DNA of 64,000 nucleotides, taken from the NCBI RefSeq assembly GCF_004363075.1, contig NZ_SNYN01000012.1, positions 1 to 64,000 of the forward strand. Reading direction: 5' to 3'. Under the pieces are notes generated by a model. The model searched no databases. It had not been told where the DNA came from and worked only from the letters and a program-made list of their open reading frames with translations. Both the position numbers and the translations under genes were made by a program. Of the stretch, positions 1-64,000 are shown in pieces. Origin of the DNA: Actinorugispora endophytica. Lineage in GTDB: Bacteria > Actinomycetota > Actinomycetes > Streptosporangiales > Streptosporangiaceae. Every line of letters starts with the position of its first letter. Positions within the stretch are counted from its first letter, which is position 1.

Positions 1-65
1 GGCCGGACGAACTCCCACTCGGCATCCGACAGTTCATGACGACGTATCACGACACCATGATCCAC
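1..65 (-). mobile_element. 5' end of an IS4/IS5-type transposase gene, cut by the window edge
   Basis: Read on the minus strand from a GTG at 65-63, the frame gives V-D-H-G-V-V followed by IRRHELSDAEWEFVR. That RRHELSDAEW block is the usual N-terminus of IS4/IS5-type (DDE) transposases, where it introduces a small helical DNA-binding region. Only about 21 codons are in the window, so the catalytic triad cannot be checked and an intact gene cannot be told from a remnant. A second in-frame GTG at 50 is an alternative start. The upstream 40 bases may hold the terminal inverted repeat, but no partner end is visible. Confidence 0.6.
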
Positions 66-106
66 CAGCGGCGATCATTTGAAAACACTACCTAGGGAAC
101 CTCCGA

Positions 107-290
107 CGCGGGGGTGGTTCGGGCACCGGCGCCTCGAACGGGTCTTTCGGCCACGCGGAACGCGAGGTGACGGCGGACAGGGGTCGGGGCCGCGCCCACG
201 ACGTCCGTTTCACGCGATTTCCGTTGGTGACCTTGCTGTCCCCCCTGAAATCAAGGATCCAGGAAGGGAAACAGCAAGATCACCGGACAC
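107..290. repeat. Dispersed intergenic repeat, family 2 (copy A), with terminal hairpin
   Basis: This gap between the transposase fragment and the hydrolase holds a diverged copy of a block found again at 29224-29430 and, in part, at 29434-29515 and 6465-6625. Shared landmarks are GGGGGTGGTTCG, CGAGGTGACGGCGGAC and GCGCCCACGACGTCCGT. It ends in a hairpin with arms 226-244 and 266-284 (19 bp, two mismatches that become G-U pairs in RNA). The hairpin lies just past the stop of the minus-strand hydrolase and could terminate it. No gene is seen at 66-351. Confidence 0.6.
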
Positions 291-351
291 GGGCCCCGGG
301 CGACCGCGAGAAGGCCCCCACGGCGCCTGCACGAGGCGCACGCCGACGCCC

Positions 352-1098
352 TCAGGCGGGGGAGCCCGGGCCGTCCTCCGACGCCGCGGCCCGGCCCGCC
401 ACCGCGTCGGCCGCGTCAGCCACGATGTTCGTGAACAGCTCCGGCTGGTCCAGACTCACCATGTGCCCCGCCCGGGGCACCACCAGCAGCCGGCCGTCCG
501 CGCACGCGTCCAGGAACAGCCGCTCGTGGATCCGGAAGTGGTCCCGCGCCCCGTTGATCAACCACACCGTCCCCGGATACGCCGCCAGCAGACCCAGCAC
601 GTCCAGGTCGGTGACCTCCTCGATCACCGACCGCGCCGCCTCCATCGCCAACCCGCCGTCCAGGACCGCCGCGGCCCCGTCCGCCGGAAGCGTCAAACGG
701 TGGAACCGCGTGTTGACCGCCAACCCCTTGTCCGGCAACCGCCCCAACAGCGCCGTGGGAATCCGGTACATGTGCGCCAACCCGTTGACCGGCCGCGCCG
801 AACAGCTCGTCGCCACCAGCCCCGCCACCCGCTCCGGATACGCCGCGGCCGCCGCGATCGACACGAACCCGCCCAGACTCAACCCCGCCACCAGCGCGGA
901 CCCGCCCACCGAGTCGATCGCGTCGCGCACCGCCTCCACCGCGCCGCCCAACGTGAACACCTCACCGCGCCGCGCCCCGTGCCCGGGCAGATCCGGAGCC
1001 ACCACGGTGCGCCCCTGAGAGGCCAGCACCGCCAACTGGGGCCGCCACATGCTCCGGGAGAGCCGCAGCCCGTGCACCAGAACGATCGGTACGCGCAT
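352..1098 (-). CDS. alpha/beta-fold hydrolase
   Basis: Cytosolic serine hydrolase of the alpha/beta fold, 248 residues from the ATG at 1098. The frame stays open five codons further to 1113, but MRVPIVLVHG is the typical family N-terminus. The VLVHG oxyanion motif comes first, then DLPGHG, the nucleophile elbow GLSLGG (Ser near residue 74), the acid in NGARDHF and the base in RAGHMVSLDQPE. All three catalytic residues are therefore present. Substrate cannot be read from sequence; the closest general type is the AB-hydrolase-1 esterase/lactonase group. It is followed downstream on the same strand by a hairpin-bearing repeat. Confidence 0.85.
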   Translation of the reverse strand: MRVPIVLVHGLRLSRSMWRPQLAVLASQGRTVVAPDLPGHGARRGEVFTLGGAVEAVRDAIDSVGGSALVAGLSLGGFVSIAAAAAYPERVAGLVATSCSARPVNGLAHMYRIPTALLGRLPDKGLAVNTRFHRLTLPADGAAAVLDGGLAMEAARSVIEEVTDLDVLGLLAAYPGTVWLINGARDHFRIHERLFLDACADGRLLVVPRAGHMVSLDQPELFTNIVADAADAVAGRAAASEDGPGSPA

Positions 1099-1173
1099 CA
1101 AACGCCTCCACAACCCGCGAACACCCCGCCGACCACCCGCACCCCGATCCTCCCCGCCCCGCGGCGGACCCGA

Positions 1174-1971
1174 CTAATCAGAGTAGAGAACCGTCACCGG
1201 CGCGTGGTCGGACCAGCGCTGCTCGTGCGAGTCCGCCCGCTCCACCCGCGTCTGCTTGGCCCGCGCCGCCAACCCGGGCGTCGCCACCTGGTAGTCGATC
1301 CGCCACCCCGCGTCGTTGTCGAACGCGCGCCCCCGGTACGACCACCACGTGTACGGGCCCACCGCCTCGGGCAGCAGCGACCGCGCCACGTCCACGTACC
1401 CCGCCTCGTCGAACACCCTCGACATCCACGCCCGCTCCTCGGGCAGGAACCCCGAGGCCTTGCGGTTGGCCTTCCAGTTCTTCAGGTCGACCTCCCGGTG
1501 CGCGATGTTCCAGTCACCGCACACCACCAGCTCCCGGCCCTCCGCCTCCACCTGAGCGCGCCGCCGCACCAGGAACCCGTAGAACGCCTCCATGAAGCGC
1601 TCCTTCTCGTCCTGACGCTCGGTGCCCACCTCACCCGAGGGCAGGTACAGGCTCGCCACGCTCACCGCCCCGAAGTCGGCCTCCACGTACCGACCCGACC
1701 CCTCGAACTCCTCGGCGCCGAACCCCACCCGCACCGCGTCGGGCTCCACCCTCGAATACACCGCGACCCCCGCGCGCCCCTTGGCCCGCGCCGGAGCCAG
1801 GACCACGTGCCACCCCGGCGGCGCCACCACCTCCGCGGGCAGCTGCGCGACCTCCGCGCGCGTCTCCTGCAGGCACACCACGTCGGCCTCGGTCGCCGCC
1901 AACCACTCGACGAACCCCTTCTTCGCGGCCGCGCGCAAACCGTTGACGTTGACCGTTGCTATCGAAATCAC
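1174..1971 (-). CDS. xthA: Exodeoxyribonuclease III (AP endonuclease)
   Basis: Base-excision-repair nuclease that cleaves 5' to abasic sites and degrades DNA 3'-5', about 265 residues as usual for the ExoIII/APE family. Visible motifs in order are ATVNVNGLR, the metal-ligand LQETR, GDWNIAH, the loop YTWWSYRG, DYQVATPGL and the catalytic WSDHAPV near the C-terminus. The frame is open to 2106, but the GTG at 1971 (V-I-S-I-A-T-V-N-V-N-G-L-R) matches family N-termini and avoids overlapping the divergent recombinase gene, whose ATG is at 2087. The intervening 115 bp would hold both promoters. Confidence 0.9.
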   Translation of the reverse strand: MISIATVNVNGLRAAAKKGFVEWLAATEADVVCLQETRAEVAQLPAEVVAPPGWHVVLAPARAKGRAGVAVYSRVEPDAVRVGFGAEEFEGSGRYVEADFGAVSVASLYLPSGEVGTERQDEKERFMEAFYGFLVRRRAQVEAEGRELVVCGDWNIAHREVDLKNWKANRKASGFLPEERAWMSRVFDEAGYVDVARSLLPEAVGPYTWWSYRGRAFDNDAGWRIDYQVATPGLAARAKQTRVERADSHEQRWSDHAPVTVLYSD

Positions 1972-2086
1972 GAAGACAAGCGTAGCCAACCCCGCCACCA
2001 CCCCCTTCGAACAGATTCCGCGACACCGTTCGAAAACCCCCGCGCCCGGTGATCGTCCGCGCCCCGGACCGGGGATAGTCAAAGGC

Positions 2087-3124
2087 ATGAGCGTCGCCCT
2101 CGACAACGAACCCGGACACCAGGCCCCCTCGCCCGTGCGCGCCCTGGACGCGGTGGAGGACTACCTCGTCGCCAGACGCCCCGCGAAACCCTCACCCCAC
2201 ACCCTGGCCGCCTACCGCCGCGACCTGACCGCCGTCCTGCGCCACGCCGCGCGCGTGCGGGGCCTCGACACCGCCGACCTGACCCTCGCGGACCTCACCG
2301 GCACCCTCCTGCGCCGGGCCTTCGCCGAGTTCGCCACCGACCGCGCCGCCTCCAGCGTCCTGCGCGCCTGGTCCACCTGGAACGGCTTCTTCTCGTTCCT
2401 GGTCACCGAGAACCTCGTCCCGGGCAACCCCATGCCCGCCGTCCAGCGGCCCCGCCCACCCGCCCGCGAACCCAAGCCCCTCATGGGCGAGGACACCCCC
2501 GAACGCCTGCTCACCGCCCTGGCCCAGGGCTGCCGCAAAGCCCGCGACCCCTGGCCCGAACGCGACCTCGCCGTCCTGGCCCTGGCCCTGCTCACCGGCC
2601 TGCGCTCAGCCGAGATGCTGTCCTTGACCCTGGAGTCCATCAGCGGACGCCCGGGGGAGCGGCGCGTCCGAGTCGTCGGCAAGGGCGGCAAGACCCGCTC
2701 CCTGCCCGTGGAACCCCCGCTCGAAGCCCTCATCGACGCCTACCTGGCCACCCGCCGCACCCGCTTCGACACCCGCCCCAAAGGAGGCGACCCGCTCCTG
2801 GTCGACAACCGCGGCGCCGCCCTGCGCCGCGGCGGACTGCAGTACCTGGTCCGCCAGTGCTACCGGCACGCGGGCGTCTACGACCGCGTCGCCCGCGGCA
2901 CCCTCGTGCACGCCCTGCGCCACACCTTCGCCACCCGCCTGGCCGAGGACGGAGCCTCGGTCACCGAGATCATGCACCTGCTCGGACACGCCTCCATCAC
3001 CTCCTCCCAGACCTACATCGACGTCACCGCCCGGGCCCAGCGCGAGGCCGCCCGCTCCAACCGCACCTACGGCGTCCTGCGCCGCCTCGCCGAGCAGGAC
3101 CGCGACACCCCCCGAGCCCCCTGA
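2087..3124 (+). CDS. XerC/XerD-like tyrosine recombinase
   Basis: Site-specific recombinase of 345 residues. The N-terminal SAM-like core-binding domain covers about residues 15-125 and the catalytic domain about 135-330. All catalytic residues can be found: Arg173 in TGLRSAEML, Lys199 or Lys202 in VGKGGKT, His275/Arg278 in HALRHTF, His301 in LLGHAS and the nucleophile Tyr310 in QTYIDV. Length and the LLGHASITSSQTYIDV box are typical of XerCD rather than phage integrases, which are longer. It stands alone between xthA and a convergent membrane-protein gene, with no excisionase nearby. Either a chromosomal dimer-resolution enzyme or a stand-alone recombinase is possible. The ATG at 2087 is preceded by only weak Shine-Dalgarno sequence. 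Confidence 0.88.
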   Translation: MSVALDNEPGHQAPSPVRALDAVEDYLVARRPAKPSPHTLAAYRRDLTAVLRHAARVRGLDTADLTLADLTGTLLRRAFAEFATDRAASSVLRAWSTWNGFFSFLVTENLVPGNPMPAVQRPRPPAREPKPLMGEDTPERLLTALAQGCRKARDPWPERDLAVLALALLTGLRSAEMLSLTLESISGRPGERRVRVVGKGGKTRSLPVEPPLEALIDAYLATRRTRFDTRPKGGDPLLVDNRGAALRRGGLQYLVRQCYRHAGVYDRVARGTLVHALRHTFATRLAEDGASVTEIMHLLGHASITSSQTYIDVTARAQREAARSNRTYGVLRRLAEQDRDTPRAP

Positions 3125-3130
3125 CACGGC

Positions 3131-3166
3131 GGAGGGCGGGCGGGCCACGCGGCCCTCCCGCCCTCC
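3131..3166. terminator. Bidirectional hairpin terminator
   Basis: A 16-bp stem (arms 3131-3146 and 3151-3166, one mismatch) closes over a 4-base loop between two convergent genes ending at 3124 and 3178. There is no U tract, as is usual for GC-rich actinomycete terminators. Confidence 0.7.
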
Positions 3167-3177
3167 GGACACCCGCC

Positions 3178-4551
3178 TCAGGGGATGCGCTCGGCCACCC
3201 ACGACGACACCACGTGCAGCGGCCACTCCAACGGGCCGCGCCGCCGGACCAGCAGCCGCCACGCCGTGGCGAACACCAGCGCCCCCAGCGGAACCGAGAG
3301 GTCCAGCCACGTGGAGACGAAGGACAGCGGGGTCCCGTCCAGCAGACTCCTCTCGTCCAGCCAGATCACCAGGATGTGCCCCACGTACACGGTCAGCGCC
3401 AGCGCCCCGACCGACGCCACCGGGTACACCAGCCACCCCAGCCGGTCCGACACCAGCAGGCACAGCCCCAGCACCGCGATCGCCACGCCGCCGGACCCGA
3501 ACACCTCCAGCGGCGTGCCGCTGTGCGGAGCCGCCGTGAACAGCCACACCCAGTCCGTGGGCGGCACGACCCCCGGCAGCCCCTCGTACAGGGCCAGCGC
3601 GACCCCGTCCGCGCCGTAGGCGGCCCCCGTCTCGGGGTTCACCGACGCCGCCAGGCGCCCGACGCCGCCCAAGACGTCCAGCACCACCCACGACACCCCG
3701 TACGCGGCCGCCGCGAGCCCCGAGCCCAGCGCGACCAGCCGCCAGCGCACCCGCGTCGAGCGCAGGTCCAACCGGCCGATGGCCAGCCCCGCGAACACGA
3801 ACGGCATCCACGTGATCGCCGGATAGTAGCCGGTGAGCAGGAAGTTCACGATCCCGTCGTCGGCCAGCAGCACGAACGGGTCGTAGGCGTTGACCGCGCC
3901 CACGACCCGCCCCGGCGTCCCGCCCTCGGCGATCACGCCGCGCAGCCAGTACGAGGCGACCGGACCCGCCACGCCCAGCACCGCGGCCGCGAACGCGACG
4001 ACCCCCCACCGTTCGGTGAGCACCATCCCGGCCAGTACGAAGAACACCGCGTAGTAGGCCAGGATCACCGACACGGACGTGCCCAGCATGGTCAGCGCCG
4101 TGCCCGCGAAGAGCATGACCACCCCGCGGGTGATCACCCGCCACAGCGCCACCCCCAGGTCCTTGTTGACCTTGCGTTCGCGGCCGCCCGACAGCAGCGC
4201 GATGGACACGCCCGCCAGCAGCGCGAACAGGACCGCGGAGCGTCCGGCGGCGATCGGGTAGAGGGCGTTGGAGCCGTCCGCGAGCGTCCACCCGATGCCC
4301 ACGTGGACGATGAACATGCCCAGTACCGCCAGGCCCCGGGCCACGTCGACGCCGCCCAGGCGCCGCGCGGGCGGCGCCTGGGCCTCCTGGGGCGCGGGGC
4401 CTGGCGCGGGGCCTGGCGCGAGGCCCTGCCCGTCGGCGCGGGCGGCGCGCGCGGGGCCGCCGTCGTCCGTGGCAGGGGGCGCGGGGGCGACTCCGTGTGG
4501 GGGAGCGGCCTCGGTGATGTGGTCAGCGGATTGGCTGGAACTGTTCGACAC
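3178..4551 (-). CDS. DUF418/acyltransferase-like polytopic membrane protein
   Basis: Integral membrane protein of about 457 residues with some ten hydrophobic segments. A Pro/Ala-rich cytoplasmic N-terminus (about 80 residues) leads into GGVDVARGLAVLGMFIVHVG, the hallmark opening of DUF418/DUF1624 proteins, where Asp and Arg sit at the start of the first membrane helix. A C-terminal segment, VASVGALALTVYVGHILVIW, fits the DUF418 domain. These proteins are related to membrane acyltransferases, but the substrate is unknown. Start is uncertain: GTG at 4551 has a GGGGGA 11 bases upstream, while the ATG at 4644 has no ribosome site. A strong hairpin separates it from the convergent recombinase. 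Confidence 0.75.
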   Translation of the reverse strand: MSNSSSQSADHITEAAPPHGVAPAPPATDDGGPARAARADGQGLAPGPAPGPAPQEAQAPPARRLGGVDVARGLAVLGMFIVHVGIGWTLADGSNALYPIAAGRSAVLFALLAGVSIALLSGGRERKVNKDLGVALWRVITRGVVMLFAGTALTMLGTSVSVILAYYAVFFVLAGMVLTERWGVVAFAAAVLGVAGPVASYWLRGVIAEGGTPGRVVGAVNAYDPFVLLADDGIVNFLLTGYYPAITWMPFVFAGLAIGRLDLRSTRVRWRLVALGSGLAAAAYGVSWVVLDVLGGVGRLAASVNPETGAAYGADGVALALYEGLPGVVPPTDWVWLFTAAPHSGTPLEVFGSGGVAIAVLGLCLLVSDRLGWLVYPVASVGALALTVYVGHILVIWLDERSLLDGTPLSFVSTWLDLSVPLGALVFATAWRLLVRRRGPLEWPLHVVSSWVAERIP

Positions 4552-4837
4552 GACTACGAGGATCCCCCCGCCCACCTCCTGAACACAGGCTTTTAATCCA
4601 GTTGTGACCACTTGTGGCCGTTTGGGGTTCTTTGCTTTTCCCATGGCAACTGAACAGGGGGTTTGCGCGTCCGGCGGGGGAGGAGGGGGCGCCGGGAGGC
4701 CCCGGGCGGGGGGAGGCGCGAAGGCGCGGTCCCCGGGGAGGCCGGGGATGCGGCCCGCGTCGGCCGGGCGGCGGGCACCGGACGAACCGCCCGGCCGACG
4801 GATCGGGGCCACACACCGGACATCCGCATATGCACGG

Positions 4838-4867
4838 TTTGCTGCATAATGCACTTTATGCAGCAAA
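4838..4867. promoter_or_regulatory. Perfect 12-bp inverted repeat, probable operator
   Basis: TTTGCTGCATAA at 4838-4849 and TTATGCAGCAAA at 4856-4867 are perfect reverse complements around a 6-base spacer. It is AT-rich in GC-rich surroundings and lies 287 bp upstream of the membrane-protein start on the minus strand and 729 bp before the arginase-like gene on the plus strand. Symmetry and length suit a dimeric repressor of the GntR or TetR type, or an IS end. The cognate regulator is not in this neighbourhood. Confidence 0.5.
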
Positions 4868-5059
4868 CATCCGGAGATTCGGCTCCGGATGCCCGCTCCG
4901 GGCCGCGCGGGAGCGGCCCGGGACGCGACACGCCGGGGCGCGGCCCCGCCGGGACCGCGCCGCCCGCCCGGGGGATCGATCCCGCCACCCGACACGTCCC
5001 GTCCGGCCGCCGGCCCGAGCGTTCACGAACCCGCCGCCGCGCGGCCCGTCCCGTCCGGC

Positions 5060-5090
5060 GCCCGCGCGTGGGGCGGCCCCACGCGCGGGC
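5060..5090. terminator. 14-bp perfect hairpin, function unassigned
   Basis: Arms at 5060-5073 and 5077-5090 (GCCCGCGCGTGGGG and its complement) close over a 3-base loop. It sits inside the gene-poor stretch, so there is no obvious gene for it to terminate. It may end an unseen transcript or be a relic. Confidence 0.4.
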
Positions 5091-5595
5091 GCCCGGGATT
5101 GCTCGCGGCGCCCGAAGCCGACCACCGGAGGGAACCCGCCCCCTTCCAGGGGACCGGAAAACCCCCGACTTTACATAATGCCCATTATCGGCGATTCGCG
5201 GGGAGGCGCGTGGAAGGGGCTCCGGCGTCTTCGGGCCCTTCCCGTCCGGCACGGCGCGCGCCTCGGCCGCCGGACGGGCTCCCGGCCTGCGGCGGGGGCC
5301 GCGGACCGCCGCCCGCGCCGGGGCGCCGCCACGCGCGGTCCGCCCCGGGCCCGGTCGAGCCCGACGGCGCCGCTCCCCCGCCCCCACCGCGCGGCGACCG
5401 CCGGATTCACCACATCTGTCCGGTTTCCGGGTGGGGGTGAGGGGCCGCGCGGGGGCCGGGGTGGCGGAACCGCGACGTGGCCGTCGCCGGCCGTGGCACG
5501 ATCGTCTCGCGTCGCCGCCGACCGGCCGCGACGGCGGCGCGGTTTTCCCGGCTCTCCCGGTGCGCGGCCGGGCTCTCCCCTCTAAGGTGGTCGCC

Positions 5596-6435
5596 ATGGT
5601 GTGGCAGCGTGACGTTGACCTGGTGGTACCCCTGTGGCAGGGCGGTGACGACGTGCGTGTCGCCGCCGGCGCGGCGGAGCTCGCCCAGCTGGTCCCCGCC
5701 TCGGGCAGCAGACTGCACGTGGCGGTCCCCGACGGCCGGCGCGGTGTCGTGGACGGCGTGTGCAACCTGGAGCTGGTCTCCCAGGCGCTGCGGCAGATGC
5801 GGTCGCGCCTGGCCAGGCGCGACCCGTCGCGGATCCTGACGCTGGGCGGCGACTGCGCGTCGGACCTGGCGGCGGTCGAGCACCTGGGGCGCCGCCACCG
5901 GGACATGGTCGTGTACTGGGTGGACGCGCACCCGGACCTGAACACGCCGGAGTCCTCCCCCAGCGGCCGGGTGCACGGGATGGCGCTTCGGCTGCTGCTG
6001 GGCCAGGGCCACCCGGCGCTGCTGGGACAGGGCCGGATCGCCCCCCGCCGGGTGGTGCTGGCGGGCGCGCGGGAGTTCGACCCGCAGGAGGCGGCCTTCG
6101 CCGAGGCGTCGGGGATCGCGCTGGTGGACCCGGTGCGCGTGATCGCCGACCCGGGGGGCGTGGTGGCGCGGTGCGCGCCGGGCACTCCGGCGTACGTCCA
6201 CCTGGACATGGACGTGTGCGATCCGATGGAGCTGGCCGCGGTGGCGTGCCCCGCGCCGCTGGGGCCGCCGGTGTCGTCGGTCGCCGCCGCGCTGGCCGCG
6301 ATCGCGGCCCACCACGACGTGGTGGGGGTCGGCGTGTGCGAGTACACGCCGGTCGTCGAGCACGACGCGGACGCGGTGCGCGCCCTTTTGGGGGCGCTCG
6401 GCCTGACCTCCCCGGCCCGTTCCGCGCCGGCCTAG
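5596..6435 (+). CDS. Arginase/agmatinase-fold protein
   Basis: Ureohydrolase-fold protein of 279 residues, expected to hydrolyse a guanidino or formimino substrate with a Mn2+ pair in the cytosol. Metal-site motifs are GGDCASD (where arginases have GGDHS), DAHPDLN, HLDMDVCDP and a late EYTP. All Asp ligands and the DAH histidine are present, but the first His ligand is replaced by Cys. This substitution occurs in actinobacterial arginase-like proteins, so activity is not excluded, but true arginase activity should not be assumed. ATG 5596 is preceded by AAGGTGG at good spacing. It is convergent with the MFS gene across a hairpin element. Confidence 0.8.
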   Translation: MVWQRDVDLVVPLWQGGDDVRVAAGAAELAQLVPASGSRLHVAVPDGRRGVVDGVCNLELVSQALRQMRSRLARRDPSRILTLGGDCASDLAAVEHLGRRHRDMVVYWVDAHPDLNTPESSPSGRVHGMALRLLLGQGHPALLGQGRIAPRRVVLAGAREFDPQEAAFAEASGIALVDPVRVIADPGGVVARCAPGTPAYVHLDMDVCDPMELAAVACPAPLGPPVSSVAAALAAIAAHHDVVGVGVCEYTPVVEHDADAVRALLGALGLTSPARSAPA

Positions 6436-6464
6436 GGTTCGTCCGGCGGATCACGGGGCCGTGG

Positions 6465-6625
6465 GGTCTGGCCGTGGTCGGCCTCCAGGTCCGAGGCGGG
6501 AACGGCGCGATCGAGGCCGCGCCCGATGTCCGTCGGGTGAGGCTTCTGCTGCCGGCCTCGAGCCTTCTGCCCGTTTCGGGGCCGGAAAGGGCGGAAAGCC
6601 CATGGCCGTTCCGAGCAGAAGCGGG
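6465..6625. repeat. Dispersed intergenic repeat, family 2 (copy D), long imperfect hairpin
   Basis: Lies between convergent genes ending at 6435 and 6689. The block GCGCCCGATGTCCGTCGGGTG (about 6516-6536) matches the core of the 29-kb copies. It is followed by a roughly 30-bp imperfect stem from about 6542 to 6621 whose centre (6566-6595) is the reverse complement of the loop region of the 29361-29426 hairpin. It probably works as a bidirectional terminator. Confidence 0.6.
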
Positions 6626-6688
6626 CCGGCCCTCGAACCGCCGCGCCGCGGACACCCGGCGGGGACGCGGGGCGGCCGGGCGCGCCGG

Positions 6689-7840
6689 TCAGGGGTTTCG
6701 GCGGCGGGTGAGGGCGGCGGCCATGGCGGCCAGGGCCGCGCCGAAGGCCGCGAAGACGGCGGTGACGCCGACGCCCCCGGCGACGGCGGAGGCCACCAGG
6801 GGCAGGGTGGTCTGGCCGAGCTGGTTGCCGGACATGCGCAGGGCCATGGCGGTGGCGCGGGCGCTGGGCCGGGCCGCGTCGGCGACCCAGGCCATGGTCA
6901 GGGGCTGGCCGATCCCCAGGCCCAGGCCCGCGACGGCCAGGGCGGCGGCCAGCCCCCACAGGGGCAGGGGCGCGGCCAGCGCGGCGACGGCGGCCGCGGA
7001 GACCACGAGGCTGGCGATCAGGACGCTGTGGCGCCCCCTGCGGGCCACCGCCACGCCCAGGAGGGCGCGGGAGACGACCGAGGCCGCGGCGCGCACGGCC
7101 AGCAGGAGGCTGACGGCGGCGGCGGAGATGCCGCGCTCCTCCCCCAGCGCGGGCAGGTAGACGATGGTCATGTCGATGGCGGCCAGGACGGTGAGGCTGG
7201 CGGCGATGGCCGGGGCGACCCCGGGTTCGCGCAGGACCTCCGCGGCGCGGGTGCGGCGCGGTGCGCGGGCGGGCGGGGTCCGGTCCCGGGGCGCGGGCGC
7301 GCTCATGCCGACGAGGGTCAGGAGCGAGAGCGCGGCGGCGACGCCGGTGCCGAGGAAGGCGGGGGTGGTCAGGTCGGCGGGGTCGGTGACGGCCCAGCCG
7401 GACAGCAGGAGGGGGCCCAGGAGCTGTCCGGCGCTGCCGGCGAGGGCGAACAGGCCGAACCGGTTGTCGAAGGTGGCGCGGGGCGAGCGGTTGGCGACCA
7501 TGGCCTGGGCGGCGACCATGGCCAGGATGAGGCCGACGCCCGCGACGACCGAGCAGGCGATGATGGCGGCGGGGGTGTGCGCCCAGGCCAGGCCGAAGGC
7601 GGCGACGGTGAGCAGGGCGCTGCCGGCGAGGTAGGCGGGGCGCTCGTCGTGCAGGTCGACCCAGCGTCCGACGGGCAGGGCGATCAGGAGCGGGACCAGG
7701 GACAGCGCGGCGGAGAAGACGCCGAGCCAGGCGTGGTCCAGACCGTTGTCGAGGGCCCGGTAGGAGATGAGGGGGCGCATGGTCGACAGCGCGCCGTGGA
7801 AGAGGATTCCGTGGATGAGAATGCGGATGAACCAGCCCAC
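6689..7840 (-). CDS. MFS transporter (drug:H+ antiporter type)
   Basis: Twelve-helix major facilitator of 383 residues. The loop after helix 2 carries a Gly-Arg-Trp-Val-Asp (GRWVDLHDERP) version of the MFS signature GxxxDRxxRR, and the second half repeats the pattern at VARRGRHS. A short basic linker (about residues 185-205) separates the two six-helix halves. The length is at the low end of the DHA1 group. Substrate cannot be told. The promoter region carries overlapping inverted repeats at 7894-7914, so expression is probably controlled by a repressor encoded elsewhere. It is convergent with the arginase-like gene. Confidence 0.85.
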   Translation of the reverse strand: MGWFIRILIHGILFHGALSTMRPLISYRALDNGLDHAWLGVFSAALSLVPLLIALPVGRWVDLHDERPAYLAGSALLTVAAFGLAWAHTPAAIIACSVVAGVGLILAMVAAQAMVANRSPRATFDNRFGLFALAGSAGQLLGPLLLSGWAVTDPADLTTPAFLGTGVAAALSLLTLVGMSAPAPRDRTPPARAPRRTRAAEVLREPGVAPAIAASLTVLAAIDMTIVYLPALGEERGISAAAVSLLLAVRAAASVVSRALLGVAVARRGRHSVLIASLVVSAAAVAALAAPLPLWGLAAALAVAGLGLGIGQPLTMAWVADAARPSARATAMALRMSGNQLGQTTLPLVASAVAGGVGVTAVFAAFGAALAAMAAALTRRRNP

Positions 7841-7893
7841 TGGTGGTCTGCGTCCTTGGTCGTGGTCCGGGCGGGGGGGGCGCCCCGCGTTTT

Positions 7894-7914
7894 GTTTCGT
7901 TAGCGAAACTAACG
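7894..7914. promoter_or_regulatory. Overlapping inverted repeats upstream of the MFS gene
   Basis: GTTTCG-TTAG-CGAAAC (7894-7909) and CGTTAG-CGAAA-CTAACG (7898-7914) are two perfect 6-bp inverted repeats sharing bases, 54-74 bp upstream of the MFS start. Such sites are typical operators for TetR or MarR repressors of efflux genes. No regulator gene is adjacent. Confidence 0.6.
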
Positions 7915-8085
7915 TCTTGGTCGGGGACCACCCTAACCAGGAGCGCCCCGGCGGGGACGCACCGCCCCCGGGATTCCGGGCAGATCATCCGATCACCCGC
8001 TCTCCCCCGGCGGGGGCCGCCCCCACGACCCCCACCGGAGGCAACCCCGCAGGGCCGCGCGACACCGCACGGCCCCACCCCGCCC

Positions 8086-9099
8086 TCAGGGCAGGCGCAG
8101 CCAGCCCGTGCGGGCCCGCCAGTGGCCGCCCCGCCCCAGCAGGTCCAGCACCCCGCGCTCCAGGCGGGTGGTCGCCCTCACCTCATCGGGAACCACCCGG
8201 GTACGACGGAACACGAACCGGAATACGTCCTCGTCACCGGGCGCGCCCTCGTCCAGGAGCGTGAACCGGTCCTGGAACGCGATGATGTTGGACCCCGGAT
8301 CCAGATACCTCTTGAGCTGGGGATCCAACAACCACGACGTGCACGTCGCCACCGGCACGTCGCCACCGGTGGCCGCGGCCAGCACGGCGCGGCCCCGCTT
8401 GAGGGACTCCTCCACCGCCACCGGGTCCAGCGGACCGGTCTCGGGGATGTGCAGGCGCGCGCTCGGCCGCCCCTCCCGCAACTCCTCGGGCAGCCCCTGC
8501 CCGGCGTCGGCGCCGTACCAGGTGACGGCGCCGCCCGGCCCCAGCCGGGACGGCTCGTACTGCAACCGCCCCGCCTCGAACAGCGACCCCCGGTAGTGCA
8601 ACGCGATCCACACCGGCAGCTCCAGGCCCACGTGCCCGAACATGTCGCGGTTCTTGGCGACGTGGCGGCCCACATCGGCCAGGGTCGCCTCGGTGACGTC
8701 GCGCCCCACCCCCAGACGCGCGTGCCGCTCCACGAGGGCGGGCGTGGCGGCGACGAACGCGTACACCGGCGCGCACCGCACCCGCGCGTCCGCAGCCGAG
8801 ACCAGATCGGGCCAGTCCACCCAGCCGGGGCGGCCGACGTCCGCGACGACGCGCGCGTAGCAGGCGTCCAACAGCCACCGGGCCGCCCGCGGCCACCCCT
8901 CGTCGGGCCACAGGGCGAGCAGGTCGGCGCGGTCGGCGCCGTCCAGCCCCAGCAGGTCCAGCACCGGCCCGGCCTCCGAGGCCGGGCCCAGCGGCGCGGG
9001 AGGAGGCTCGGCGAACCCGACGACCGTGGACAAGGAGGAAGCCGCCGCCGGGTCCAGACCCAGGGCGCTTGCGGTGAGGGATCGGTCCATGCGCCCCAT
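8086..9099 (-). CDS. GNAT-like acyltransferase (NAT_N/GNAT_C two-domain type)
   Basis: Protein of 337 residues resembling the actinobacterial acyltransferase-domain family with an N-terminal helical region and a GNAT-like C-terminal half. Recognised stretches are NRDMFGHVGLELPVWIALHY around residues 148-167 and, further on, HIPETGPLDPVAVEESLKR and CTSWLLDPQLKRYLDPGSN, which are highly conserved in this family. It is presumed to transfer an acyl group to an unknown acceptor. A second ATG at 9090 has GGGGCGC just upstream and may be the real start. The acyl-CoA synthetase gene diverges from it 182 bp away, so the two could share substrates; that link is an inference. Confidence 0.7.
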   Translation of the reverse strand: MGRMDRSLTASALGLDPAAASSLSTVVGFAEPPPAPLGPASEAGPVLDLLGLDGADRADLLALWPDEGWPRAARWLLDACYARVVADVGRPGWVDWPDLVSAADARVRCAPVYAFVAATPALVERHARLGVGRDVTEATLADVGRHVAKNRDMFGHVGLELPVWIALHYRGSLFEAGRLQYEPSRLGPGGAVTWYGADAGQGLPEELREGRPSARLHIPETGPLDPVAVEESLKRGRAVLAAATGGDVPVATCTSWLLDPQLKRYLDPGSNIIAFQDRFTLLDEGAPGDEDVFRFVFRRTRVVPDEVRATTRLERGVLDLLGRGGHWRARTGWLRLP

Positions 9100-9281
9100 C
9101 GTGCCAGGACCACGCCAGGCGGTGCCAGTACGCGGCGGCGCCGACCGGACCCCGCCAACCCGGCCCCACGATTTTCCCCACAGGTGAGGGCCACGTCACA
9201 TTCGCCGCATAGGCTTAACACCAGGAACAACGCTTTAGCGACCGTTACCGGCCGCACCCGTCCGAAAGGGGACATACCACG

Positions 9282-10826
9282 ATGGCCGATCCTCAGCAGC
9301 AGGTCCGCGACTGGCTCACCGCCTACGGCTCGCCCACCGCGTGCGCGGCCCACCTGCTGTGCGACCGGCACGACGCCGACGCCACGGCCGTCACCGAGGT
9401 CCACGCGGACCTGAGCGCCCGCACCCTCACCTACGGCGAACTCGCCCGGCGCTCCACCACCCTGGCCGTGGCCCTGCGCGACCACGGCGTCACCGCGGGC
9501 GACCACGTCGCGACCCTCATCGGCCCCGGCGTCGACCTGACCGTCACCGCCGTGGCCCTGTGGCGCCTGGGCGCGGTCCTGGTGCCGCTGTCCACCACAC
9601 TGGCCGCCTCCGCCATCGACCAGCGCCTGCGCGCGGCCGCCGCGCGCGCCGTCGTGTGCCCCACCGAACACCACCCCAAGATCACCCGCGACGGCGCCCC
9701 CTGGACCGTGATCACCCCCGACCAGACCCCCCACGACGACACCCCCGTCGACACCGCCGCCACCGGCGGCGACGCCCCCTTCGTCCTGCTGTACACCGCC
9801 GGCGTGTCCGGACCCCCGCGCGGCGTCCCGGTGCCGCTGCGCGCCCTGACCGCCCTGCACGCCCACCACCGCTACGGCCTGGGCGTGCGCGCCGACGACG
9901 TGTACTGGTGCGCCGGAGAACCCGACGACCCCAACGGCCTCTACTACGGCCTCATCTCGCCCCTGCTGGCCGGACACTCCGCCCTGCACCTACGCGCGGG
10001 CTTCGACCCCGAACTCACCCTGGACGTCCTGGAGACCTTCGGCGTCACCTACCTGGCCACCAGCCCCACCGCCTACCGGGCACTGAGATCGACCACCAAG
10101 ACACTGCCCCCCGGCATCGTGGTGCGCCGCCTGGCCAGCGCCGGCCAGGCCCTGCGCTCCGACACCGTCGAATGGGCGCTGGGCACCTTCGGCGTGGGCA
10201 TCGGCGACCACTACGGCCAACCCGAGACCGGCATCATCGCGACCAACGACAGCCTCGGCGGCCCCCTCGAGGCCCTGCCCGGCATCGACCTGCACGTCCT
10301 GGAACCCGTGGCCGACACCCCCGTGGCCGCAGGGGAGTTCGGGCGCGTCGCCGTGGACACCGCCTCGAGCCCCGCCCTGTGGTTCACCGGCTACCACGCC
10401 GACCCCACCGCGTCGGCGCGCCGCTTCAGCCCCGACGGCCGCTGGTACCTGACCGGCGACACCGGCATCCACGACCCGACCGGCCGCATCCGCCTGTCCC
10501 GCCGCGACGACGAGGTCATCATCACCTCGGGATACCGGGTCGGCCCCTACGACGTGGAATCGGTGCTCCTGGAACACCCCCTGGTCGAGGAGGCCGCCGT
10601 GTACGGCGTCCCCGACCCCGCGCGGGGCGCGCGCGTGGCCGCCAACGTGGTCCTGGCCCAGGGCGCCCAGCCCACCCCCGAACTCGCCGATGCCCTCACC
10701 ACCCTGGTCGCCCAACGCTTCGCCGAGCACGCCGCCCCCCACACCCTGAACTTCGTCCCCCAGCTCCCCCGCACCGCCAGCGGGAAACTGCGCCGCAACC
10801 GCCTGCGCGCCGGCGCCGCCCAGTAA
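9282..10826 (+). CDS. Acyl-CoA synthetase-like AMP-binding protein with eroded P-loop
   Basis: ANL-superfamily protein of 514 residues, the usual length for acetyl/medium-chain acyl-CoA synthetases. The adenylation motifs appear in order, but the ATP phosphate-binding loop reads LLYTAGVSGPPRGVPVP instead of YTSGTTGxPKG, so Thr/Ser and Lys are lost. Later motifs look sound: HYGQPETG, WYLTGDTG, RRDDEVIITSGYRVGPYDVE and the C-terminal PRTASGKLRRNRLR with the acyl-adenylate-forming Lys. Activity is probably weakened or altered. Start ATG 9282 has AAAGGGG upstream. It is divergent from the acyltransferase gene and convergent with the pterin dehydratase across a hairpin. Confidence 0.8.
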   Translation: MADPQQQVRDWLTAYGSPTACAAHLLCDRHDADATAVTEVHADLSARTLTYGELARRSTTLAVALRDHGVTAGDHVATLIGPGVDLTVTAVALWRLGAVLVPLSTTLAASAIDQRLRAAAARAVVCPTEHHPKITRDGAPWTVITPDQTPHDDTPVDTAATGGDAPFVLLYTAGVSGPPRGVPVPLRALTALHAHHRYGLGVRADDVYWCAGEPDDPNGLYYGLISPLLAGHSALHLRAGFDPELTLDVLETFGVTYLATSPTAYRALRSTTKTLPPGIVVRRLASAGQALRSDTVEWALGTFGVGIGDHYGQPETGIIATNDSLGGPLEALPGIDLHVLEPVADTPVAAGEFGRVAVDTASSPALWFTGYHADPTASARRFSPDGRWYLTGDTGIHDPTGRIRLSRRDDEVIITSGYRVGPYDVESVLLEHPLVEEAAVYGVPDPARGARVAANVVLAQGAQPTPELADALTTLVAQRFAEHAAPHTLNFVPQLPRTASGKLRRNRLRAGAAQ

Positions 10827-10832
10827 CCCCCG

Positions 10833-10868
10833 CGCCGGCGCCCCGCCGCCTCCGGCCCGGGGCGCCGG
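10833..10868. terminator. Bidirectional hairpin terminator
   Basis: A perfect 12-bp stem (GCCGGCGCCCCG at 10833-10844, complement at 10857-10868) lies between the convergent synthetase and pterin dehydratase genes. Confidence 0.7.
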
Positions 10869-10874
10869 CACCGG

Positions 10875-11165
10875 TCACCCCGATTCGGCCAACACGTCGA
10901 TGCGCGTGGCCAGACGCAGGTCACGCTCGGTCAGACGCCCCACGTCATGGCTGGTCAACGTGAACGTCACCCGGTTGTAGCGGATGTCCACGTCCGGATG
11001 GTGGTCCGCCTCCTCCGCGGCCCGGGCGACCCGCGCCACCAGATCGATCCCGGCCATGAAGGACGGAGCGACGACCGTGCGGGTGATCACGTCACCGCGC
11101 CGCTCCCACTCCGGCAGCCGCGTCAACGCCGCGTTCAACGACGGGTCCCTGTTCAGATCGGTCAC
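10875..11165 (-). CDS. Pterin-4-alpha-carbinolamine dehydratase
   Basis: Small enzyme of 96 residues that dehydrates 4a-hydroxy-tetrahydropterin, recycling the cofactor of aromatic amino acid hydroxylases. The active-site block EADHHPDVDIRYNRV carries the [E/K]xxxHHP signature, followed by VTFTLTSHDVGRLTERD. The frame is open to 11243, but GTG 11165 gives V-T-D-L-N, the length matches the family (about 95-100), and a GGGGGAGC Shine-Dalgarno lies just upstream. No pterin-dependent hydroxylase is nearby, so the local role is unknown. Confidence 0.88.
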   Translation of the reverse strand: MTDLNRDPSLNAALTRLPEWERRGDVITRTVVAPSFMAGIDLVARVARAAEEADHHPDVDIRYNRVTFTLTSHDVGRLTERDLRLATRIDVLAESG

Positions 11166-11319
11166 AACGCTCCCCCGCTCTCCGGCCCCCGCCGGGGCCG
11201 CCCTCCGAAACACCCCCTCTACCCCCGCGCCACACCCCCACACCCCCCACGGGAAATAACACGCCCGCGCCCGCCGTTGGAGCCGGTAGCCCGCCCCACC
11301 CCCGGAAACGAGGACCCCC

Positions 11320-11991
11320 GTGCAGGTCGAGATCTACTCCGACGTCGCGTGCCCCTGGTGCTACATCGGCAAACGCCAACTCGACGACGCCCTCACCCGC
11401 TTCGACCGCCCCGTGCAGGTGCTCTACCGGCCCTTCCAGCTCGACCCCGACGCCCCCCACACCCCGGTCCCCCTCAACGAGCACCTGGCCGCCCGCTTCG
11501 GCGCCGACGTCACCGCCATCCAGGAACGCGTCACCGCCACCGCCGCCCGCGCGGGCCTGACCCTGGACCTGGACGCCGCCCAAGCCGTCAACACCCTCAC
11601 CGCGCACCGGCTCCTGCACCTGGCCCTGACCGGGCACGGACCCGCCGCGCAGGCCCGCGCCAAGGAAGAACTCATGGCCGCGTACTTCACACACGGCGCC
11701 GACGTCACCGACCCCCGCGTACTCGGCGACGCCGCCGACGCCGCCGGAATGGACCGCGCCCGCACCCTGGCCCTCCTGGACGCCGGCCAGGGCGCCGACG
11801 AGGTCGCCCACCAGATCGACGCCGCGCGCCGCATGGGCGTGCGGTCGGTGCCCACGTTCGTGTTCGAAGGCCGCCACGCCGTCCAGGGCGCCCAGGGAAC
11901 CGACGCGCTCCTGTCGGTCATGCGCCAGGTCGCCGCCGCGAACCCGCACACCGACGGCACGGACGCCGAACCCGCGCGCGCCGACACCTGA
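11320..11991 (+). CDS. DsbA-family oxidoreductase, FrnE type
   Basis: Cytosolic thioredoxin-fold protein of 223 residues. The N-terminal strand MQVEIYSDVACPWCYIGKR carries the CPWC redox motif (Cys11, Cys14) typical of FrnE/polyketide-associated DsbA proteins. The cis-Pro region is RRMGVRSVPTFVFEGRHAV near residue 180. The helical insertion between them is the DsbA lid. No signal peptide is present, so it is not an envelope Dsb. GTG 11320 is preceded by GAGGA. It ends 25 bp before the convergent pseudokinase-like gene. Confidence 0.88.
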   Translation: MQVEIYSDVACPWCYIGKRQLDDALTRFDRPVQVLYRPFQLDPDAPHTPVPLNEHLAARFGADVTAIQERVTATAARAGLTLDLDAAQAVNTLTAHRLLHLALTGHGPAAQARAKEELMAAYFTHGADVTDPRVLGDAADAAGMDRARTLALLDAGQGADEVAHQIDAARRMGVRSVPTFVFEGRHAVQGAQGTDALLSVMRQVAAANPHTDGTDAEPARADT

Positions 11992-12016
11992 CCGCCGCCC
12001 CCACCAGGCGCCCCGC

Positions 12017-12823
12017 CTACACCAGGTCCTCGGGGTTGCCCGGATCCACGGGGAACTCCCCGTAGTCGTCCTCGTCCAGCGACACCGACGGCACCGGCGC
12101 GCTCGGCGACCGCGACCCCTCCGGAGAGGGCTCCCCCGACCCGTCCCGCCCGCTCGGCGACGCGGGCGGCGACGACCCCCCCGACCCCCCCGACGGCGAC
12201 GGAGACGGCGACACCCCCGCAGACGGAGACGCCCCCGGCCCCGACGGAGACTCCGACGGCGTCGAATACGCCTGCCGGCTCAACCCCGACAAGAAGAAGT
12301 ACAACACCAGCAGCAGCGCCACCACCAACGCCAGCAACGCCACCACACCCGCCACCAGCCCCCGGTTCGACCCCCCCGAACCCGCGCCCGCCAACGCCGC
12401 CCCCGAACCCCGCGGCCACGACCACCGCGACGTGCCCGTCGACGTCGACGACGCCCAATACGGCACATACCCCGGCCCGCCCGCCCCCGGCCGGCTCGCC
12501 ACCGCCACCGGCTCCAGGAACACCTCCGCCCCCCGCCCCCCCGACGCCACCGCCACCCACGCCGCCGACGACGCCGACACCCCCGACGCCAGCACCTGCG
12601 GCGCCCGCGAAACCCCCGCACCCTCCAACACCGCGGCACTGAACCGGTCCCGCGCCGCCGCGTCCCCCGCCGCGCCCGAACTCAGCATCGCCACACTCAC
12701 CGCCCGCCCCGACGCGTCCCGCGCGGCGTACACCACCCCCTCAGGGCGCACCGCCACCCGCCACTCCAACCGGAACGCCCCCAACTGGCGCGGATCCGCA
12801 TCCCGCAAAGGCTCTTGCGCCAC
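12017..12823 (-). CDS. Membrane-anchored kinase N-lobe relic with Ser/Pro-rich tail
   Basis: Protein of about 268 residues. The first 75 residues align by eye with the N-lobe of actinobacterial Ser/Thr kinases: DPRQLGAFRLEWRV, then GVVYAARDASGRAVSVAM, then DRFSAAVLEGA. The glycine-rich loop is lost, and the VAVK lysine position reads Met. The C-lobe (HRD, DFG) is absent, so it cannot be an active kinase. A single membrane span (GLVAGVVALLALVVALLLVL, about residues 178-200) precedes an exported tail of about 70 Ser/Pro/Gly residues ending in an acidic SLDEDDYGEF segment. GTG 12823 has GGAAGGA upstream. It is divergent from the moxR operon, 123 bp away, so the two may be functionally linked. 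Confidence 0.6.
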   Translation of the reverse strand: MAQEPLRDADPRQLGAFRLEWRVAVRPEGVVYAARDASGRAVSVAMLSSGAAGDAAARDRFSAAVLEGAGVSRAPQVLASGVSASSAAWVAVASGGRGAEVFLEPVAVASRPGAGGPGYVPYWASSTSTGTSRWSWPRGSGAALAGAGSGGSNRGLVAGVVALLALVVALLLVLYFFLSGLSRQAYSTPSESPSGPGASPSAGVSPSPSPSGGSGGSSPPASPSGRDGSGEPSPEGSRSPSAPVPSVSLDEDDYGEFPVDPGNPEDLV

Positions 12824-12946
12824 CCCGCGCCCGTCCTTCCCCGGCCCGCCACCGACCCAGCGGGTAGTCTCGCCGTTGCACACCTGCAACCCACAAAGTA
12901 CCGCGCCCCACACCACCGGGGCCGCCCCGCAGAAAGGCCGCCGACC

Positions 12947-13969
12947 ATGCCCGCGACCGCCGACGACCCCACCGACGCCACCGCGCTCCTGCGCCGCGCC
13001 CTGCACGAGGTGTCCACCGTCATCGTCGGCCAGCAGGCCATGGTCGAACGCACCCTCGTCACCCTCATCGCCGGCGGCCACTGCCTCATCGAAGGCGTCC
13101 CCGGCGTCGCCAAGACCCTGGCCGTGTCCACCCTCGCCTCCGTCGTGGGCGGCACCTTCAACCGCATCCAGTTCACCCCCGACCTCGTCCCCTCCGACAT
13201 CGTCGGAACCCGCATCTACCACCCCTCCACCGAGAAGTTCGACACCGAACTGGGCCCCGTCTTCGCGAACTTCGTCCTCGCCGACGAGATCAACCGCGCC
13301 CCCGCCAAGGTCCAGTCCGCGCTCCTTGAGGTCATGGCCGAGAAACAGGTGTCCCTCGGCGGAACCACCCACCCCCTGCCCGCCCCGTTCATCGTCATCG
13401 CCACCCAGAACCCCGTCGAGTCCGAGGGCGTCTACCCCCTCCCCGAAGCCCAACGCGACCGCTTCCTCATGAAGATCCTGGTCACCCACCCGCGCGCGCA
13501 CGAAGAGTTCGAGATCCTGCGCCGCATGAGCACCGAAACCCCCCGCCCCGGCCGCGTCCTGGACCTGGACACCCTCACCCGGCTCCAGAAACAGGCCCAG
13601 GCCGTACGCGTGGACCAGCTCGTCGCCGACTACATCGTGCGCCTGGTCATGGCCACCCGCGACCCCGCCTCCTACGGCCTGGCCCCCCTGGCCCGCGTCA
13701 TCGACGTCGGCGCCAGCCCCCGCGCCACCCTGGGCCTGGTCGCCGCCGCCCGCGCCCTCGCCCTGATCCGCGGCCGCGCCTACGTCCTGCCCGACGACAT
13801 CCGCGCCCTCGCCCACGACGTCATCGCACACCGCCTCATCCTCACCTTCGACGCCCTCGCCGACGGCATCACCACCACCCACATCCTCGACCAGGTCCTC
13901 GCCGCCGTCCCCCCGCCCCGCGTCATCTGGGACGACACCACCGACTCCGCGGCCCCCGCAGGCCGATGA
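12947..13969 (+). CDS. MoxR-family AAA+ ATPase
   Basis: Chaperone-like ATPase of 340 residues, thought to load metals or remodel partner proteins together with vWA-domain proteins. Walker A is GVPGVAKT (residues 50-57) and Walker B is VLADEINRAP (about 110-119). Sensor 1 is VIATQNPVE, and the second-region helices contain LPEAQRDRFLMKI. It begins the operon moxR-DUF58-vWA: its stop overlaps the next start by ATGA at 13966-13969. ATG 12947 is preceded by AAAGG; frames further upstream overlap the divergent gene and have no family-like sequence. Confidence 0.92.
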   Translation: MPATADDPTDATALLRRALHEVSTVIVGQQAMVERTLVTLIAGGHCLIEGVPGVAKTLAVSTLASVVGGTFNRIQFTPDLVPSDIVGTRIYHPSTEKFDTELGPVFANFVLADEINRAPAKVQSALLEVMAEKQVSLGGTTHPLPAPFIVIATQNPVESEGVYPLPEAQRDRFLMKILVTHPRAHEEFEILRRMSTETPRPGRVLDLDTLTRLQKQAQAVRVDQLVADYIVRLVMATRDPASYGLAPLARVIDVGASPRATLGLVAAARALALIRGRAYVLPDDIRALAHDVIAHRLILTFDALADGITTTHILDQVLAAVPPPRVIWDDTTDSAAPAGR

Positions 13970-14925
13970 CCACCGACCCGGGCGCCCACGCCGCGCTGCG
14001 CCACCTCACCCTCACCGTCACCCGCCGCCTCCAGGGCCTCCTGCACGGCGAACACCTGGGCCTGTACGCCGGCCCCGGCAGCGAACCCGGAGACGCCCGC
14101 CCCTACCAGCCCGGCGAAGACGACGTACGCCGCATGGACTGGGCCGTCACCGCCCGCACCACCCACCCCCACGTGCGCGACCTCGTCTCCGACCGCGAAC
14201 TCCAGACCTGGACCCTGCTGGACCTGTCCGCGAGCATGGACTTCGGCACCGCCCACACCGAGAAACGCGACGTCGCCATCGGCGCGCTGGCCGCCGTCAC
14301 CCTCCTCACCCAGCGCATCGGCGACCGCAACGGCGCCCACTTCCTGCACCAGGGCCGCATCCTGCGCTGGCCCGCCCACTCGGGCACCGGCGCCCACCTC
14401 GCGATGATGGCGACCCTGGCCCGCGCCCCCCGCGGCGCCCCCGCCCCCGACACCGCCCTGCGCCTCGCCGACGCCGTCACCGACCTGTCGCGCACCCGGC
14501 GCCGCCGCGGCCTGCGCGTCGTCATCTCCGACTTCCTCGACACCTCCACCGACGCCACCCCCACCTGGGAGGCGCCCCTGCGCCGCCTGGCGTCGGTCCA
14601 CCAGACCCTCGCCATCGAGATCGTCGATCCCCGGGAACTGGACCTGCCCGCCATAGGATTGGTCACGATGACCGACCCCGAGACCGGACGCACCCGCCAG
14701 GTCCACCTCAACGAGACCGTGCGCGAACGCTACGCCGCCGCCGCCGCCCAACAGCGCGACGCCATCGCCGCGGCCCTGCGCCGCGCAGGCGTCCCCCGCC
14801 TGCGCCTGCGCACCGACCGCGACTGGATCCGCGACACCGCGCGCTTCGTCATCACCCAACGCCGCACCGCCCACCGCCTGGCCCGCCACACCCCCACCGG
14901 CCCCGCCGCGCACACGCAGACATAG
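13966..14925 (+). CDS. DUF58 domain protein
   Basis: Cytosolic protein of 319 residues with a von-Willebrand-like C-terminal fold. The DUF58 signature is clear: DARPYQPGEDDVRRMDWAVT (about residues 43-62), followed by TWTLLDLSASMDFGT, a MIDAS-like DLSAS. DUF58 proteins accompany MoxR ATPases and vWA membrane proteins, and the start overlaps moxR by 4 nt, implying translational coupling. Fourteen bases separate it from the next gene. The role of the operon is probably envelope or complex maturation, known only by analogy. Confidence 0.9.
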   Translation: MTTDPGAHAALRHLTLTVTRRLQGLLHGEHLGLYAGPGSEPGDARPYQPGEDDVRRMDWAVTARTTHPHVRDLVSDRELQTWTLLDLSASMDFGTAHTEKRDVAIGALAAVTLLTQRIGDRNGAHFLHQGRILRWPAHSGTGAHLAMMATLARAPRGAPAPDTALRLADAVTDLSRTRRRRGLRVVISDFLDTSTDATPTWEAPLRRLASVHQTLAIEIVDPRELDLPAIGLVTMTDPETGRTRQVHLNETVRERYAAAAAQQRDAIAAALRRAGVPRLRLRTDRDWIRDTARFVITQRRTAHRLARHTPTGPAAHTQT

Positions 14926-14939
14926 ACAAGGACCCGCCA

Positions 14940-15887
14940 GTGACCTTCCTGGACTCCTACCAGCTGTGGTGGTTTCTGGCCGTCGCCGCCATCGCCGCCG
15001 TCTACGTCCTCCTGCAACGCCGACGCGCCACCTACGCGCTGCGCTTCACCAACCTCGCCCTGCTGGACCGCATCGCCCCCAAAGCACCCAACTGGCGCCG
15101 CCACGTCACCGCCGCCCTGTTCCTGCTCACCATCGCCGTCCTCGTCCTGGCCTACGCCCGCCCCGCGATGAGCGTGCAGGTGCCCCGCGAACGCGCCACC
15201 ATCATCGTGGCCATCGACGTGTCACCCTCCATGGCCGCCACCGACGTCACCCCCGACCGGCTCACCTCCGCCAAGGAGTCCGCGCAAGGCTTCATCGACA
15301 CCCTGCCCGCCCGCTTCAACGTCGGCCTCGTCACCTTCTCCTCCGTCGCCACCGTCGTGTCCTCACCCACCCAGGACCACCAGGCCGTCACCGACTCCAT
15401 CGCCGGCCTCACCATCTCCCCGGGCACCGCCATCGGCGAAGGCGTCTTCGCGTCCCTGCAGTCCATCGACTCCTTCGACGCCGACGCCCCCACCGACCCC
15501 CCGCCCTCGGCCATCGTCCTGTTGTCCGACGGGGAGAACACCAGCGGACGCCCCGTCTCCGCCGCCGCCACCCAGGCTGGCGACACCGGCGTCCCCGTCT
15601 CCACCATCGCGTTCGGCACCGGCGCCTCCATCATCGAGATCGACGGCCAGTACGTGCCCGCCAACATCGACAAGGCCACCCTCGAACGCCTCGCCGAAAC
15701 CACCGGAGGCCACTTCTACGAGGCCGAGTCCACCGGCGAACTCAAGGACGTCTACGCCGACATCGGCTCCTCCCTGGGCACCGAGACCGTCCACGAGGAA
15801 GTCGTCACCCAATTCGTGGGCATCGCCCTGCTCCTGGCCGCCGCCACCGCCGCGACCTCCCTCGCCTGGTTCCAGCGCCTCCCCTGA
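14940..15887 (+). CDS. vWA-domain membrane protein (BatA-like)
   Basis: Protein of 315 residues with two N-terminal membrane helices (about 8-25 and 56-73), a vWA domain in between helices and tail, and a final C-terminal helix (about 284-303). The MIDAS site is AIDVSPSMAATD (Asp93, Ser95, Ser97), with the further Asp in LLSDGENTSG, so metal binding looks intact. The N-terminal arrangement DSYQLWWFLAV...RRRATYALRFTNLALLD matches the BatA/Aerotolerance-type family that works with MoxR and DUF58 proteins. GTG 14940 follows AAGGA. It is the last gene of the operon. Confidence 0.9.
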   Translation: MTFLDSYQLWWFLAVAAIAAVYVLLQRRRATYALRFTNLALLDRIAPKAPNWRRHVTAALFLLTIAVLVLAYARPAMSVQVPRERATIIVAIDVSPSMAATDVTPDRLTSAKESAQGFIDTLPARFNVGLVTFSSVATVVSSPTQDHQAVTDSIAGLTISPGTAIGEGVFASLQSIDSFDADAPTDPPPSAIVLLSDGENTSGRPVSAAATQAGDTGVPVSTIAFGTGASIIEIDGQYVPANIDKATLERLAETTGGHFYEAESTGELKDVYADIGSSLGTETVHEEVVTQFVGIALLLAAATAATSLAWFQRLP

Positions 15888-16051
15888 ACCCCCCGACACC
15901 GCGCGACACCCGACACCACACGACCCGGCCCAGACCCCGCCGACCAACCACACCCGCCCCCGCAGGGAGCCGATTCCCCCAACGTCACCAGCGCCCGCTA
16001 ACGTGGTCCCGTTTGCCTCACCAGCGCACACGACAGAAAAACCAAGGACCA

Positions 16052-16780
16052 ATGCCTCAAAAACCCACCGTCCCCACCGCCGTCTTCTTCGACCTCGACG
16101 ACACCCTCCTCAACGACCACGCCGCGTCCTCACACGGCCTGCGCACCCTCATGGAACGCCTCGGCCACCCCGACTTCGACGCCGCCCGCACCCTCTGGGA
16201 CATCCAGACCGACCTGTCCTTCAACGCCTACCTCACCGGACGCCTCACCCTGGCCGAACAACGCCGCGAACGCGTCCGCGCCCTCGCCACCCAGGCCGGC
16301 CACTCCCACATCGCCGACCAGCACTGCGACGAGCTCTACCAGCGCTACCTCGACGCCCACCGCGCCGCCTGGCAGGCCTTCGACGACGTCGCCCCCGCCC
16401 TCGCCCACCTCACCGCCCACAACATCCGCCTCGGCGTCATCACCAACGGCATCCAAGCCCTCCAACACGACAAACTCGCCACGATGAACATCACCCACCA
16501 CTTCGCGACCGTCGTGTGCTCCGACACCGCCGGAACCGGGAAACCCGACCCCCGCATCTTCCACCTCGCCTGCCACCAACTCGGCGTCGCCCCCGACAAG
16601 GCCTGGCACGTCGGAGACCAGATCCGCGCCGACGCCCTCGGCGCCGCCAACGCCGGCCTCTACCCCGTCCTGTGCGACCGCCGCGACAACCCCGCCGCCG
16701 ACATCACCACCATCCGCGCCCTCAACGAACTCGCCCCCCTCCTCTCCGAGGCCCAAGGCGCGGAGGCGGGCCTGCTGTGA
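16052..16780 (+). CDS. HAD-superfamily hydrolase
   Basis: Phosphatase-like HAD protein of 242 residues. Motif I is FFDLDDTLLND (nucleophile and acid Asp), motif II is VITNG, motif III is the Lys of GTGKPDPRIF, and motif IV is HVGDQIRADALGA. A helical cap lies at about residues 18-95. The arrangement fits the YjjG/2-haloacid-dehalogenase-like group that act on nucleoside monophosphates or small phosphates. Its TGA overlaps the GTG of the Nudix gene by 4 nt (16777-16780), so the pair is co-translated. Confidence 0.88.
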   Translation: MPQKPTVPTAVFFDLDDTLLNDHAASSHGLRTLMERLGHPDFDAARTLWDIQTDLSFNAYLTGRLTLAEQRRERVRALATQAGHSHIADQHCDELYQRYLDAHRAAWQAFDDVAPALAHLTAHNIRLGVITNGIQALQHDKLATMNITHHFATVVCSDTAGTGKPDPRIFHLACHQLGVAPDKAWHVGDQIRADALGAANAGLYPVLCDRRDNPAADITTIRALNELAPLLSEAQGAEAGLL

Positions 16781-17580
16781 CCCACCCGACCGGCGCCCGA
16801 CCCATGCGCCGGGTCACCGCGCACCTCCTGCCCACCACCCCCGACGGGCACGTCCACACACCCCTCACCAACGTGCGCATCGCCTTCGGCGACGACCCGG
16901 CCGCCCGCCTCCGCACAGCCGCCCGCCTCGCCCCCCACACTCCCCTCACCCCCGTGGACGTGCGCACCGACCTCGCCACCGTCCACCACCACGGCCACCC
17001 CGCCCACATCCACGTCGACCGCCTCTACTACACCGCCCCCGCACCCGACGAAACCACCGGCGACACCCCGCCACTCACCCTCGAGCAGGCCCTGGCCCTC
17101 CCCGGCCACCCCACCCCCCGGCAACTCGCCGACACCGAGACCGCCCCGCCCCGATCCACACGCCGCTTCGCCGCCTACGGACTCGTCACCGACCCCGCAG
17201 GCCGCCTCCTGCTGTCGAAGATCGCCTCCGGCTACCCCGGCGAAGGCACCTGGCACCTCCCCGGCGGCGGCGTCGACCACGGCGAAACCGCCCGCGCCGC
17301 CCTCATCCGCGAAATCAGCGAGGAAAGCGACCAGAACGCCCACACCGGCGCCGTCATCTCCATCGCCCACCACCACCGCACCCACCAGAACGGCCCCCAC
17401 ACCGACCTGTACGCGGTCTGGGTGTTCCTCCACGCGCACGTCCCCCACCCCGGCACCCCACGCGTCACCGAAACCGACGGCTCCACCATCGACGCCGCCT
17501 GGTTCACCCCCCAGGACCTGCCCCACCTACGCCTGTCCATCACCGCCAGACGCGGCCTCACCAGCCTCCTGAACACCTGA
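16777..17580 (+). CDS. Nudix hydrolase with extra N-terminal domain
   Basis: Protein of 267 residues. The Nudix box is complete within GGGVDHGETARAALIREISEESD, with REISEE supplying the metal-binding glutamates, at about residues 160-182. About 125 residues precede it and look like a degenerate Nudix or linker domain with many His residues. The substrate is unknown. GTG 16777 has GGAGG upstream and overlaps the HAD stop; an ATG at 16804 has no ribosome site. HAD plus Nudix suggests a nucleotide-pool or sugar-nucleotide clean-up pair. Confidence 0.85.
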   Translation: MTHPTGARPMRRVTAHLLPTTPDGHVHTPLTNVRIAFGDDPAARLRTAARLAPHTPLTPVDVRTDLATVHHHGHPAHIHVDRLYYTAPAPDETTGDTPPLTLEQALALPGHPTPRQLADTETAPPRSTRRFAAYGLVTDPAGRLLLSKIASGYPGEGTWHLPGGGVDHGETARAALIREISEESDQNAHTGAVISIAHHHRTHQNGPHTDLYAVWVFLHAHVPHPGTPRVTETDGSTIDAAWFTPQDLPHLRLSITARRGLTSLLNT

Positions 17581-17594
17581 CCCCCGCCGATCCC

Positions 17595-17639
17595 GGCCTT
17601 CCCGGGGTCTCGGAGAGAGAAGGAGGCCCCGGAAAGGCC
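17595..17639. terminator. Bidirectional terminator, degenerate member of palindrome family 1
   Basis: Arms 17595-17611 and 17623-17639 pair with two imperfections between the convergent Nudix and permease genes. The arm sequence (GATCCCGGCCTTCCCGGGG upstream) is a diverged version of the GATCTTGACCTTTTCGGGG core seen at 23954, 58353 and 62323. Confidence 0.65.
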
Positions 17640-17663
17640 AAGACCGACGGAACAGCCGAAGGG

Positions 17664-18953
17664 TCACCCGACCAACTCACCACTCCACCAACGACGCACC
17701 ACGAACACCCCCGCACCCGCACCGATCACCAGGACACCACCCAGCACCGACCCCAACGGCAGACAGAACGCCAGAACCACACACCCCACCAACCCCACCA
17801 CCGGCACCGCCAGAAACGGCCGGTTCTCCGCCGGCCCCAACCGCAGCGCCGACGCGTTCGCCACCGCGTAGTACAACAACACCCCGAACGCCGAGAACCC
17901 GATCGCGCCCCGCACGTCAGCGACCACCACGATCACCGCCACCACCGCCCCCACCGCCACCACCGCGCGGTGCGGCGCGCCCGACCGCGAATGCACAACC
18001 CCCAGCCACCCCGGCAGATGCCCGTCCGCGGCCATCACCGCCACCGTGCGCGACGTCCCCAGCATCAACGACAGCAACACCCCCGCACACGCCACCGCCG
18101 CCCCCGCGGCCACCACCGGCACCAGCGAACCGAACCCGCCGGCCTCGACCACGTCCGCCAACGGCGCCGACGACCGCGACAACACCCCCGGCCCCAACAC
18201 CGCCAACGCCGACGCCACCACCAACCCGTACACCACCAGCACGATCCCCAGCGCCCACCCCACCGCCCTCGGAATCACCCGCTCGGGATCACGAACCTCC
18301 GCCCCCAACGTCCCGATCCGCGCATACCCCGCGAACGCGAAGAACAGCATCCCCGCCGACGACAACACCGCCGCCAACCCGTGCCAGCGCTCCACCCGCA
18401 CCAGACGAGCCACCTCGGCGGCCCCCGACCCCCACGCGACCACCACCACCAGAGCCAACACCGCCAGAACCACCACCAGCAGCACCCGCACCACCCGCAC
18501 CGACAGGCGCACACCCCGGTAGTCCACCGCCGCCATCACCGCGACCAGGGCCAACGCCCCCACCCTCGGCTCCCCCGGCCACACGTACACCCCGAACGTC
18601 AACGCCATCGCGGCGCACGACGCCACCTTCCCCACCACGAAGGCCCACCCCGCCACATACCCCCACCCCGCGCCCAGGCGCTCCCGCCCGTACACGTACG
18701 TGCCGCCCCACTGGGGATGACACGCCGCCAACCGCGCCGACGACGTCGCGTTGCAGTACGCCACCACCCCCGCGATCACCAACGCCAGCGGCAGCCACCC
18801 GCCCGCGGTACGCGCCGCCGGGGCCAGCACCGCGAACACGCCGGCACCCACCATGGCGCCCATACCGATCACGACCGCGTCCACGGTGCCCAGCACCCGG
18901 GCCGGCGCGGCGGGCCCGGAAGCAGCGGACTCAGAAAAAGATGAGGAGCTCAC
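17664..18953 (-). CDS. APC-family amino acid permease
   Basis: Polytopic transporter of about 429 residues with roughly twelve hydrophobic helices. The first helix contains DAVVIGMGAMVGAGVF, matching the GxGIGxGIF-type unwound substrate-binding helix of the APC superfamily. The loop after helix 6 contains EVRDPERVIPRAV, the conserved E-x-x-x-P-x-R-x-x-P-R element. Substrate is probably an amino acid or amine. GTG 18953 is chosen because MAEIGLGRG... upstream is atypical, but no strong Shine-Dalgarno supports it. It lies downstream of an SDR gene on the same strand, 190 bp away. Confidence 0.82.
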   Translation of the reverse strand: MSSSSFSESAASGPAAPARVLGTVDAVVIGMGAMVGAGVFAVLAPAARTAGGWLPLALVIAGVVAYCNATSSARLAACHPQWGGTYVYGRERLGAGWGYVAGWAFVVGKVASCAAMALTFGVYVWPGEPRVGALALVAVMAAVDYRGVRLSVRVVRVLLVVVLAVLALVVVVAWGSGAAEVARLVRVERWHGLAAVLSSAGMLFFAFAGYARIGTLGAEVRDPERVIPRAVGWALGIVLVVYGLVVASALAVLGPGVLSRSSAPLADVVEAGGFGSLVPVVAAGAAVACAGVLLSLMLGTSRTVAVMAADGHLPGWLGVVHSRSGAPHRAVVAVGAVVAVIVVVADVRGAIGFSAFGVLLYYAVANASALRLGPAENRPFLAVPVVGLVGCVVLAFCLPLGSVLGGVLVIGAGAGVFVVRRWWSGELVG

Positions 18954-19143
18954 GGCGTGAGTGTGCCCGATCCGCGTCACATCCACGTGAAGAGCCGGCC
19001 ATATCGCACTGAACACCCCACGCGAAACACCCCGAAAACCCCAAGCCACCTGCCCGCGCCCCCGACCGAGACCGATTTCGGCCACCCGCGCGGCGACGGG
19101 GCCCGCCGCGCACCCCGCGACAGGCCCCGCACCGCCCCCGCGC

Positions 19144-19902
19144 CTACTCCACCCCCGCCGACAACGTCCTGCCCCCGTCCAACGTGAGCACCTGACCCGT
19201 CACCCACGACGCGTCCCCCGACGCCAGATACGCGATCGCCGCCGCCACGTCCTCGGGCTCCCCCAACCTCCCCAACGGATACCCGGCCGCCACCGCCGCC
19301 TCGTCCCCCGCGAACAACGCCTCCGCGAACCGCGTCCTGACCACCGCCGGCGCCACCGCGTTCACCCGGACCCCGTTCCCCGCCAACTCGTACGCCAACT
19401 GCTGCGTCAGGTTGACCAGCGCCGCCTTGCTCGCCCCGTACACCCCGATCCCCGGCGAAGGATGCAACCCCGCCAACGACGCCACGTTCACCACCGCGCC
19501 CCCGTGCCCCGCCATCCACGCGTGGTACACCGCCCGCACCCACGACGCCGCCGCGATCACGTTCACCTCGAAGATCTTGGCCATCGCCGCCTCGTCCACG
19601 TTCACCACCGCGTCGAACACCGGGTTCACACCCGTGTTGTTCACCAGCACGTCGATCCGCCCGAACGCCTCCAGCGCCCGCTCCACCACCTCCGCGCGAT
19701 GCCCCGCGTCATGGGCCTTGCCCGCCACCCCCAGCGCCCGCCCGGCGCCACCCAGCCGCTCCACCGCCTCCGCCAGGGCCCCGGCCCCCCGAGCCGTCAC
19801 CACCACCCGGCCGCCCTCGTCCACCACCCGGCGCGCCGTGGCGAAACCGATCCCCCGGCTCGCGCCCGTCACCACCGCGACCATGCCCTCGAAACGACCC
19901 AC
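19144..19902 (-). CDS. Short-chain dehydrogenase/reductase (FabG-like)
   Basis: Classical SDR of about 252 residues. The cofactor loop is TGASRGIG, followed by VLVNNTGVNP, the catalytic Ser in NVASLAG and the YGASK Tyr/Lys pair. The C-terminal ASWVTGQVLTLDGGRTL is typical of 3-oxoacyl-ACP or secondary-alcohol dehydrogenases. The Arg at the second beta strand (VTARG) suggests NADP(H) use. GTG 19902 has GGAG about eight bases upstream. A candidate palindromic operator lies about 45 bp upstream. It may be co-transcribed with the permease. Confidence 0.88.
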   Translation of the reverse strand: MGRFEGMVAVVTGASRGIGFATARRVVDEGGRVVVTARGAGALAEAVERLGGAGRALGVAGKAHDAGHRAEVVERALEAFGRIDVLVNNTGVNPVFDAVVNVDEAAMAKIFEVNVIAAASWVRAVYHAWMAGHGGAVVNVASLAGLHPSPGIGVYGASKAALVNLTQQLAYELAGNGVRVNAVAPAVVRTRFAEALFAGDEAAVAAGYPLGRLGEPEDVAAAIAYLASGDASWVTGQVLTLDGGRTLSAGVE

Positions 19903-19946
19903 GACACAACTCCGATCACACCGCGGACAACCGACCGAACACACAA

Positions 19947-19963
19947 TACCGACCAGTAGGTCT
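19947..19963. promoter_or_regulatory. Possible TetR-type operator upstream of the SDR
   Basis: TACCGACCAGTAGGTCT contains the dyad GACC-AGTA-GGTC (19951-19962), 45-61 bp upstream of the SDR start. The form resembles operators of TetR repressors controlling lipid genes in actinomycetes. No regulator is adjacent. Confidence 0.35.
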
Positions 19964-20019
19964 GCCGCCGAGTCCGGACCACCCCCACAAAAACCAACCC
20001 ACTGATACCCTCACCCACC

Positions 20020-20619
20020 GTGACCTCGCACTACTTCAACCCCGACCCCACCACCCCCAGCCACACCACCACCATCAACCTCGTCCTCCCCGACCTCCAC
20101 CTACGCCTGAAAACCGACCGAGGCGTCTTCTCCCCCGACAAAATCGACCTCGGCACCCGCATCCTCCTCGAAACCGTCCCCCCACCCCCCCAACACGGCA
20201 CCCTCCTGGACATCGGCTGCGGCTACGGCCCCATCGCCCTCACCATGGCCAAACGCGCACCCCACGCCACCGTCCACGGCGTCGACGTCAACAACCGCGC
20301 CCTCGACCTCGCCCGCCACAACGCCCGAACCAACGACATCACCAACACCCACTTCCACCACACACCCCCCGACACCCCCACCGGCCCCTTCCACGCCATC
20401 TGGTCCAACCCACCCATCCGCATCGGCAAAACCGCCCTCCACACCCTCCTCACCACCTGGCTCACCCAACTCGCCCCCGGCGCACACGCCCACCTCGTCG
20501 TCCAGAAACACCTCGGCGCCGACACCCTCCACCGCTGGCTCGACACGACGATCCACCCCACCGAACGCGTCTCCTCCCGCGCCGGCTATAGAATCCTGCG
20601 CACCACACGGCACCCCTGA
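20020..20619 (+). CDS. RsmC-like class I SAM methyltransferase
   Basis: Protein of 199 residues consisting of a single MTS-type methyltransferase domain, as in the C-terminal half of RsmC (16S rRNA G1207 methyltransferase). SAM motif I is LLDIGCGYGPIAL, motif II is VHGVDVNNRAL and the catalytic motif IV is SNPPIRIGK (NPPxxxG). It likely modifies guanine N2 of rRNA. The RsmC N-terminal domain is missing, as is usual for short actinobacterial versions. The GTG start has no Shine-Dalgarno, and a GATACC element lies about 11-16 bases upstream, so a leaderless mRNA is possible. It is followed at 60 bp by a SpoU gene. Confidence 0.85.
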   Translation: MTSHYFNPDPTTPSHTTTINLVLPDLHLRLKTDRGVFSPDKIDLGTRILLETVPPPPQHGTLLDIGCGYGPIALTMAKRAPHATVHGVDVNNRALDLARHNARTNDITNTHFHHTPPDTPTGPFHAIWSNPPIRIGKTALHTLLTTWLTQLAPGAHAHLVVQKHLGADTLHRWLDTTIHPTERVSSRAGYRILRTTRHP

Positions 20620-20679
20620 CCTGCCGGATAGACTCGAAAACCAACACCAGCCCCACCGACCGCAAGGACCACACACCAG

Positions 20680-21225
20680 GTGAGCACGCAACTGCGCCCC
20701 ACCGACGTCAAACGACTCAACCGCCAATGGCGCAGGCGCACCCACAACCGCGTCAGCCTCATCGTCGAATCAGTCACCCAACCGTTCAACCTCGGCTCCA
20801 TCCTGCGCACCAGCGCCACCCTCGGCGTCGACACCATCTGGCTCACCGGCAACGCCATCACCCCCGACCACCCCCAGGTCGGCAAGACCGCGCTCGGCAC
20901 CGACGCCAAGATCCACTGGGAGAAACTCGCCACCACCGGCGAAGCCGTCACCGCCGCCCGTGCCGACGGCTACCGCGTCGTCGCCATCGAACTCGCCCGC
21001 GACGCCCTCCCCCTGCACGACACCCCCCTCCCCGGCGACATCTGCCTCGCCGTCGGCGCCGAGGACCACGGCTGCTCCCCAGCCCTCCTCGCCGCAGCCG
21101 ACGCCATCGCCTACATCCCCCAGATCGGCAGGGTCGGCTCCCTCAACGTCGCCGTCGCCACCGCCATCGCCATCGCCGAGACCCGGCGCCGCGAATGGCG
21201 GGAACCGGCCGACACCGACCAGTAG
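20680..21225 (+). CDS. SpoU/TrmH-family RNA 2'-O-methyltransferase
   Basis: SPOUT (trefoil-knot) methyltransferase of 181 residues. The three SpoU motifs are present: N-LGSILRTSA (Asn and Arg of motif 1), CLAVGAEDHGCS (motif 2, with the Glu) and IPQIGRVGSLNVAVATAIA (motif 3). It lacks the N-terminal substrate domain of 23S enzymes, so a tRNA Gm18-type or similar target is plausible. GTG 20680 follows AAGGA at 20663. A TAGACT element upstream may be its -10. Confidence 0.87.
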   Translation: MSTQLRPTDVKRLNRQWRRRTHNRVSLIVESVTQPFNLGSILRTSATLGVDTIWLTGNAITPDHPQVGKTALGTDAKIHWEKLATTGEAVTAARADGYRVVAIELARDALPLHDTPLPGDICLAVGAEDHGCSPALLAAADAIAYIPQIGRVGSLNVAVATAIAIAETRRREWREPADTDQ

Positions 21226-21350
21226 CCCCTCACCCCCGGCAACCGAACCCCTCTTCAAGAACAGGGTTCAACCACACCAAACGGGGGAACTTCTCAGCCT
21301 CAACGAACGTATTCACCTACACACCCACCCATCACCAAAAGAGAGAGGCA

Positions 21351-21476
21351 ATGGACCCGTCCCGAAGTAGCGACAGCGTCCCCACCAGACGCTGCGCCCC
21401 CGACCTCGACGAACCCCCCTCACCTAGCCGCGCGCACACCGAGCCAGACCACTCCGAGGCGGTGTACGCGAAATGA
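21351..21476 (+). CDS. 41-residue leader ORF overlapping the CNNM gene
   Basis: ATG 21351 is preceded by AGAGAGG five bases upstream, and the frame runs 41 codons to a TGA at 21474-21476 that overlaps the ATG of the CNNM gene (21473) as ATGA. The peptide is hydrophilic, rich in Asp, Glu, Ser and Pro. It starts MDPSRSSD and contains DEPPSPS and TEPDHSE. Acidic/proline-rich leader peptides such as MgtL in enterobacteria control Mg2+ transporter genes by ribosome destabilisation at low Mg2+; the same idea would fit here because the coupled gene is CorC/CNNM-like. A 6-bp hairpin (GAACCC/GGGTTC, 21245-21269) lies further upstream. Function is inferred from layout only. Confidence 0.55.
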   Translation: MDPSRSSDSVPTRRCAPDLDEPPSPSRAHTEPDHSEAVYAK

Positions 21477-22858
21477 GCATCATCCTCAACATCCTCCTCG
21501 GAGTGGTGGTGGTCCTCCTGATCACCGCGGCGACCGGCTACTTCGTCGCCCAGGAATTCGGCTACATGGCGGTCGACCGCTCCCGCCTCAAAGCCCGCGC
21601 CGCCACCGGCGACACCGGGGCCAAACGCGCACTCGACATCACCAACCGGACCTCCTTCATGCTGTCCGGCGCCCAACTCGGCATCACCGTCACCGGACTG
21701 CTCGTCGGCTACATCGCCGAACCCATGATCGGCTCGGGAATCGGCGAACTCCTCGGCGGCGCCGGCGTCCCCACCGGCATCGGAGTGGCCACCGGAACCA
21801 TCCTGGCCCTCCTCTTCTCCACCGTCGTGCAGATGGTCTTCGGCGAGCTCTTCCCCAAGAACCTCGCCATCGCCCGCCCCGAACCCGTCGCCCGCTGGCT
21901 GGCCCTGTCCACCCGCATCTACCTGCGCGCGTTCGGCTGGCTCATCTGGCTCTTCGACCAGGCGGCCATCCTCCTGCTCAAGGCCATGCGCATCGAACCC
22001 GTCGAAGACGTCCAACACGCCGCGACCCCCCGCGACCTCGAACGCATCGTCGAGGAGTCCCGCGAGAGCGGCGACCTCCCCGCCGAACTCTCCACCCTCC
22101 TGGACCGCACCCTGGACTTCTACGAGCGCACGGCCGAACACGCCATGATCCCCCGACCCCAAGTCGCGTCCGTCGAAGCCGACGAACCCGTCAGCCGCGT
22201 CGTGGAACTCATGGCCACCGGCCACTCCCGGTTCCCCGTCCTGACCGACGGAGTCGACGCCATCGCCGGCGTCATCTGCCTGCGCGACGTACTCAACCTC
22301 GGCGAACACGACCTCGACACCATCCAGGTCGCCGACGTCGCCCGCGAAGCCGTCATGGTGCCCACCTCACTCCCGCTGTCGGGAGTCCTGGCCCAACTCC
22401 GCGACGCCCACGACGAGTTCGCCTGCGTCGTCGACGAGTACGGCGGACTCGCCGGAGTCATCACCACCGAGGACATCGCCGAGGAACTCGTCGGCGAGAT
22501 CGCCGACGAGCACGACCCCGAAGACGAGGGCGAGGCCCGCATCGGCGACGACGGCAACTGGCTCCTGCCCGGAGCCCTCCACGTCGACGAGGTCGAACGC
22601 CTCCTCGGACACGACCTCCCCGACGGCGACTACGAGACCATCGGCGGACTCGTCATCAGCCGGCTGCGACGCCTCCCCGAACCCGAGGACCGCGTCACCG
22701 TCGCCCTGCCACGCCACCCCGGAGCCCACGACGACGACCCCGACCGGGCCGTCACCCTCACCGTCGAGAACGTGGACCGCCACGTCCCCGAAACCGTGCG
22801 CCTCGAACTCCACGAAGCCGCCGACCACAACGGGACCCACACCGAGGTGACCGCATGA
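21473..22858 (+). CDS. CNNM/CorC (HlyC/CorC) family transporter, protein 1
   Basis: Membrane protein of 461 residues. The DUF21/CNNM transmembrane domain covers about 1-190, with TGYFVAQEFGYMAVDRSRLK and VFGELFPKNLAIARPEPVA as its hallmarks. Then come a CBS pair (about 215-340, with HAMIPRPQVASVEAD and DEYGGLAGVITTEDIAEELVGEI) and a C-terminal CorC_HlyC domain. The family is linked to Mg2+/Co2+ efflux or homeostasis. Its start overlaps a short leader ORF, and its stop overlaps the next gene by ATGA, so three frames are translationally coupled. This copy carries all three domains. Confidence 0.9.
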   Translation: MSIILNILLGVVVVLLITAATGYFVAQEFGYMAVDRSRLKARAATGDTGAKRALDITNRTSFMLSGAQLGITVTGLLVGYIAEPMIGSGIGELLGGAGVPTGIGVATGTILALLFSTVVQMVFGELFPKNLAIARPEPVARWLALSTRIYLRAFGWLIWLFDQAAILLLKAMRIEPVEDVQHAATPRDLERIVEESRESGDLPAELSTLLDRTLDFYERTAEHAMIPRPQVASVEADEPVSRVVELMATGHSRFPVLTDGVDAIAGVICLRDVLNLGEHDLDTIQVADVAREAVMVPTSLPLSGVLAQLRDAHDEFACVVDEYGGLAGVITTEDIAEELVGEIADEHDPEDEGEARIGDDGNWLLPGALHVDEVERLLGHDLPDGDYETIGGLVISRLRRLPEPEDRVTVALPRHPGAHDDDPDRAVTLTVENVDRHVPETVRLELHEAADHNGTHTEVTA

Positions 22859-23868
22859 GCGACCTGAACCCGTGGCTCGCCATGGGCATCTCCGCCCTCA
22901 TCATCGCCCTCAGCGCCTTCTTCGTCGCCATCGAGTTCGCCCTCGTGGCCGCACGCCGCTACCGGCTCGAAGAGGCCGCCGAGACCAGCGCTTCGGCCCG
23001 CGCCGCGCTCAAGAGCGCCCGCGACCTGTCACTGCTGCTCGCCGGCTCCCAGCTCGGCATCACGCTGTGCACCCTGGCACTGGGCGCGATCACCAAACCA
23101 GCCGTCCACCACCTGATCGACCCGCTGTTCCACGGCTGGCTGCCCGAAGCGGTGGCCTACGCCGCCTCCTTCGTGGTCGCCCTGGTGCTGGTCACCTTCC
23201 TGCACCTGGTCGTCGGCGAGATGGCCCCCAAGTCCTGGGCGATCTCCCACCCCGAGAAGTCCGCCACCATGCTGGCCATCCCCATGCGCGCGTTCATGTG
23301 GCTCACCCGCCCCGCGCTCGTGCTCCTCAACGGGATGGCCAACTGGTGCCTGCACCGCGTGGGTGTGGAGGCGGTCGACGAGGTCGCCTCCGGCCACGGA
23401 CCCGACGACCTGCGCGAACTCGTCGAGCACTCCGCCAAGGCGGGGTCCCTCGACCCGGAGCGCCGTGCCCAGCTCGCCACCGCCCTGGAGGTCAACTCCA
23501 GGCCGCTGCGCGAGATCGTCACCCCGAAGAACGAACTCGCCGGAGTCGGCCCCGACGCCTCCCTGGACGCCATCAAGCAGGCCGCGCGCGACAGCGGGCA
23601 CCTGCGCCTGGTCGTGGGCGACGACGAGCCCTTCGGAGTGCTGCACGTGCGCGACGCGCTCACCAGCGGCCCCAAGACCACAGCCGCCGAACTGATGCGC
23701 CCGGTCCTGACCCTGGACGCCACCACCCCCATCTACGCGGCGCTGAGCATCATGCGTGAGAGCCGCACCCACCTGGCACTGGTGGAGGACGAGGAGAACC
23801 TGGTGGGTCTGGTCACCATGCAGGACATGCTCGACCAGCTGCTCCTGGCGGGAACGAACACCGGGTAA
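22855..23868 (+). CDS. CNNM/CorC family transporter, protein 2 (lacks CorC_HlyC tail)
   Basis: Paralogue of 337 residues with the DUF21 membrane domain (about 1-185, including FFVAIEFALVAARRYRLEE and VVGEMAPKSWAISHPEKSA) and a CBS pair (about 205-330). It ends after the second CBS motif, LVGLVTMQDMLDQLL, so the C-terminal CorC_HlyC domain of its partner is missing. Paired long and short CNNM genes are common in actinobacteria and may form a heteromer. It overlaps the upstream gene by 4 nt and is followed by a perfect 15-bp hairpin. Confidence 0.88.
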   Translation: MSDLNPWLAMGISALIIALSAFFVAIEFALVAARRYRLEEAAETSASARAALKSARDLSLLLAGSQLGITLCTLALGAITKPAVHHLIDPLFHGWLPEAVAYAASFVVALVLVTFLHLVVGEMAPKSWAISHPEKSATMLAIPMRAFMWLTRPALVLLNGMANWCLHRVGVEAVDEVASGHGPDDLRELVEHSAKAGSLDPERRAQLATALEVNSRPLREIVTPKNELAGVGPDASLDAIKQAARDSGHLRLVVGDDEPFGVLHVRDALTSGPKTTAAELMRPVLTLDATTPIYAALSIMRESRTHLALVEDEENLVGLVTMQDMLDQLLLAGTNTG

Positions 23869-23892
23869 CCGACCAGCCCGAACAACGGACCC

Positions 23893-23924
23893 GTGGGGCC
23901 CGGCGACCTGTCGCCGGGCCCCAC
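23893..23924 (+). terminator. Hairpin terminator of the CNNM operon
   Basis: A perfect 15-bp stem (23893-23907 and 23910-23924) closes over a 2-base loop 25 bp past the stop of the second CNNM gene. The stem is GC-rich with no U tract. Confidence 0.7.
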
Positions 23925-23953
23925 GACGTCGGGAGACGAGTGGTATCCGTTCC

Positions 23954-24023
23954 CCCCGGTGATCTTGACCTTTTCGGGGTCTCAATCGTCTCTGAGACCC
24001 CGAAAAGGTCAAGATCACCGGGG
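23954..24023. repeat. Palindrome family 1, perfect 31-bp inverted repeat
   Basis: Arms at 23954-23984 and 23993-24023 are perfectly complementary over 31 bp around an 8-base loop. The core GATCTTGACCTTTTCGGGG recurs at 58353-58422, 62323-62372 and, degenerately, 17595-17639. A lone outer-arm fragment is at 60209-60222. It lies between the CNNM operon and the threonine aldolase gene. Confidence 0.85.
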
Positions 24024-24088
24024 AGAGCGCCAAGAAACGGACACCTTCCCCCGGCGAACCCCGGAAAACGGGACACTAGGGTGGGGCG

Positions 24089-25183
24089 ATGACCGCTATG
24101 CCCGACCCGCGTCCGCGGGGATTCGCCTCCGACAACTACGCCGGCATCCACCCCGAGGTGCTCGCGGCGATCGCCGACGCCGACCAGGGCCACGCGGTCG
24201 CGTACGGCGGCGACGCGCACACCGCGCGCCTGCGGGAGGTCCTCGCCCGGCATCTCGGCGGCCCCGTGGACGTCTTCCCCGTCTTCAACGGCACCGGCGC
24301 GAACGTGACGGCGCTGCAATCGATGCTGCCGCGCTGGGGAGCGGTCGTCACCGCGGCCACCGCGCACATCAACGTCGACGAGCAGGGCGCCCCCGAGCGG
24401 ATCGGAGGCATGAAACTGCTGACCGTACCGACCGACGACGGCAAGCTCACGCCCGGGCTCATCGACCGCGAGGCGTGGGGATGGGGCGACGAGCACCGCG
24501 CTCAGCCGCTCGTCGTCTCGATCACGCAGTCGACCGAACTCGGCACCGTGTACACGCCGGACGAGATCCGCGCGATCACCGACCACGCGCACGGGCTGGG
24601 CATGCGCGTGCACGTCGACGGAGCGCGTCTGGCGAACGCCGCGGCAGCGCTCGACCTGCCCCTGCGCGCCTTCACGCGCGATGCGGGCGTCGACGTGCTG
24701 AGCCTCGGCGGCACCAAGAACGGTGCGATGCTCGCGGAGGCCGTCGTCGTGCTGAACCCCGAGGCGTCCGCCGGACTCACCTACCTGCGCAAGCTCAACA
24801 TGCAGCTCTCCTCGAAGATGCGCTTCCTCTCGGCGCAACTGGTGGCCCTGTTCGACGGCGACCTCTACCTGCGCAACGCCCGCCACGCGAACGCGATGGC
24901 GCGGCGCCTGCGCGCGGGCGTCGAGGCGGGCCTCGCGGACGGCTCGGTCAGCGGCGTGCGCTTCACCCGCGAGACGCAGGCCAACGGCGTGTTCGCCGTC
25001 CTGCCCCCCGGAGTCGCCGACCGGCTGCGCACGGACTTCCGCTTCTACGACTGGGACGAGTCGACAGGCGAGGTTCGCTGGATGTGCAGCTTCGACACGA
25101 CCGAGGAGGACGTCGACTCGTTCGTCGAGGCCATCGCGCGAGAGACGTCGTCACGGGGCCTCGCCGCCGCTTCGGGTCGGTGA
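24089..25183 (+). CDS. Low-specificity L-threonine aldolase (PLP enzyme)
   Basis: Fold-type I PLP enzyme of 364 residues of the beta-eliminating-lyase group, splitting L-threonine or allo-threonine into glycine and acetaldehyde. The N-terminal FASDNYAGIHPEVLAAI matches the SDN-x-x-G-x-HP start of threonine aldolases. The cofactor Asp is in VHVDGARLANA, and the Schiff-base Lys is in SLGGTKNGAM. The C-terminal FYDWDESTGEVRWMCSFDTTEEDVD is typical too. Codon use includes more TCG and GCG and less of the CCC/GTC bias of its neighbours, so acquisition from another actinobacterium is possible. It stands alone, with a palindromic element upstream. Confidence 0.87.
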   Translation: MTAMPDPRPRGFASDNYAGIHPEVLAAIADADQGHAVAYGGDAHTARLREVLARHLGGPVDVFPVFNGTGANVTALQSMLPRWGAVVTAATAHINVDEQGAPERIGGMKLLTVPTDDGKLTPGLIDREAWGWGDEHRAQPLVVSITQSTELGTVYTPDEIRAITDHAHGLGMRVHVDGARLANAAAALDLPLRAFTRDAGVDVLSLGGTKNGAMLAEAVVVLNPEASAGLTYLRKLNMQLSSKMRFLSAQLVALFDGDLYLRNARHANAMARRLRAGVEAGLADGSVSGVRFTRETQANGVFAVLPPGVADRLRTDFRFYDWDESTGEVRWMCSFDTTEEDVDSFVEAIARETSSRGLAAASGR

Positions 25184-25851
25184 ACCGGCACTCCGTCATG
25201 GTGCGGCCGCAGTGCTCGACGGAGCGGTACCGGCTGTTCCCGGCCGGGAAGGCAACGGGACAGCCGTCATCGGTAGGCGGTGATCCTGGCGTGGGGGCGG
25301 CTGCCACCCGCCGCCCCCACGCCTCGGAGCAGGGGGTCCTCCCCCGAGGCAAGCCCGATTCGCGTGTTTTGGGGGATTGGTGGCTTGCCACTCCGACTTT
25401 TTTTGTTTTCTGGGTCGTTTTTTATTGAAAAGAATCGACTTCTTTACGTTGTAGATTTTTAGTATCCGAAGCAGGAGGGGGACTCGCGCGAAGACGCCCG
25501 GACGCGGGCCGGCGGCCTCCTTCCGCAGGAGTCTCGGGCGCGAAGGCGAACGGGTGGGGCGGCCGGGGTCCGGCCGGTCGCCGCGTGGTGTTCGCGGAGC
25601 GACGGCGGCGCGGACGCGCGCCGCTCCCCTGCCCCGGTCCGGGCCCGGCGCGGACGCCCGCCCACGCACCCGCGCGGGACGCCTTTCTCGCGAACCCCCC
25701 GTGGCCTCCGAAGGCCCGCTCGGGTCTCCGATGGTCCGGACGCCCGCCCTCCATCGCCCTTCTTGCCATAACGGCAAAGATATTTGTCATCTCGGCGAGC
25801 CGGGCGGATCATCTCCGGTGAGACGTAGGACGCGAGACGGAGGTACTTCAC
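25184..25851. other. Intergenic stretch with a terminator and an AT-rich island
   Basis: No gene is recognised in these 668 bases. The stretch contains a strong hairpin (25288-25323), a second hairpin around 25321-25347, and an AT-rich island at about 25385-25465. The island holds a small GTGGC-TT-GCCAC hairpin followed by a T run (T-rich from 25398) and the CTTTACGTTGTAGATT motif (25442-25457) also found near 32003 and 60164. The last 100 bases include TTGCC-ATAAC-GGCAA (25764-25778) and an AT-rich promoter-like segment ahead of the flavoprotein gene. Confidence 0.5.
25288..25323 (+). terminator. Hairpin terminator after threonine aldolase
   Basis: Perfect 13-bp stem, GGCGTGGGGGCGG at 25288-25300 and its complement at 25311-25323, with a 10-base loop, 105 bp past the aldolase stop. 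Confidence 0.6.
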
Positions 25852-26862
25852 ATGACGGTCCGGAAGGAACAGAACGCGGCCGCCGCCCCCTCGGAGGGGG
25901 AGCGCCGCTACGACGTCGTGGTCGTCGGCGGCGGAGCCGCCGGACTGGGCGGGGCGCTGACCCTGTCCCGGGCGCGGCGCTCGGTGCTGGTGGTCGACGG
26001 CGGCGAGCCGCGTAACGCCCCGGCGTCCGGCATCCACAACTACCTGGGACGGGAGGGGACGCCCCCCGGGCAGCTGCTCGCCGCGGGCCGGGAGGAGGTG
26101 GCCGGCTACGGCGGCGAGATCGTCAAGGGCGACGTCGTGTCGGCCGAGCGCCTGGAGGGCGGCGGTTTCCGCGTCGTGCTCGCCGACGGGACCGCGGTCG
26201 CGGCCGCCCGGCTGCTGGTGACCACCGGCCTGGTCGACGAGCTGCCCCCGGTGCCCGGGCTGGCCGAGCGGTGGGGCAAGGAGGTCCTGCACTGCCCGTA
26301 CTGCCACGGCTGGGAGGTGGGCGACCAGGCGATCGGCGTCCTGGCCACCGGCCCGATAGCCACCCATCAGGCTCTGCTGTGGCGCCAGTGGAGCGAGGAC
26401 GTGACGCTCTTCCTGCACACCGCGCCCGACCTCGGCGACGAGGAGTACGAGAAGCTCGCCGCTCGCGGCATCGCCGTGGTCGACGGCGAGGTGACCGGGG
26501 TGGAGGTGACCGACGACCGGCTCACCGGCGTGGTCCTGGCCGGGGGCCGGGTCATCCCCCGCCAGGCGCTCGTGGTGGCCCCGCGCTTCACCGCCCGCGC
26601 GGGCCTCCTCGCCGGCCTGGGCCTCGGGACGGTCGAGCAGGAGATGAACGGGCACGTGATGGGTGAGCACGTCCCCGCCGACCCGACCGGCAGGACCGAG
26701 GTCCCCGGGGTGTGGGTGGCCGGGAACGTCACCACCCTGACCGAGCAGGTCATCGGCTCCGCCGCCGCGGGCCTGCGCGCCGCGGGCGCGATCAACGCCG
26801 ACCTGGTCGATGAGGAGACCCGCCTGGCCGTCGCCGCCCGCCGCGCGCCCGTCGCCGGATGA
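25852..26862 (+). CDS. Thioredoxin-reductase-like NAD(P)/FAD oxidoreductase
   Basis: Flavoprotein of 336 residues. The FAD Rossmann motif is VVVGGGAAGLGGALTLSRA (about 24-42), the redox CPYC lies in HCPYCHGWEVGDQ (Cys148, Cys151), and the late FAD motif is GVWVAGNVTTLTEQVIGSAAAG. It resembles the short thioredoxin-reductase-like proteins of actinobacteria, but the NAD(P) motif in the middle (GVLATGPIATHQAL) is weak, so the electron donor is uncertain. A strong GGAGG precedes ATG 25852. It is probably co-transcribed with the methyltransferase starting 46 bp after its stop. Confidence 0.85.
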   Translation: MTVRKEQNAAAAPSEGERRYDVVVVGGGAAGLGGALTLSRARRSVLVVDGGEPRNAPASGIHNYLGREGTPPGQLLAAGREEVAGYGGEIVKGDVVSAERLEGGGFRVVLADGTAVAAARLLVTTGLVDELPPVPGLAERWGKEVLHCPYCHGWEVGDQAIGVLATGPIATHQALLWRQWSEDVTLFLHTAPDLGDEEYEKLAARGIAVVDGEVTGVEVTDDRLTGVVLAGGRVIPRQALVVAPRFTARAGLLAGLGLGTVEQEMNGHVMGEHVPADPTGRTEVPGVWVAGNVTTLTEQVIGSAAAGLRAAGAINADLVDEETRLAVAARRAPVAG

Positions 26863-26908
26863 CCGCGCACGACACCCGCCCGACACCGAGACGAAAGAGG
26901 AAGAACCG

Positions 26909-27550
26909 ATGACCGAGACTCCAGACGACACCTCGGCCGAGGCGCACTGGGACGCCCGCTACTCCCAGAACCACCGGATCTGGAGCGGCGCCCCCAACGC
27001 CGCGCTGGTCCGCGAGGCCGCCGACCTGAGACCGGGCAGGGCCCTGGACCTGGGAGCCGGCGAAGGCGCCGACGCGATCTGGCTGGCCCGGCGGGGGTGG
27101 CGGGTCACCGCGGTCGACGTCTCCCAGGTCGCCCTGGACCGGGCGGCCGAGCACGCGGCGGAGGCGGAGGTCGCCGGGCTCGTCGACTGGCAGCGGCACG
27201 ACCTCGCCACGTCCTTCCCCTCGGGCGTCTTCGACCTCGTCTCCGCCCACTTCCTGCACTCCTTCATCGACATGCCGCGCGAGCGGATCCTGCGGACCGC
27301 CGCCCTGGCCGTGGCCCCCGGCGGGGTGCTCCTGGTCGTCGGGCACGCGGGGTCTCCCTCGTGGGCGCCCGACTCCCACGCCGACATTCACTTCCCCACC
27401 CCTCAGGAGGTGCTCGAATCCCTCGAACTCCCGCAGGGGCAGTGGGAGGTGCAGCGCTGCGAGGAGTACCGGCATCCCATGACCGATCCCGACGGGCGGC
27501 CCGGCTTCCGCCCGGACAACATCCTCAGGCTCCGCCGCCGGGACGGTTGA
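26909..27550 (+). CDS. Class I SAM-dependent methyltransferase
   Basis: Protein of 213 residues. It opens with AHWDARYSQNHRIWSGAPNA, typical of the TehB/thiopurine-like methyltransferases. SAM motif I is ALDLGAGEGADAIWLA, and the acidic residue ending strand 2 is in VTAVDVSQVAL. The substrate is unknown; family members detoxify chalcogens or methylate small molecules. ATG 26909 has AGAGGA upstream. The pairing with an upstream thioredoxin-reductase-like gene suggests a redox or electrophile-stress operon, as an inference. Confidence 0.83.
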   Translation: MTETPDDTSAEAHWDARYSQNHRIWSGAPNAALVREAADLRPGRALDLGAGEGADAIWLARRGWRVTAVDVSQVALDRAAEHAAEAEVAGLVDWQRHDLATSFPSGVFDLVSAHFLHSFIDMPRERILRTAALAVAPGGVLLVVGHAGSPSWAPDSHADIHFPTPQEVLESLELPQGQWEVQRCEEYRHPMTDPDGRPGFRPDNILRLRRRDG

Positions 27551-27558
27551 GCCCTCCC

Positions 27559-27602
27559 GGGGCCGCCGCCCGGACCACCACCACGGTCCGGGCGGCGGCC
27601 CC
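27559..27602. terminator. Bidirectional 18-bp hairpin terminator
   Basis: Arms 27559-27576 and 27585-27602 are perfectly complementary around an 8-base loop, followed by CTCTTTG, between convergent genes ending at 27550 and 27648. Confidence 0.8.
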
Positions 27603-27647
27603 GGCCTCTTTGTCCCCCGGGAGGCCCGCTCCCGCTGTGCTGCCCCC

Positions 27648-29039
27648 TCACGGCTCCCCCGGGGCGCGGCCGCTCCCGTCGAGGGCGTCCAGCGCCTCGC
27701 TGATCGCGCGGTGGAAGGTCGGATAGGCGTAGATCATCGACCGGAGCCGGCCGGTGGGCACCCCGGCGTGCACGGCGACCGCCAGCGCGCCCAGGACCTC
27801 CCCGCCGCAGGGCCCCGCCGACGTCGCGCCCACGAGGACGCCGGTGTCGGCGTCCTCGACGAGCTTGACGAAGCCGTCGTTGCCCGTCCCGTGGATCCAG
27901 CCGCGCGTGGATGAGGGGACCCGCGTGGTGCCCACCCGCGCGTTCACGCCCTTCCGGCGCGCCTGCGCCTCGGTCAGCCCGACCGCGCCGATCTCGGGGT
28001 CGGTGAAGGTGACCCGGGGCAGCGCGTGGTACCGGGCGCCCTCCACCTCCCGGCCGAGGATGTCGGCCGCGGCGATACCGGCCTGGTAGATCGCCACGTG
28101 CGTGAACGGCCCCTTGCCGGTCACGTCCCCGACCGCCCACACGCCCGGCGCGACGCGCATCCGGTCGTCCACCTCGACCGCGCGGGCGTCGGGGTCCAGA
28201 CCGATCTCCCCCACCCCCAGGTCACGCAGGCGCGCGCGCCGCCCCGTCGCGACCAGCACCCGCCGGGCCCGGACCGGGCCCCGGTCCGCGTTGACGGCGA
28301 ACCCGCCGTCGTAGCGGTGGACGCGGTCGATTCGGGCGTTCGTGCGCACCGTGACCCCCTCCTCCTCCAGCACTCCGGCCAGCAGCAGCCCGGCCTCGGG
28401 CTCCTCCGTTCCCAGCAGCCGGTCGGCGGCCTCCAGCACGGTGACCCGCGCGCCGAAGCGCGCGTAGACCTGGGCCAGCTCCAGTCCCACGGCGCCGCCG
28501 CCGATGACGCACAGCGACTCGGGGACCTCGGCGGCCTCGATCGCCTCGTGGTTGGTCCAGTACGGGATGTCGGCGAGTCCGGGGATCGGCGGCACGCTGG
28601 GCGTCGTTCCCGTCGCGACGACGATCGCGCGGCGGGCCTTGAACCCGTACTCCCGGTCGCCGGTGACCCCGACGGTGTCCGCTCCGGTGATCCGGCCGCG
28701 GCCGCGCACCAGGCGGCCGCCCTTCGCGACGAACCGGTCGGCGGCGGCCTTGTCGTCCCATCCGCTGGTGGCCTCGTCGCGGATCCGGCGGGTCACCGGC
28801 GCCCAGTCCGGGCGCACGTCGGCGCCGCCCGCCAGCGCGGGCACCCGCCGCGCCTCGGCGAGCGCGTCGGCGGCGCGGACCATCATCTTGCTGGGGACGC
28901 ACCCCCAGTAGGGGCACTCGCCGCCGACCAGGCCGGCCTCCACCCCCACGACCGAGAGCCCGGCCTCGGCCAGCTCGCCCGCCAGCGCCTCCCCGCCCGG
29001 CCCCATCCCGATCACCACGACGTCCACCGATTCGACCAT
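27648..29039 (-). CDS. Pyridine nucleotide-disulfide oxidoreductase, mercuric-reductase-like
   Basis: Homodimeric flavoprotein disulfide reductase of 463 residues. The FAD motif is VVVIGMGPGGEALAGELAEAG, and the redox disulfide is GGECPYWGCVPSK (Cys42, Cys47). The NAD(P) motif is CVIGGGAVGLELAQVYARFG, and the second FAD motif is VWAVGDVTGKGPFTHVA. The C-terminal catalytic segment is YAYPTFHRAISEAL with the His expected for acid-base catalysis. It lacks the N-terminal HMA domain and C-terminal Cys pair of true MerA, so it is best called a dihydrolipoamide-dehydrogenase/MerA-like protein. ATG 29039 has AGGAG upstream. Confidence 0.88.
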   Translation of the reverse strand: MVESVDVVVIGMGPGGEALAGELAEAGLSVVGVEAGLVGGECPYWGCVPSKMMVRAADALAEARRVPALAGGADVRPDWAPVTRRIRDEATSGWDDKAAADRFVAKGGRLVRGRGRITGADTVGVTGDREYGFKARRAIVVATGTTPSVPPIPGLADIPYWTNHEAIEAAEVPESLCVIGGGAVGLELAQVYARFGARVTVLEAADRLLGTEEPEAGLLLAGVLEEEGVTVRTNARIDRVHRYDGGFAVNADRGPVRARRVLVATGRRARLRDLGVGEIGLDPDARAVEVDDRMRVAPGVWAVGDVTGKGPFTHVAIYQAGIAAADILGREVEGARYHALPRVTFTDPEIGAVGLTEAQARRKGVNARVGTTRVPSSTRGWIHGTGNDGFVKLVEDADTGVLVGATSAGPCGGEVLGALAVAVHAGVPTGRLRSMIYAYPTFHRAISEALDALDGSGRAPGEP

Positions 29040-29223
29040 CGCTGCCGCTCTCCTTACTCTCCGGTGCTCTCCACGAGAAGACCTCGGACCGCGGGCGGGT
29101 GCCCGCGTCGCCCGTCCCCACTGCCCCGGACCGGGGCGGGGCCACATCGAGGCGTGTCCGGATCACGACCGGGACGGAACAGGGGGTCGAGGAGGATTAC
29201 TGCAGGATTTAGGGAGTTGCCGG

Positions 29224-29430
29224 CGCGGGGGGTGGTTCGGCGTGCCGGTGCTTCGGGCGGGTTTTTCGGCCTCATGCCATGCGGACCACGAGGTGACGGC
29301 GGACGGCGACGGCGGGTGCGGGCCGGGGCGCGCCCATGATGTCCGTCGCGTGAGGGTTCCGTTGACGGTCTTGGGCTTTCTGCCCTTCCCGGCCCCGAAA
29401 CGGGCAGAAAGCCCAAGGCCGTCAACAAAA
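29224..29430. repeat. Dispersed intergenic repeat, family 2 (copy B) with 25-bp stem
   Basis: The left part (29224-29360) matches the block at 107-225: GGGGGGTGGTTCGG, CGAGGTGACGGCGGAC and GCGCCCATGATGTCCGTC. It is followed by a hairpin with arms 29361-29385 and 29402-29426 (25 bp, one G-U pair in RNA). It lies between the start of the mercuric-reductase-like gene and the end of the TetR gene, so it could terminate tetR. Confidence 0.7.
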
Positions 29431-29433
29431 CCA

Positions 29434-29515
29434 CCGGTGCTTCGGGTGCTTTTCGGCCTCATGCCGTGCGGACCGCGAGGTGACGGCGGACGGCGACGGC
29501 GGGCGGGGGGCTTGT
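29434..29515. repeat. Tandem partial copy (C) of family 2 repeat
   Basis: This direct-orientation copy of 29245-29325 shares GCTTCGGG, TTTCGGCCTCATGCC and CGAGGTGACGGCGGACGGCG. It lacks the hairpin half and abuts the TetR stop codon region. Confidence 0.65.
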
Positions 29516-29518
29516 GGT

Positions 29519-30133
29519 TCACTCGGCGGGCTTCGCCCTGCGCTCGCCCGGACGCAGAGGGTGCACGGCATCCATCGCCGTGTCGAGCAGTGCGCTGAGC
29601 GGGCGATCCTCGCCGGGTCTCAGCCACTGGTCCTGCGCCGAGTGCAGACAGCAGATCGCGGCCCCGGCCAGGGCCCGGGAGACGAACGCGGGTTCGGTGG
29701 TTCCCTGGGGAAGCCGGTGCGCGAGGGCCTGCGCGATGCCCTCCTGCCAGCTCGCTTCCTTGCCTCGCTGCAGGTCCGGGCGCTCCAGCATCAGCCGTGC
29801 CAGCGCCGCGGCGCGCGGGTCGGCCTCCGCCCTGGCGAGCAGGGGTGCGAACGCGTGCCTCAGGCATGCCCAGGGGGCCTCGCCGGCGGGGCGCTGGGCG
29901 AGCTCCTCGGCGATGGCGCGGCCGATGGCCTCGAGCGCACCGGCCAGGGCCTCGTCCTTGCCGGTGAAGTAGCGGAAGTAGCTCCGGCGGGAGATCCCCG
30001 CAGCCTGCGCGATCTCCTCCACCGTGGTGGAGTCGAAGCCCTTCTCCAGAAACAGTCCCATGGCGGCCTCGGCGATCTCACCGCGCACGGCGCGCCTGGT
30101 TCTCTCCCGAAGACTCACTTGTGCCTCATCCAT
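29519..30133 (-). CDS. TetR-family transcriptional repressor
   Basis: One-component regulator of 204 residues. The N-terminal HTH covers about 15-60: IAEAAMGLFLEKGFDSTTVEEI followed by AQAAGISRRSYFRYFTGKDE. The C-terminal ligand domain is helical and includes WACLRHAFAPLL. It is divergent from an SDR gene, with a perfect 16-bp palindrome between them (30163-30178) that lies 30 bp from its own start. This suits autoregulation and repression of the SDR. Ligand is unknown. Confidence 0.9.
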   Translation of the reverse strand: MDEAQVSLRERTRRAVRGEIAEAAMGLFLEKGFDSTTVEEIAQAAGISRRSYFRYFTGKDEALAGALEAIGRAIAEELAQRPAGEAPWACLRHAFAPLLARAEADPRAAALARLMLERPDLQRGKEASWQEGIAQALAHRLPQGTTEPAFVSRALAGAAICCLHSAQDQWLRPGEDRPLSALLDTAMDAVHPLRPGERRAKPAE

Positions 30134-30162
30134 CCCGCCATGCTACCCTCACGAGTCGGAAC

Positions 30163-30178
30163 TGGCACTCAAGTGCCA
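30163..30178. promoter_or_regulatory. TetR operator between tetR and SDR
   Basis: TGGCACT-CA-AGTGCCA is a perfect palindrome of 7-bp arms in the divergent promoter region, extended by AA/TT on the flanks. It is very probably the binding site of the adjacent TetR protein. Confidence 0.7.
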
Positions 30179-30229
30179 TTTAAGACATCCAAGGGCCACC
30201 TGGTGGCCGGATCGAGGAGAGGCGCTCAC

Positions 30230-31111
30230 ATGGCCGGACGAACGATCGTCATCACCGGCGGCTCGGACGGGATCGGCGCGGAGGCCGCCCGCCAGATCGC
30301 CCGCGCACGGCCCGACCACAGACTGATCCTCGTGGGCCGCTCCGCTCACAAGACCGCAGCCGTCGCACGCCAGGTGGGAGCAGAGCACTTCCTCGCCGAC
30401 TTCACCCGGTTGGAGGACGTGCGCCGGCTCGCGGCGGACCTGCGCGGGGCGGTGGACCGCGTCGACGTCCTGGCCAACAACGCGGGCGGTATATTCGGAC
30501 GGCGCACCGTGACCGAGGACGGCAACGAGAAGACCTTCCAGGTCAACCTGCTGGCCCCGTTCCTCTTGACCCACCTGCTTCTCGACCTGCTGCAGGCCGG
30601 GGACGGGGCCGTGGTGAACACCTCCAGCGCCTCGGCCAGGTTCGTCGGCAGGGTCGACGTCGACGACCTCAACCATGAGAGGTCCTACGCGCCGATGCGG
30701 GCCTACGGAGATGCCAAGCTGGCGAACATCCTGTTCGCCCGCGGGCTCCACGCCCGCCACGGCGGCAACGGGATCAACGCCGTCGCCTTCGATCCCGGAA
30801 ACGTGCGCACCGGGTTCGGTGCCGAGAACAACGACGTGCTGACCCGGCTGCTGTACCGCACCCCCCTTTCCCGCGTCGCGCTCATCCCGCCGGGGAAGGG
30901 CGGGTCGAACCTCGCCTTTTTCCTGACCGGGCGGCCGGGGACGTCCTGGGAGCCGGGCCGCTTCTACGCACAGACCAAGCCCGCGAAGCGCCGACAGACC
31001 AATCCCCAGGTCGGGGACGACGTGCTCGTCGACGCCTTCTGGCGTCGAACGTGCGAGCTTCTGGGGATCACCGACAGCCCCGACGGCTCCCACGGACGAT
31101 CCAACGCTTGA
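30230..31111 (+). CDS. Short-chain dehydrogenase (retinol dehydrogenase/WWOX-like)
   Basis: SDR of 293 residues. The cofactor loop is ITGGSDGIGAEAARQIA, with NNAGGIFG after strand 4, the catalytic Ser in NTSSASARF and the YGDAKLANILFARGL Tyr-Lys pair. The long C-terminal region and YGxxKLANI wording place it with the retinol-dehydrogenase-like SDRs that act on hydrophobic carbonyls. ATG 30230 follows AGGAGAGG. Repressed, by inference, by the divergent TetR. Confidence 0.88.
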   Translation: MAGRTIVITGGSDGIGAEAARQIARARPDHRLILVGRSAHKTAAVARQVGAEHFLADFTRLEDVRRLAADLRGAVDRVDVLANNAGGIFGRRTVTEDGNEKTFQVNLLAPFLLTHLLLDLLQAGDGAVVNTSSASARFVGRVDVDDLNHERSYAPMRAYGDAKLANILFARGLHARHGGNGINAVAFDPGNVRTGFGAENNDVLTRLLYRTPLSRVALIPPGKGGSNLAFFLTGRPGTSWEPGRFYAQTKPAKRRQTNPQVGDDVLVDAFWRRTCELLGITDSPDGSHGRSNA

Positions 31112-31199
31112 CAGTGGGCCCGAAGCAGATTTCCCGGGTCGTTCCACGGTGGGCTCGGCGGGAGCGCCCGGGCAGCGCAGGAGAGACCGGTGCCCTGAT

Positions 31200-31600
31200 T
31201 CTGGAAACACACGGACCGGGCGGCCCCGCACCCTCGACCTGCCGGCCGGTCTGGCGGGCCTGCCGCCTTCACCAACCGGCTCTGCCGCACGGCGTTGGCC
31301 GCGCTGGACCCGCTGCTGGGCGCGGAGTTGATCAACGCCCACGGTGAGGGCACCCGCAAAAGGGACCTCGACGTACTGATCCCCGTCGCACAGACGGAAC
31401 TGGCGTTGGCCTCACCCGAAGGTGTGGACGGCGTCGCCGACTCCATGATCACCCTGGCCGCCGCGTTGGAGGAGCTGTTCACCCGCCTGGGCGAGACCAC
31501 CGACACCGACCAGGGCCGGGCCGTAGGTGTGTGCCGGGCCACGGCCTCCGAGCCGTGGTCGGCCTACGGCGACGGCGGCGACGGCGACGGCGGCTGGTAG
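31200..31600 (+). pseudogene. Decayed helical protein gene, frameshifted fragment
   Basis: From about 31270 the frame reads AFTNRLCRTALAALDPLLGA, then ELINAHGEGT, then ASPEGVDGVADSMITLAAAL, then EELFTRLGE, to a TAG at 31598-31600. That is coding-like: helical, low in Arg/Pro, unlike random GC-rich translations. Upstream, RTLDLPAGLAGLP continues the same style in another frame, so a frameshift near 31265 is likely, and no start codon with a ribosome site exists. I do not recognise the family. The Gly/Asp-rich C-terminal tail ends DGGDGDGGW. Confidence 0.45.
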
Positions 31601-31604
31601 CCCC

Positions 31605-31751
31605 TCACAGGTGGGTGTGGCGTTCCTCGGCGCGGGTGATGACCACGGCGGTGGACATGCCGGGAAAGTGCACCGCGCAGCACGCGCACACCGACACGGT
31701 CAGCTCGTCGGCGGTCGCGGCCCTGGGCTGGGTCCGCCACCGCGCCGGCAC
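31605..31751 (-). CDS. Small Cys-containing ORF, possible remnant
   Basis: A 48-codon minus-strand frame from GTG 31751 ends ADELTVSVCACCAVHFPG followed by MSTAVVITRAEERHTHL. The CACC group and the balanced composition suggest real or once-real coding sequence. No Shine-Dalgarno stands out. It is convergent with the pseudogene fragment, 4 bases away. I do not recognise it; it may be the C-terminal piece of a mobile-element protein. Confidence 0.3.
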   Translation of the reverse strand: MPARWRTQPRAATADELTVSVCACCAVHFPGMSTAVVITRAEERHTHL

Positions 31752-32071
31752 ACGAGCACGAAGAGCCGTCAGTGTTACTGGACGACGGTGAGCGCGTCCT
31801 CGGCGGCGGCCTTGTCGGCCTCGGTGGACAGGGCCCGCGCGCTGAACGCGCTCACCACCGACCGGTGGACAGGCCCGGGAGGGCCTACCGCTAAATCCTG
31901 TGGTAATCCCTTGGCCCCCGACAGGCCGTGGTGGCGGGGGCTTTCCGGGCGGCTTGGGTTCGGTGGGGCGGGACGACGGATTGTGGTGATGACACGACTC
32001 CGGGCTTTACATCGTAGATTCATTGAATCGGGCGAGGCTCCGGACGGCGTTCCGCGCGGGCCCCGCCCCCG
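31752..32071. other. Degenerate intergenic stretch downstream of the siderophore locus
   Basis: Contains a short minus-strand coding-like remnant ending VVSAFSARALSTEADK followed by AAAEDALTVVQ and a TAA at 31775-31777, a GCCCCCG/CGGGGGC hairpin at about 31915-31942 followed by TTTCC, and the GGCTTTACATCGTAGATT motif (32003-32020) shared with 60164-60181. No intact gene is seen. Confidence 0.4.
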
Positions 32072-33139
32072 TTACGGCCGTCCCCCGCGCCGTTGGGAGG
32101 CCAGCAGCCAGACGAAGTAGAGGCCGCCCAGCAGCCCGGTCGCGGTGCCGACCGGGAGCTGGTCGGCGACCAGGACCCGCTGCTGCACCGCGAAGTCCCC
32201 GGCCACCAGCAGCAGGGCGCCCATGAGCGCGGTCGGCACCAGCCCCGGACCGCTGGAGCGGGTGAGCCTGCGGGCGAGCTGGGGCGCGGCCAGCGCCACG
32301 AACAGGATCGGCCCGGTCGCCGCGGTGGCGATCGCGGACAGCAGCACGCTCACCACGACGAGCGCCAGGCGGGCGCGCTCCACACCGACCCCCAGCGACC
32401 TGGCCGTGTCGTCGCCCATCTCCAGCATGGTCAGCGCGCGCCCGTGGTGCAGGGCGATCGGCAGCAGGACGGCCAGCGCGGCGCCGACCGCCAGAGCCTG
32501 GGGCCAGCCCCGCCCGTTGACGCTGCCGACCAGCCACGCCTGGGCGGCCAGCGCGTCCTGCGGCTCGGCCCGGGTGATGAGGTAGGAGTTGACCGCCAGC
32601 GTCATGGCGCTGATCCCGATGCCGACCAGGACGAACCGGGAGCCGCGCACCCCCCGGGTGAAGGCCAGCAGGTAGATCGCGGCCGCGGTGGCCACGCCGC
32701 CGACCAGCGCCCCGGCCGCGATCGCGAGCATGCTCCCGCCCGTGACGACGATGACGGTCAGCGCCCCGGTCGCCGCCCCGTTGGTGAAGCCGATGATGTC
32801 GGGGCTGCCCAGCGGGTTGCCCGAGAGGCGTTGCAGCAGGCCCCCGCTGACCGCGAGCGCCGCGCCGACGAGCAGCGCGGTCAGCAGCCGCGGCAGCCGC
32901 AGGGTGACGACGATGAACGCGTGGCCGGGGTCGCCCCGTCCGGCCAGGGCGGCGAGTACCTCGGCGGCCGAGAGCCGGAACTCCCCCGTGGCCAGGGCCA
33001 GCGTGCCCAGCGCGGCGAGGGCGGCCAGCAGCACCGCGCACACCGCGGCCGACCGCGCGTCCACGCGCAGCGACAGCCGGTCCCCGGCGCGCAGGGGGTA
33101 CCCGGTGGCGCCGCCCCGGGCTCCCGGCGGCGCGCTCAC
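32072..33139 (-). CDS. FecCD-family iron-siderophore ABC permease 2
   Basis: Inner-membrane permease of 355 residues with about nine or ten helices, importing ferric siderophore with a partner permease and an ATPase. Family hallmarks are LRLPRLLTALLVGAALAVSGGLLQ, NPLGSPDIIGFTNGA, the ATPase-contact region GDDTARSLGV and GPILFVALAAPQLARRL. GTG 33139 overlaps the stop of the first permease gene as GTGA, so the two are co-translated. No ATPase gene follows; downstream is decayed sequence. Confidence 0.93.
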   Translation of the reverse strand: MSAPPGARGGATGYPLRAGDRLSLRVDARSAAVCAVLLAALAALGTLALATGEFRLSAAEVLAALAGRGDPGHAFIVVTLRLPRLLTALLVGAALAVSGGLLQRLSGNPLGSPDIIGFTNGAATGALTVIVVTGGSMLAIAAGALVGGVATAAAIYLLAFTRGVRGSRFVLVGIGISAMTLAVNSYLITRAEPQDALAAQAWLVGSVNGRGWPQALAVGAALAVLLPIALHHGRALTMLEMGDDTARSLGVGVERARLALVVVSVLLSAIATAATGPILFVALAAPQLARRLTRSSGPGLVPTALMGALLLVAGDFAVQQRVLVADQLPVGTATGLLGGLYFVWLLASQRRGGRP

Positions 33140-34206
33140 GGGGCGGCCACCCGGCGACGGCGGCACAGCGCGATGAACACCGGGGCGCCCAGGAACGCGG
33201 TGACGATCCCGACCTGCAGTTCGCCGGGCGCGGCCAGCGCGCGCCCCGCGACGTCCGAGCCCAGCAGCAGGACCGGCGCGAGCAGCATGGAGTACGGCAG
33301 CACCCACCGCTGGTCGGGGCCCGCGACGAAGCGCGCGACGTGCGGGACCGCCAGGCCCACGAACCCGATCGGACCGGCCGCGGCGGTGGCCGCCCCGCAC
33401 AGCAGCACCACCGCCCCCACCCCGAGTCCCCGGACGAGGCCGACGCGGGCGCCCAGCGCCCGGCCGAGCTGGTCGCCCATCGCCAGCGCGTTCAGCGGCC
33501 GCATCAGCGCCAGCGCCAGCAGGGTGCCCGCCGCGGCGAAGGGCAGCACCGGAAGCAGCACGTCCGTGTACCGTCCGGCCAGCGACCCGATGTTCCAGAA
33601 GCGGAACCGGTCGAAGGCCCGCGGGTTCAGCAGCAGGACCGCGGTGTTGAACGAGAACAGCACCGCGGTCATCGCCGCTCCCGCCAGCACCAGCCGCTCG
33701 GGGGTGGCCGCGCCGGGGCCGGCCGAACCCAGGAGGTAGACCAGGACGGACGCCGCCGCCGCGCCCAGCAGGGCGCACCAGACGTACCCGGTGACGGTGG
33801 ACAGGCCCAGGAACGCGATCGCGGCGACCACCCCGGTGGAGGCGCCCATGTTCACGCCGAGCAGGCCGGGGTCGGCCAGCGGGTTGCGGGTCAGCGCCTG
33901 CATCAGCGCGCCCGCCAGGCCCAGGGAGACGCCCACCAGCACGCCGAGCAGGGTGCGGGGGATCCGGTAGTCGTGCACGATGACGGCGGCGTCGGAGCCG
34001 TCGTGGCGCCACAGCAGGCTCCACGCCGTCGTGAAGGGGATCTCCCTGGCCCCCACCGCGACGCTGAGCACGACGACGACCCCCAGCGCGGCGGCCGCGG
34101 CCAGCAGTCCGAACAGACGCAGCGTCCGCCTCCTCGCCCTGGCCGCCCGCTGGCGCGCGGTTCCCTCCTCGGCCGTCTCCGGCGGCGCAAGGGCGGTGAT
34201 CGACAC
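33136..34206 (-). CDS. FecCD-family iron-siderophore ABC permease 1
   Basis: Permease of 356 residues. Signatures are RIPRTLLGVLVGVSLGLAGALMQ, TRNPLADPGLLGVNMGAS, the coupling segment GDQLGRALGARVGL and AAAGPIGFVGLAVPHVARF. GTG 34206 has an excellent AGGAGGTCGCC upstream. An IdeR/DmdR-type iron box sits 42-60 bp upstream of the start (34248-34266), giving the permease pair its own iron-regulated promoter. Confidence 0.93.
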   Translation of the reverse strand: MSITALAPPETAEEGTARQRAARARRRTLRLFGLLAAAAALGVVVVLSVAVGAREIPFTTAWSLLWRHDGSDAAVIVHDYRIPRTLLGVLVGVSLGLAGALMQALTRNPLADPGLLGVNMGASTGVVAAIAFLGLSTVTGYVWCALLGAAAASVLVYLLGSAGPGAATPERLVLAGAAMTAVLFSFNTAVLLLNPRAFDRFRFWNIGSLAGRYTDVLLPVLPFAAAGTLLALALMRPLNALAMGDQLGRALGARVGLVRGLGVGAVVLLCGAATAAAGPIGFVGLAVPHVARFVAGPDQRWVLPYSMLLAPVLLLGSDVAGRALAAPGELQVGIVTAFLGAPVFIALCRRRRVAAP

Positions 34207-34532
34207 CGGCGACCTCCTGGCTGGAGGGCACGAGGGCCCACGCGGGTCTAAGGTTAGGCTTACCGAAAAGCAGGCTAGTCCACCACCCGGCTCCGGGCAA
34301 TCGGGGCTTCCCGGTCCGCCCCGGCGCGAAGGCGGCCCGCCGGGCCGGACGTCCCTCCCCCGCCGGGGACCGCGGTCCGGGGCCGCGCGGCTTCGGGTCC
34401 GGCCGCCGCGGCGCTCGGGACTCACGCACCGGTGTCGACCCGTTGGTCACCGGACCGCCCGGCCCCCGACCGGGCGTGCGGCGGGGGAAGCGTCCGCCAG
34501 GGGTGGGGACGGCGGCTCCCCCGCGGACCTCC
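34207..34532. other. Gap between mbtH and the permease genes
   Basis: Holds the Shine-Dalgarno and an iron box for the permease operon. The remaining 260 bases up to the MbtH stop are GC-rich with no recognised gene or strong hairpin. Confidence 0.5.
34248..34266 (-). promoter_or_regulatory. Iron box (IdeR/DmdR type)
   Basis: The sequence CTAAGGTTAGGCTTACCGA matches the actinobacterial iron-box consensus TTAGGTTAGGCTNACCTAA over most positions. It is placed just upstream of the permease start and would give Fe2+-dependent repression. Confidence 0.7.
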
Positions 34533-34738
34533 CTACTCCCCCATCGCCTCGACGAGGCTTCCGGGACGCAGGTCGGTCCAGTGCTCCTCCACGTAGGCCA
34601 GGCAGGCGTCCTTGGCGTCCTCGCCGAAGGCGGTGCGCCATCCGTCGGGCACGGGGGCGAAGGACGGCCACAGCGAATGCTGCCCCTCGTCGTTGACCAG
34701 GACCAGGTAGCGGCCTTCGGCGTCGTCGAACGGGTTGG

Positions 34739-34742
<4 letters not shown>
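34533..34742 (-). CDS. MbtH-like protein
   Basis: Small NRPS accessory protein of 69 residues that binds and activates adenylation domains. The MbtH signature is clear: [20 protein letters not shown] followed by DGW, with the conserved Ser-Leu-Trp-Pro, then [23 protein letters not shown] 34742 overlaps the NRPS stop (TGA, 34741-34739) as ATGA, so it is co-translated with the synthetase. It is the last gene of the NRPS transcript before the permease promoter. Confidence 0.95.
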
Positions 34743-48697
<13,955 letters not shown>

Positions 48698-48845
48698 CTG
48701 ACGCCTTTCGGGCTGGGCTGTCGGACTTTCCGCGGGTTCGACGGGAACCGATCGTCGACATCCGCCGGTGCGGGGACGTGTGACGGCGGCGCCGGGGGCG
48801 CCGGCCTGGGCCGGGGTCCGCGGCGGTCATGGCGCCGGGGCCCTT

Positions 48846-48900
48846 CGCTCCCGCTCCCGGGGCCGCGCCTCGCGTCGGGGCGGCCCCGGGAGCGGGGGCG
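48846..48900. terminator. 20-bp hairpin between the binding protein and NRPS genes
   Basis: Arms 48846-48865 and 48881-48900 pair over 20 bp with one G-U, around a 15-base loop, in the 255-bp gap between two same-strand genes. It could attenuate or terminate read-through from the hydroxylase/binding-protein genes into the NRPS, or stabilise the upstream mRNA. Confidence 0.6.
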
Positions 48901-48952
48901 TTCACGGGAAGAGGGCGTCGCGGGCGCGCGGAGCGCCCGCGGCGCGGCCCCG

Positions 48953-49972
48953 CTACTCCTCGCCGGTCAGCAGCGGGACCGTCTGGTCGATGGCGTAGGG
49001 GATCGACAGCACCGTGTTGAACGAGAACGCCGCGCCGATGTCGGGGTCCTCGTAGGGGACGAACAGGTCGCGCCCGTCCTCGGCGACGGCCAGCCGCTGG
49101 TAGAGCGGCTCGTCCCGGATGCGCTCGTTGCTCTCCTCGCTGGACGTCACCCACACCAGGCGGTCCACGTCGAGCAGGTCGAGCCGCTCGGCGCCGAACT
49201 GGGCGACGTTGGCGCCGTCCTCGACGAGCCCGTCGACCTCGGGGGAGAGCCGGAAGCCCAGCTCGGAGAAGAAGATCGCCTTGGGGTCGGTGTCGGCGAA
49301 CGCCGAGTACACGCCCGGCTCGAAGCTGTCCGCGACGATCAGGGTCTCCTCGGCGAACTCGGGGTGCTCGGCGCGGACCCGGGCGTAGCGCTCGTCCATG
49401 TCCTCGATGAGCGCCTCCATCTCGTCCGCCCTGCCCAGCGCCGCGCCGATCGGGCGGGCCATCTCCTGCCAGGGCGCCGCGTAGTCGGGGTAGTCGGCGG
49501 GCTGGGCCACCACCGGGGCGATCCGGGACAGCGTCTCGTACTGCTCCTGGCGCATCCCCGAGTACTGGGCGATGATCACGTCGGGGGCCAGCGCCGCGAT
49601 GCGCTCCATGTCGTACTCGTCGCGCTCCCCGACGATCTGGGGCGGTTCGTCGCCCCACAGGTCCTCGGTCCACGGCCACTTGCCGTAGGGCTCCTCCTTG
49701 AACCAGTCGACGGAGCCGACCGGCCTGACCCCCAGCGCCAGCACCGCGTCCTGGTCGGAGAGCCCCAGGGTGACGACCCGCTCGGGTTGCTCGGGGATCT
49801 CGGTCTCGCCGTACTTGTGCTCGATGGTGACAGGGAAGGCGCCTTCGGCGGCGGGGGCGTCCCCGGCCTCCTCGGCCTCGGGGCCGCCGCAGCCGGCCAG
49901 CGCCGCGGCCAGCGCGAGGGCCAGCAGCGACACCGCCGCGGACTTCGCGAACCGCGCGGATCTCAGGGACAT
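48953..49972 (-). CDS. Iron-siderophore ABC transporter substrate-binding lipoprotein
   Basis: FecB/FepB-type class III binding protein of 339 residues. A lipoprotein signal peptide (SAAVSLLALALAAALAGCGG, Cys near residue 28) anchors it outside the membrane. The mature part opens with VTIEHKYGETEIPEQPERVV, the typical beta-strand start, and contains LAPDVIIAQYSGMRQEQYETL and IDQTVPLLTGEE. It delivers ferric siderophore to the FecCD permeases downstream. It lies 159 bp downstream of the hydroxylase gene and 255 bp before the NRPS, on the same strand. Confidence 0.93.
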   Translation of the reverse strand: MSLRSARFAKSAAVSLLALALAAALAGCGGPEAEEAGDAPAAEGAFPVTIEHKYGETEIPEQPERVVTLGLSDQDAVLALGVRPVGSVDWFKEEPYGKWPWTEDLWGDEPPQIVGERDEYDMERIAALAPDVIIAQYSGMRQEQYETLSRIAPVVAQPADYPDYAAPWQEMARPIGAALGRADEMEALIEDMDERYARVRAEHPEFAEETLIVADSFEPGVYSAFADTDPKAIFFSELGFRLSPEVDGLVEDGANVAQFGAERLDLLDVDRLVWVTSSEESNERIRDEPLYQRLAVAEDGRDLFVPYEDPDIGAAFSFNTVLSIPYAIDQTVPLLTGEE

Positions 49973-50131
49973 GGGTCTCGCCTTTCGGGGATGTGGTGGT
50001 GCGGCTCGGTGGGGCGCCCGGACCCCCGCCGCGCGGGTCCGGGCGCGCGCCGCCCCGTGGGCGGCGTGATCAGGTGCGACCGCGCGCGCCGGTGGCGCGC
50101 GGCGCGCGGGTGGGGGGCGGCGGGGCCGCCG

Positions 50132-51487
50132 TCAGGCGGGGGTGGCCACGAACCGGGGCCGCCGGTCCAGGTCCGCGTCCCGGTTGGCGATGACCGACCG
50201 CGTGATCTCCCCGGCCCTGACCGCGGCGTTGGACAGCAGCGCGGAGGTGATGCCGTGGGTGTGCTCGGTGCCGCCCTGCAGGTAGATGCCGCCGCTGATC
50301 TCGGGGGCGGTGGCCACCCGGTAGTCGCGTCCGACGCGCAGGCGCCCCTGCTCGTCGCGCGGGCACGCGGCGCCGAGCCCGCCGAGCAGGCCGGTGGGGT
50401 CGGCGGGGCTGTAGCCGGTGGCGTAGACGGCGTAGTCGGCGTCCAGGACGGTGGTCTCGCCCGTGCCCAGGGACTCGACGGCGGCCCGCACCCCCGAGCC
50501 GGTCTCGGTGATCTCGCTCACGTTGGCGAGGTTGAGCATCCGCAGCCGCCGGTCGCCCAGGACCTTCTCCTGGTAGCTGCGCCGGTAGAGGTCGTCGATG
50601 AGGTCGATGTCGACCACCGAGTAGTTGGTGTTGGCGTGGTAGCCCATCATCCTGCGCTTGACCCCGTCGGGCGCCAGGTAGAAGTCGTCCACGGCCGCCG
50701 GGTCGAAGATCCGGTTGGCGAAGGGGCTGTCGTCGGCGGGGCTGTACCCGTAGCGGGAGAACACCGCGCACACCTCGGCGCGCGGGAAGCGGCGGTGCAG
50801 GTAGGCGGTGGCCTCGGCGGCGCTCTGCCCGGCGCCCACCACGACGAACCGGGCGGGGTCGGCGTCGCCCAGCGCCTCGACGCGGGGCAGCAGGTCGCTG
50901 TTGTGCCAGACCCGCTCCGAGGCGGTGACGCCCTCGGGCAGGAACGGCCGCAGACCGGTGGCGAACACGACGTTGCGGGCGCGGTACACGGTCTCGGCGC
51001 CGCGGCGGCCGGTGTCGGACACGCGCACGTCGAAGGACTCGACCTCCTCGCTCCCGGGCCGGGTCACCGGGCTCACCCCGACCACCTCGCGGCCGTAGAC
51101 GACCAGGTCCTGGACCTGGGCCGCGGCCCACTCCAGGTAGTCGTGGAACTCCACGCGCAGCGGGAACAGGGTCTTGTGGTTGATGAAGTCGACGAGCCGG
51201 TCCCTGGCGTGCAGGTAGCTCAGGAAGCTGAACCCGCTGGCCGGGTTGCGCAGGGTGGCCAGGTCCTTGAGGAAGGACACCTGCATGGTGGCGTCGTCGA
51301 TCAGCATCCCGCGGTGCCAGCCGAACCGGGGCTGGCGCTCCACGAACAGGGCGGTGACGTCCTGCGCGCCGCCCGTCTGCCCGTTGTGCTCGGTGAGGGC
51401 GATCGCCAACGCGAGGTTGGCCGGACCGAAACCGACTCCGATGAGGTCGTGGACCGGGATTCCGTCGTCGGGAAGTGCCACTGACAT
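50132..51487 (-). CDS. L-ornithine N5-monooxygenase
   Basis: Flavin monooxygenase of 451 residues of the PvdA/SidA/CchB group, hydroxylating the side-chain amine of ornithine to start hydroxamate formation. FAD site: IGVGFGPANLALAIAL. Substrate region: MQVSFLKDLATLRNPASGFS followed by FLSYLH. NADPH site: FVVVGAGQSAAEATAYL. The late motif is VYATGYSPADP. It also has the HANTNYSVVDIDLID stretch common to ornithine hydroxylases. It is the first gene of the minus-strand siderophore transcript, with tandem iron boxes 86-138 bp upstream of its start. Confidence 0.95.
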   Translation of the reverse strand: MSVALPDDGIPVHDLIGVGFGPANLALAIALTEHNGQTGGAQDVTALFVERQPRFGWHRGMLIDDATMQVSFLKDLATLRNPASGFSFLSYLHARDRLVDFINHKTLFPLRVEFHDYLEWAAAQVQDLVVYGREVVGVSPVTRPGSEEVESFDVRVSDTGRRGAETVYRARNVVFATGLRPFLPEGVTASERVWHNSDLLPRVEALGDADPARFVVVGAGQSAAEATAYLHRRFPRAEVCAVFSRYGYSPADDSPFANRIFDPAAVDDFYLAPDGVKRRMMGYHANTNYSVVDIDLIDDLYRRSYQEKVLGDRRLRMLNLANVSEITETGSGVRAAVESLGTGETTVLDADYAVYATGYSPADPTGLLGGLGAACPRDEQGRLRVGRDYRVATAPEISGGIYLQGGTEHTHGITSALLSNAAVRAGEITRSVIANRDADLDRRPRFVATPA

Positions 51488-51572
51488 ACCTGTCCTTCAA
51501 CTCGGCGAGCAGGGTGCTCGGGTTGGCCGGTGGTGCCCGGGCGTGCGAAAGCGCGCCTTTGTGGGGCACGCA

Positions 51573-51625
51573 AAGGTAAGGCAATACTTAGTTAGGCATT
51601 GCTTACTTAGGTGAGTCTTGCTTAA
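51573..51625. promoter_or_regulatory. Tandem iron boxes in divergent siderophore promoter
   Basis: Three overlapping or adjacent 19-base matches to the IdeR/DmdR consensus lie at 51573-51591 (AAGGTAAGGCAATACTTAG), 51588-51606 (TTAGTTAGGCATTGCTTAC) and 51607-51625 (TTAGGTGAGTCTTGCTTAA). The last is the best match. The AT-rich region drives the hydroxylase to the left and the formyltransferase to the right, so both would be derepressed under iron limitation. Confidence 0.75.
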
Positions 51626-51667
51626 CTTGTGCGCGATCGTCAATCCCGCGCCGAGGAGTAAACCCCC

Positions 51668-52612
51668 ATGAGAGTCGTCCTTTTCGGATACCAGACCTGG
51701 GGGCACCGCACCCTCCAGGGCCTCCTGGAGTCCGACCACGAGGTCGCCCTGGTCGTCACGCACCCGGCCAGCGACCACGCCTACGAGCGGATCTGGAGCG
51801 ACTCGGTGGCCGACCTCGCGCACGAGCACGGGGTCCCGGTCCTGGTGCGCGACCGGCCCGACGACGAGGTGGCGCGCGCCCTCGAAGAGGCCGACCCCGA
51901 CATCGTCGTGGCCAACAACTGGCGGACCTGGATCCCGCCGCACATCTTCGCCCTGCCCCGCCACGGCACCCTCAACGTGCACGACTCGCTGCTGCCCGCC
52001 TACGCGGGCTTCTCCCCGCTCATCTGGGCGCTCGTCAACGGCGAGCGGGAGGTGGGGGTCACCGCGCACATGATGGACGGCGAACTCGACGCCGGCGACA
52101 TCGTGCTCCAGCGCGCCGTCCCGGTGGGCCCCGAGGACACCGCCACCGACCTGTTCCACCGGACCGTGGACCTGATCGCCCCGATCACCACCGACGCGCT
52201 GGACCTGATCGCCTCCGGCCGCACCGACTGGACCCCCCAGGACCGCTCCAGGGCCAGCTTCTTCCACAAGCGCTCCGTCGAGGACAGCCGCATCGACTGG
52301 AACTGGCCGGCCGAGGACATCGAGCGCCTGGTCCGCGCGCAGTCCGACCCCTACCCCAACGCGTTCACCCACCACCGCGGCGAACGCGTGCGGATCCTGT
52401 CCGCGGCGGTGTCCCGGAAGCGGTACGGCGGCACGCCCGGCCGCGTCTTCATCCCCGAGGACGACGGGGTCGTCGTCGTCGCGGGCGCCGACGCGCGCAC
52501 CGGCCGCAACCGCGGCCTGGTGATCAGGCGCGTGCGCGCCGACGACGGCACCGAGTACGCCGCCACCGACTACTTCCGCACCATGGGCGGCTACCTCACC
52601 CCCCACCCGTAG
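51668..52612 (+). CDS. N5-hydroxyornithine formyltransferase (Fmt-like)
   Basis: Protein of 314 residues of the methionyl-tRNA formyltransferase fold. The N-terminal Rossmann part holds ANNWRTWIPP and the catalytic loop LNVHDSLLPAYAGFSPLIWA (His and the SLLPxYxG motif). Next comes GVTAHMMDGELDAGDIVLQ with the conserved His and Asp, and an OB-like C-terminal domain follows. In coelichelin, foroxymithine and rhodochelin systems such enzymes transfer formyl from 10-formyl-tetrahydrofolate to N5-hydroxyornithine, giving the hydroxamate loaded by the NRPS. The iron-box position and divergence from the hydroxylase support this over a tRNA role. ATG 51668 follows GAGGAG. Confidence 0.9.
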   Translation: MRVVLFGYQTWGHRTLQGLLESDHEVALVVTHPASDHAYERIWSDSVADLAHEHGVPVLVRDRPDDEVARALEEADPDIVVANNWRTWIPPHIFALPRHGTLNVHDSLLPAYAGFSPLIWALVNGEREVGVTAHMMDGELDAGDIVLQRAVPVGPEDTATDLFHRTVDLIAPITTDALDLIASGRTDWTPQDRSRASFFHKRSVEDSRIDWNWPAEDIERLVRAQSDPYPNAFTHHRGERVRILSAAVSRKRYGGTPGRVFIPEDDGVVVVAGADARTGRNRGLVIRRVRADDGTEYAATDYFRTMGGYLTPHP

Positions 52613-52697
52613 CCCCCGGGCGGCCCTCCCGGTCGCGGGCCGGCGGCCGCCCGGCCGCCCCCGGCGCCGCCCGCCCCGGCTCGCCGAGGGGGCGGGG

Positions 52698-53321
52698 TCA
52701 GGGGCCCAGGGGGGTGTCGGACAGGCGCTTGACGAGGGGGTCGGGGCCGATCAGCGCCAGATCGTGGGCGACGGACTGGCGGCCGTAGACGAACAGGGCG
52801 ACCTCGGCGGGGGCGCCGATGATCCGCACCCGGGGGCCGCCCTTGCCCGCGCTGAACCTTCCGTACCCGGGGGCCTCGGCCTGGACCGCGGCGGGGAAGC
52901 GGCGCAGGTTCAGCTTGGCGAAGAGCCTGATCCGCCGCCACAGGTCCGCGGCCTGGCGGCGCTGCAGCGTGCGCGGCCGCCAGTCGAGCCGGGCCCGGCG
53001 CACGTCCTCGTGGTGGACGAAGAACTCGACGGTGTTGACGGGCCGGTCCAGCAGCGCGGGGCCGGAGATCGACCAGCGCGGCGGCCGGCGGACCAGCGCG
53101 ACCAGCGCGTCGTACTCCAGCTCGTCCAGGGCCGCCCGCGCCTTCCCGCTGACGCCGAGGGCTGCCAGGGGGTGGCGTTCCCGCACGACCAGGTGCGTGG
53201 CGAGGTCCCGGGTGGTCCAGCCGGTGCACAGGGTCGGCTCGTCGGGTCCGAGTTCGGTGAGCAGGTCGCACAGCGCGGCCCGCTCGGAGCGGGCGTATCC
53301 GGCGGATGCCTGAACGGCCAT
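52698..53321 (-). CDS. TIGR03085-family metal-binding protein
   Basis: Protein of 207 residues of the DinB/mycothiol-dependent maleylpyruvate isomerase N-terminal type. It opens with YARSERAALCDLLTELGPDE, then GWTTRDLATHLVVRERHPLA. VEFFVHHEDVRRA supplies further His residues likely to bind a metal ion. The C-terminal GAPAEVALFVYGR is also typical. The family occurs in mycothiol-producing actinobacteria. The specific reaction is unknown. It is convergent with the formyltransferase gene. Confidence 0.82.
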   Translation of the reverse strand: MAVQASAGYARSERAALCDLLTELGPDEPTLCTGWTTRDLATHLVVRERHPLAALGVSGKARAALDELEYDALVALVRRPPRWSISGPALLDRPVNTVEFFVHHEDVRRARLDWRPRTLQRRQAADLWRRIRLFAKLNLRRFPAAVQAEAPGYGRFSAGKGGPRVRIIGAPAEVALFVYGRQSVAHDLALIGPDPLVKRLSDTPLGP

Positions 53322-53577
53322 CGTGGTCTCCTCGTCGTGCGGTCGGCGCTCCGTGCCCGGACCGTCCGCGCCCGGTGCATACCCCGTCGCCGACCCAGCG
53401 TACGACCCGACGGCGCCGGGCCGCGAGAGGCTTCCACTTTCCCGGCGGGTCCGCCCGAGCGTGGCCGGGGAGCGGCGCGCGCCGTTGGGGTCGCGGGTTT
53501 CTTGCTACGGTTCCGTCGTCCGCGCGGGGGCTCCCCCCACGGCGCACGGCCACACCCCCCGACCCCGAAAGCCTTCC

Positions 53578-54237
53578 ATGCGACTCGTTCCGTCATCCCC
53601 CCTCTCCTGGTTCGCCGCGACCGCCGGCGCGGTCCTCGCCGCCGGCGTGCTGTTCGTCGGCTGCGGCGCGCTGCCCCTCGATGGCGCCTCCGAGGGGCCG
53701 GCCGACGCGGAGGCGTCGCCGACACCGGCCCCGTCCCCCACCCCGGAGGCGGCCCGGTTCGCGCTGCCCGCGTCCTGCGCGGAGGTCGGCGCCGACGAAC
53801 TCGTCGGCGGCCTGGCCCCGGAGGGCGCCGCGGTCGCGGAGGAGGCCGGGGAGATCGAGGGCGTCACCGACGCCGCGCGGCTGTCCTGCGCCTGGCACGA
53901 CTCCGCCGCGGCCGGCGCCGGCGCGTCCTTCGCGCTCGTCTTCACGGTGAACGCCGACCCCAGCGACAAGGCCCCGGTCGTGCGGATGCCCGGCGGGCAG
54001 GAGGAGATGAACTGGGAGGTGGACGTCGACGTGGACGTCGACACCTACCGCACCGACCAGGCTGACGAGCTCGGCGGCGAGCTGAAGTCCGTCACCACCG
54101 TCGAGGGCTCCAGCAGGCAGCTCCACCTGTCGCTGCCCGGCGACTTCCACGTCTCGGCCGTCGCCATGTTCTCCGACGCCTCCCGCGAGGACATGGAGCA
54201 CGTCCTCGTCTCGGCCGCGCTGCGGACCAGGCGGTAG
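53578..54237 (+). CDS. DUF3558-like secreted lipoprotein
   Basis: Lipoprotein of 219 residues. Its signal peptide is WFAATAGAVLAAGVLFVGC, with the lipid-anchored Cys near residue 29. A Pro/Ala/Ser linker (about 35-60) leads to a compact domain with two Cys (ASCAEV and RLSCAWHD) spaced as in DUF3558-type proteins, which probably form a disulfide. Function is unknown. The start codon ATG 53578 is the first after the convergent-free gap; upstream in-frame sequence is Arg/Pro-rich and unlike a signal peptide. Confidence 0.7.
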   Translation: MRLVPSSPLSWFAATAGAVLAAGVLFVGCGALPLDGASEGPADAEASPTPAPSPTPEAARFALPASCAEVGADELVGGLAPEGAAVAEEAGEIEGVTDAARLSCAWHDSAAAGAGASFALVFTVNADPSDKAPVVRMPGGQEEMNWEVDVDVDVDTYRTDQADELGGELKSVTTVEGSSRQLHLSLPGDFHVSAVAMFSDASREDMEHVLVSAALRTRR

Positions 54238-54238
54238 C

Positions 54239-54297
54239 GGGGAGCGGGGCGGGTCCCGCCGACGGGCCCGCCCCTCCCCTCCCCCGGATCCCGGGGG
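54239..54297. terminator. Paired hairpins between convergent lipoprotein genes
   Basis: A bulged stem (54239-54253 with 54267-54279) and a 7-bp CCCCCGG-ATC-CCGGGGG hairpin (54281-54297) fill the 62-bp gap between genes ending at 54237 and 54300. Confidence 0.5.
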
Positions 54298-54299
54298 CG

Positions 54300-55880
54300 T
54301 CACTCCCCCACCGGGACCTCCGGGATCTCGCCGAAGGGCCCGGCGCGCAGGGTCAGCTCCTCGACGTCGTCGGACGGTGCCGGGAACACCGCCACCAGGT
54401 CGTAGGTGTTGCCCGGCTGCAGCTCGTGCACCTCCTCGGCGAAGCCGCTGTACGTGCCGTCGCCGAAGTTCATCTGCGCGACGTAGCGCACCAGCCCGGT
54501 CTCGGGCTCCAGGAGCTGGAACCCGCCCAGCGTCCCCTTGCTGAACTGCTCGGGCCCGCCCGCCTGCAACGCGCCCGCACCGCCCATGTCCGGGGTCAGC
54601 GGCTCGTCGGTGGTGTTGGTCAGCGCCACCGTCCCGATCACGTAGGCGCCGTCCCTGCGCAGCGGGTAGACGTCCAGCCGCACGCCGTCCCGCTCCGCGG
54701 TGGCGACGACGTCGCCGTTGTCGTCGGTGAACGGCGCGGGCCAGTCGACGTTGCGCCGGGCGACGCCGAGGCCGTCGTCGTCATCGTCCTCCTCCTCGGG
54801 CTCCTCCGGGCCCGCGATCGTGTAGGAGAACTCCACCCGCCGGTTGCGGGCCCGCGCCGCCTCGTCGTCGGCGCCGCCCTCGCGCGCCACCGGCTCGGTG
54901 CTGCCGCGGCCCTCCACCTCGAACGTGTAGCCGCCGCCGATCTCCTCGGCCAGCAGGTCCCGCACCGTCTCGGCGCGCCGGACCGAGAGCGTGGCGTTGT
55001 AGTCGTCGCCGCCCTTTCCGTCGGTGTGGCCGATGACGGTGATCTCCGGGTCGTCCGGGTCGACGTTGCGGGCCAGCGACGCGGCCGCCTGGCGCACGAC
55101 CGCCTCGGCCTCGTCGGTGAGGTCGAACTCGTCGAACTCGAACATCACGTCCGAGTGCAGCGAGATCGTCTCGGTGTCGCCGTCCCGCGTGATGGAGGCG
55201 ATCTCGGAGTCCACGAAGCTCTCCACCCAGCCCTCGTCCGCGGCGGCCCCGTCGTCGGGGCGGCGGTTGGCGAAGACGAGGTTCTCGCCCGGGGGCGGCG
55301 GGTCCGACAGGGAGAGGTGGTCCGGGCCGTTGGGGTCGGTCGGGTCGGGCCGCTCCTCGTCGACGTCCTGGATCGGGATGCCGGTCATGGCACCCAGCCC
55401 GCTGCCGATGAAGGTGACCTGCCTCACCTCCTCGGGGATCGGCGGGAAGTACCTGCGGTACTCGTTGACGGTCCCGTCGTGCACCGGGTAGAGCCCGTTG
55501 CCGTCGGGGCTGACCGATCCGTACTTCAGGCCCTCGTCGTCGAAGTACTGGCGGTACACGCGGCCGGTGATCGGGTCGACGAGGGTGTGCGCCATGCTGA
55601 GGTTGCGGTTGCTGCCGGTGAACCCGTCGGGGTAGCCCACCTCGTAGTACATGACCGTGTGGTCGGGGGTGCGCTCCAGGCCGGTGATCGCGAAGCGCAT
55701 CACCTCGTCCCTGCCGGTGTCCTGGAAGATGCGCCCCTCCCTGACGTAGGGGAACTCCTCCCTCACCGGCGGCGGGCCCGCCCCGTCTCCGAACAGGTCG
55801 TCCACGACGCCGCAGCCGCTCAGGAGCAGGCCGCCCGATACCAGCAGCGCGATCGCGGGGATGCGCTTCGTCCGCGCCAT
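54300..55880 (-). CDS. OmpA-domain lipoprotein
   Basis: Exported lipoprotein of 526 residues: signal peptide with lipobox LLLSGCG (Cys near 23), a unique N-terminal region (about 30-230), an OmpA-like peptidoglycan-binding domain (about 235-355) and a C-terminal beta-rich domain (about 375-520). The OmpA domain shows VMFEFDEFDLTDEAEAVVRQ, the VIGHTDGKGGDDYNATLSVR block with its Asp and Arg for diaminopimelate binding, and ARNRRVEFSY. An acidic EEPEEEDDDDDGL linker follows. In a Gram-positive cell this would tether a membrane lipoprotein to the wall. ATG 55880 is the only signal-peptide start. Confidence 0.85.
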   Translation of the reverse strand: MARTKRIPAIALLVSGGLLLSGCGVVDDLFGDGAGPPPVREEFPYVREGRIFQDTGRDEVMRFAITGLERTPDHTVMYYEVGYPDGFTGSNRNLSMAHTLVDPITGRVYRQYFDDEGLKYGSVSPDGNGLYPVHDGTVNEYRRYFPPIPEEVRQVTFIGSGLGAMTGIPIQDVDEERPDPTDPNGPDHLSLSDPPPPGENLVFANRRPDDGAAADEGWVESFVDSEIASITRDGDTETISLHSDVMFEFDEFDLTDEAEAVVRQAAASLARNVDPDDPEITVIGHTDGKGGDDYNATLSVRRAETVRDLLAEEIGGGYTFEVEGRGSTEPVAREGGADDEAARARNRRVEFSYTIAGPEEPEEEDDDDDGLGVARRNVDWPAPFTDDNGDVVATAERDGVRLDVYPLRRDGAYVIGTVALTNTTDEPLTPDMGGAGALQAGGPEQFSKGTLGGFQLLEPETGLVRYVAQMNFGDGTYSGFAEEVHELQPGNTYDLVAVFPAPSDDVEELTLRAGPFGEIPEVPVGE

Positions 55881-56009
55881 GCGGGGAAACTCCGATCATT
55901 GGGGGGATTACGGGGACATCCTCCAACACACGCGGCGGTGGTGGCGAAACGCGTCGCCCGGAGAGGGCCCGTAGGGTACGCGGCGGCGCCATGCGGTAGG
56001 AATCAAGGC

Positions 56010-56546
56010 ATGACCGAAACCACGGACACCACGCCCGGCTGGTTCTCCCGCGAGGAGCTGGACTCGGTGCGCGACCGGCTGCCGATCCTCTACGTCAACG
56101 CCGTCCCGGTGCGGACCGACGACACCGGCGCGGTCCGGAGCGTGGGCCTGCTGCTGCGCGTCGACCAGGAGGGGACGATCAGCCGCGCCCTGGTCTCAGG
56201 GCGGGTGCTGTACCACGAGCGGATCCGCGACGCGCTGCTGCGCCACCTGGAGAAGGACCTGGGCCCCGTGGCGCTGCCGCGCGTGCCGGTCTCCCCGCAG
56301 CCGTTCACCATCGCCGAGTACTTCCCGACCCCGGGGGTCACCTCGTTCCACGACCCCCGCCAGCACGCGGTGTCGCTGGCCTACGTCGTTCCGGTGGCGG
56401 GCGACTGCCAGCCCCGCCAGGACGCGCTCGACCTGGTCTGGTTCACCCCGGAGGAGGCGGCCGGCCCCGACGTCCAGCAGGAGATGACCGGCGGCCAGGG
56501 CGTACTGCTGCGCCAGGCCCTGGCCCACGTCGGCCAACTGCCGTAG
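56010..56546 (+). CDS. DUF4916-type Nudix-family protein
   Basis: Protein of 178 residues matching the actinobacterial DUF4916 group: WFSREELDSVRDRLPILYVN at the start and QHAVSLAYVVPVAGDCQPRQ with DALDLVWFTPEEA near the end. The usual Nudix box (GX5EX7REUXEEXGU) is degenerate: ALVSGRVLYHERIRDALLRH takes its place. Hydrolase activity is therefore doubtful. It is divergent from the OmpA-domain gene and convergent with marR across a strong hairpin. Confidence 0.75.
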   Translation: MTETTDTTPGWFSREELDSVRDRLPILYVNAVPVRTDDTGAVRSVGLLLRVDQEGTISRALVSGRVLYHERIRDALLRHLEKDLGPVALPRVPVSPQPFTIAEYFPTPGVTSFHDPRQHAVSLAYVVPVAGDCQPRQDALDLVWFTPEEAAGPDVQQEMTGGQGVLLRQALAHVGQLP

Positions 56547-56554
56547 ACCGCCGG

Positions 56555-56599
56555 GCGGTGCCCGTCCGGGAGCGGCGACCGCTCCCGGACGGGCACCGC
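56555..56599. terminator. Perfect 21-bp bidirectional hairpin terminator
   Basis: Arms 56555-56575 and 56579-56599 are perfectly complementary over 21 bp with a 3-base loop, between convergent genes ending at 56546 and 56602. Confidence 0.85.
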
Positions 56600-56601
56600 A
56601 C

Positions 56602-57078
56602 CTACCGGGGCCCGTCCGCGAACCGGGCCGCGTGCCGGGCGGCGCGCTGGGCGGCGCGCAGCTTGTCGGCGAGCGCGCGCAGGGTCCTCAGCTCGTCGGG
56701 GGTGAGCGCCGTGCCGACGTGGTCGGCGATGGCCGCCGCGTGATCGCGGCCCAGCACGCGCAGCAGCTCCCGCCCCTCGCCGGTGATCGTCACCACGGTG
56801 CCGCGCCGGTCCTCGGGCGCCCCTCCGCGCGACACCAGGCCGTCGGCCTCCATCCGCTCCACCAGCCGGCTCACACTGGGCTGGGTGAGCAGGATGTGCT
56901 CGTTGAGGTCGCGCAGGCGGATCCGCCCTCCGGGGTGCCGGGACAGGGTGCACAGCACGTCGTAGACCCGCATCGGCACCCCCGCCGCGCGGAAGTCCTC
57001 CTGGAACCGCCGCATCAGCGCCACCTGGGTCCGGGCCAGCGACTCCCACGCCTGCTCGGCGAGCCTGTTCCTGACCAC
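56602..57078 (-). CDS. MarR-family transcriptional regulator
   Basis: Winged-helix regulator of 158 residues. The recognition region LRDLNEHILLTQPSVSRLVE and the wing RMEADGLVSRGGAPEDRRGT are standard MarR, and the dimerisation helices are at both ends. GTG 57078 is the start. It faces the alpha/beta hydrolase gene across 335 bp, the usual layout for a MarR protein controlling a divergent gene; ligand unknown. Confidence 0.88.
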   Translation of the reverse strand: MVRNRLAEQAWESLARTQVALMRRFQEDFRAAGVPMRVYDVLCTLSRHPGGRIRLRDLNEHILLTQPSVSRLVERMEADGLVSRGGAPEDRRGTVVTITGEGRELLRVLGRDHAAAIADHVGTALTPDELRTLRALADKLRAAQRAARHAARFADGPR

Positions 57079-57413
57079 GCGCGTCCCCCTCGCCCACGTC
57101 CCCGTCGGGCCATGATCGCACCGGGACCGCCCCCGGGGAACACCATGGGCGTTCTCCCCGTCCCCGTCTTGCGCGGGTCCGCGCGAGCCTGGGATCCTTG
57201 CCCGCCGCGACGGAGGGAGCGCCGGCCGGCCGGACCGGGGAGCGGCGGGCGGGGCTCCGCCTCACCCCGCGCGGCGGGGGCGGCCCCGGTGACCACTTGT
57301 GGACAACGCCTGTTCACGAGCGGGTCGGCGTTGACGGCCCGCCGCGCGCGGTGTCGCATGGGACGGTCCACGAGGAGCGGCCGGGACCGCCGCCAGCCAT
57401 GAGGAGAGAGCGC
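57079..57413. promoter_or_regulatory. Divergent promoter region, marR / hydrolase
   Basis: No gene is seen. A candidate dyad, GTGGACA-ACGCC-TGTTCAC (57299-57317, one mismatch per arm), could be the MarR operator. The Shine-Dalgarno AGGAGAGAG for the hydrolase lies at the end; an ATG at 57399 precedes it but lacks a ribosome site. Confidence 0.4.
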
Positions 57414-58361
57414 ATGCACGACGACCGGCGGAATCCGTCCCCGGCGACCCGTTCGACGACCGCCGAGCGGGTGGTGTTCCAGTCCGAGGGCGTCGAACTG
57501 GTCGGCGACCTGCGGATTCCCGGCGCGGCGGACGCCCCGGTCCCCGCGATCGCGCTGAGCGGCCCCCTCACCGGCGTCAAGGAGCAGGTGACCGGCCACT
57601 ACGCGCACCGGCTCACCCAGGCCGGGTTCGCGACACTCGCCTTCGACCATCGGGGCTTCGGTGAGAGCGGCGGCCTGCGGGGCCACGAGGACACCCAGGG
57701 CAAACTGGCCGACCTGCGCGCCGCCGTCGGTCTGCTGGCCGCCGACCCCCGGGTCGACGCGGACCGGATCGCCCTGGTGGGCGTGTGCCTGGGCGGCGGC
57801 TACGTGGTGCGGGGCGCCGCCGGCGACCCCCGGGTCGGGGCGGTCGCCGGGATCGCGGGGGCGTACAACAGCCCCGCCTTCTTCGCCGAGGGCATGGGCA
57901 TCGCGTCCTACCGGGGCGCCCTGGCCTCGTTCCTGGCCGGGTACGACGACGTCGTCCCCGCGGTCCGCGCCGACGAGGGCGAGGCGGCGATGCCCGGGGA
58001 GGAGCCCTACGCCTACTACGGCACCGGGCGCTCGGCGGCCGAGCACTGGGAGAACCGGGTCACCCGGGGGTCCCTGCACTCGCTGATGACCATGGACGCG
58101 CTGGGCGCCGCGGACCTGCTGGGGGAGACCCCGCTGCTGGTGGTGCACGGCCGCGAGGACGCCTACTGCTCCCCCGCCCTGGCCGCGGCCCTGCACGAGC
58201 GCTCGCCCGGCCCCAAGGAGATCCTCTGGCTGGACACCACCTCACACATCGACCTGTACGACCAGGAGCCGTACGTCTCCCAGGCGGTCGAGGCGACCGC
58301 GGCCTTCCTCGGCGACGCCCTGGCCCGGCGTTCCGCGTCCGGGGCCCCTTCTCCCCGCTGA
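57414..58361 (+). CDS. alpha/beta hydrolase with Cys nucleophile (dienelactone-hydrolase-like)
   Basis: Protein of 315 residues. The fold is marked by VELVGDLRIPG, LAFDHRGFGESGG, the nucleophile elbow VGVCLGGGY with Cys125 in place of Ser, the acid in VVHGREDAYCSP and the base in TTSHIDLYDQ. Cys at this position is known in dienelactone hydrolases and in YcjY-like proteins. The substrate is unknown. Its TGA (58359-58361) lies inside the left arm of a palindromic element, so the element supplies the stop codon. It is divergent from, and perhaps controlled by, MarR. Confidence 0.82.
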   Translation: MHDDRRNPSPATRSTTAERVVFQSEGVELVGDLRIPGAADAPVPAIALSGPLTGVKEQVTGHYAHRLTQAGFATLAFDHRGFGESGGLRGHEDTQGKLADLRAAVGLLAADPRVDADRIALVGVCLGGGYVVRGAAGDPRVGAVAGIAGAYNSPAFFAEGMGIASYRGALASFLAGYDDVVPAVRADEGEAAMPGEEPYAYYGTGRSAAEHWENRVTRGSLHSLMTMDALGAADLLGETPLLVVHGREDAYCSPALAAALHERSPGPKEILWLDTTSHIDLYDQEPYVSQAVEATAAFLGDALARRSASGAPSPR

Positions 58362-58422
58362 TCTTGACCTTTTCGGGGCCTCAACCGCCTCCGAGACCCC
58401 GAAAAGGTCAAGATCAGCGGGG
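58353..58422. repeat. Palindrome family 1, 30-bp inverted repeat
   Basis: Arms 58353-58382 and 58393-58422 pair with one mismatch around a 10-base loop. The left arm begins within the hydrolase gene and contains its stop codon. The same core as at 23954-24023. Confidence 0.85.
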
Positions 58423-58488
58423 GAACCGTCACGAAACGGGCGTCGCGCTAGCCTGCCTCCATACGATCTCGCGTCAAGGGGAGGAAAA

Positions 58489-59469
58489 ATGACCGCTTCA
58501 CCCGTTCCACTCGTCATCGACACCGACACCGCGCAGGACGACTGCGTCGCGCTGCTGGCCGGACTGCTGGACCCGGCGGCCGACCTGCGGGCGATCACCA
58601 TGGTCGCGGGGAACGTGGGCTTCGAGCGCCAGGTCCGCAACGCGTGGCTGACCCTGAACGCCGCCGGGCGCCTGGGCTCGGTGCCCGTCCACCTGGGGTC
58701 CCGGCAGCCGATCGTGCGCCCCTGGGAGAGCGCGGAGAACGTGCACGGCGACGGCGCGGGCGGCCTGGAGATGGACGTCACGGGACTGGCCCCCGAGTCC
58801 GAGCACGCGGTGGACGCGCTGGTGCGCATGGCCGCCGAGCGCCCGGGGGAGCTGTCGATCGTGGCGATCGGCCCTCTCACCAACATCGCGGCGGCCCAGC
58901 TCAAGGACCCCGGTTTCGCCTCGAACGTCAAGGCCCTGTACGTCATGGGCGGCTCCAACAACGGGCGCGGCAACATCACCGCCGCCGCCGAGTTCAACTT
59001 CTACGTGGACCCCGAGGCCGCGAAGGCGGTGTTCGCGGCCGGGTTCGAAGTCGTCGTCGTCCCGTGGGACCCGCTTACCCTGCGCCAGGCGGTCTTCGGT
59101 GAGCGGCGGCTGGCCGAGATCGACGCTATGGGAACCCCGCTGTCGGACTTCTTCACCCGGGTGTGCGCCGCGACCCTGGAGTTCGACCGCAGCGTCGGCA
59201 TCGACGGCACCACCCACCCCGACTCCCTCACCGCCGCGGTGCTGCTGCACCCCGAACTGGTGACGCGCAGCGCCCGCTACCACGTGGACGTGGAGACCGC
59301 CGGGGAGCTCACCCGCGGCTACTCGGCGATGTCCTGGGGCGTGCACGGCCTGGCGGCCAACGCCACCGTGGTCGAGGAGATCGACGCGGAGGGGTTCTAC
59401 CGCTACCTGCGCGACCTGCTCGCCACGCCCACCACCCCGAACCGGGAGACGACCGCTCCGCCCCGGTGA
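58489..59469 (+). CDS. Inosine-uridine-preferring nucleoside hydrolase family
   Basis: N-glycosidase of 326 residues that cleaves nucleosides to base and ribose using a Ca2+ ion. The Ca-binding N-terminus VIDTDTAQDDCVALLAGLLD holds the DxDxxxDD signature. SIVAIGPLTNIAAAQ and ALYVMGGSNNGRGNITAAAE with FNFYVDPEAA continue the family pattern, and THPDSLTAAVLL supplies the last Ca-site Asp. All key residues are visible. ATG 58489 follows GGGGAGG. It is downstream of a palindromic element that separates it from the hydrolase. Confidence 0.92.
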   Translation: MTASPVPLVIDTDTAQDDCVALLAGLLDPAADLRAITMVAGNVGFERQVRNAWLTLNAAGRLGSVPVHLGSRQPIVRPWESAENVHGDGAGGLEMDVTGLAPESEHAVDALVRMAAERPGELSIVAIGPLTNIAAAQLKDPGFASNVKALYVMGGSNNGRGNITAAAEFNFYVDPEAAKAVFAAGFEVVVVPWDPLTLRQAVFGERRLAEIDAMGTPLSDFFTRVCAATLEFDRSVGIDGTTHPDSLTAAVLLHPELVTRSARYHVDVETAGELTRGYSAMSWGVHGLAANATVVEEIDAEGFYRYLRDLLATPTTPNRETTAPPR

Positions 59470-59564
59470 ACGGCGGTGGCGCCCGGCCGCCCCGGCTCCC
59501 CCGTGCCGGGGCGGTTCCGCGTGTCCCGGACAGGGTGCGGCCCGTCCTGACTCGCGAACGGGAA

Positions 59565-59579
59565 TGAAAACCGTTATCT
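59565..59579. promoter_or_regulatory. Candidate Zur box upstream of L33/L31B
   Basis: TGAAAACCGTTATCT resembles the actinobacterial Zur box TGAAAATGATTTTCA in its left half and spacing and lies 62 bp upstream of rpmG. The downstream genes encode zinc-free ribosomal proteins, which are classic Zur targets. The match is partial. Confidence 0.45.
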
Positions 59580-59640
59580 TGCGTTTCCATGAGAGCAGGA
59601 GCGGCGCCGGCCGCTCCCGGACCCTTCAGGGAGGCGGCAG

Positions 59641-59805
59641 ATGACACGCGGCGACGCGCGGCCCGTTGTCAGGCTCAGGTCCACGGCGGACACTGGGTAC
59701 ACCTACGTGACCCGCAAGAACGGCCGCACCACCCCGAACCGGATGGTGCTGCGCAAGTACGACCCGGTGGCCCGGCGCCACGTGGAGTTCCGCGAGGAGC
59801 GCTGA
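59641..59805 (+). CDS. rpmG: 50S ribosomal protein L33 (zinc-free paralogue)
   Basis: Ribosomal protein of 54 residues. [20 protein letters not shown] and [20 protein letters not shown] are the L33 family pattern. The Cys pairs of zinc-binding L33 are absent, so this is the C-minus type made when zinc is scarce. ATG 59641 follows GGGAGGC. The L31B gene starts 37 bp later, and the pair forms a small ribosome-remodelling operon. Confidence 0.92.
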
Positions 59806-59842
59806 GCCCCGCACCCAACCGCACCAGGAAAGAGGACGCGCC

Positions 59843-60088
59843 ATGCGCAAGGACATCCACCCCGACTACCACCCCGTCGTCTTCCGCGACCGCAGCGGCG
59901 ACTTCGCCTTCCTCACCCGCTCCACGGCGACCAGCCAGAACACCATCGAGTGGGAGGACGGCAACACCTACCCGCTGATCGACGTCGAGATCTCGTCGGC
60001 GAGCCACCCGTTCTACACCGGCCGGGGCCGCGTCATCGACACCGCCGGCCGCGTCGAGCGCTTCCAGAAGCGCTATGGCCGCTCCTGA
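59843..60088 (+). CDS. rpmE2: 50S ribosomal protein L31 type B
   Basis: Ribosomal protein of 81 residues. It starts [20 protein letters not shown], has FLTRSTATS and ends [20 protein letters not shown] followed by a basic tail, as in L31 type B. The CxxC zinc ribbon of type A is missing. Together with the zinc-free L33, it would replace zinc-containing paralogues under zinc limitation. ATG 59843 follows GAAAGAGGA. Confidence 0.93.
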
Positions 60089-60448
60089 CCCCGTCCACGC
60101 CGCGGCACCGGGGGCCGGACCGCTCGCAGGAGCGGCCCGGCCCCCTTACTTTCCCCACCATCCGGCTTTACGATGTAGATTCTCTTGCTCCGAACGAGGC
60201 TGCCACTCCCGCTGATCTTGACCATAGTCATGGGAAACGCCCGCCCGGTACGTTTCCCCTGGTGAGGAGGCGTGTATTGGACGGGCGTTGTGGTCCGTGT
60301 CAACGAGGCGTCAACGTACTACACCGGATTAGGCCCGATCAGGCCGGAACGTCAGTCTTCCTGGCCGCCGTCGCCGAACGCCTTTTCGAGCGTGGTCCGC
60401 AGGTCGTCAGCGCCGGATACCACACACCGTCCCCGGTAGGCTCACGGC
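60089..60448. other. Gap with repeat fragments left of the methyltransferase cassette
   Basis: No gene is seen in these 360 bases. They hold GGCTTTACGATGTAGATT (60164-60181, also near 32003), a fragment of palindrome family 1 (CGCTGATCTTGACC, 60209-60222), an 8-bp hairpin GGGAAACG/CGTTTCCC (60232-60258) and a paired GTCAAC direct repeat (60299-60315) that recurs on the far side of the cassette. Confidence 0.5.
60299..60351. repeat. Direct repeat flanking the methyltransferase cassette (partner at 62164-62215)
   Basis: GTCAACGAGGCGTCAACG here and GTCAACAAGGCGTCAACG at 62164-62181 differ at one base, and similarity fades over the next 35 bases (both contain GATCAGGCCGGA or GACCAGGCCGGA). Each copy holds two GTCAAC half-sites spaced 11 bp, one helical turn. 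The pair brackets the PIMT and peptide genes. Confidence 0.5.
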
Positions 60449-61612
60449 TCAAGATCCGACCGGACGGCCGGGGCTATCGAGCCAGACCGTTTGGCCATCA
60501 GGGTTGACGGTCAGGCCGAAGCGTTCGCGTCCGGGCCTCCCGGCCCTCTCCCACCAGGCGCAAGCATGGTGGACTTCCGCCCACAGGTCACGGGGGCCGA
60601 ACCGGTACGCCTCATACTCGTTCGCGTTGGGTTCGTATTCGATCAGCCCCCAGGAACCGGCCCGATCGTAGGCGTAGACGCTGGCCTCACCGCTGCCGTC
60701 CTTGGCGTTGAAGCGCCGATACGCCAGCCCCGGCACCAGAACACCAACCGCCAGGTCAAGGCCCGCGATGTCAGCGGACAGCGGTGAGGGATCGAACCGC
60801 CCCCGGTAAGACTCGACTCCTGCGGATTTCTCATCCACGAAGTCCCAGATCGAACCCTTGGCCGCACGCTGGTCACGGAGCAGCATGAATGCCGCCGCAC
60901 CGATGAACCGCCCATGCGCGGCCCCTTCCCGCACATCCAGACGCACTAGGCCCGCCGCGAAATAGGTGGTCGCCCACGGGGCCACGACCGTTCCACCGGG
61001 CCGGGTCTGCTCCACCCACGCCCAGGGCACTTCACGGGCCGCCACCGTGGCCAAGACCCGATCGAACGGCGCACGCTCGGGCACGCCCTTAGCTCCGTCC
61101 CCGACCACCAGGTGAGGCCGGTACCCCAGCGCGGCCAAGTTCGCGCGCCCCTGCTCAGCCAAGGAAGAATCGATTTCGATCGATGTCACTCGATCCGCGC
61201 CCAACCTGTGACACAACAGCGCGCAGTTGAACCCGGTCGCCGTACCGACCTCCAAGACCCGTTCCCCGCCGCGCACCCGTAACGCTTGCAGCATCAACGC
61301 GACCAGCGAGGGTTGAGACGCCGAACTGGTGGGATAGCGACCACGCCCATCCAGTCCTTCCGGAGTCCCGTCGTCCACCTGCGTAATCAACGCGTAGTCG
61401 TCATAGACCCATGAACACCATTCGTCACTGTCGGAGGTGACCGGGACACGCCAGGCCGGATCATGAGTGTCACGCGGCCAGATCACATCCGGAACGAACC
61501 GGTGTCGAGGCACATTCACGAACGCATCGCGCCATGCCGGATCAATCAGCACGCCTTTGGATTCCAGGAGCCGGACAAGGGCATCCGGCCCCTGGGAGAA
61601 GTCAGGCGTCAC
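60449..61612 (-). CDS. PIMT-type O-methyltransferase with C-terminal extension (RiPP-associated type)
   Basis: SAM-dependent methyltransferase of 387 residues, related to protein-L-isoaspartate methyltransferase. The N-terminal domain has VPRHRFVP (residues 34-41), the PIMT substrate loop RYPTSSASQPSLVALMLQAL (about 92-111), and SAM motif I VLEVGTATGFNCALL (119-133), then SIEID and RPGGTVVAPW. Housekeeping PIMTs are about 210-220 residues. The extra 150 residues at the C-terminus are the mark of PIMT homologues that methylate Asp in RiPP precursors (lanthipeptide, graspetide, FxLD and imiditide systems) and so drive aspartimide formation. GTG 61612 overlaps the stop of a 53-codon ORF by GTGA. 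No ATP-grasp or lanthionine enzyme is nearby. Confidence 0.8.
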   Translation of the reverse strand: MTPDFSQGPDALVRLLESKGVLIDPAWRDAFVNVPRHRFVPDVIWPRDTHDPAWRVPVTSDSDEWCSWVYDDYALITQVDDGTPEGLDGRGRYPTSSASQPSLVALMLQALRVRGGERVLEVGTATGFNCALLCHRLGADRVTSIEIDSSLAEQGRANLAALGYRPHLVVGDGAKGVPERAPFDRVLATVAAREVPWAWVEQTRPGGTVVAPWATTYFAAGLVRLDVREGAAHGRFIGAAAFMLLRDQRAAKGSIWDFVDEKSAGVESYRGRFDPSPLSADIAGLDLAVGVLVPGLAYRRFNAKDGSGEASVYAYDRAGSWGLIEYEPNANEYEAYRFGPRDLWAEVHHACAWWERAGRPGRERFGLTVNPDGQTVWLDSPGRPVGS

Positions 61613-61770
61613 CGAGGCGGTTCCTGTCCGTCACCGCTTTGGGGTTCGACTGTCTCACCACCACCGTGACGGCTGCTGTCCTGACCGTCGCTCTGCCAGT
61701 CTCCGCCCTTACCGCCGTCCTTGGGTTTGTCATCATCGCCGTGCCTGCCCACAACCGTTCTCCTGCCCAT
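61609..61770 (-). CDS. 53-residue Gly/Asp-rich peptide, candidate RiPP (imiditide-like) precursor
   Basis: ATG 61770 is preceded by GGAG at a spacing of nine bases. The frame runs 53 codons to a TGA (61611-61609) that overlaps the methyltransferase GTG. The peptide starts MGRRTVVGRHGDDDKPKDGG and continues KGGDWQSDGQDSSRHGGG and ETVEPQSGDGQEPPR. It is very hydrophilic, has no Cys, and has three Asp-Gly pairs (residues 18-19, 28-29, 47-48), the dipeptide most prone to aspartimide formation. AGA, AGG and AAA codons are unusual for this genome and suggest transfer. A second small frame (61825-61733, 30 codons) overlaps its start but has poor ribosome-site spacing. Confidence 0.55.
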   Translation of the reverse strand: MGRRTVVGRHGDDDKPKDGGKGGDWQSDGQDSSRHGGGETVEPQSGDGQEPPR

Positions 61771-62394
61771 CGGGGGATACTCCAGCAACCGTAACCAGCC
61801 GCACGCGCTCTGTCAGAGAAACCATCCTCTATCGGCCATCCCCACCGAACCGGTTTGAACCGCGCAAGACCTGGGAGGCCGGACCACTCCCAGCCCGGAC
61901 GCGACCGCGACCAGATCCCGACACCCTCCCGCCGACCCCGCCAGCCCCGCACCACCAGGCCCAGCCCCGGACGACCTGCCCCCAGGGCAAGCCGACCACC
62001 GCGCCCCGGTCGAGGCTTTCGGAAGCCGACCCCGCGCCGGAGCGGCATCGAGCCGCACCGGCCCGGAACCCGACGACCGCACCCCCGCCGACCAGCCCGT
62101 CAACACGCCCCGTTGACACGGTCCCGGCAGGCCCCGCGCCACCGGCCCCAACGTCGCCGACGCGTCAACAAGGCGTCAACGCGCCACCCCGGAACACCCC
62201 GGACCAGGCCGGAGCAGACCGAAACCACCAGACCCCGAAAACCCCGCTTCACCAGGCCAGACGACACCAGACCGGGCCAGACCCGAACAGGCCGAAACGA
62301 CCCCACCGAGAGGGATGGATAACTTGACCTTTTCGGGGTCTCGGAGGCGGTTGAGACCCCGGAAAGGTCAAGATCAGCGGACCTCGGACGCAGG
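61771..62394. other. Non-coding stretch right of the methyltransferase cassette
   Basis: No convincing gene. It holds the upstream region of the peptide ORF, an inverted GTCAAC-ACGCCCC-GTTGAC (62099-62117), the second copy of the direct repeat (62164-62215) and a palindrome family 1 element (62323-62372). Plus-strand translations are Pro/Arg-rich and look like noncoding GC-rich DNA. Confidence 0.45.
62323..62372. repeat. Palindrome family 1, truncated copy
   Basis: Arms 62323-62342 and 62353-62372 (20 bp, one mismatch) surround a loop that is the reverse complement of the 58383-58392 loop, so it is inverted relative to that copy. The outer GATCAGCGG is present only on the right side (to 62380). 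It follows xylB's stop by 22 bases on the minus strand and may terminate it. Confidence 0.8.
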
Positions 62395-63822
62395 TCACCG
62401 GCCGAGCCGCTCGTGGACGCGGGAGAGGTAGTCGGCGAAGAGGGCGGTGTACACCGCGGCGCGCGGGCCCGGCTCCACCCGGGGGCCGAAGCGGGGCGGC
62501 GGGGCGGGCGCGTCCCGGCCGACGGCGCGGGCGGCCAGCAGGACCGCGCCGAGCGCGGAGGCGCTGCGCATTCCGACCGGGTGCAGCTCGACGCCGAGCA
62601 CGTCCGCGAGCAGCGCGCGGAAGGCGCCGTCGCGGGCGCCTCCCCCCGCCAGACGCACCGCCGGGGGCAGTCCGCCGGGCAGGGCGGTGGCCGCGTGCCG
62701 CAGGGAGAAGGCCACCCCCTCAAGCGCGGCGCGCAGGATCGCGGTGCGGTCGGTGGCCAGGCGCAGCCCCGACAGCGCGCCGGTGGCGCCGGGCGTGAGC
62801 ACCGGGGTGCGCTCCCCCGTCAGGTACGGCACGAGCACGACCCCGCCGGCCCCCGGCTCCCCCGCTGCCGCCGCCGCGTACAGCTCGTCCCAGCTCGCGG
62901 CCAGGAGGGTGCGCACCCAGTCCAGGGCGAGTCCGGCGTTCTGCACGGCGGCCATCCGGTACCAGCCCGCGTCCTCGGCGGTGCGGTAGACGTGCGTCCC
63001 CGGCGCCTCCCGCGTGTCGGCGGTGAGCGTGACGATCTGGGCCCCGCTGCCCACGGTGACCTGGGCCTGTCCGGACGCCAGGCCGGTGGCCAGCAGCGCG
63101 GCCGGGGTGTCGCCCGCTCCGGTGGCCACGGGGGTCCCGGGGGCCAGACCCAGTTCGGCGGCCGCGTCCGCGGTGAGGCGGCCCGCGAGGCCGCCCGACG
63201 CGGCGGGGGGCGGCAGCAGGCCGGAGTCGACTCCGGCGGCGTCCAGGGCGGGGGCCGACCAGGTGTCGGCGGGGATGTCCCACAGCAGGGTGGCCGAGGC
63301 GTCCGACGCGTCGGTGGCCGCGGCGCCCGTCATGCGCATCCGCAGCCAGTCCTTGGGCAGCAGCGCCCAGCGCGCGCGGGCCAGCGCCTCCGGTTCGTTT
63401 CGCGCGACCCAGGCCAGCAGCGGACCCGTCATTCCGGGGGTGAGCGGGTTGGCCAGCCGGGCGCGGTCCGCTTCGGGCAGGTCCCGCCAGCGCCGGAGTT
63501 CGGCGGCGGCCCGCTGGTCGGCCCACAGCAGCGCGGGGCGCACCGGAGCGCCGCCGGGACCGGTGAGCACGAGGCCGTGCATCTGCCCGTCGACGCCGAC
63601 GGAGGTGACGCGGGGGGAGCCCGCGCGCCGCACGGCCTCGCGGACCGCGCGCACGGTCGCGCTCCACCACAGGGCGGGATCGGTCTCGGCCTGCCCCGGC
63701 CGCGGCGAGTGGACCGGGTAGGCGGCGTCGGCCTCGCCCACAGGAGTGGCGTCCGCCCGGGTCACCAGGGCCTTGACCCCGCTGGTGCCCAGGTCCACGC
63801 CCAGCAGCGCGTCCTCCGTCAT
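62395..63822 (-). CDS. xylB: Xylulokinase (FGGY carbohydrate kinase)
   Basis: Cytosolic sugar kinase of 475 residues phosphorylating D-xylulose. Phosphate-1 motif LLGVDLGTSGVKAL opens the N-terminal domain. SVGVDGQMHGLVL contains the catalytic-site GQMHG typical of xylulokinases, with WADQRAAAEL next. In the second domain, VATGAGDTPAALLATGLASG and VRLAGGGARDGAFRALLADV form the ATP site. ATG 63822 is chosen because GGAAGG precedes it and the upstream in-frame residues are atypical. No xylose isomerase or transporter is in view. Confidence 0.9.
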   Translation of the reverse strand: MTEDALLGVDLGTSGVKALVTRADATPVGEADAAYPVHSPRPGQAETDPALWWSATVRAVREAVRRAGSPRVTSVGVDGQMHGLVLTGPGGAPVRPALLWADQRAAAELRRWRDLPEADRARLANPLTPGMTGPLLAWVARNEPEALARARWALLPKDWLRMRMTGAAATDASDASATLLWDIPADTWSAPALDAAGVDSGLLPPPAASGGLAGRLTADAAAELGLAPGTPVATGAGDTPAALLATGLASGQAQVTVGSGAQIVTLTADTREAPGTHVYRTAEDAGWYRMAAVQNAGLALDWVRTLLAASWDELYAAAAAGEPGAGGVVLVPYLTGERTPVLTPGATGALSGLRLATDRTAILRAALEGVAFSLRHAATALPGGLPPAVRLAGGGARDGAFRALLADVLGVELHPVGMRSASALGAVLLAARAVGRDAPAPPPRFGPRVEPGPRAAVYTALFADYLSRVHERLGR

Positions 63823-63904
63823 CGATGTGCCGCCTTCCCTGTCCGCCCCCGCGGCCGTGTCCCGCCCGCGTCCCACGCCAGTGTCCCGTGCCGGAGGTCC
63901 GCCG

Positions 63905-64000
63905 TCAGATCGCCTCCGCGCGCTGGAGCAGGTTGAAGGCCGTCCAGCCGGGCAGGACCGGGATCCAGAACGTGAGCAGCCGGAACAGCAGGACGCCCGA
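63905..64000 (-). CDS. C-terminus of a flippase-like (YbhN/LPG-synthase TM) membrane protein, partial
   Basis: The 31 residues visible before the TGA (63907-63905) read SGVLLFRLLTFWIPVLPGWT followed by AFNLLQRAEAI. The FRLLTFWIPVLPGW segment closes the last membrane helix of lysylphosphatidylglycerol-synthase-type/UPF0104 flippase-like proteins. The rest lies beyond the window. It is upstream of xylB on the same strand, about 80 bp away. Confidence 0.65.
   Translation of the reverse strand, partial: SGVLLFRLLTFWIPVLPGWTAFNLLQRAEAI

Follow-up and report, generated by a model that had tools for sequence, protein, structure and literature searches.

The MgtL leader of the enterobacterial mgtA gene is a short ORF with acidic and proline residues early in its peptide, lying 5′ of a gene for a Mg2+ transporter. 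Its EPDP stretch destabilises ribosomes at low Mg2+, and in E. coli early acidic repeats, that of MgtL included, pause or destabilise ribosomes (portions of PMC11282234). In Salmonella, residues D2 and E5 of the MgtQ uORF of mgtB influence, by way of hairpins, how the next gene is translated (portions of PMC8092293). The YoaL leader of yoaE/mgpA overlaps its gene, is needed for the translation of the CorC-domain protein encoded there and has been hypothesised to raise it at high Mg2+; the relevant portions of the same 2025 paper call the control of Salmonella corC and mgpA unclear, report that both are induced by high Mg2+ and describe CorB homologues as Mg2+ efflux transporters (PMC12421838).

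A leader comparable to these was found in front of a CNNM/CorC-type transporter gene in the window, i.e., the 64,000-nucleotide stretch of the Actinorugispora endophytica contig NZ_SNYN01000012.1 analysed here. With MgtL it shares the short leader, the early acidic and proline residues and the place 5′ of a Mg2+ transporter gene. MgtL, however, works by Rho-dependent termination, and at low Mg2+ it turns on an importer, whereas the CNNM leader has a stop-start overlap 5′ of an exporter-type gene, which suggests a route other than Rho-dependent termination; no homology is claimed. The likeness to MgtQ lies in acidic residues of a uORF that affect, or here would affect, downstream translation, but MgtQ lies between mgtC and mgtB, serves an importer and uses alternative hairpins, and no stop-start overlap is described for it in the portions of the paper cited. 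YoaL/mgpA and the IRD start of CorC/YbeX, both enterobacterial, are similar as overlapping leaders of CorC-domain proteins; those proteins, unlike CNNM, are of TerC type or soluble and belong to another phylum, and they are likened by description, not by sequence. The M-box (RF00380) shares the principle of leader-level Mg2+ control, and its covariance model had no match in the window or the genome.

The leader and its locus

The first-pass annotation had claimed a 41-codon ORF joined by an ATGA overlap to a CNNM/CorC gene, and this arrangement is indeed present (Table 1), the TGA of the leader overlapping the ATG of the CNNM gene (21473). The product of the first CNNM gene matched solved CorB-like chains (7m1t/7m1u, E about 1e-26), as well as CorC structures, and is predicted to be a Mg2+ transporter of CNNM/CorB type, with substrate and direction taken from homologues. 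No Pfam match was obtained for the leader ORF, and a scan of the window with Rfam gave no match at gathering score. The genome's MgtE gene, two CorA genes and two further CNNM genes carry no leader of this kind. The tandem CNNM pair is unequal in its domains, the second protein having no CorC_HlyC match.

Table 1. Coordinates of the leader, the neighbouring genes and the elements discussed in the text
Feature	Position	Strand	Remarks
Promoter-like element of ECF/SigE type, GGAAC-N17-CGTA	21286–21311	+	Conserved in relatives; matches the C. glutamicum consensus
Ribosome-binding site AGAGAGAGG of the leader ORF	21340–21348	+	Only 2 nt 5′ of the leader ATG
Leader ORF	21351–21476	+	41 codons, MDPSRSSDSVPTRRCAPDLDEPPSPSRAHTEPDHSEAVYAK; ATG at 21351, TGA at 21474–21476
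CGA AGT (Arg5 Ser6)	21363–21368	+	Invariant in 55 long leaders; AGT is a class-wide signature codon
Stem I hairpin	21374–21394	+	Directly 3′ of the AGT codon
Acidic/Pro cluster codons DLDEPPS (codons 18–24)	21402–21422	+	Selected at the amino-acid level
Stem II, 21431–21441 paired with 21460–21470	21431–21470	+	Closes the region between GAGG (21456–21459) and the CNNM start
CNNM/CorC-type transporter gene	21473–22858	+	CNNM, CBS and CorC_HlyC domains
Second CNNM gene	22855–23868	+	CNNM and CBS domains; ATGA overlap with the first CNNM gene

Conservation among relatives

The 110 loci with relatives of the CNNM gene come from two sources: 60 related genomes, of which 59 had a match, and a genome collection, of whose 277 loci 80 were retained. 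An equivalent leader, with a Shine–Dalgarno (SD) sequence, a stop overlapping the CNNM start and an MD../MS..D pattern, was present at 89 of the 110 loci, 84 of them distinct (set 1); the selection pattern was M-D-[PSC] or M-S-x-x-D-[PS], which places the Asp there by construction, though not the AGT codon treated below. The 84 leaders start with GTG (57), ATG (24) or TTG (3), overlap the CNNM gene as ATGA (59) or GTGA (25) and are 16–61 codons long. A GAGAGAGG-like run lies 5′ of the leader start in nearly all Nocardiopsis-type relatives. The 21 loci outside set 1 include 10 with an ATGGAC start and a weak SD or a different stop, Pseudonocardia and Kibdelosporangium types among them.

Across the Actinomycetes, 186 of 296 genomes had a CNNM match with an E-value of at most 1e-70. 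At 74 of these wider loci (L144–L217), 60 leaders were chosen by eye (set 2), each with a stop overlapping the CNNM start codon; they comprise the types MSAVSDASSR, MSARSTDPSGHSPRP, MSVPDPWSTCPC, ..AEPSSSRPG, MDGSSCSTCA and the basic MRRAKRK.. and MRKKRPR.., the family labels of several of the genomes being guesses. An automatic choice at the same 74 loci returned 58 leaders, 42 of them with AGT (frame counts 53:7:0). A scan blind to the peptide, for an NTGA-overlapping ORF with SD and in-frame AGT, picked out 55 of the 74 CNNM genes as against 3 of 239 other ORFs at the same loci, and a lenient test, for NTGA at an in-frame NTG no more than 60 nt from the CNNM start, succeeded at all 74. In the upstream regions of CNNM operons in relatives, where the first-pass annotation had proposed to look for it, the ORF thus recurs, its start, frame and overlap kept, and it is almost certainly a conserved translated leader.

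A search of the open-licence literature returned no paper devoted to leader ORFs at CNNM genes of actinomycetes; the M. tuberculosis orthologue of the CNNM gene we take to be Rv1842c. A search of the main text gave no hit for Rv1842c in an M. tuberculosis paper (PMC10012870) and none for CNNM/CorC genes in an S. lividans paper (PMC12548453).

The acidic cluster and a possible role of Mg2+

Selection on the peptide was followed in the 55 long leaders, i.e., those of at least 40 codons, which are Nocardiopsis-like with a few from Pseudonocardiaceae. In their acidic/Pro columns, changes at codon positions 1, 2 and 3 stand at 33:147:4053, 65% of changes are synonymous compared with 22% expected, and swaps between D and E preserve acidity in the cluster columns (D38/E16, D48/E6, E45/D9). 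The leader tail, at 2290:2156:2155, shows no amino-acid selection. The acidic/Pro cluster (DEPPS) is therefore kept at the amino-acid level in the Nocardiopsis-like lineage. Among the motifs quoted by the first-pass annotation, MDPS and DEPPS are conserved and TEPDHSE falls in the variable tail; as for its “acidic/proline-rich” peptide, the first half of the description held, with an acidic residue fraction of 0.140 against 0.089 in dinucleotide shuffles and an enrichment over other frames as well, whereas the proline fraction (0.136) is below that of the dinucleotide shuffles (0.163) and reflects base composition only. A CGUC/GACG helix was considered as the cause of the acidic codons and rejected, the helix being lost when D changes to E.

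The cluster is a property of this lineage. An acidic repeat occurs within the first 30 residues of 54 of the 55 long leaders (15.7 in shuffles) and a dense acidic/Pro window in 53 (2.9 in shuffles), while such a window was found in none of 16 short MD leaders, none of 13 Streptosporangiaceae-type leaders and 5 of the 60 wider leaders; an acidic repeat of any kind is present in 4, 3 and 19 of these, respectively (shuffles 2.3, 2.5 and 10.3). The cluster is missing from the leaders of Pseudonocardia, Kibdelosporangium, Micromonosporaceae-like and Streptosporangiaceae-like genomes. Since the leaders of other families are short or basic and do without it, the cluster cannot be a general sensor. 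Leaders rich in Arg, Lys and Pro, still overlapping the CNNM start, were seen in Rhodococcus/Nocardia-like and some other relatives (L099, L104, L105, L107, L144, L147, L148, L150, L159).

The best reading, tentative and somewhat short of an even chance, is that of a translation-coupled regulatory leader of the CNNM operon, whose completion depends on Mg2+ via the acidic/Pro cluster. The candidate GGAAC-N17-CGT promoter would give an mRNA carrying the leader ORF; ribosomes completing the leader would end at the TGA within the CNNM start, unfold stem II and either initiate anew or let in a further ribosome, and CNNM output would track the number of ribosomes that complete the leader. The cluster, a few codons 5′ of stem II, would in the Nocardiopsis-like lineage tie completion to ribosome stability. 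At low Mg2+, ribosomes would pause or fall off at the cluster and CNNM would be low; with plentiful Mg2+ the leader would be completed and the exporter made. That the coupling controls CNNM output is very likely, although its strength is read from the arrangement, and since the CNNM gene has a GAGG-like SD of its own the coupling may be partial. SD strength as such did not separate the leader from the CNNM gene (duplex medians −6.6 and −5.3 kcal/mol), and in the window the CNNM gene scored better. Action of the acidic cluster by pausing or abortion of the ribosome, drop-off being presumed, is rather more probable than not.

Mg2+ itself is a possible signal, though less probable than not, and its part is deduced from the export of Mg2+ by CNNM homologues. 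Given that export, an operon that is on at high Mg2+ has the sensible sign; the low-Mg2+ response of the MgtL kind, to which the first-pass annotation had pointed, is turned around, in that coupling and an exporter would give expression at high and not at low Mg2+. The idea of a Mg2+-sensing leader keeps its conserved translated ORF, its ATGA overlap and its selected acidic/Pro cluster in this lineage and loses its generality, because a cluster bound to one lineage, with basic leaders elsewhere, counts against Mg2+ as the general signal.

The AGT codon and the alternatives

A second feature of the leaders is the rare Ser codon AGT, present in frame in 82 of the 84 set 1 leaders and 46 of the 60 set 2 leaders. 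Its position ranges from codon 4 to codon 31, yet it stays bound to the frame (94:9:0 in set 1, 59:7:2 in set 2), and it makes up 94 of 456 Ser codons in set 1 and 59 of 251 in set 2, as against 44 of 1753 in the CNNM genes. Of the 128 leaders with AGT, 125 have an acidic residue among the six residues that precede it, in set 1 partly by construction. The first paired base of a hairpin follows AGT or AGA at a median of 4 nt in the 135 leaders, out of 144, that have either codon, with a median fold-energy z of −1.6 in these 135 leaders; as the relatives are not independent, this and the further z-scores are overstated. Codon and hairpin together suggest an older, shared pausing device. By eye, AGT is often replaced by AGA, also rare, at L146, L149, L158, L199 and L214.

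These observations would be expected of a stall-to-open attenuator, the logic known from erm leaders, in which a pause at AGU (or at EPP in this lineage) holds a downstream hairpin open and exposes the CNNM start, the signal being translation stress and not Mg2+. Masking of the CNNM start is in fact strong in some compact leaders (z up to 7), though in the aggregate neither masking nor opening energy exceeds shuffles (median z 0.22 and 0.04; 28 of 103 above 1). In the window, the leader is predicted to form stem I, which follows AGT, and stem II, which precedes the CNNM start (z −2.3). Against the attenuator, AGT and the CNNM start have different hairpins beside them in this lineage, and some families use AGA or neither codon. 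We regard stalling of this kind as unlikely, if the most serious of the alternatives.

A plainer alternative holds that the leader only loads ribosomes onto an intrinsically poor CNNM start and that its peptide is irrelevant. The near-universal overlap, found at all 74 wider loci by the lenient test, and the tail free of amino-acid selection would agree with this, but it leaves unexplained the selection on the acidic cluster and the CGA AGT pair, which is invariant at all six bases, wobble included, in 55 of 55 long leaders and thus points to selection on the codon or the RNA at that site. Delivery as the sole function is accordingly quite improbable.

The base-level conservation of CGAAGT and its flanks might also betoken a structured RNA element, i.e., a riboswitch or protein site open in frame by chance, and consensus folds do contain stems I and II and the CGUC/GACG helix. 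Pairing in the stems reaches 97.1% and 99.6% in two sub-lineages, counted over 11 and 13 sequences with the exclusion of L031, whose stem I is shifted, and of leaders of greater or lesser length; covariation is weak, double changes occurring at 2 and 1 pairs only, hardly above shuffles. Several features argue against such an element and make it very unlikely: the start codon varies (A/G/T) at its first base only, the acidic cluster varies at wobble positions, GACG changes to GAGG or GAAG without compensation in CGTC, the window has no Rfam match at gathering score, and AGT keeps to the frame despite its variable distance from the start. A translated and conserved leader could also encode a small protein with a function of its own or a subunit co-produced with CNNM, but this is scarcely credible with lengths of 16–61 codons, a tail unselected as protein and no Pfam match.

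A candidate promoter element upstream

Upstream of the leaders, an element of the form GGAA[ACT]-N-CGT[TCA] was found in 75 of the 84 leaders of set 1 and 23 of the 60 of set 2, where shuffles gave about 3.8 and 2.0; the spacer was 17 in 74 of 102 matches. Promoters for C. glutamicum SigH/SigE are given as GGAAC[A/C/T]-N16-CGTT in portions of PMC8079986, with the same spacing as the candidate element of the leader. Transcription of the leader probably starts at the GGAAC-N17-CGT element, and the CNNM operon may be part of a regulon for envelope or thiol stress.

A broader proposal would be that CNNM leaders throughout the class sit under a SigE-type promoter and read the state of the ribosome by an acidic residue and a rare AGU directly preceding a hairpin, and that the Nocardiopsis lineage gained a Mg2+-sensitive cluster, a mirror image of MgtL that turns an exporter on; as a whole this is doubtful. 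If true, nascent-chain cation sensing would extend from enterobacterial importers to actinomycete exporters. The control of CNNM/CorC cation exporters in bacteria is largely open, and a class-wide leader family with defined residues and a near-invariant codon makes the question testable.

Distribution beyond the CNNM relatives

The core DNA motif of the leader occurs at a single place in this genome and was absent from viral contigs. Among the 296 genomes it was found at 20 places in 19 genomes, 16 of them just 5′ of a CNNM gene; the remaining 4 carry two mismatches, and a reversed control gave 3 matches in the same listing. In other classes of the phylum, 20 loci inspected by eye did not have the leader arrangement as a rule. 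One of these classes contains, at L227, an overlapping ORF (MSDDHKPSMDRSLRAVHHPPSPR) with an in-frame AGT and, by eye, no SD, a possible older origin of the leader device.

Follow-up and report, generated by a model that had tools for sequence, protein, structure and literature searches.

The window, by which we mean the whole 64,000-nucleotide stretch of Actinorugispora endophytica DNA analyzed here, carries on its minus strand a short precursor peptide gene (61609-61752) that runs directly into a gene for a PIMT-type methyltransferase (PAMT; 60449-61612). The 387-residue methyltransferase starts at a GTG at 61612, and this codon shares the sequence GTGA with the TGA stop of the precursor gene (61611-61609), so that the overlap of a small ORF with a PIMT homologue described in an earlier note on this DNA is borne out by the ORF coordinates. 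The same note gave the small ORF 53 codons and a well-placed GGAG; the ORF is real, but we re-called its start from the ATG at 61770 to the GTG at 61752, which lies 7 nt downstream of an AGGAG and yields a 47-residue peptide, VGRHGDDDKPKDGGKGGDWQSDGQDSSRHGGGETVEPQSGDGQEPPR. We chose this GTG because relatives align with the peptide in both N-terminus and start: an N-terminal M-G-K/R-H is common to the precursor relatives, and in the nearest one (genome G053, whose enzyme is 79% identical) the precursor, MGRHGNDDKPEDSGKGGDWQSDGQDDSKHGSGEPVEPQSGDGQEPR, begins at the matching ATG. Given a conserved -10 element at 61788-61793, the GGAG once assigned to the ATG at 61770 sits at about the expected transcription start, predicted near 61780.

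The peptide consists of 25.5% Gly, 17% Asp and 8.5% Pro and has no Cys, and the three Asp-Gly pairs reported for it are present (D12, D22 and D41 in the corrected numbering). Its gene differs from that of G053 by 9, 2 and 20 substitutions at the three codon positions, with a dN of 0.09, and we therefore conclude that the precursor is under purifying selection. An Rfam search around the locus returned no match. Close to the cassette, and not conserved with it, a gene for a cysteine-free L33 stands beside one for a type B L31 (59641-60088), the usual zinc-sparing pair of ribosomal proteins. Elsewhere in the window, reading of the ORFs suggests a cluster of the hydroxamate-siderophore type (32072-52612), with FecCD-like permeases, a very large NRPS on the minus strand (34739-48697), a substrate-binding protein (48953-49972), an ornithine-monooxygenase-like gene (50132-51487) and a formyltransferase-like gene (51668-52612). 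A dispersed palindrome, TTGACCTTTYCGGGGTCTC-N10-GAGACCCCRAAAGGTCAA, occurs at 23976-24012, 58375-58411 and 62324-62360, apparently always intergenic in the window, and in about 138 copies genome-wide, with none found for the reversed control.

The methyltransferase has a PCMT domain (PF01135, E 2e-30) at residues 96 to 215, which contains the motif VLEVGTATG (61232-61258), an invariant or nearly invariant block in the enzyme alignment that we take, from knowledge of class I methyltransferases, to be SAM-binding motif I. The C-terminal extension claimed for the enzyme is present: the PCMT match stops at residue 215 and is followed by about 170 residues (60452-60973) that form a domain missing from ordinary PIMTs. 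Both the sequence and the alignment of relatives place a WXXXGXP motif (WERAGRP, 60533-60553) in this domain, the motif of RiPP-associated PIMTs (PMC13001092). TIGR04188 (ATP-grasp peptide maturase system methyltransferase) matches the enzyme over the whole model with 337.5 bits (E 1e-100), a score below the curated cut-off of 380; for TIGR00080, the canonical PIMT, the score is 89.4 bits and the curated cut-off of 159 is not reached. The solved structures nearest to the enzyme are PIMTs. An AlphaFold model (six sequences, mean pLDDT 62) is of low confidence and was therefore used for a broad fold match only, with the Thermotoga maritima PIMT 1DL5 as the best match along almost its entire length (about 386 columns, E 1.7e-14), a protein that carries an extra C-terminal domain of this kind (PMC10787088).

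A scan of genome contigs from close relatives yielded only 5 loci, and we therefore turned to whole-genome searches. A profile of the precursor matched in 40 of 343 genomes of one actinobacterial family, a few of them at borderline scores, with the matches lying nearly always immediately upstream of the enzyme; in a class-wide sample it gave no match at a meaningful score outside this family. The earlier note had tied the pairing to a conserved small ORF upstream of the enzyme's homologues, and here the result is favorable: among the loci fetched from many genera of the family, an intact precursor directly precedes the enzyme in 47 pairs, a count that overstates independence because the pairs share ancestry, and only a few enzymes of the clade (L126, L043) have no detectable precursor. 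Further pairs carry frameshifted or proline-rich precursors, one of the latter, MGKHEDSSNHDGHKPERPVPPPPPPEPKKDGGR, coming from the window's own genome. Distances between enzymes track those between their precursors (Mantel r 0.68, 0 of 5,000 permutations). The distribution of the cassette is patchy, and a genome may hold several copies. In the window's own genome, PIMT-RiPP loci lie on contigs C12, C1 (two loci), C2, C14 and C31. In genome G021, two copies (L117, L122), both with frameshifted methyltransferases, lie about 12 to 13 kb from either end of a single 6.14-Mb contig.

The alignment of precursors also points to the residue that the enzyme would modify. His4, Asp22, His29 and Gly30 are invariant in all 44 full-length precursors and Asp12 is found in 43; the N-terminal His4, Asp8 and Asp12 are conserved, while Lys or Arg is common at the C-terminal end, which is variable and differs between long and short forms of the peptide. 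We found only four orphan precursors, in which the enzyme has been lost or broken. The central Asp has become Asn in one (L112) and Gly in another (L116), the latter beside an enzyme remnant; the third (L118) is frameshifted, and the fourth, a second copy at L078, no longer has a start codon and adjoins a truncated enzyme. Loss of the central Asp in two of these four orphans against none of the 47 pairs gives a Fisher P of 0.005 in a sample that is small and post hoc, and whose pairs are related by descent. On this sequence evidence, Asp22 (QS-D22-GQ; codon 61687-61689, minus strand), within the conserved D-G-Q...H-G stretch, is most likely the methylated residue.

We propose that transcription starts from a promoter common to PIMT-RiPP clusters and that peptide and enzyme are made by coupled translation from their overlapping genes, two steps for which the sequence offers support. 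By analogy with the characterized relatives NmaA/NmaM and SpaA/SpaM, a SAM-dependent reaction of the enzyme would then methylate one aspartate side chain of the peptide, most likely that of Asp22, the methyl ester would be lost spontaneously to give an aspartimide, and this could hydrolyze to isoaspartate. Aspartimide chemistry of this kind is very probably what the cassette performs, perhaps with isoaspartate as its end product. A credible alternative, to which we give somewhat less than even weight, holds that the lasting product is isoaspartate (or the methyl ester) and not the aspartimide, which would make the enzyme in effect an Asp-to-isoAsp converter. Asp22 is followed by Gly, and a Gly in this position favors fast aspartimide formation. 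Moreover, SpaA(M) was purified mostly without a mass change, and aspartimides hydrolyze (PMC10787088, PMC13001092). This reading departs from the aspartimide pathway in the last step only.

Alignment of the DNA upstream of the precursors in relatives revealed a compound promoter common to the pairs, consisting of a palindrome (GGCCG-N4-CGGCC), a -35 element TGACA, 17 nt, and a -10 element GGYTACSGT. More loosely, the element reads TGAC, 17 nt, and TACNGT after GGT or GGC, it lies some 30 to 40 nt ahead of the start codon, and the GGCC half-sites of the palindrome are one helical turn apart above the -35. On the minus strand of the window, the -10 TACGGT (as GGTTACGGT) occupies 61788-61793, with TAC-N-G/T-T in 46 and TA-N3-T in all of 49 relatives, and the -35 CTGACA occupies 61811-61816, 17 nt away, a spacing shared by 42 of the 49. 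The half-sites of the operator-like palindrome (61823-61838) are kept both among relatives and at independent PIMT-RiPP clusters; in the window its distal half, TGGCCG, is intact, and its proximal half is degenerate (GGATG). A scan of the locus for generic sigma-70 promoters and terminators found nothing, in the former case because the -10 TACGGT departs from the sigma-70 consensus, and it took the comparison of relatives to reveal the promoter. The same promoter is absent from two Streptomyces relatives (L045, L047).

Copies of this promoter also stand before other PIMT-RiPP genes. In a first scan of 18 genomes, seven of the nine extra sites that we fetched precede such genes, namely a graspetide-like precursor with an ATP-grasp and a PIMT gene (L128, L131), a radical SAM and a PIMT gene (L135), a proline-rich pamtide (L130), another pamtide (L132), and solo PIMTs that start 6 nt past the -10 (L129, L133); no PIMT lies at the remaining two (L134, L136). 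A stricter pattern, applied to the 343 family genomes with at most one mismatch, gave 59 sites, of which 15 are exact. Four of the exact sites belong to the precursor subfamily that defined the motif, and nine of the other 11 precede a PIMT gene or a PIMT-RiPP cluster (graspetide, proline-rich pamtide or solo PIMT), which is far beyond a chance background that we estimate at about 1% or less (about ten such enzymes per 6-Mb genome, 4 kb searched). The two left over precede a radical-SAM gene (L159) and an MFS gene (L162), the latter being the one site without the distal half-site. Many of the one-mismatch sites are plainly due to chance or part of another element, and at this level the promoter is found at a likely cys-pamtide of a relative (L165); in the window's own genome it recurs with two mismatches before a graspetide cluster (contig C1, 403-405 kb).

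Several observations accompany these searches. Eight solo PIMTs (L129, L133, L141, L148, L151, L154, L161, L176) have no adjacent precursor and a start codon 6 nt past the -10, and their mRNAs are therefore probably leaderless. At L159 and L163 the element is followed by a radical-SAM gene and then a phosphotransferase-like gene, with no PIMT within 4 kb. A different promoter-like element, GGCCACCCCCCTGACATTCG...GGTTAGCGT, precedes a short ORF starting MAPARVRGC in several genera (L139, L140, L177-L181).

The shared promoter suggests a PIMT-RiPP regulon and so, probably, one common regulator. On balance we lean toward the broader hypothesis that the aspartimide-type RiPPs of this actinobacterial family form one regulon, in which a single DNA-binding regulator that recognizes GGCCG-N4-CGGCC immediately above a TGACA-17-TACSGT promoter would control pamtides, proline-rich pamtides, cys-pamtides, graspimiditides, radical-SAM clusters and solo PIMTs, chemically different products serving a common physiological response. 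Possible but unlikely, in our estimation, is that the promoter is ancestral, having been inherited through duplication of PIMT cassettes with no common regulator acting today. PIMT genes do stand in tandem in some genomes (L104, L111), but the first gene behind the promoter is not homologous between classes, being a graspetide precursor (with the PIMT about 1.4 kb off), a radical-SAM gene, a cys-pamtide precursor or a solo PIMT, and spacing and palindrome are conserved despite these differing first genes. Another alternative is that the enrichment reflects the bias of a motif built after the fact. The distal half-site was left out of the search pattern, and at the 18 new sites tested it is kept, with G at -20 in 16 and C at -18 in 17. 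That a promoter is common to chemically different clusters hints at one control and one purpose. Neither promoters nor regulation of such clusters are mentioned in the two papers on the class (PMC10787088, PMC13001092), and a wider search of a limited literature library returned nothing on them. A 2026 review names the tying of aspartimidylated RiPPs to biological function as the bigger challenge (PMC13001092); if the regulon is real, its regulator and the signal that it answers would indicate under what conditions, and perhaps to what end, these peptides are produced, and searches with the promoter could uncover further clusters with unannotated precursors. For the cassette itself, the analysis improves the start site and predicts which residue is modified, a prediction open to direct test.

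The precursors fall into a long form (n = 26, the window included), in which a C-terminal block holds a second Asp-Gly, and a short form (n = 19) with other C-terminal ends, mostly HGGGGEKxGK. The second aspartate, Asp41 in the window (SG-D41-GQ; codon 61630-61632, minus strand), occurs in every long-form precursor and in none of the short form, and is a possible second site of modification. It is doubtful, however, that the long form is modified at both Asp22 and Asp41, with its two DGQ blocks representing a duplicated core. The retention of Asp41-Gly in 26 of 26 long-form precursors and the likeness of the two blocks speak for a duplicated core, as do deletions at L119 and L120 that leave one block, but the short form keeps the enzyme without having Asp41, one Asp is modified in characterized relatives (PMC13001092), and the C-terminal block may be a recognition tail instead. 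The two deletions, both on the minus strand and in different genera (L119, 5001-5081; L120, 3906-3992), fall between the DGQ blocks, and the resulting peptides of 26 to 28 residues have a single DGQ block and no H-G tail.

No conserved neighbor (transporter, protease or regulator) was found around the pairs in relatives. The ATP-grasp genes of the genome (TIGR04187 matches) are confined to contigs C1 and C4 and its lanthipeptide dehydratase gene (LanB) to C25, while the window is on C12, and a hidden graspetide or lanthipeptide cluster is out, with no such enzyme near the locus. The earlier description of the pair as a stand-alone system is thus supported. As for its peptide, which the note set apart from lanthipeptide and ATP-grasp targets, a Cys-free sequence rich in Gly, Asp and Lys is an ordinary imiditide or type I pamtide precursor (PMC10787088, PMC13001092) and so no unusual substrate. 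Because the pair is conserved without any other RiPP enzyme or conserved neighbor, we assign the cassette with considerable confidence to the stand-alone type I pamtides or imiditides, Asp-methylating two-gene systems. An ordinary protein-repair PIMT beside a chance small ORF in high-GC DNA is a most improbable reading that we reject, for all that a PCMT domain is present and the nearest solved structures are PIMTs, given the score of 89 against 159 bits on the PIMT equivalog, the extra C-terminal domain, the about six such PIMT-type enzymes in the source genome, and a small ORF that is under purifying selection and conserved over many genera in protein sequence, start, Shine-Dalgarno sequence and position.

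The class to which the cassette belongs is already known, and the pair may already be in published lists. Over 1,500 two-gene clusters described by Lee et al. pair a short precursor with a PIMT that has a C-terminal domain; type I precursors are about 45 residues long, are rich in Gly, Pro and Asp and have a conserved Asp, and SpaM converts SpaA to products shifted by +14 and -18 Da (PMC10787088). The review by Zhu and Link names the class imiditides and counts 1,414 type I members (PMC13001092). Nearly all of the type I features that sequence can reveal are found in the window pair, including the two-gene layout of a short precursor adjoining a PIMT homologue and an extra C-terminal domain of more than 100 residues with WXXXGXP. 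Compared by description, SpaA/SpaM and NmaA/NmaM resemble it in layout, in a Cys-free precursor of about 45 residues rich in Gly and Asp, in a PIMT with a C-terminal domain and WXXXGXP, and in a conserved Asp beside a Gly. The window subfamily differs from the SpaA and NmaA types in its conserved D-[GS]-x(3-6)-H-G block (the two precursors of 26 to 28 residues excepted), and its long form in the second invariant Asp-Gly; the Pro content of the window precursor, 8.5%, is below the published type I mean of 16.8%. Type II pamtides or cysimiditides (FcaA/FcaM) likewise pair a stand-alone precursor with a PIMT homologue, but their hallmark, two CxxCxGxG zinc-ribbon motifs, is not in the window precursor, which has no Cys. 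The graspimiditides (fuscimiditide, amycolimiditide; TIGR04187/TIGR04188) use the same TIGR04188-like enzyme family as the window, but graspetide group 13, to which they belong, needs an ATP-grasp enzyme and the window locus is without one. Canonical PIMTs, T. maritima 1DL5 with its own C-terminal extension included, have their catalytic fold in common with the window enzyme, but repair PIMTs target the isoAsp of damaged proteins and, unlike the enzyme described here, are not paired with a precursor gene of their own.
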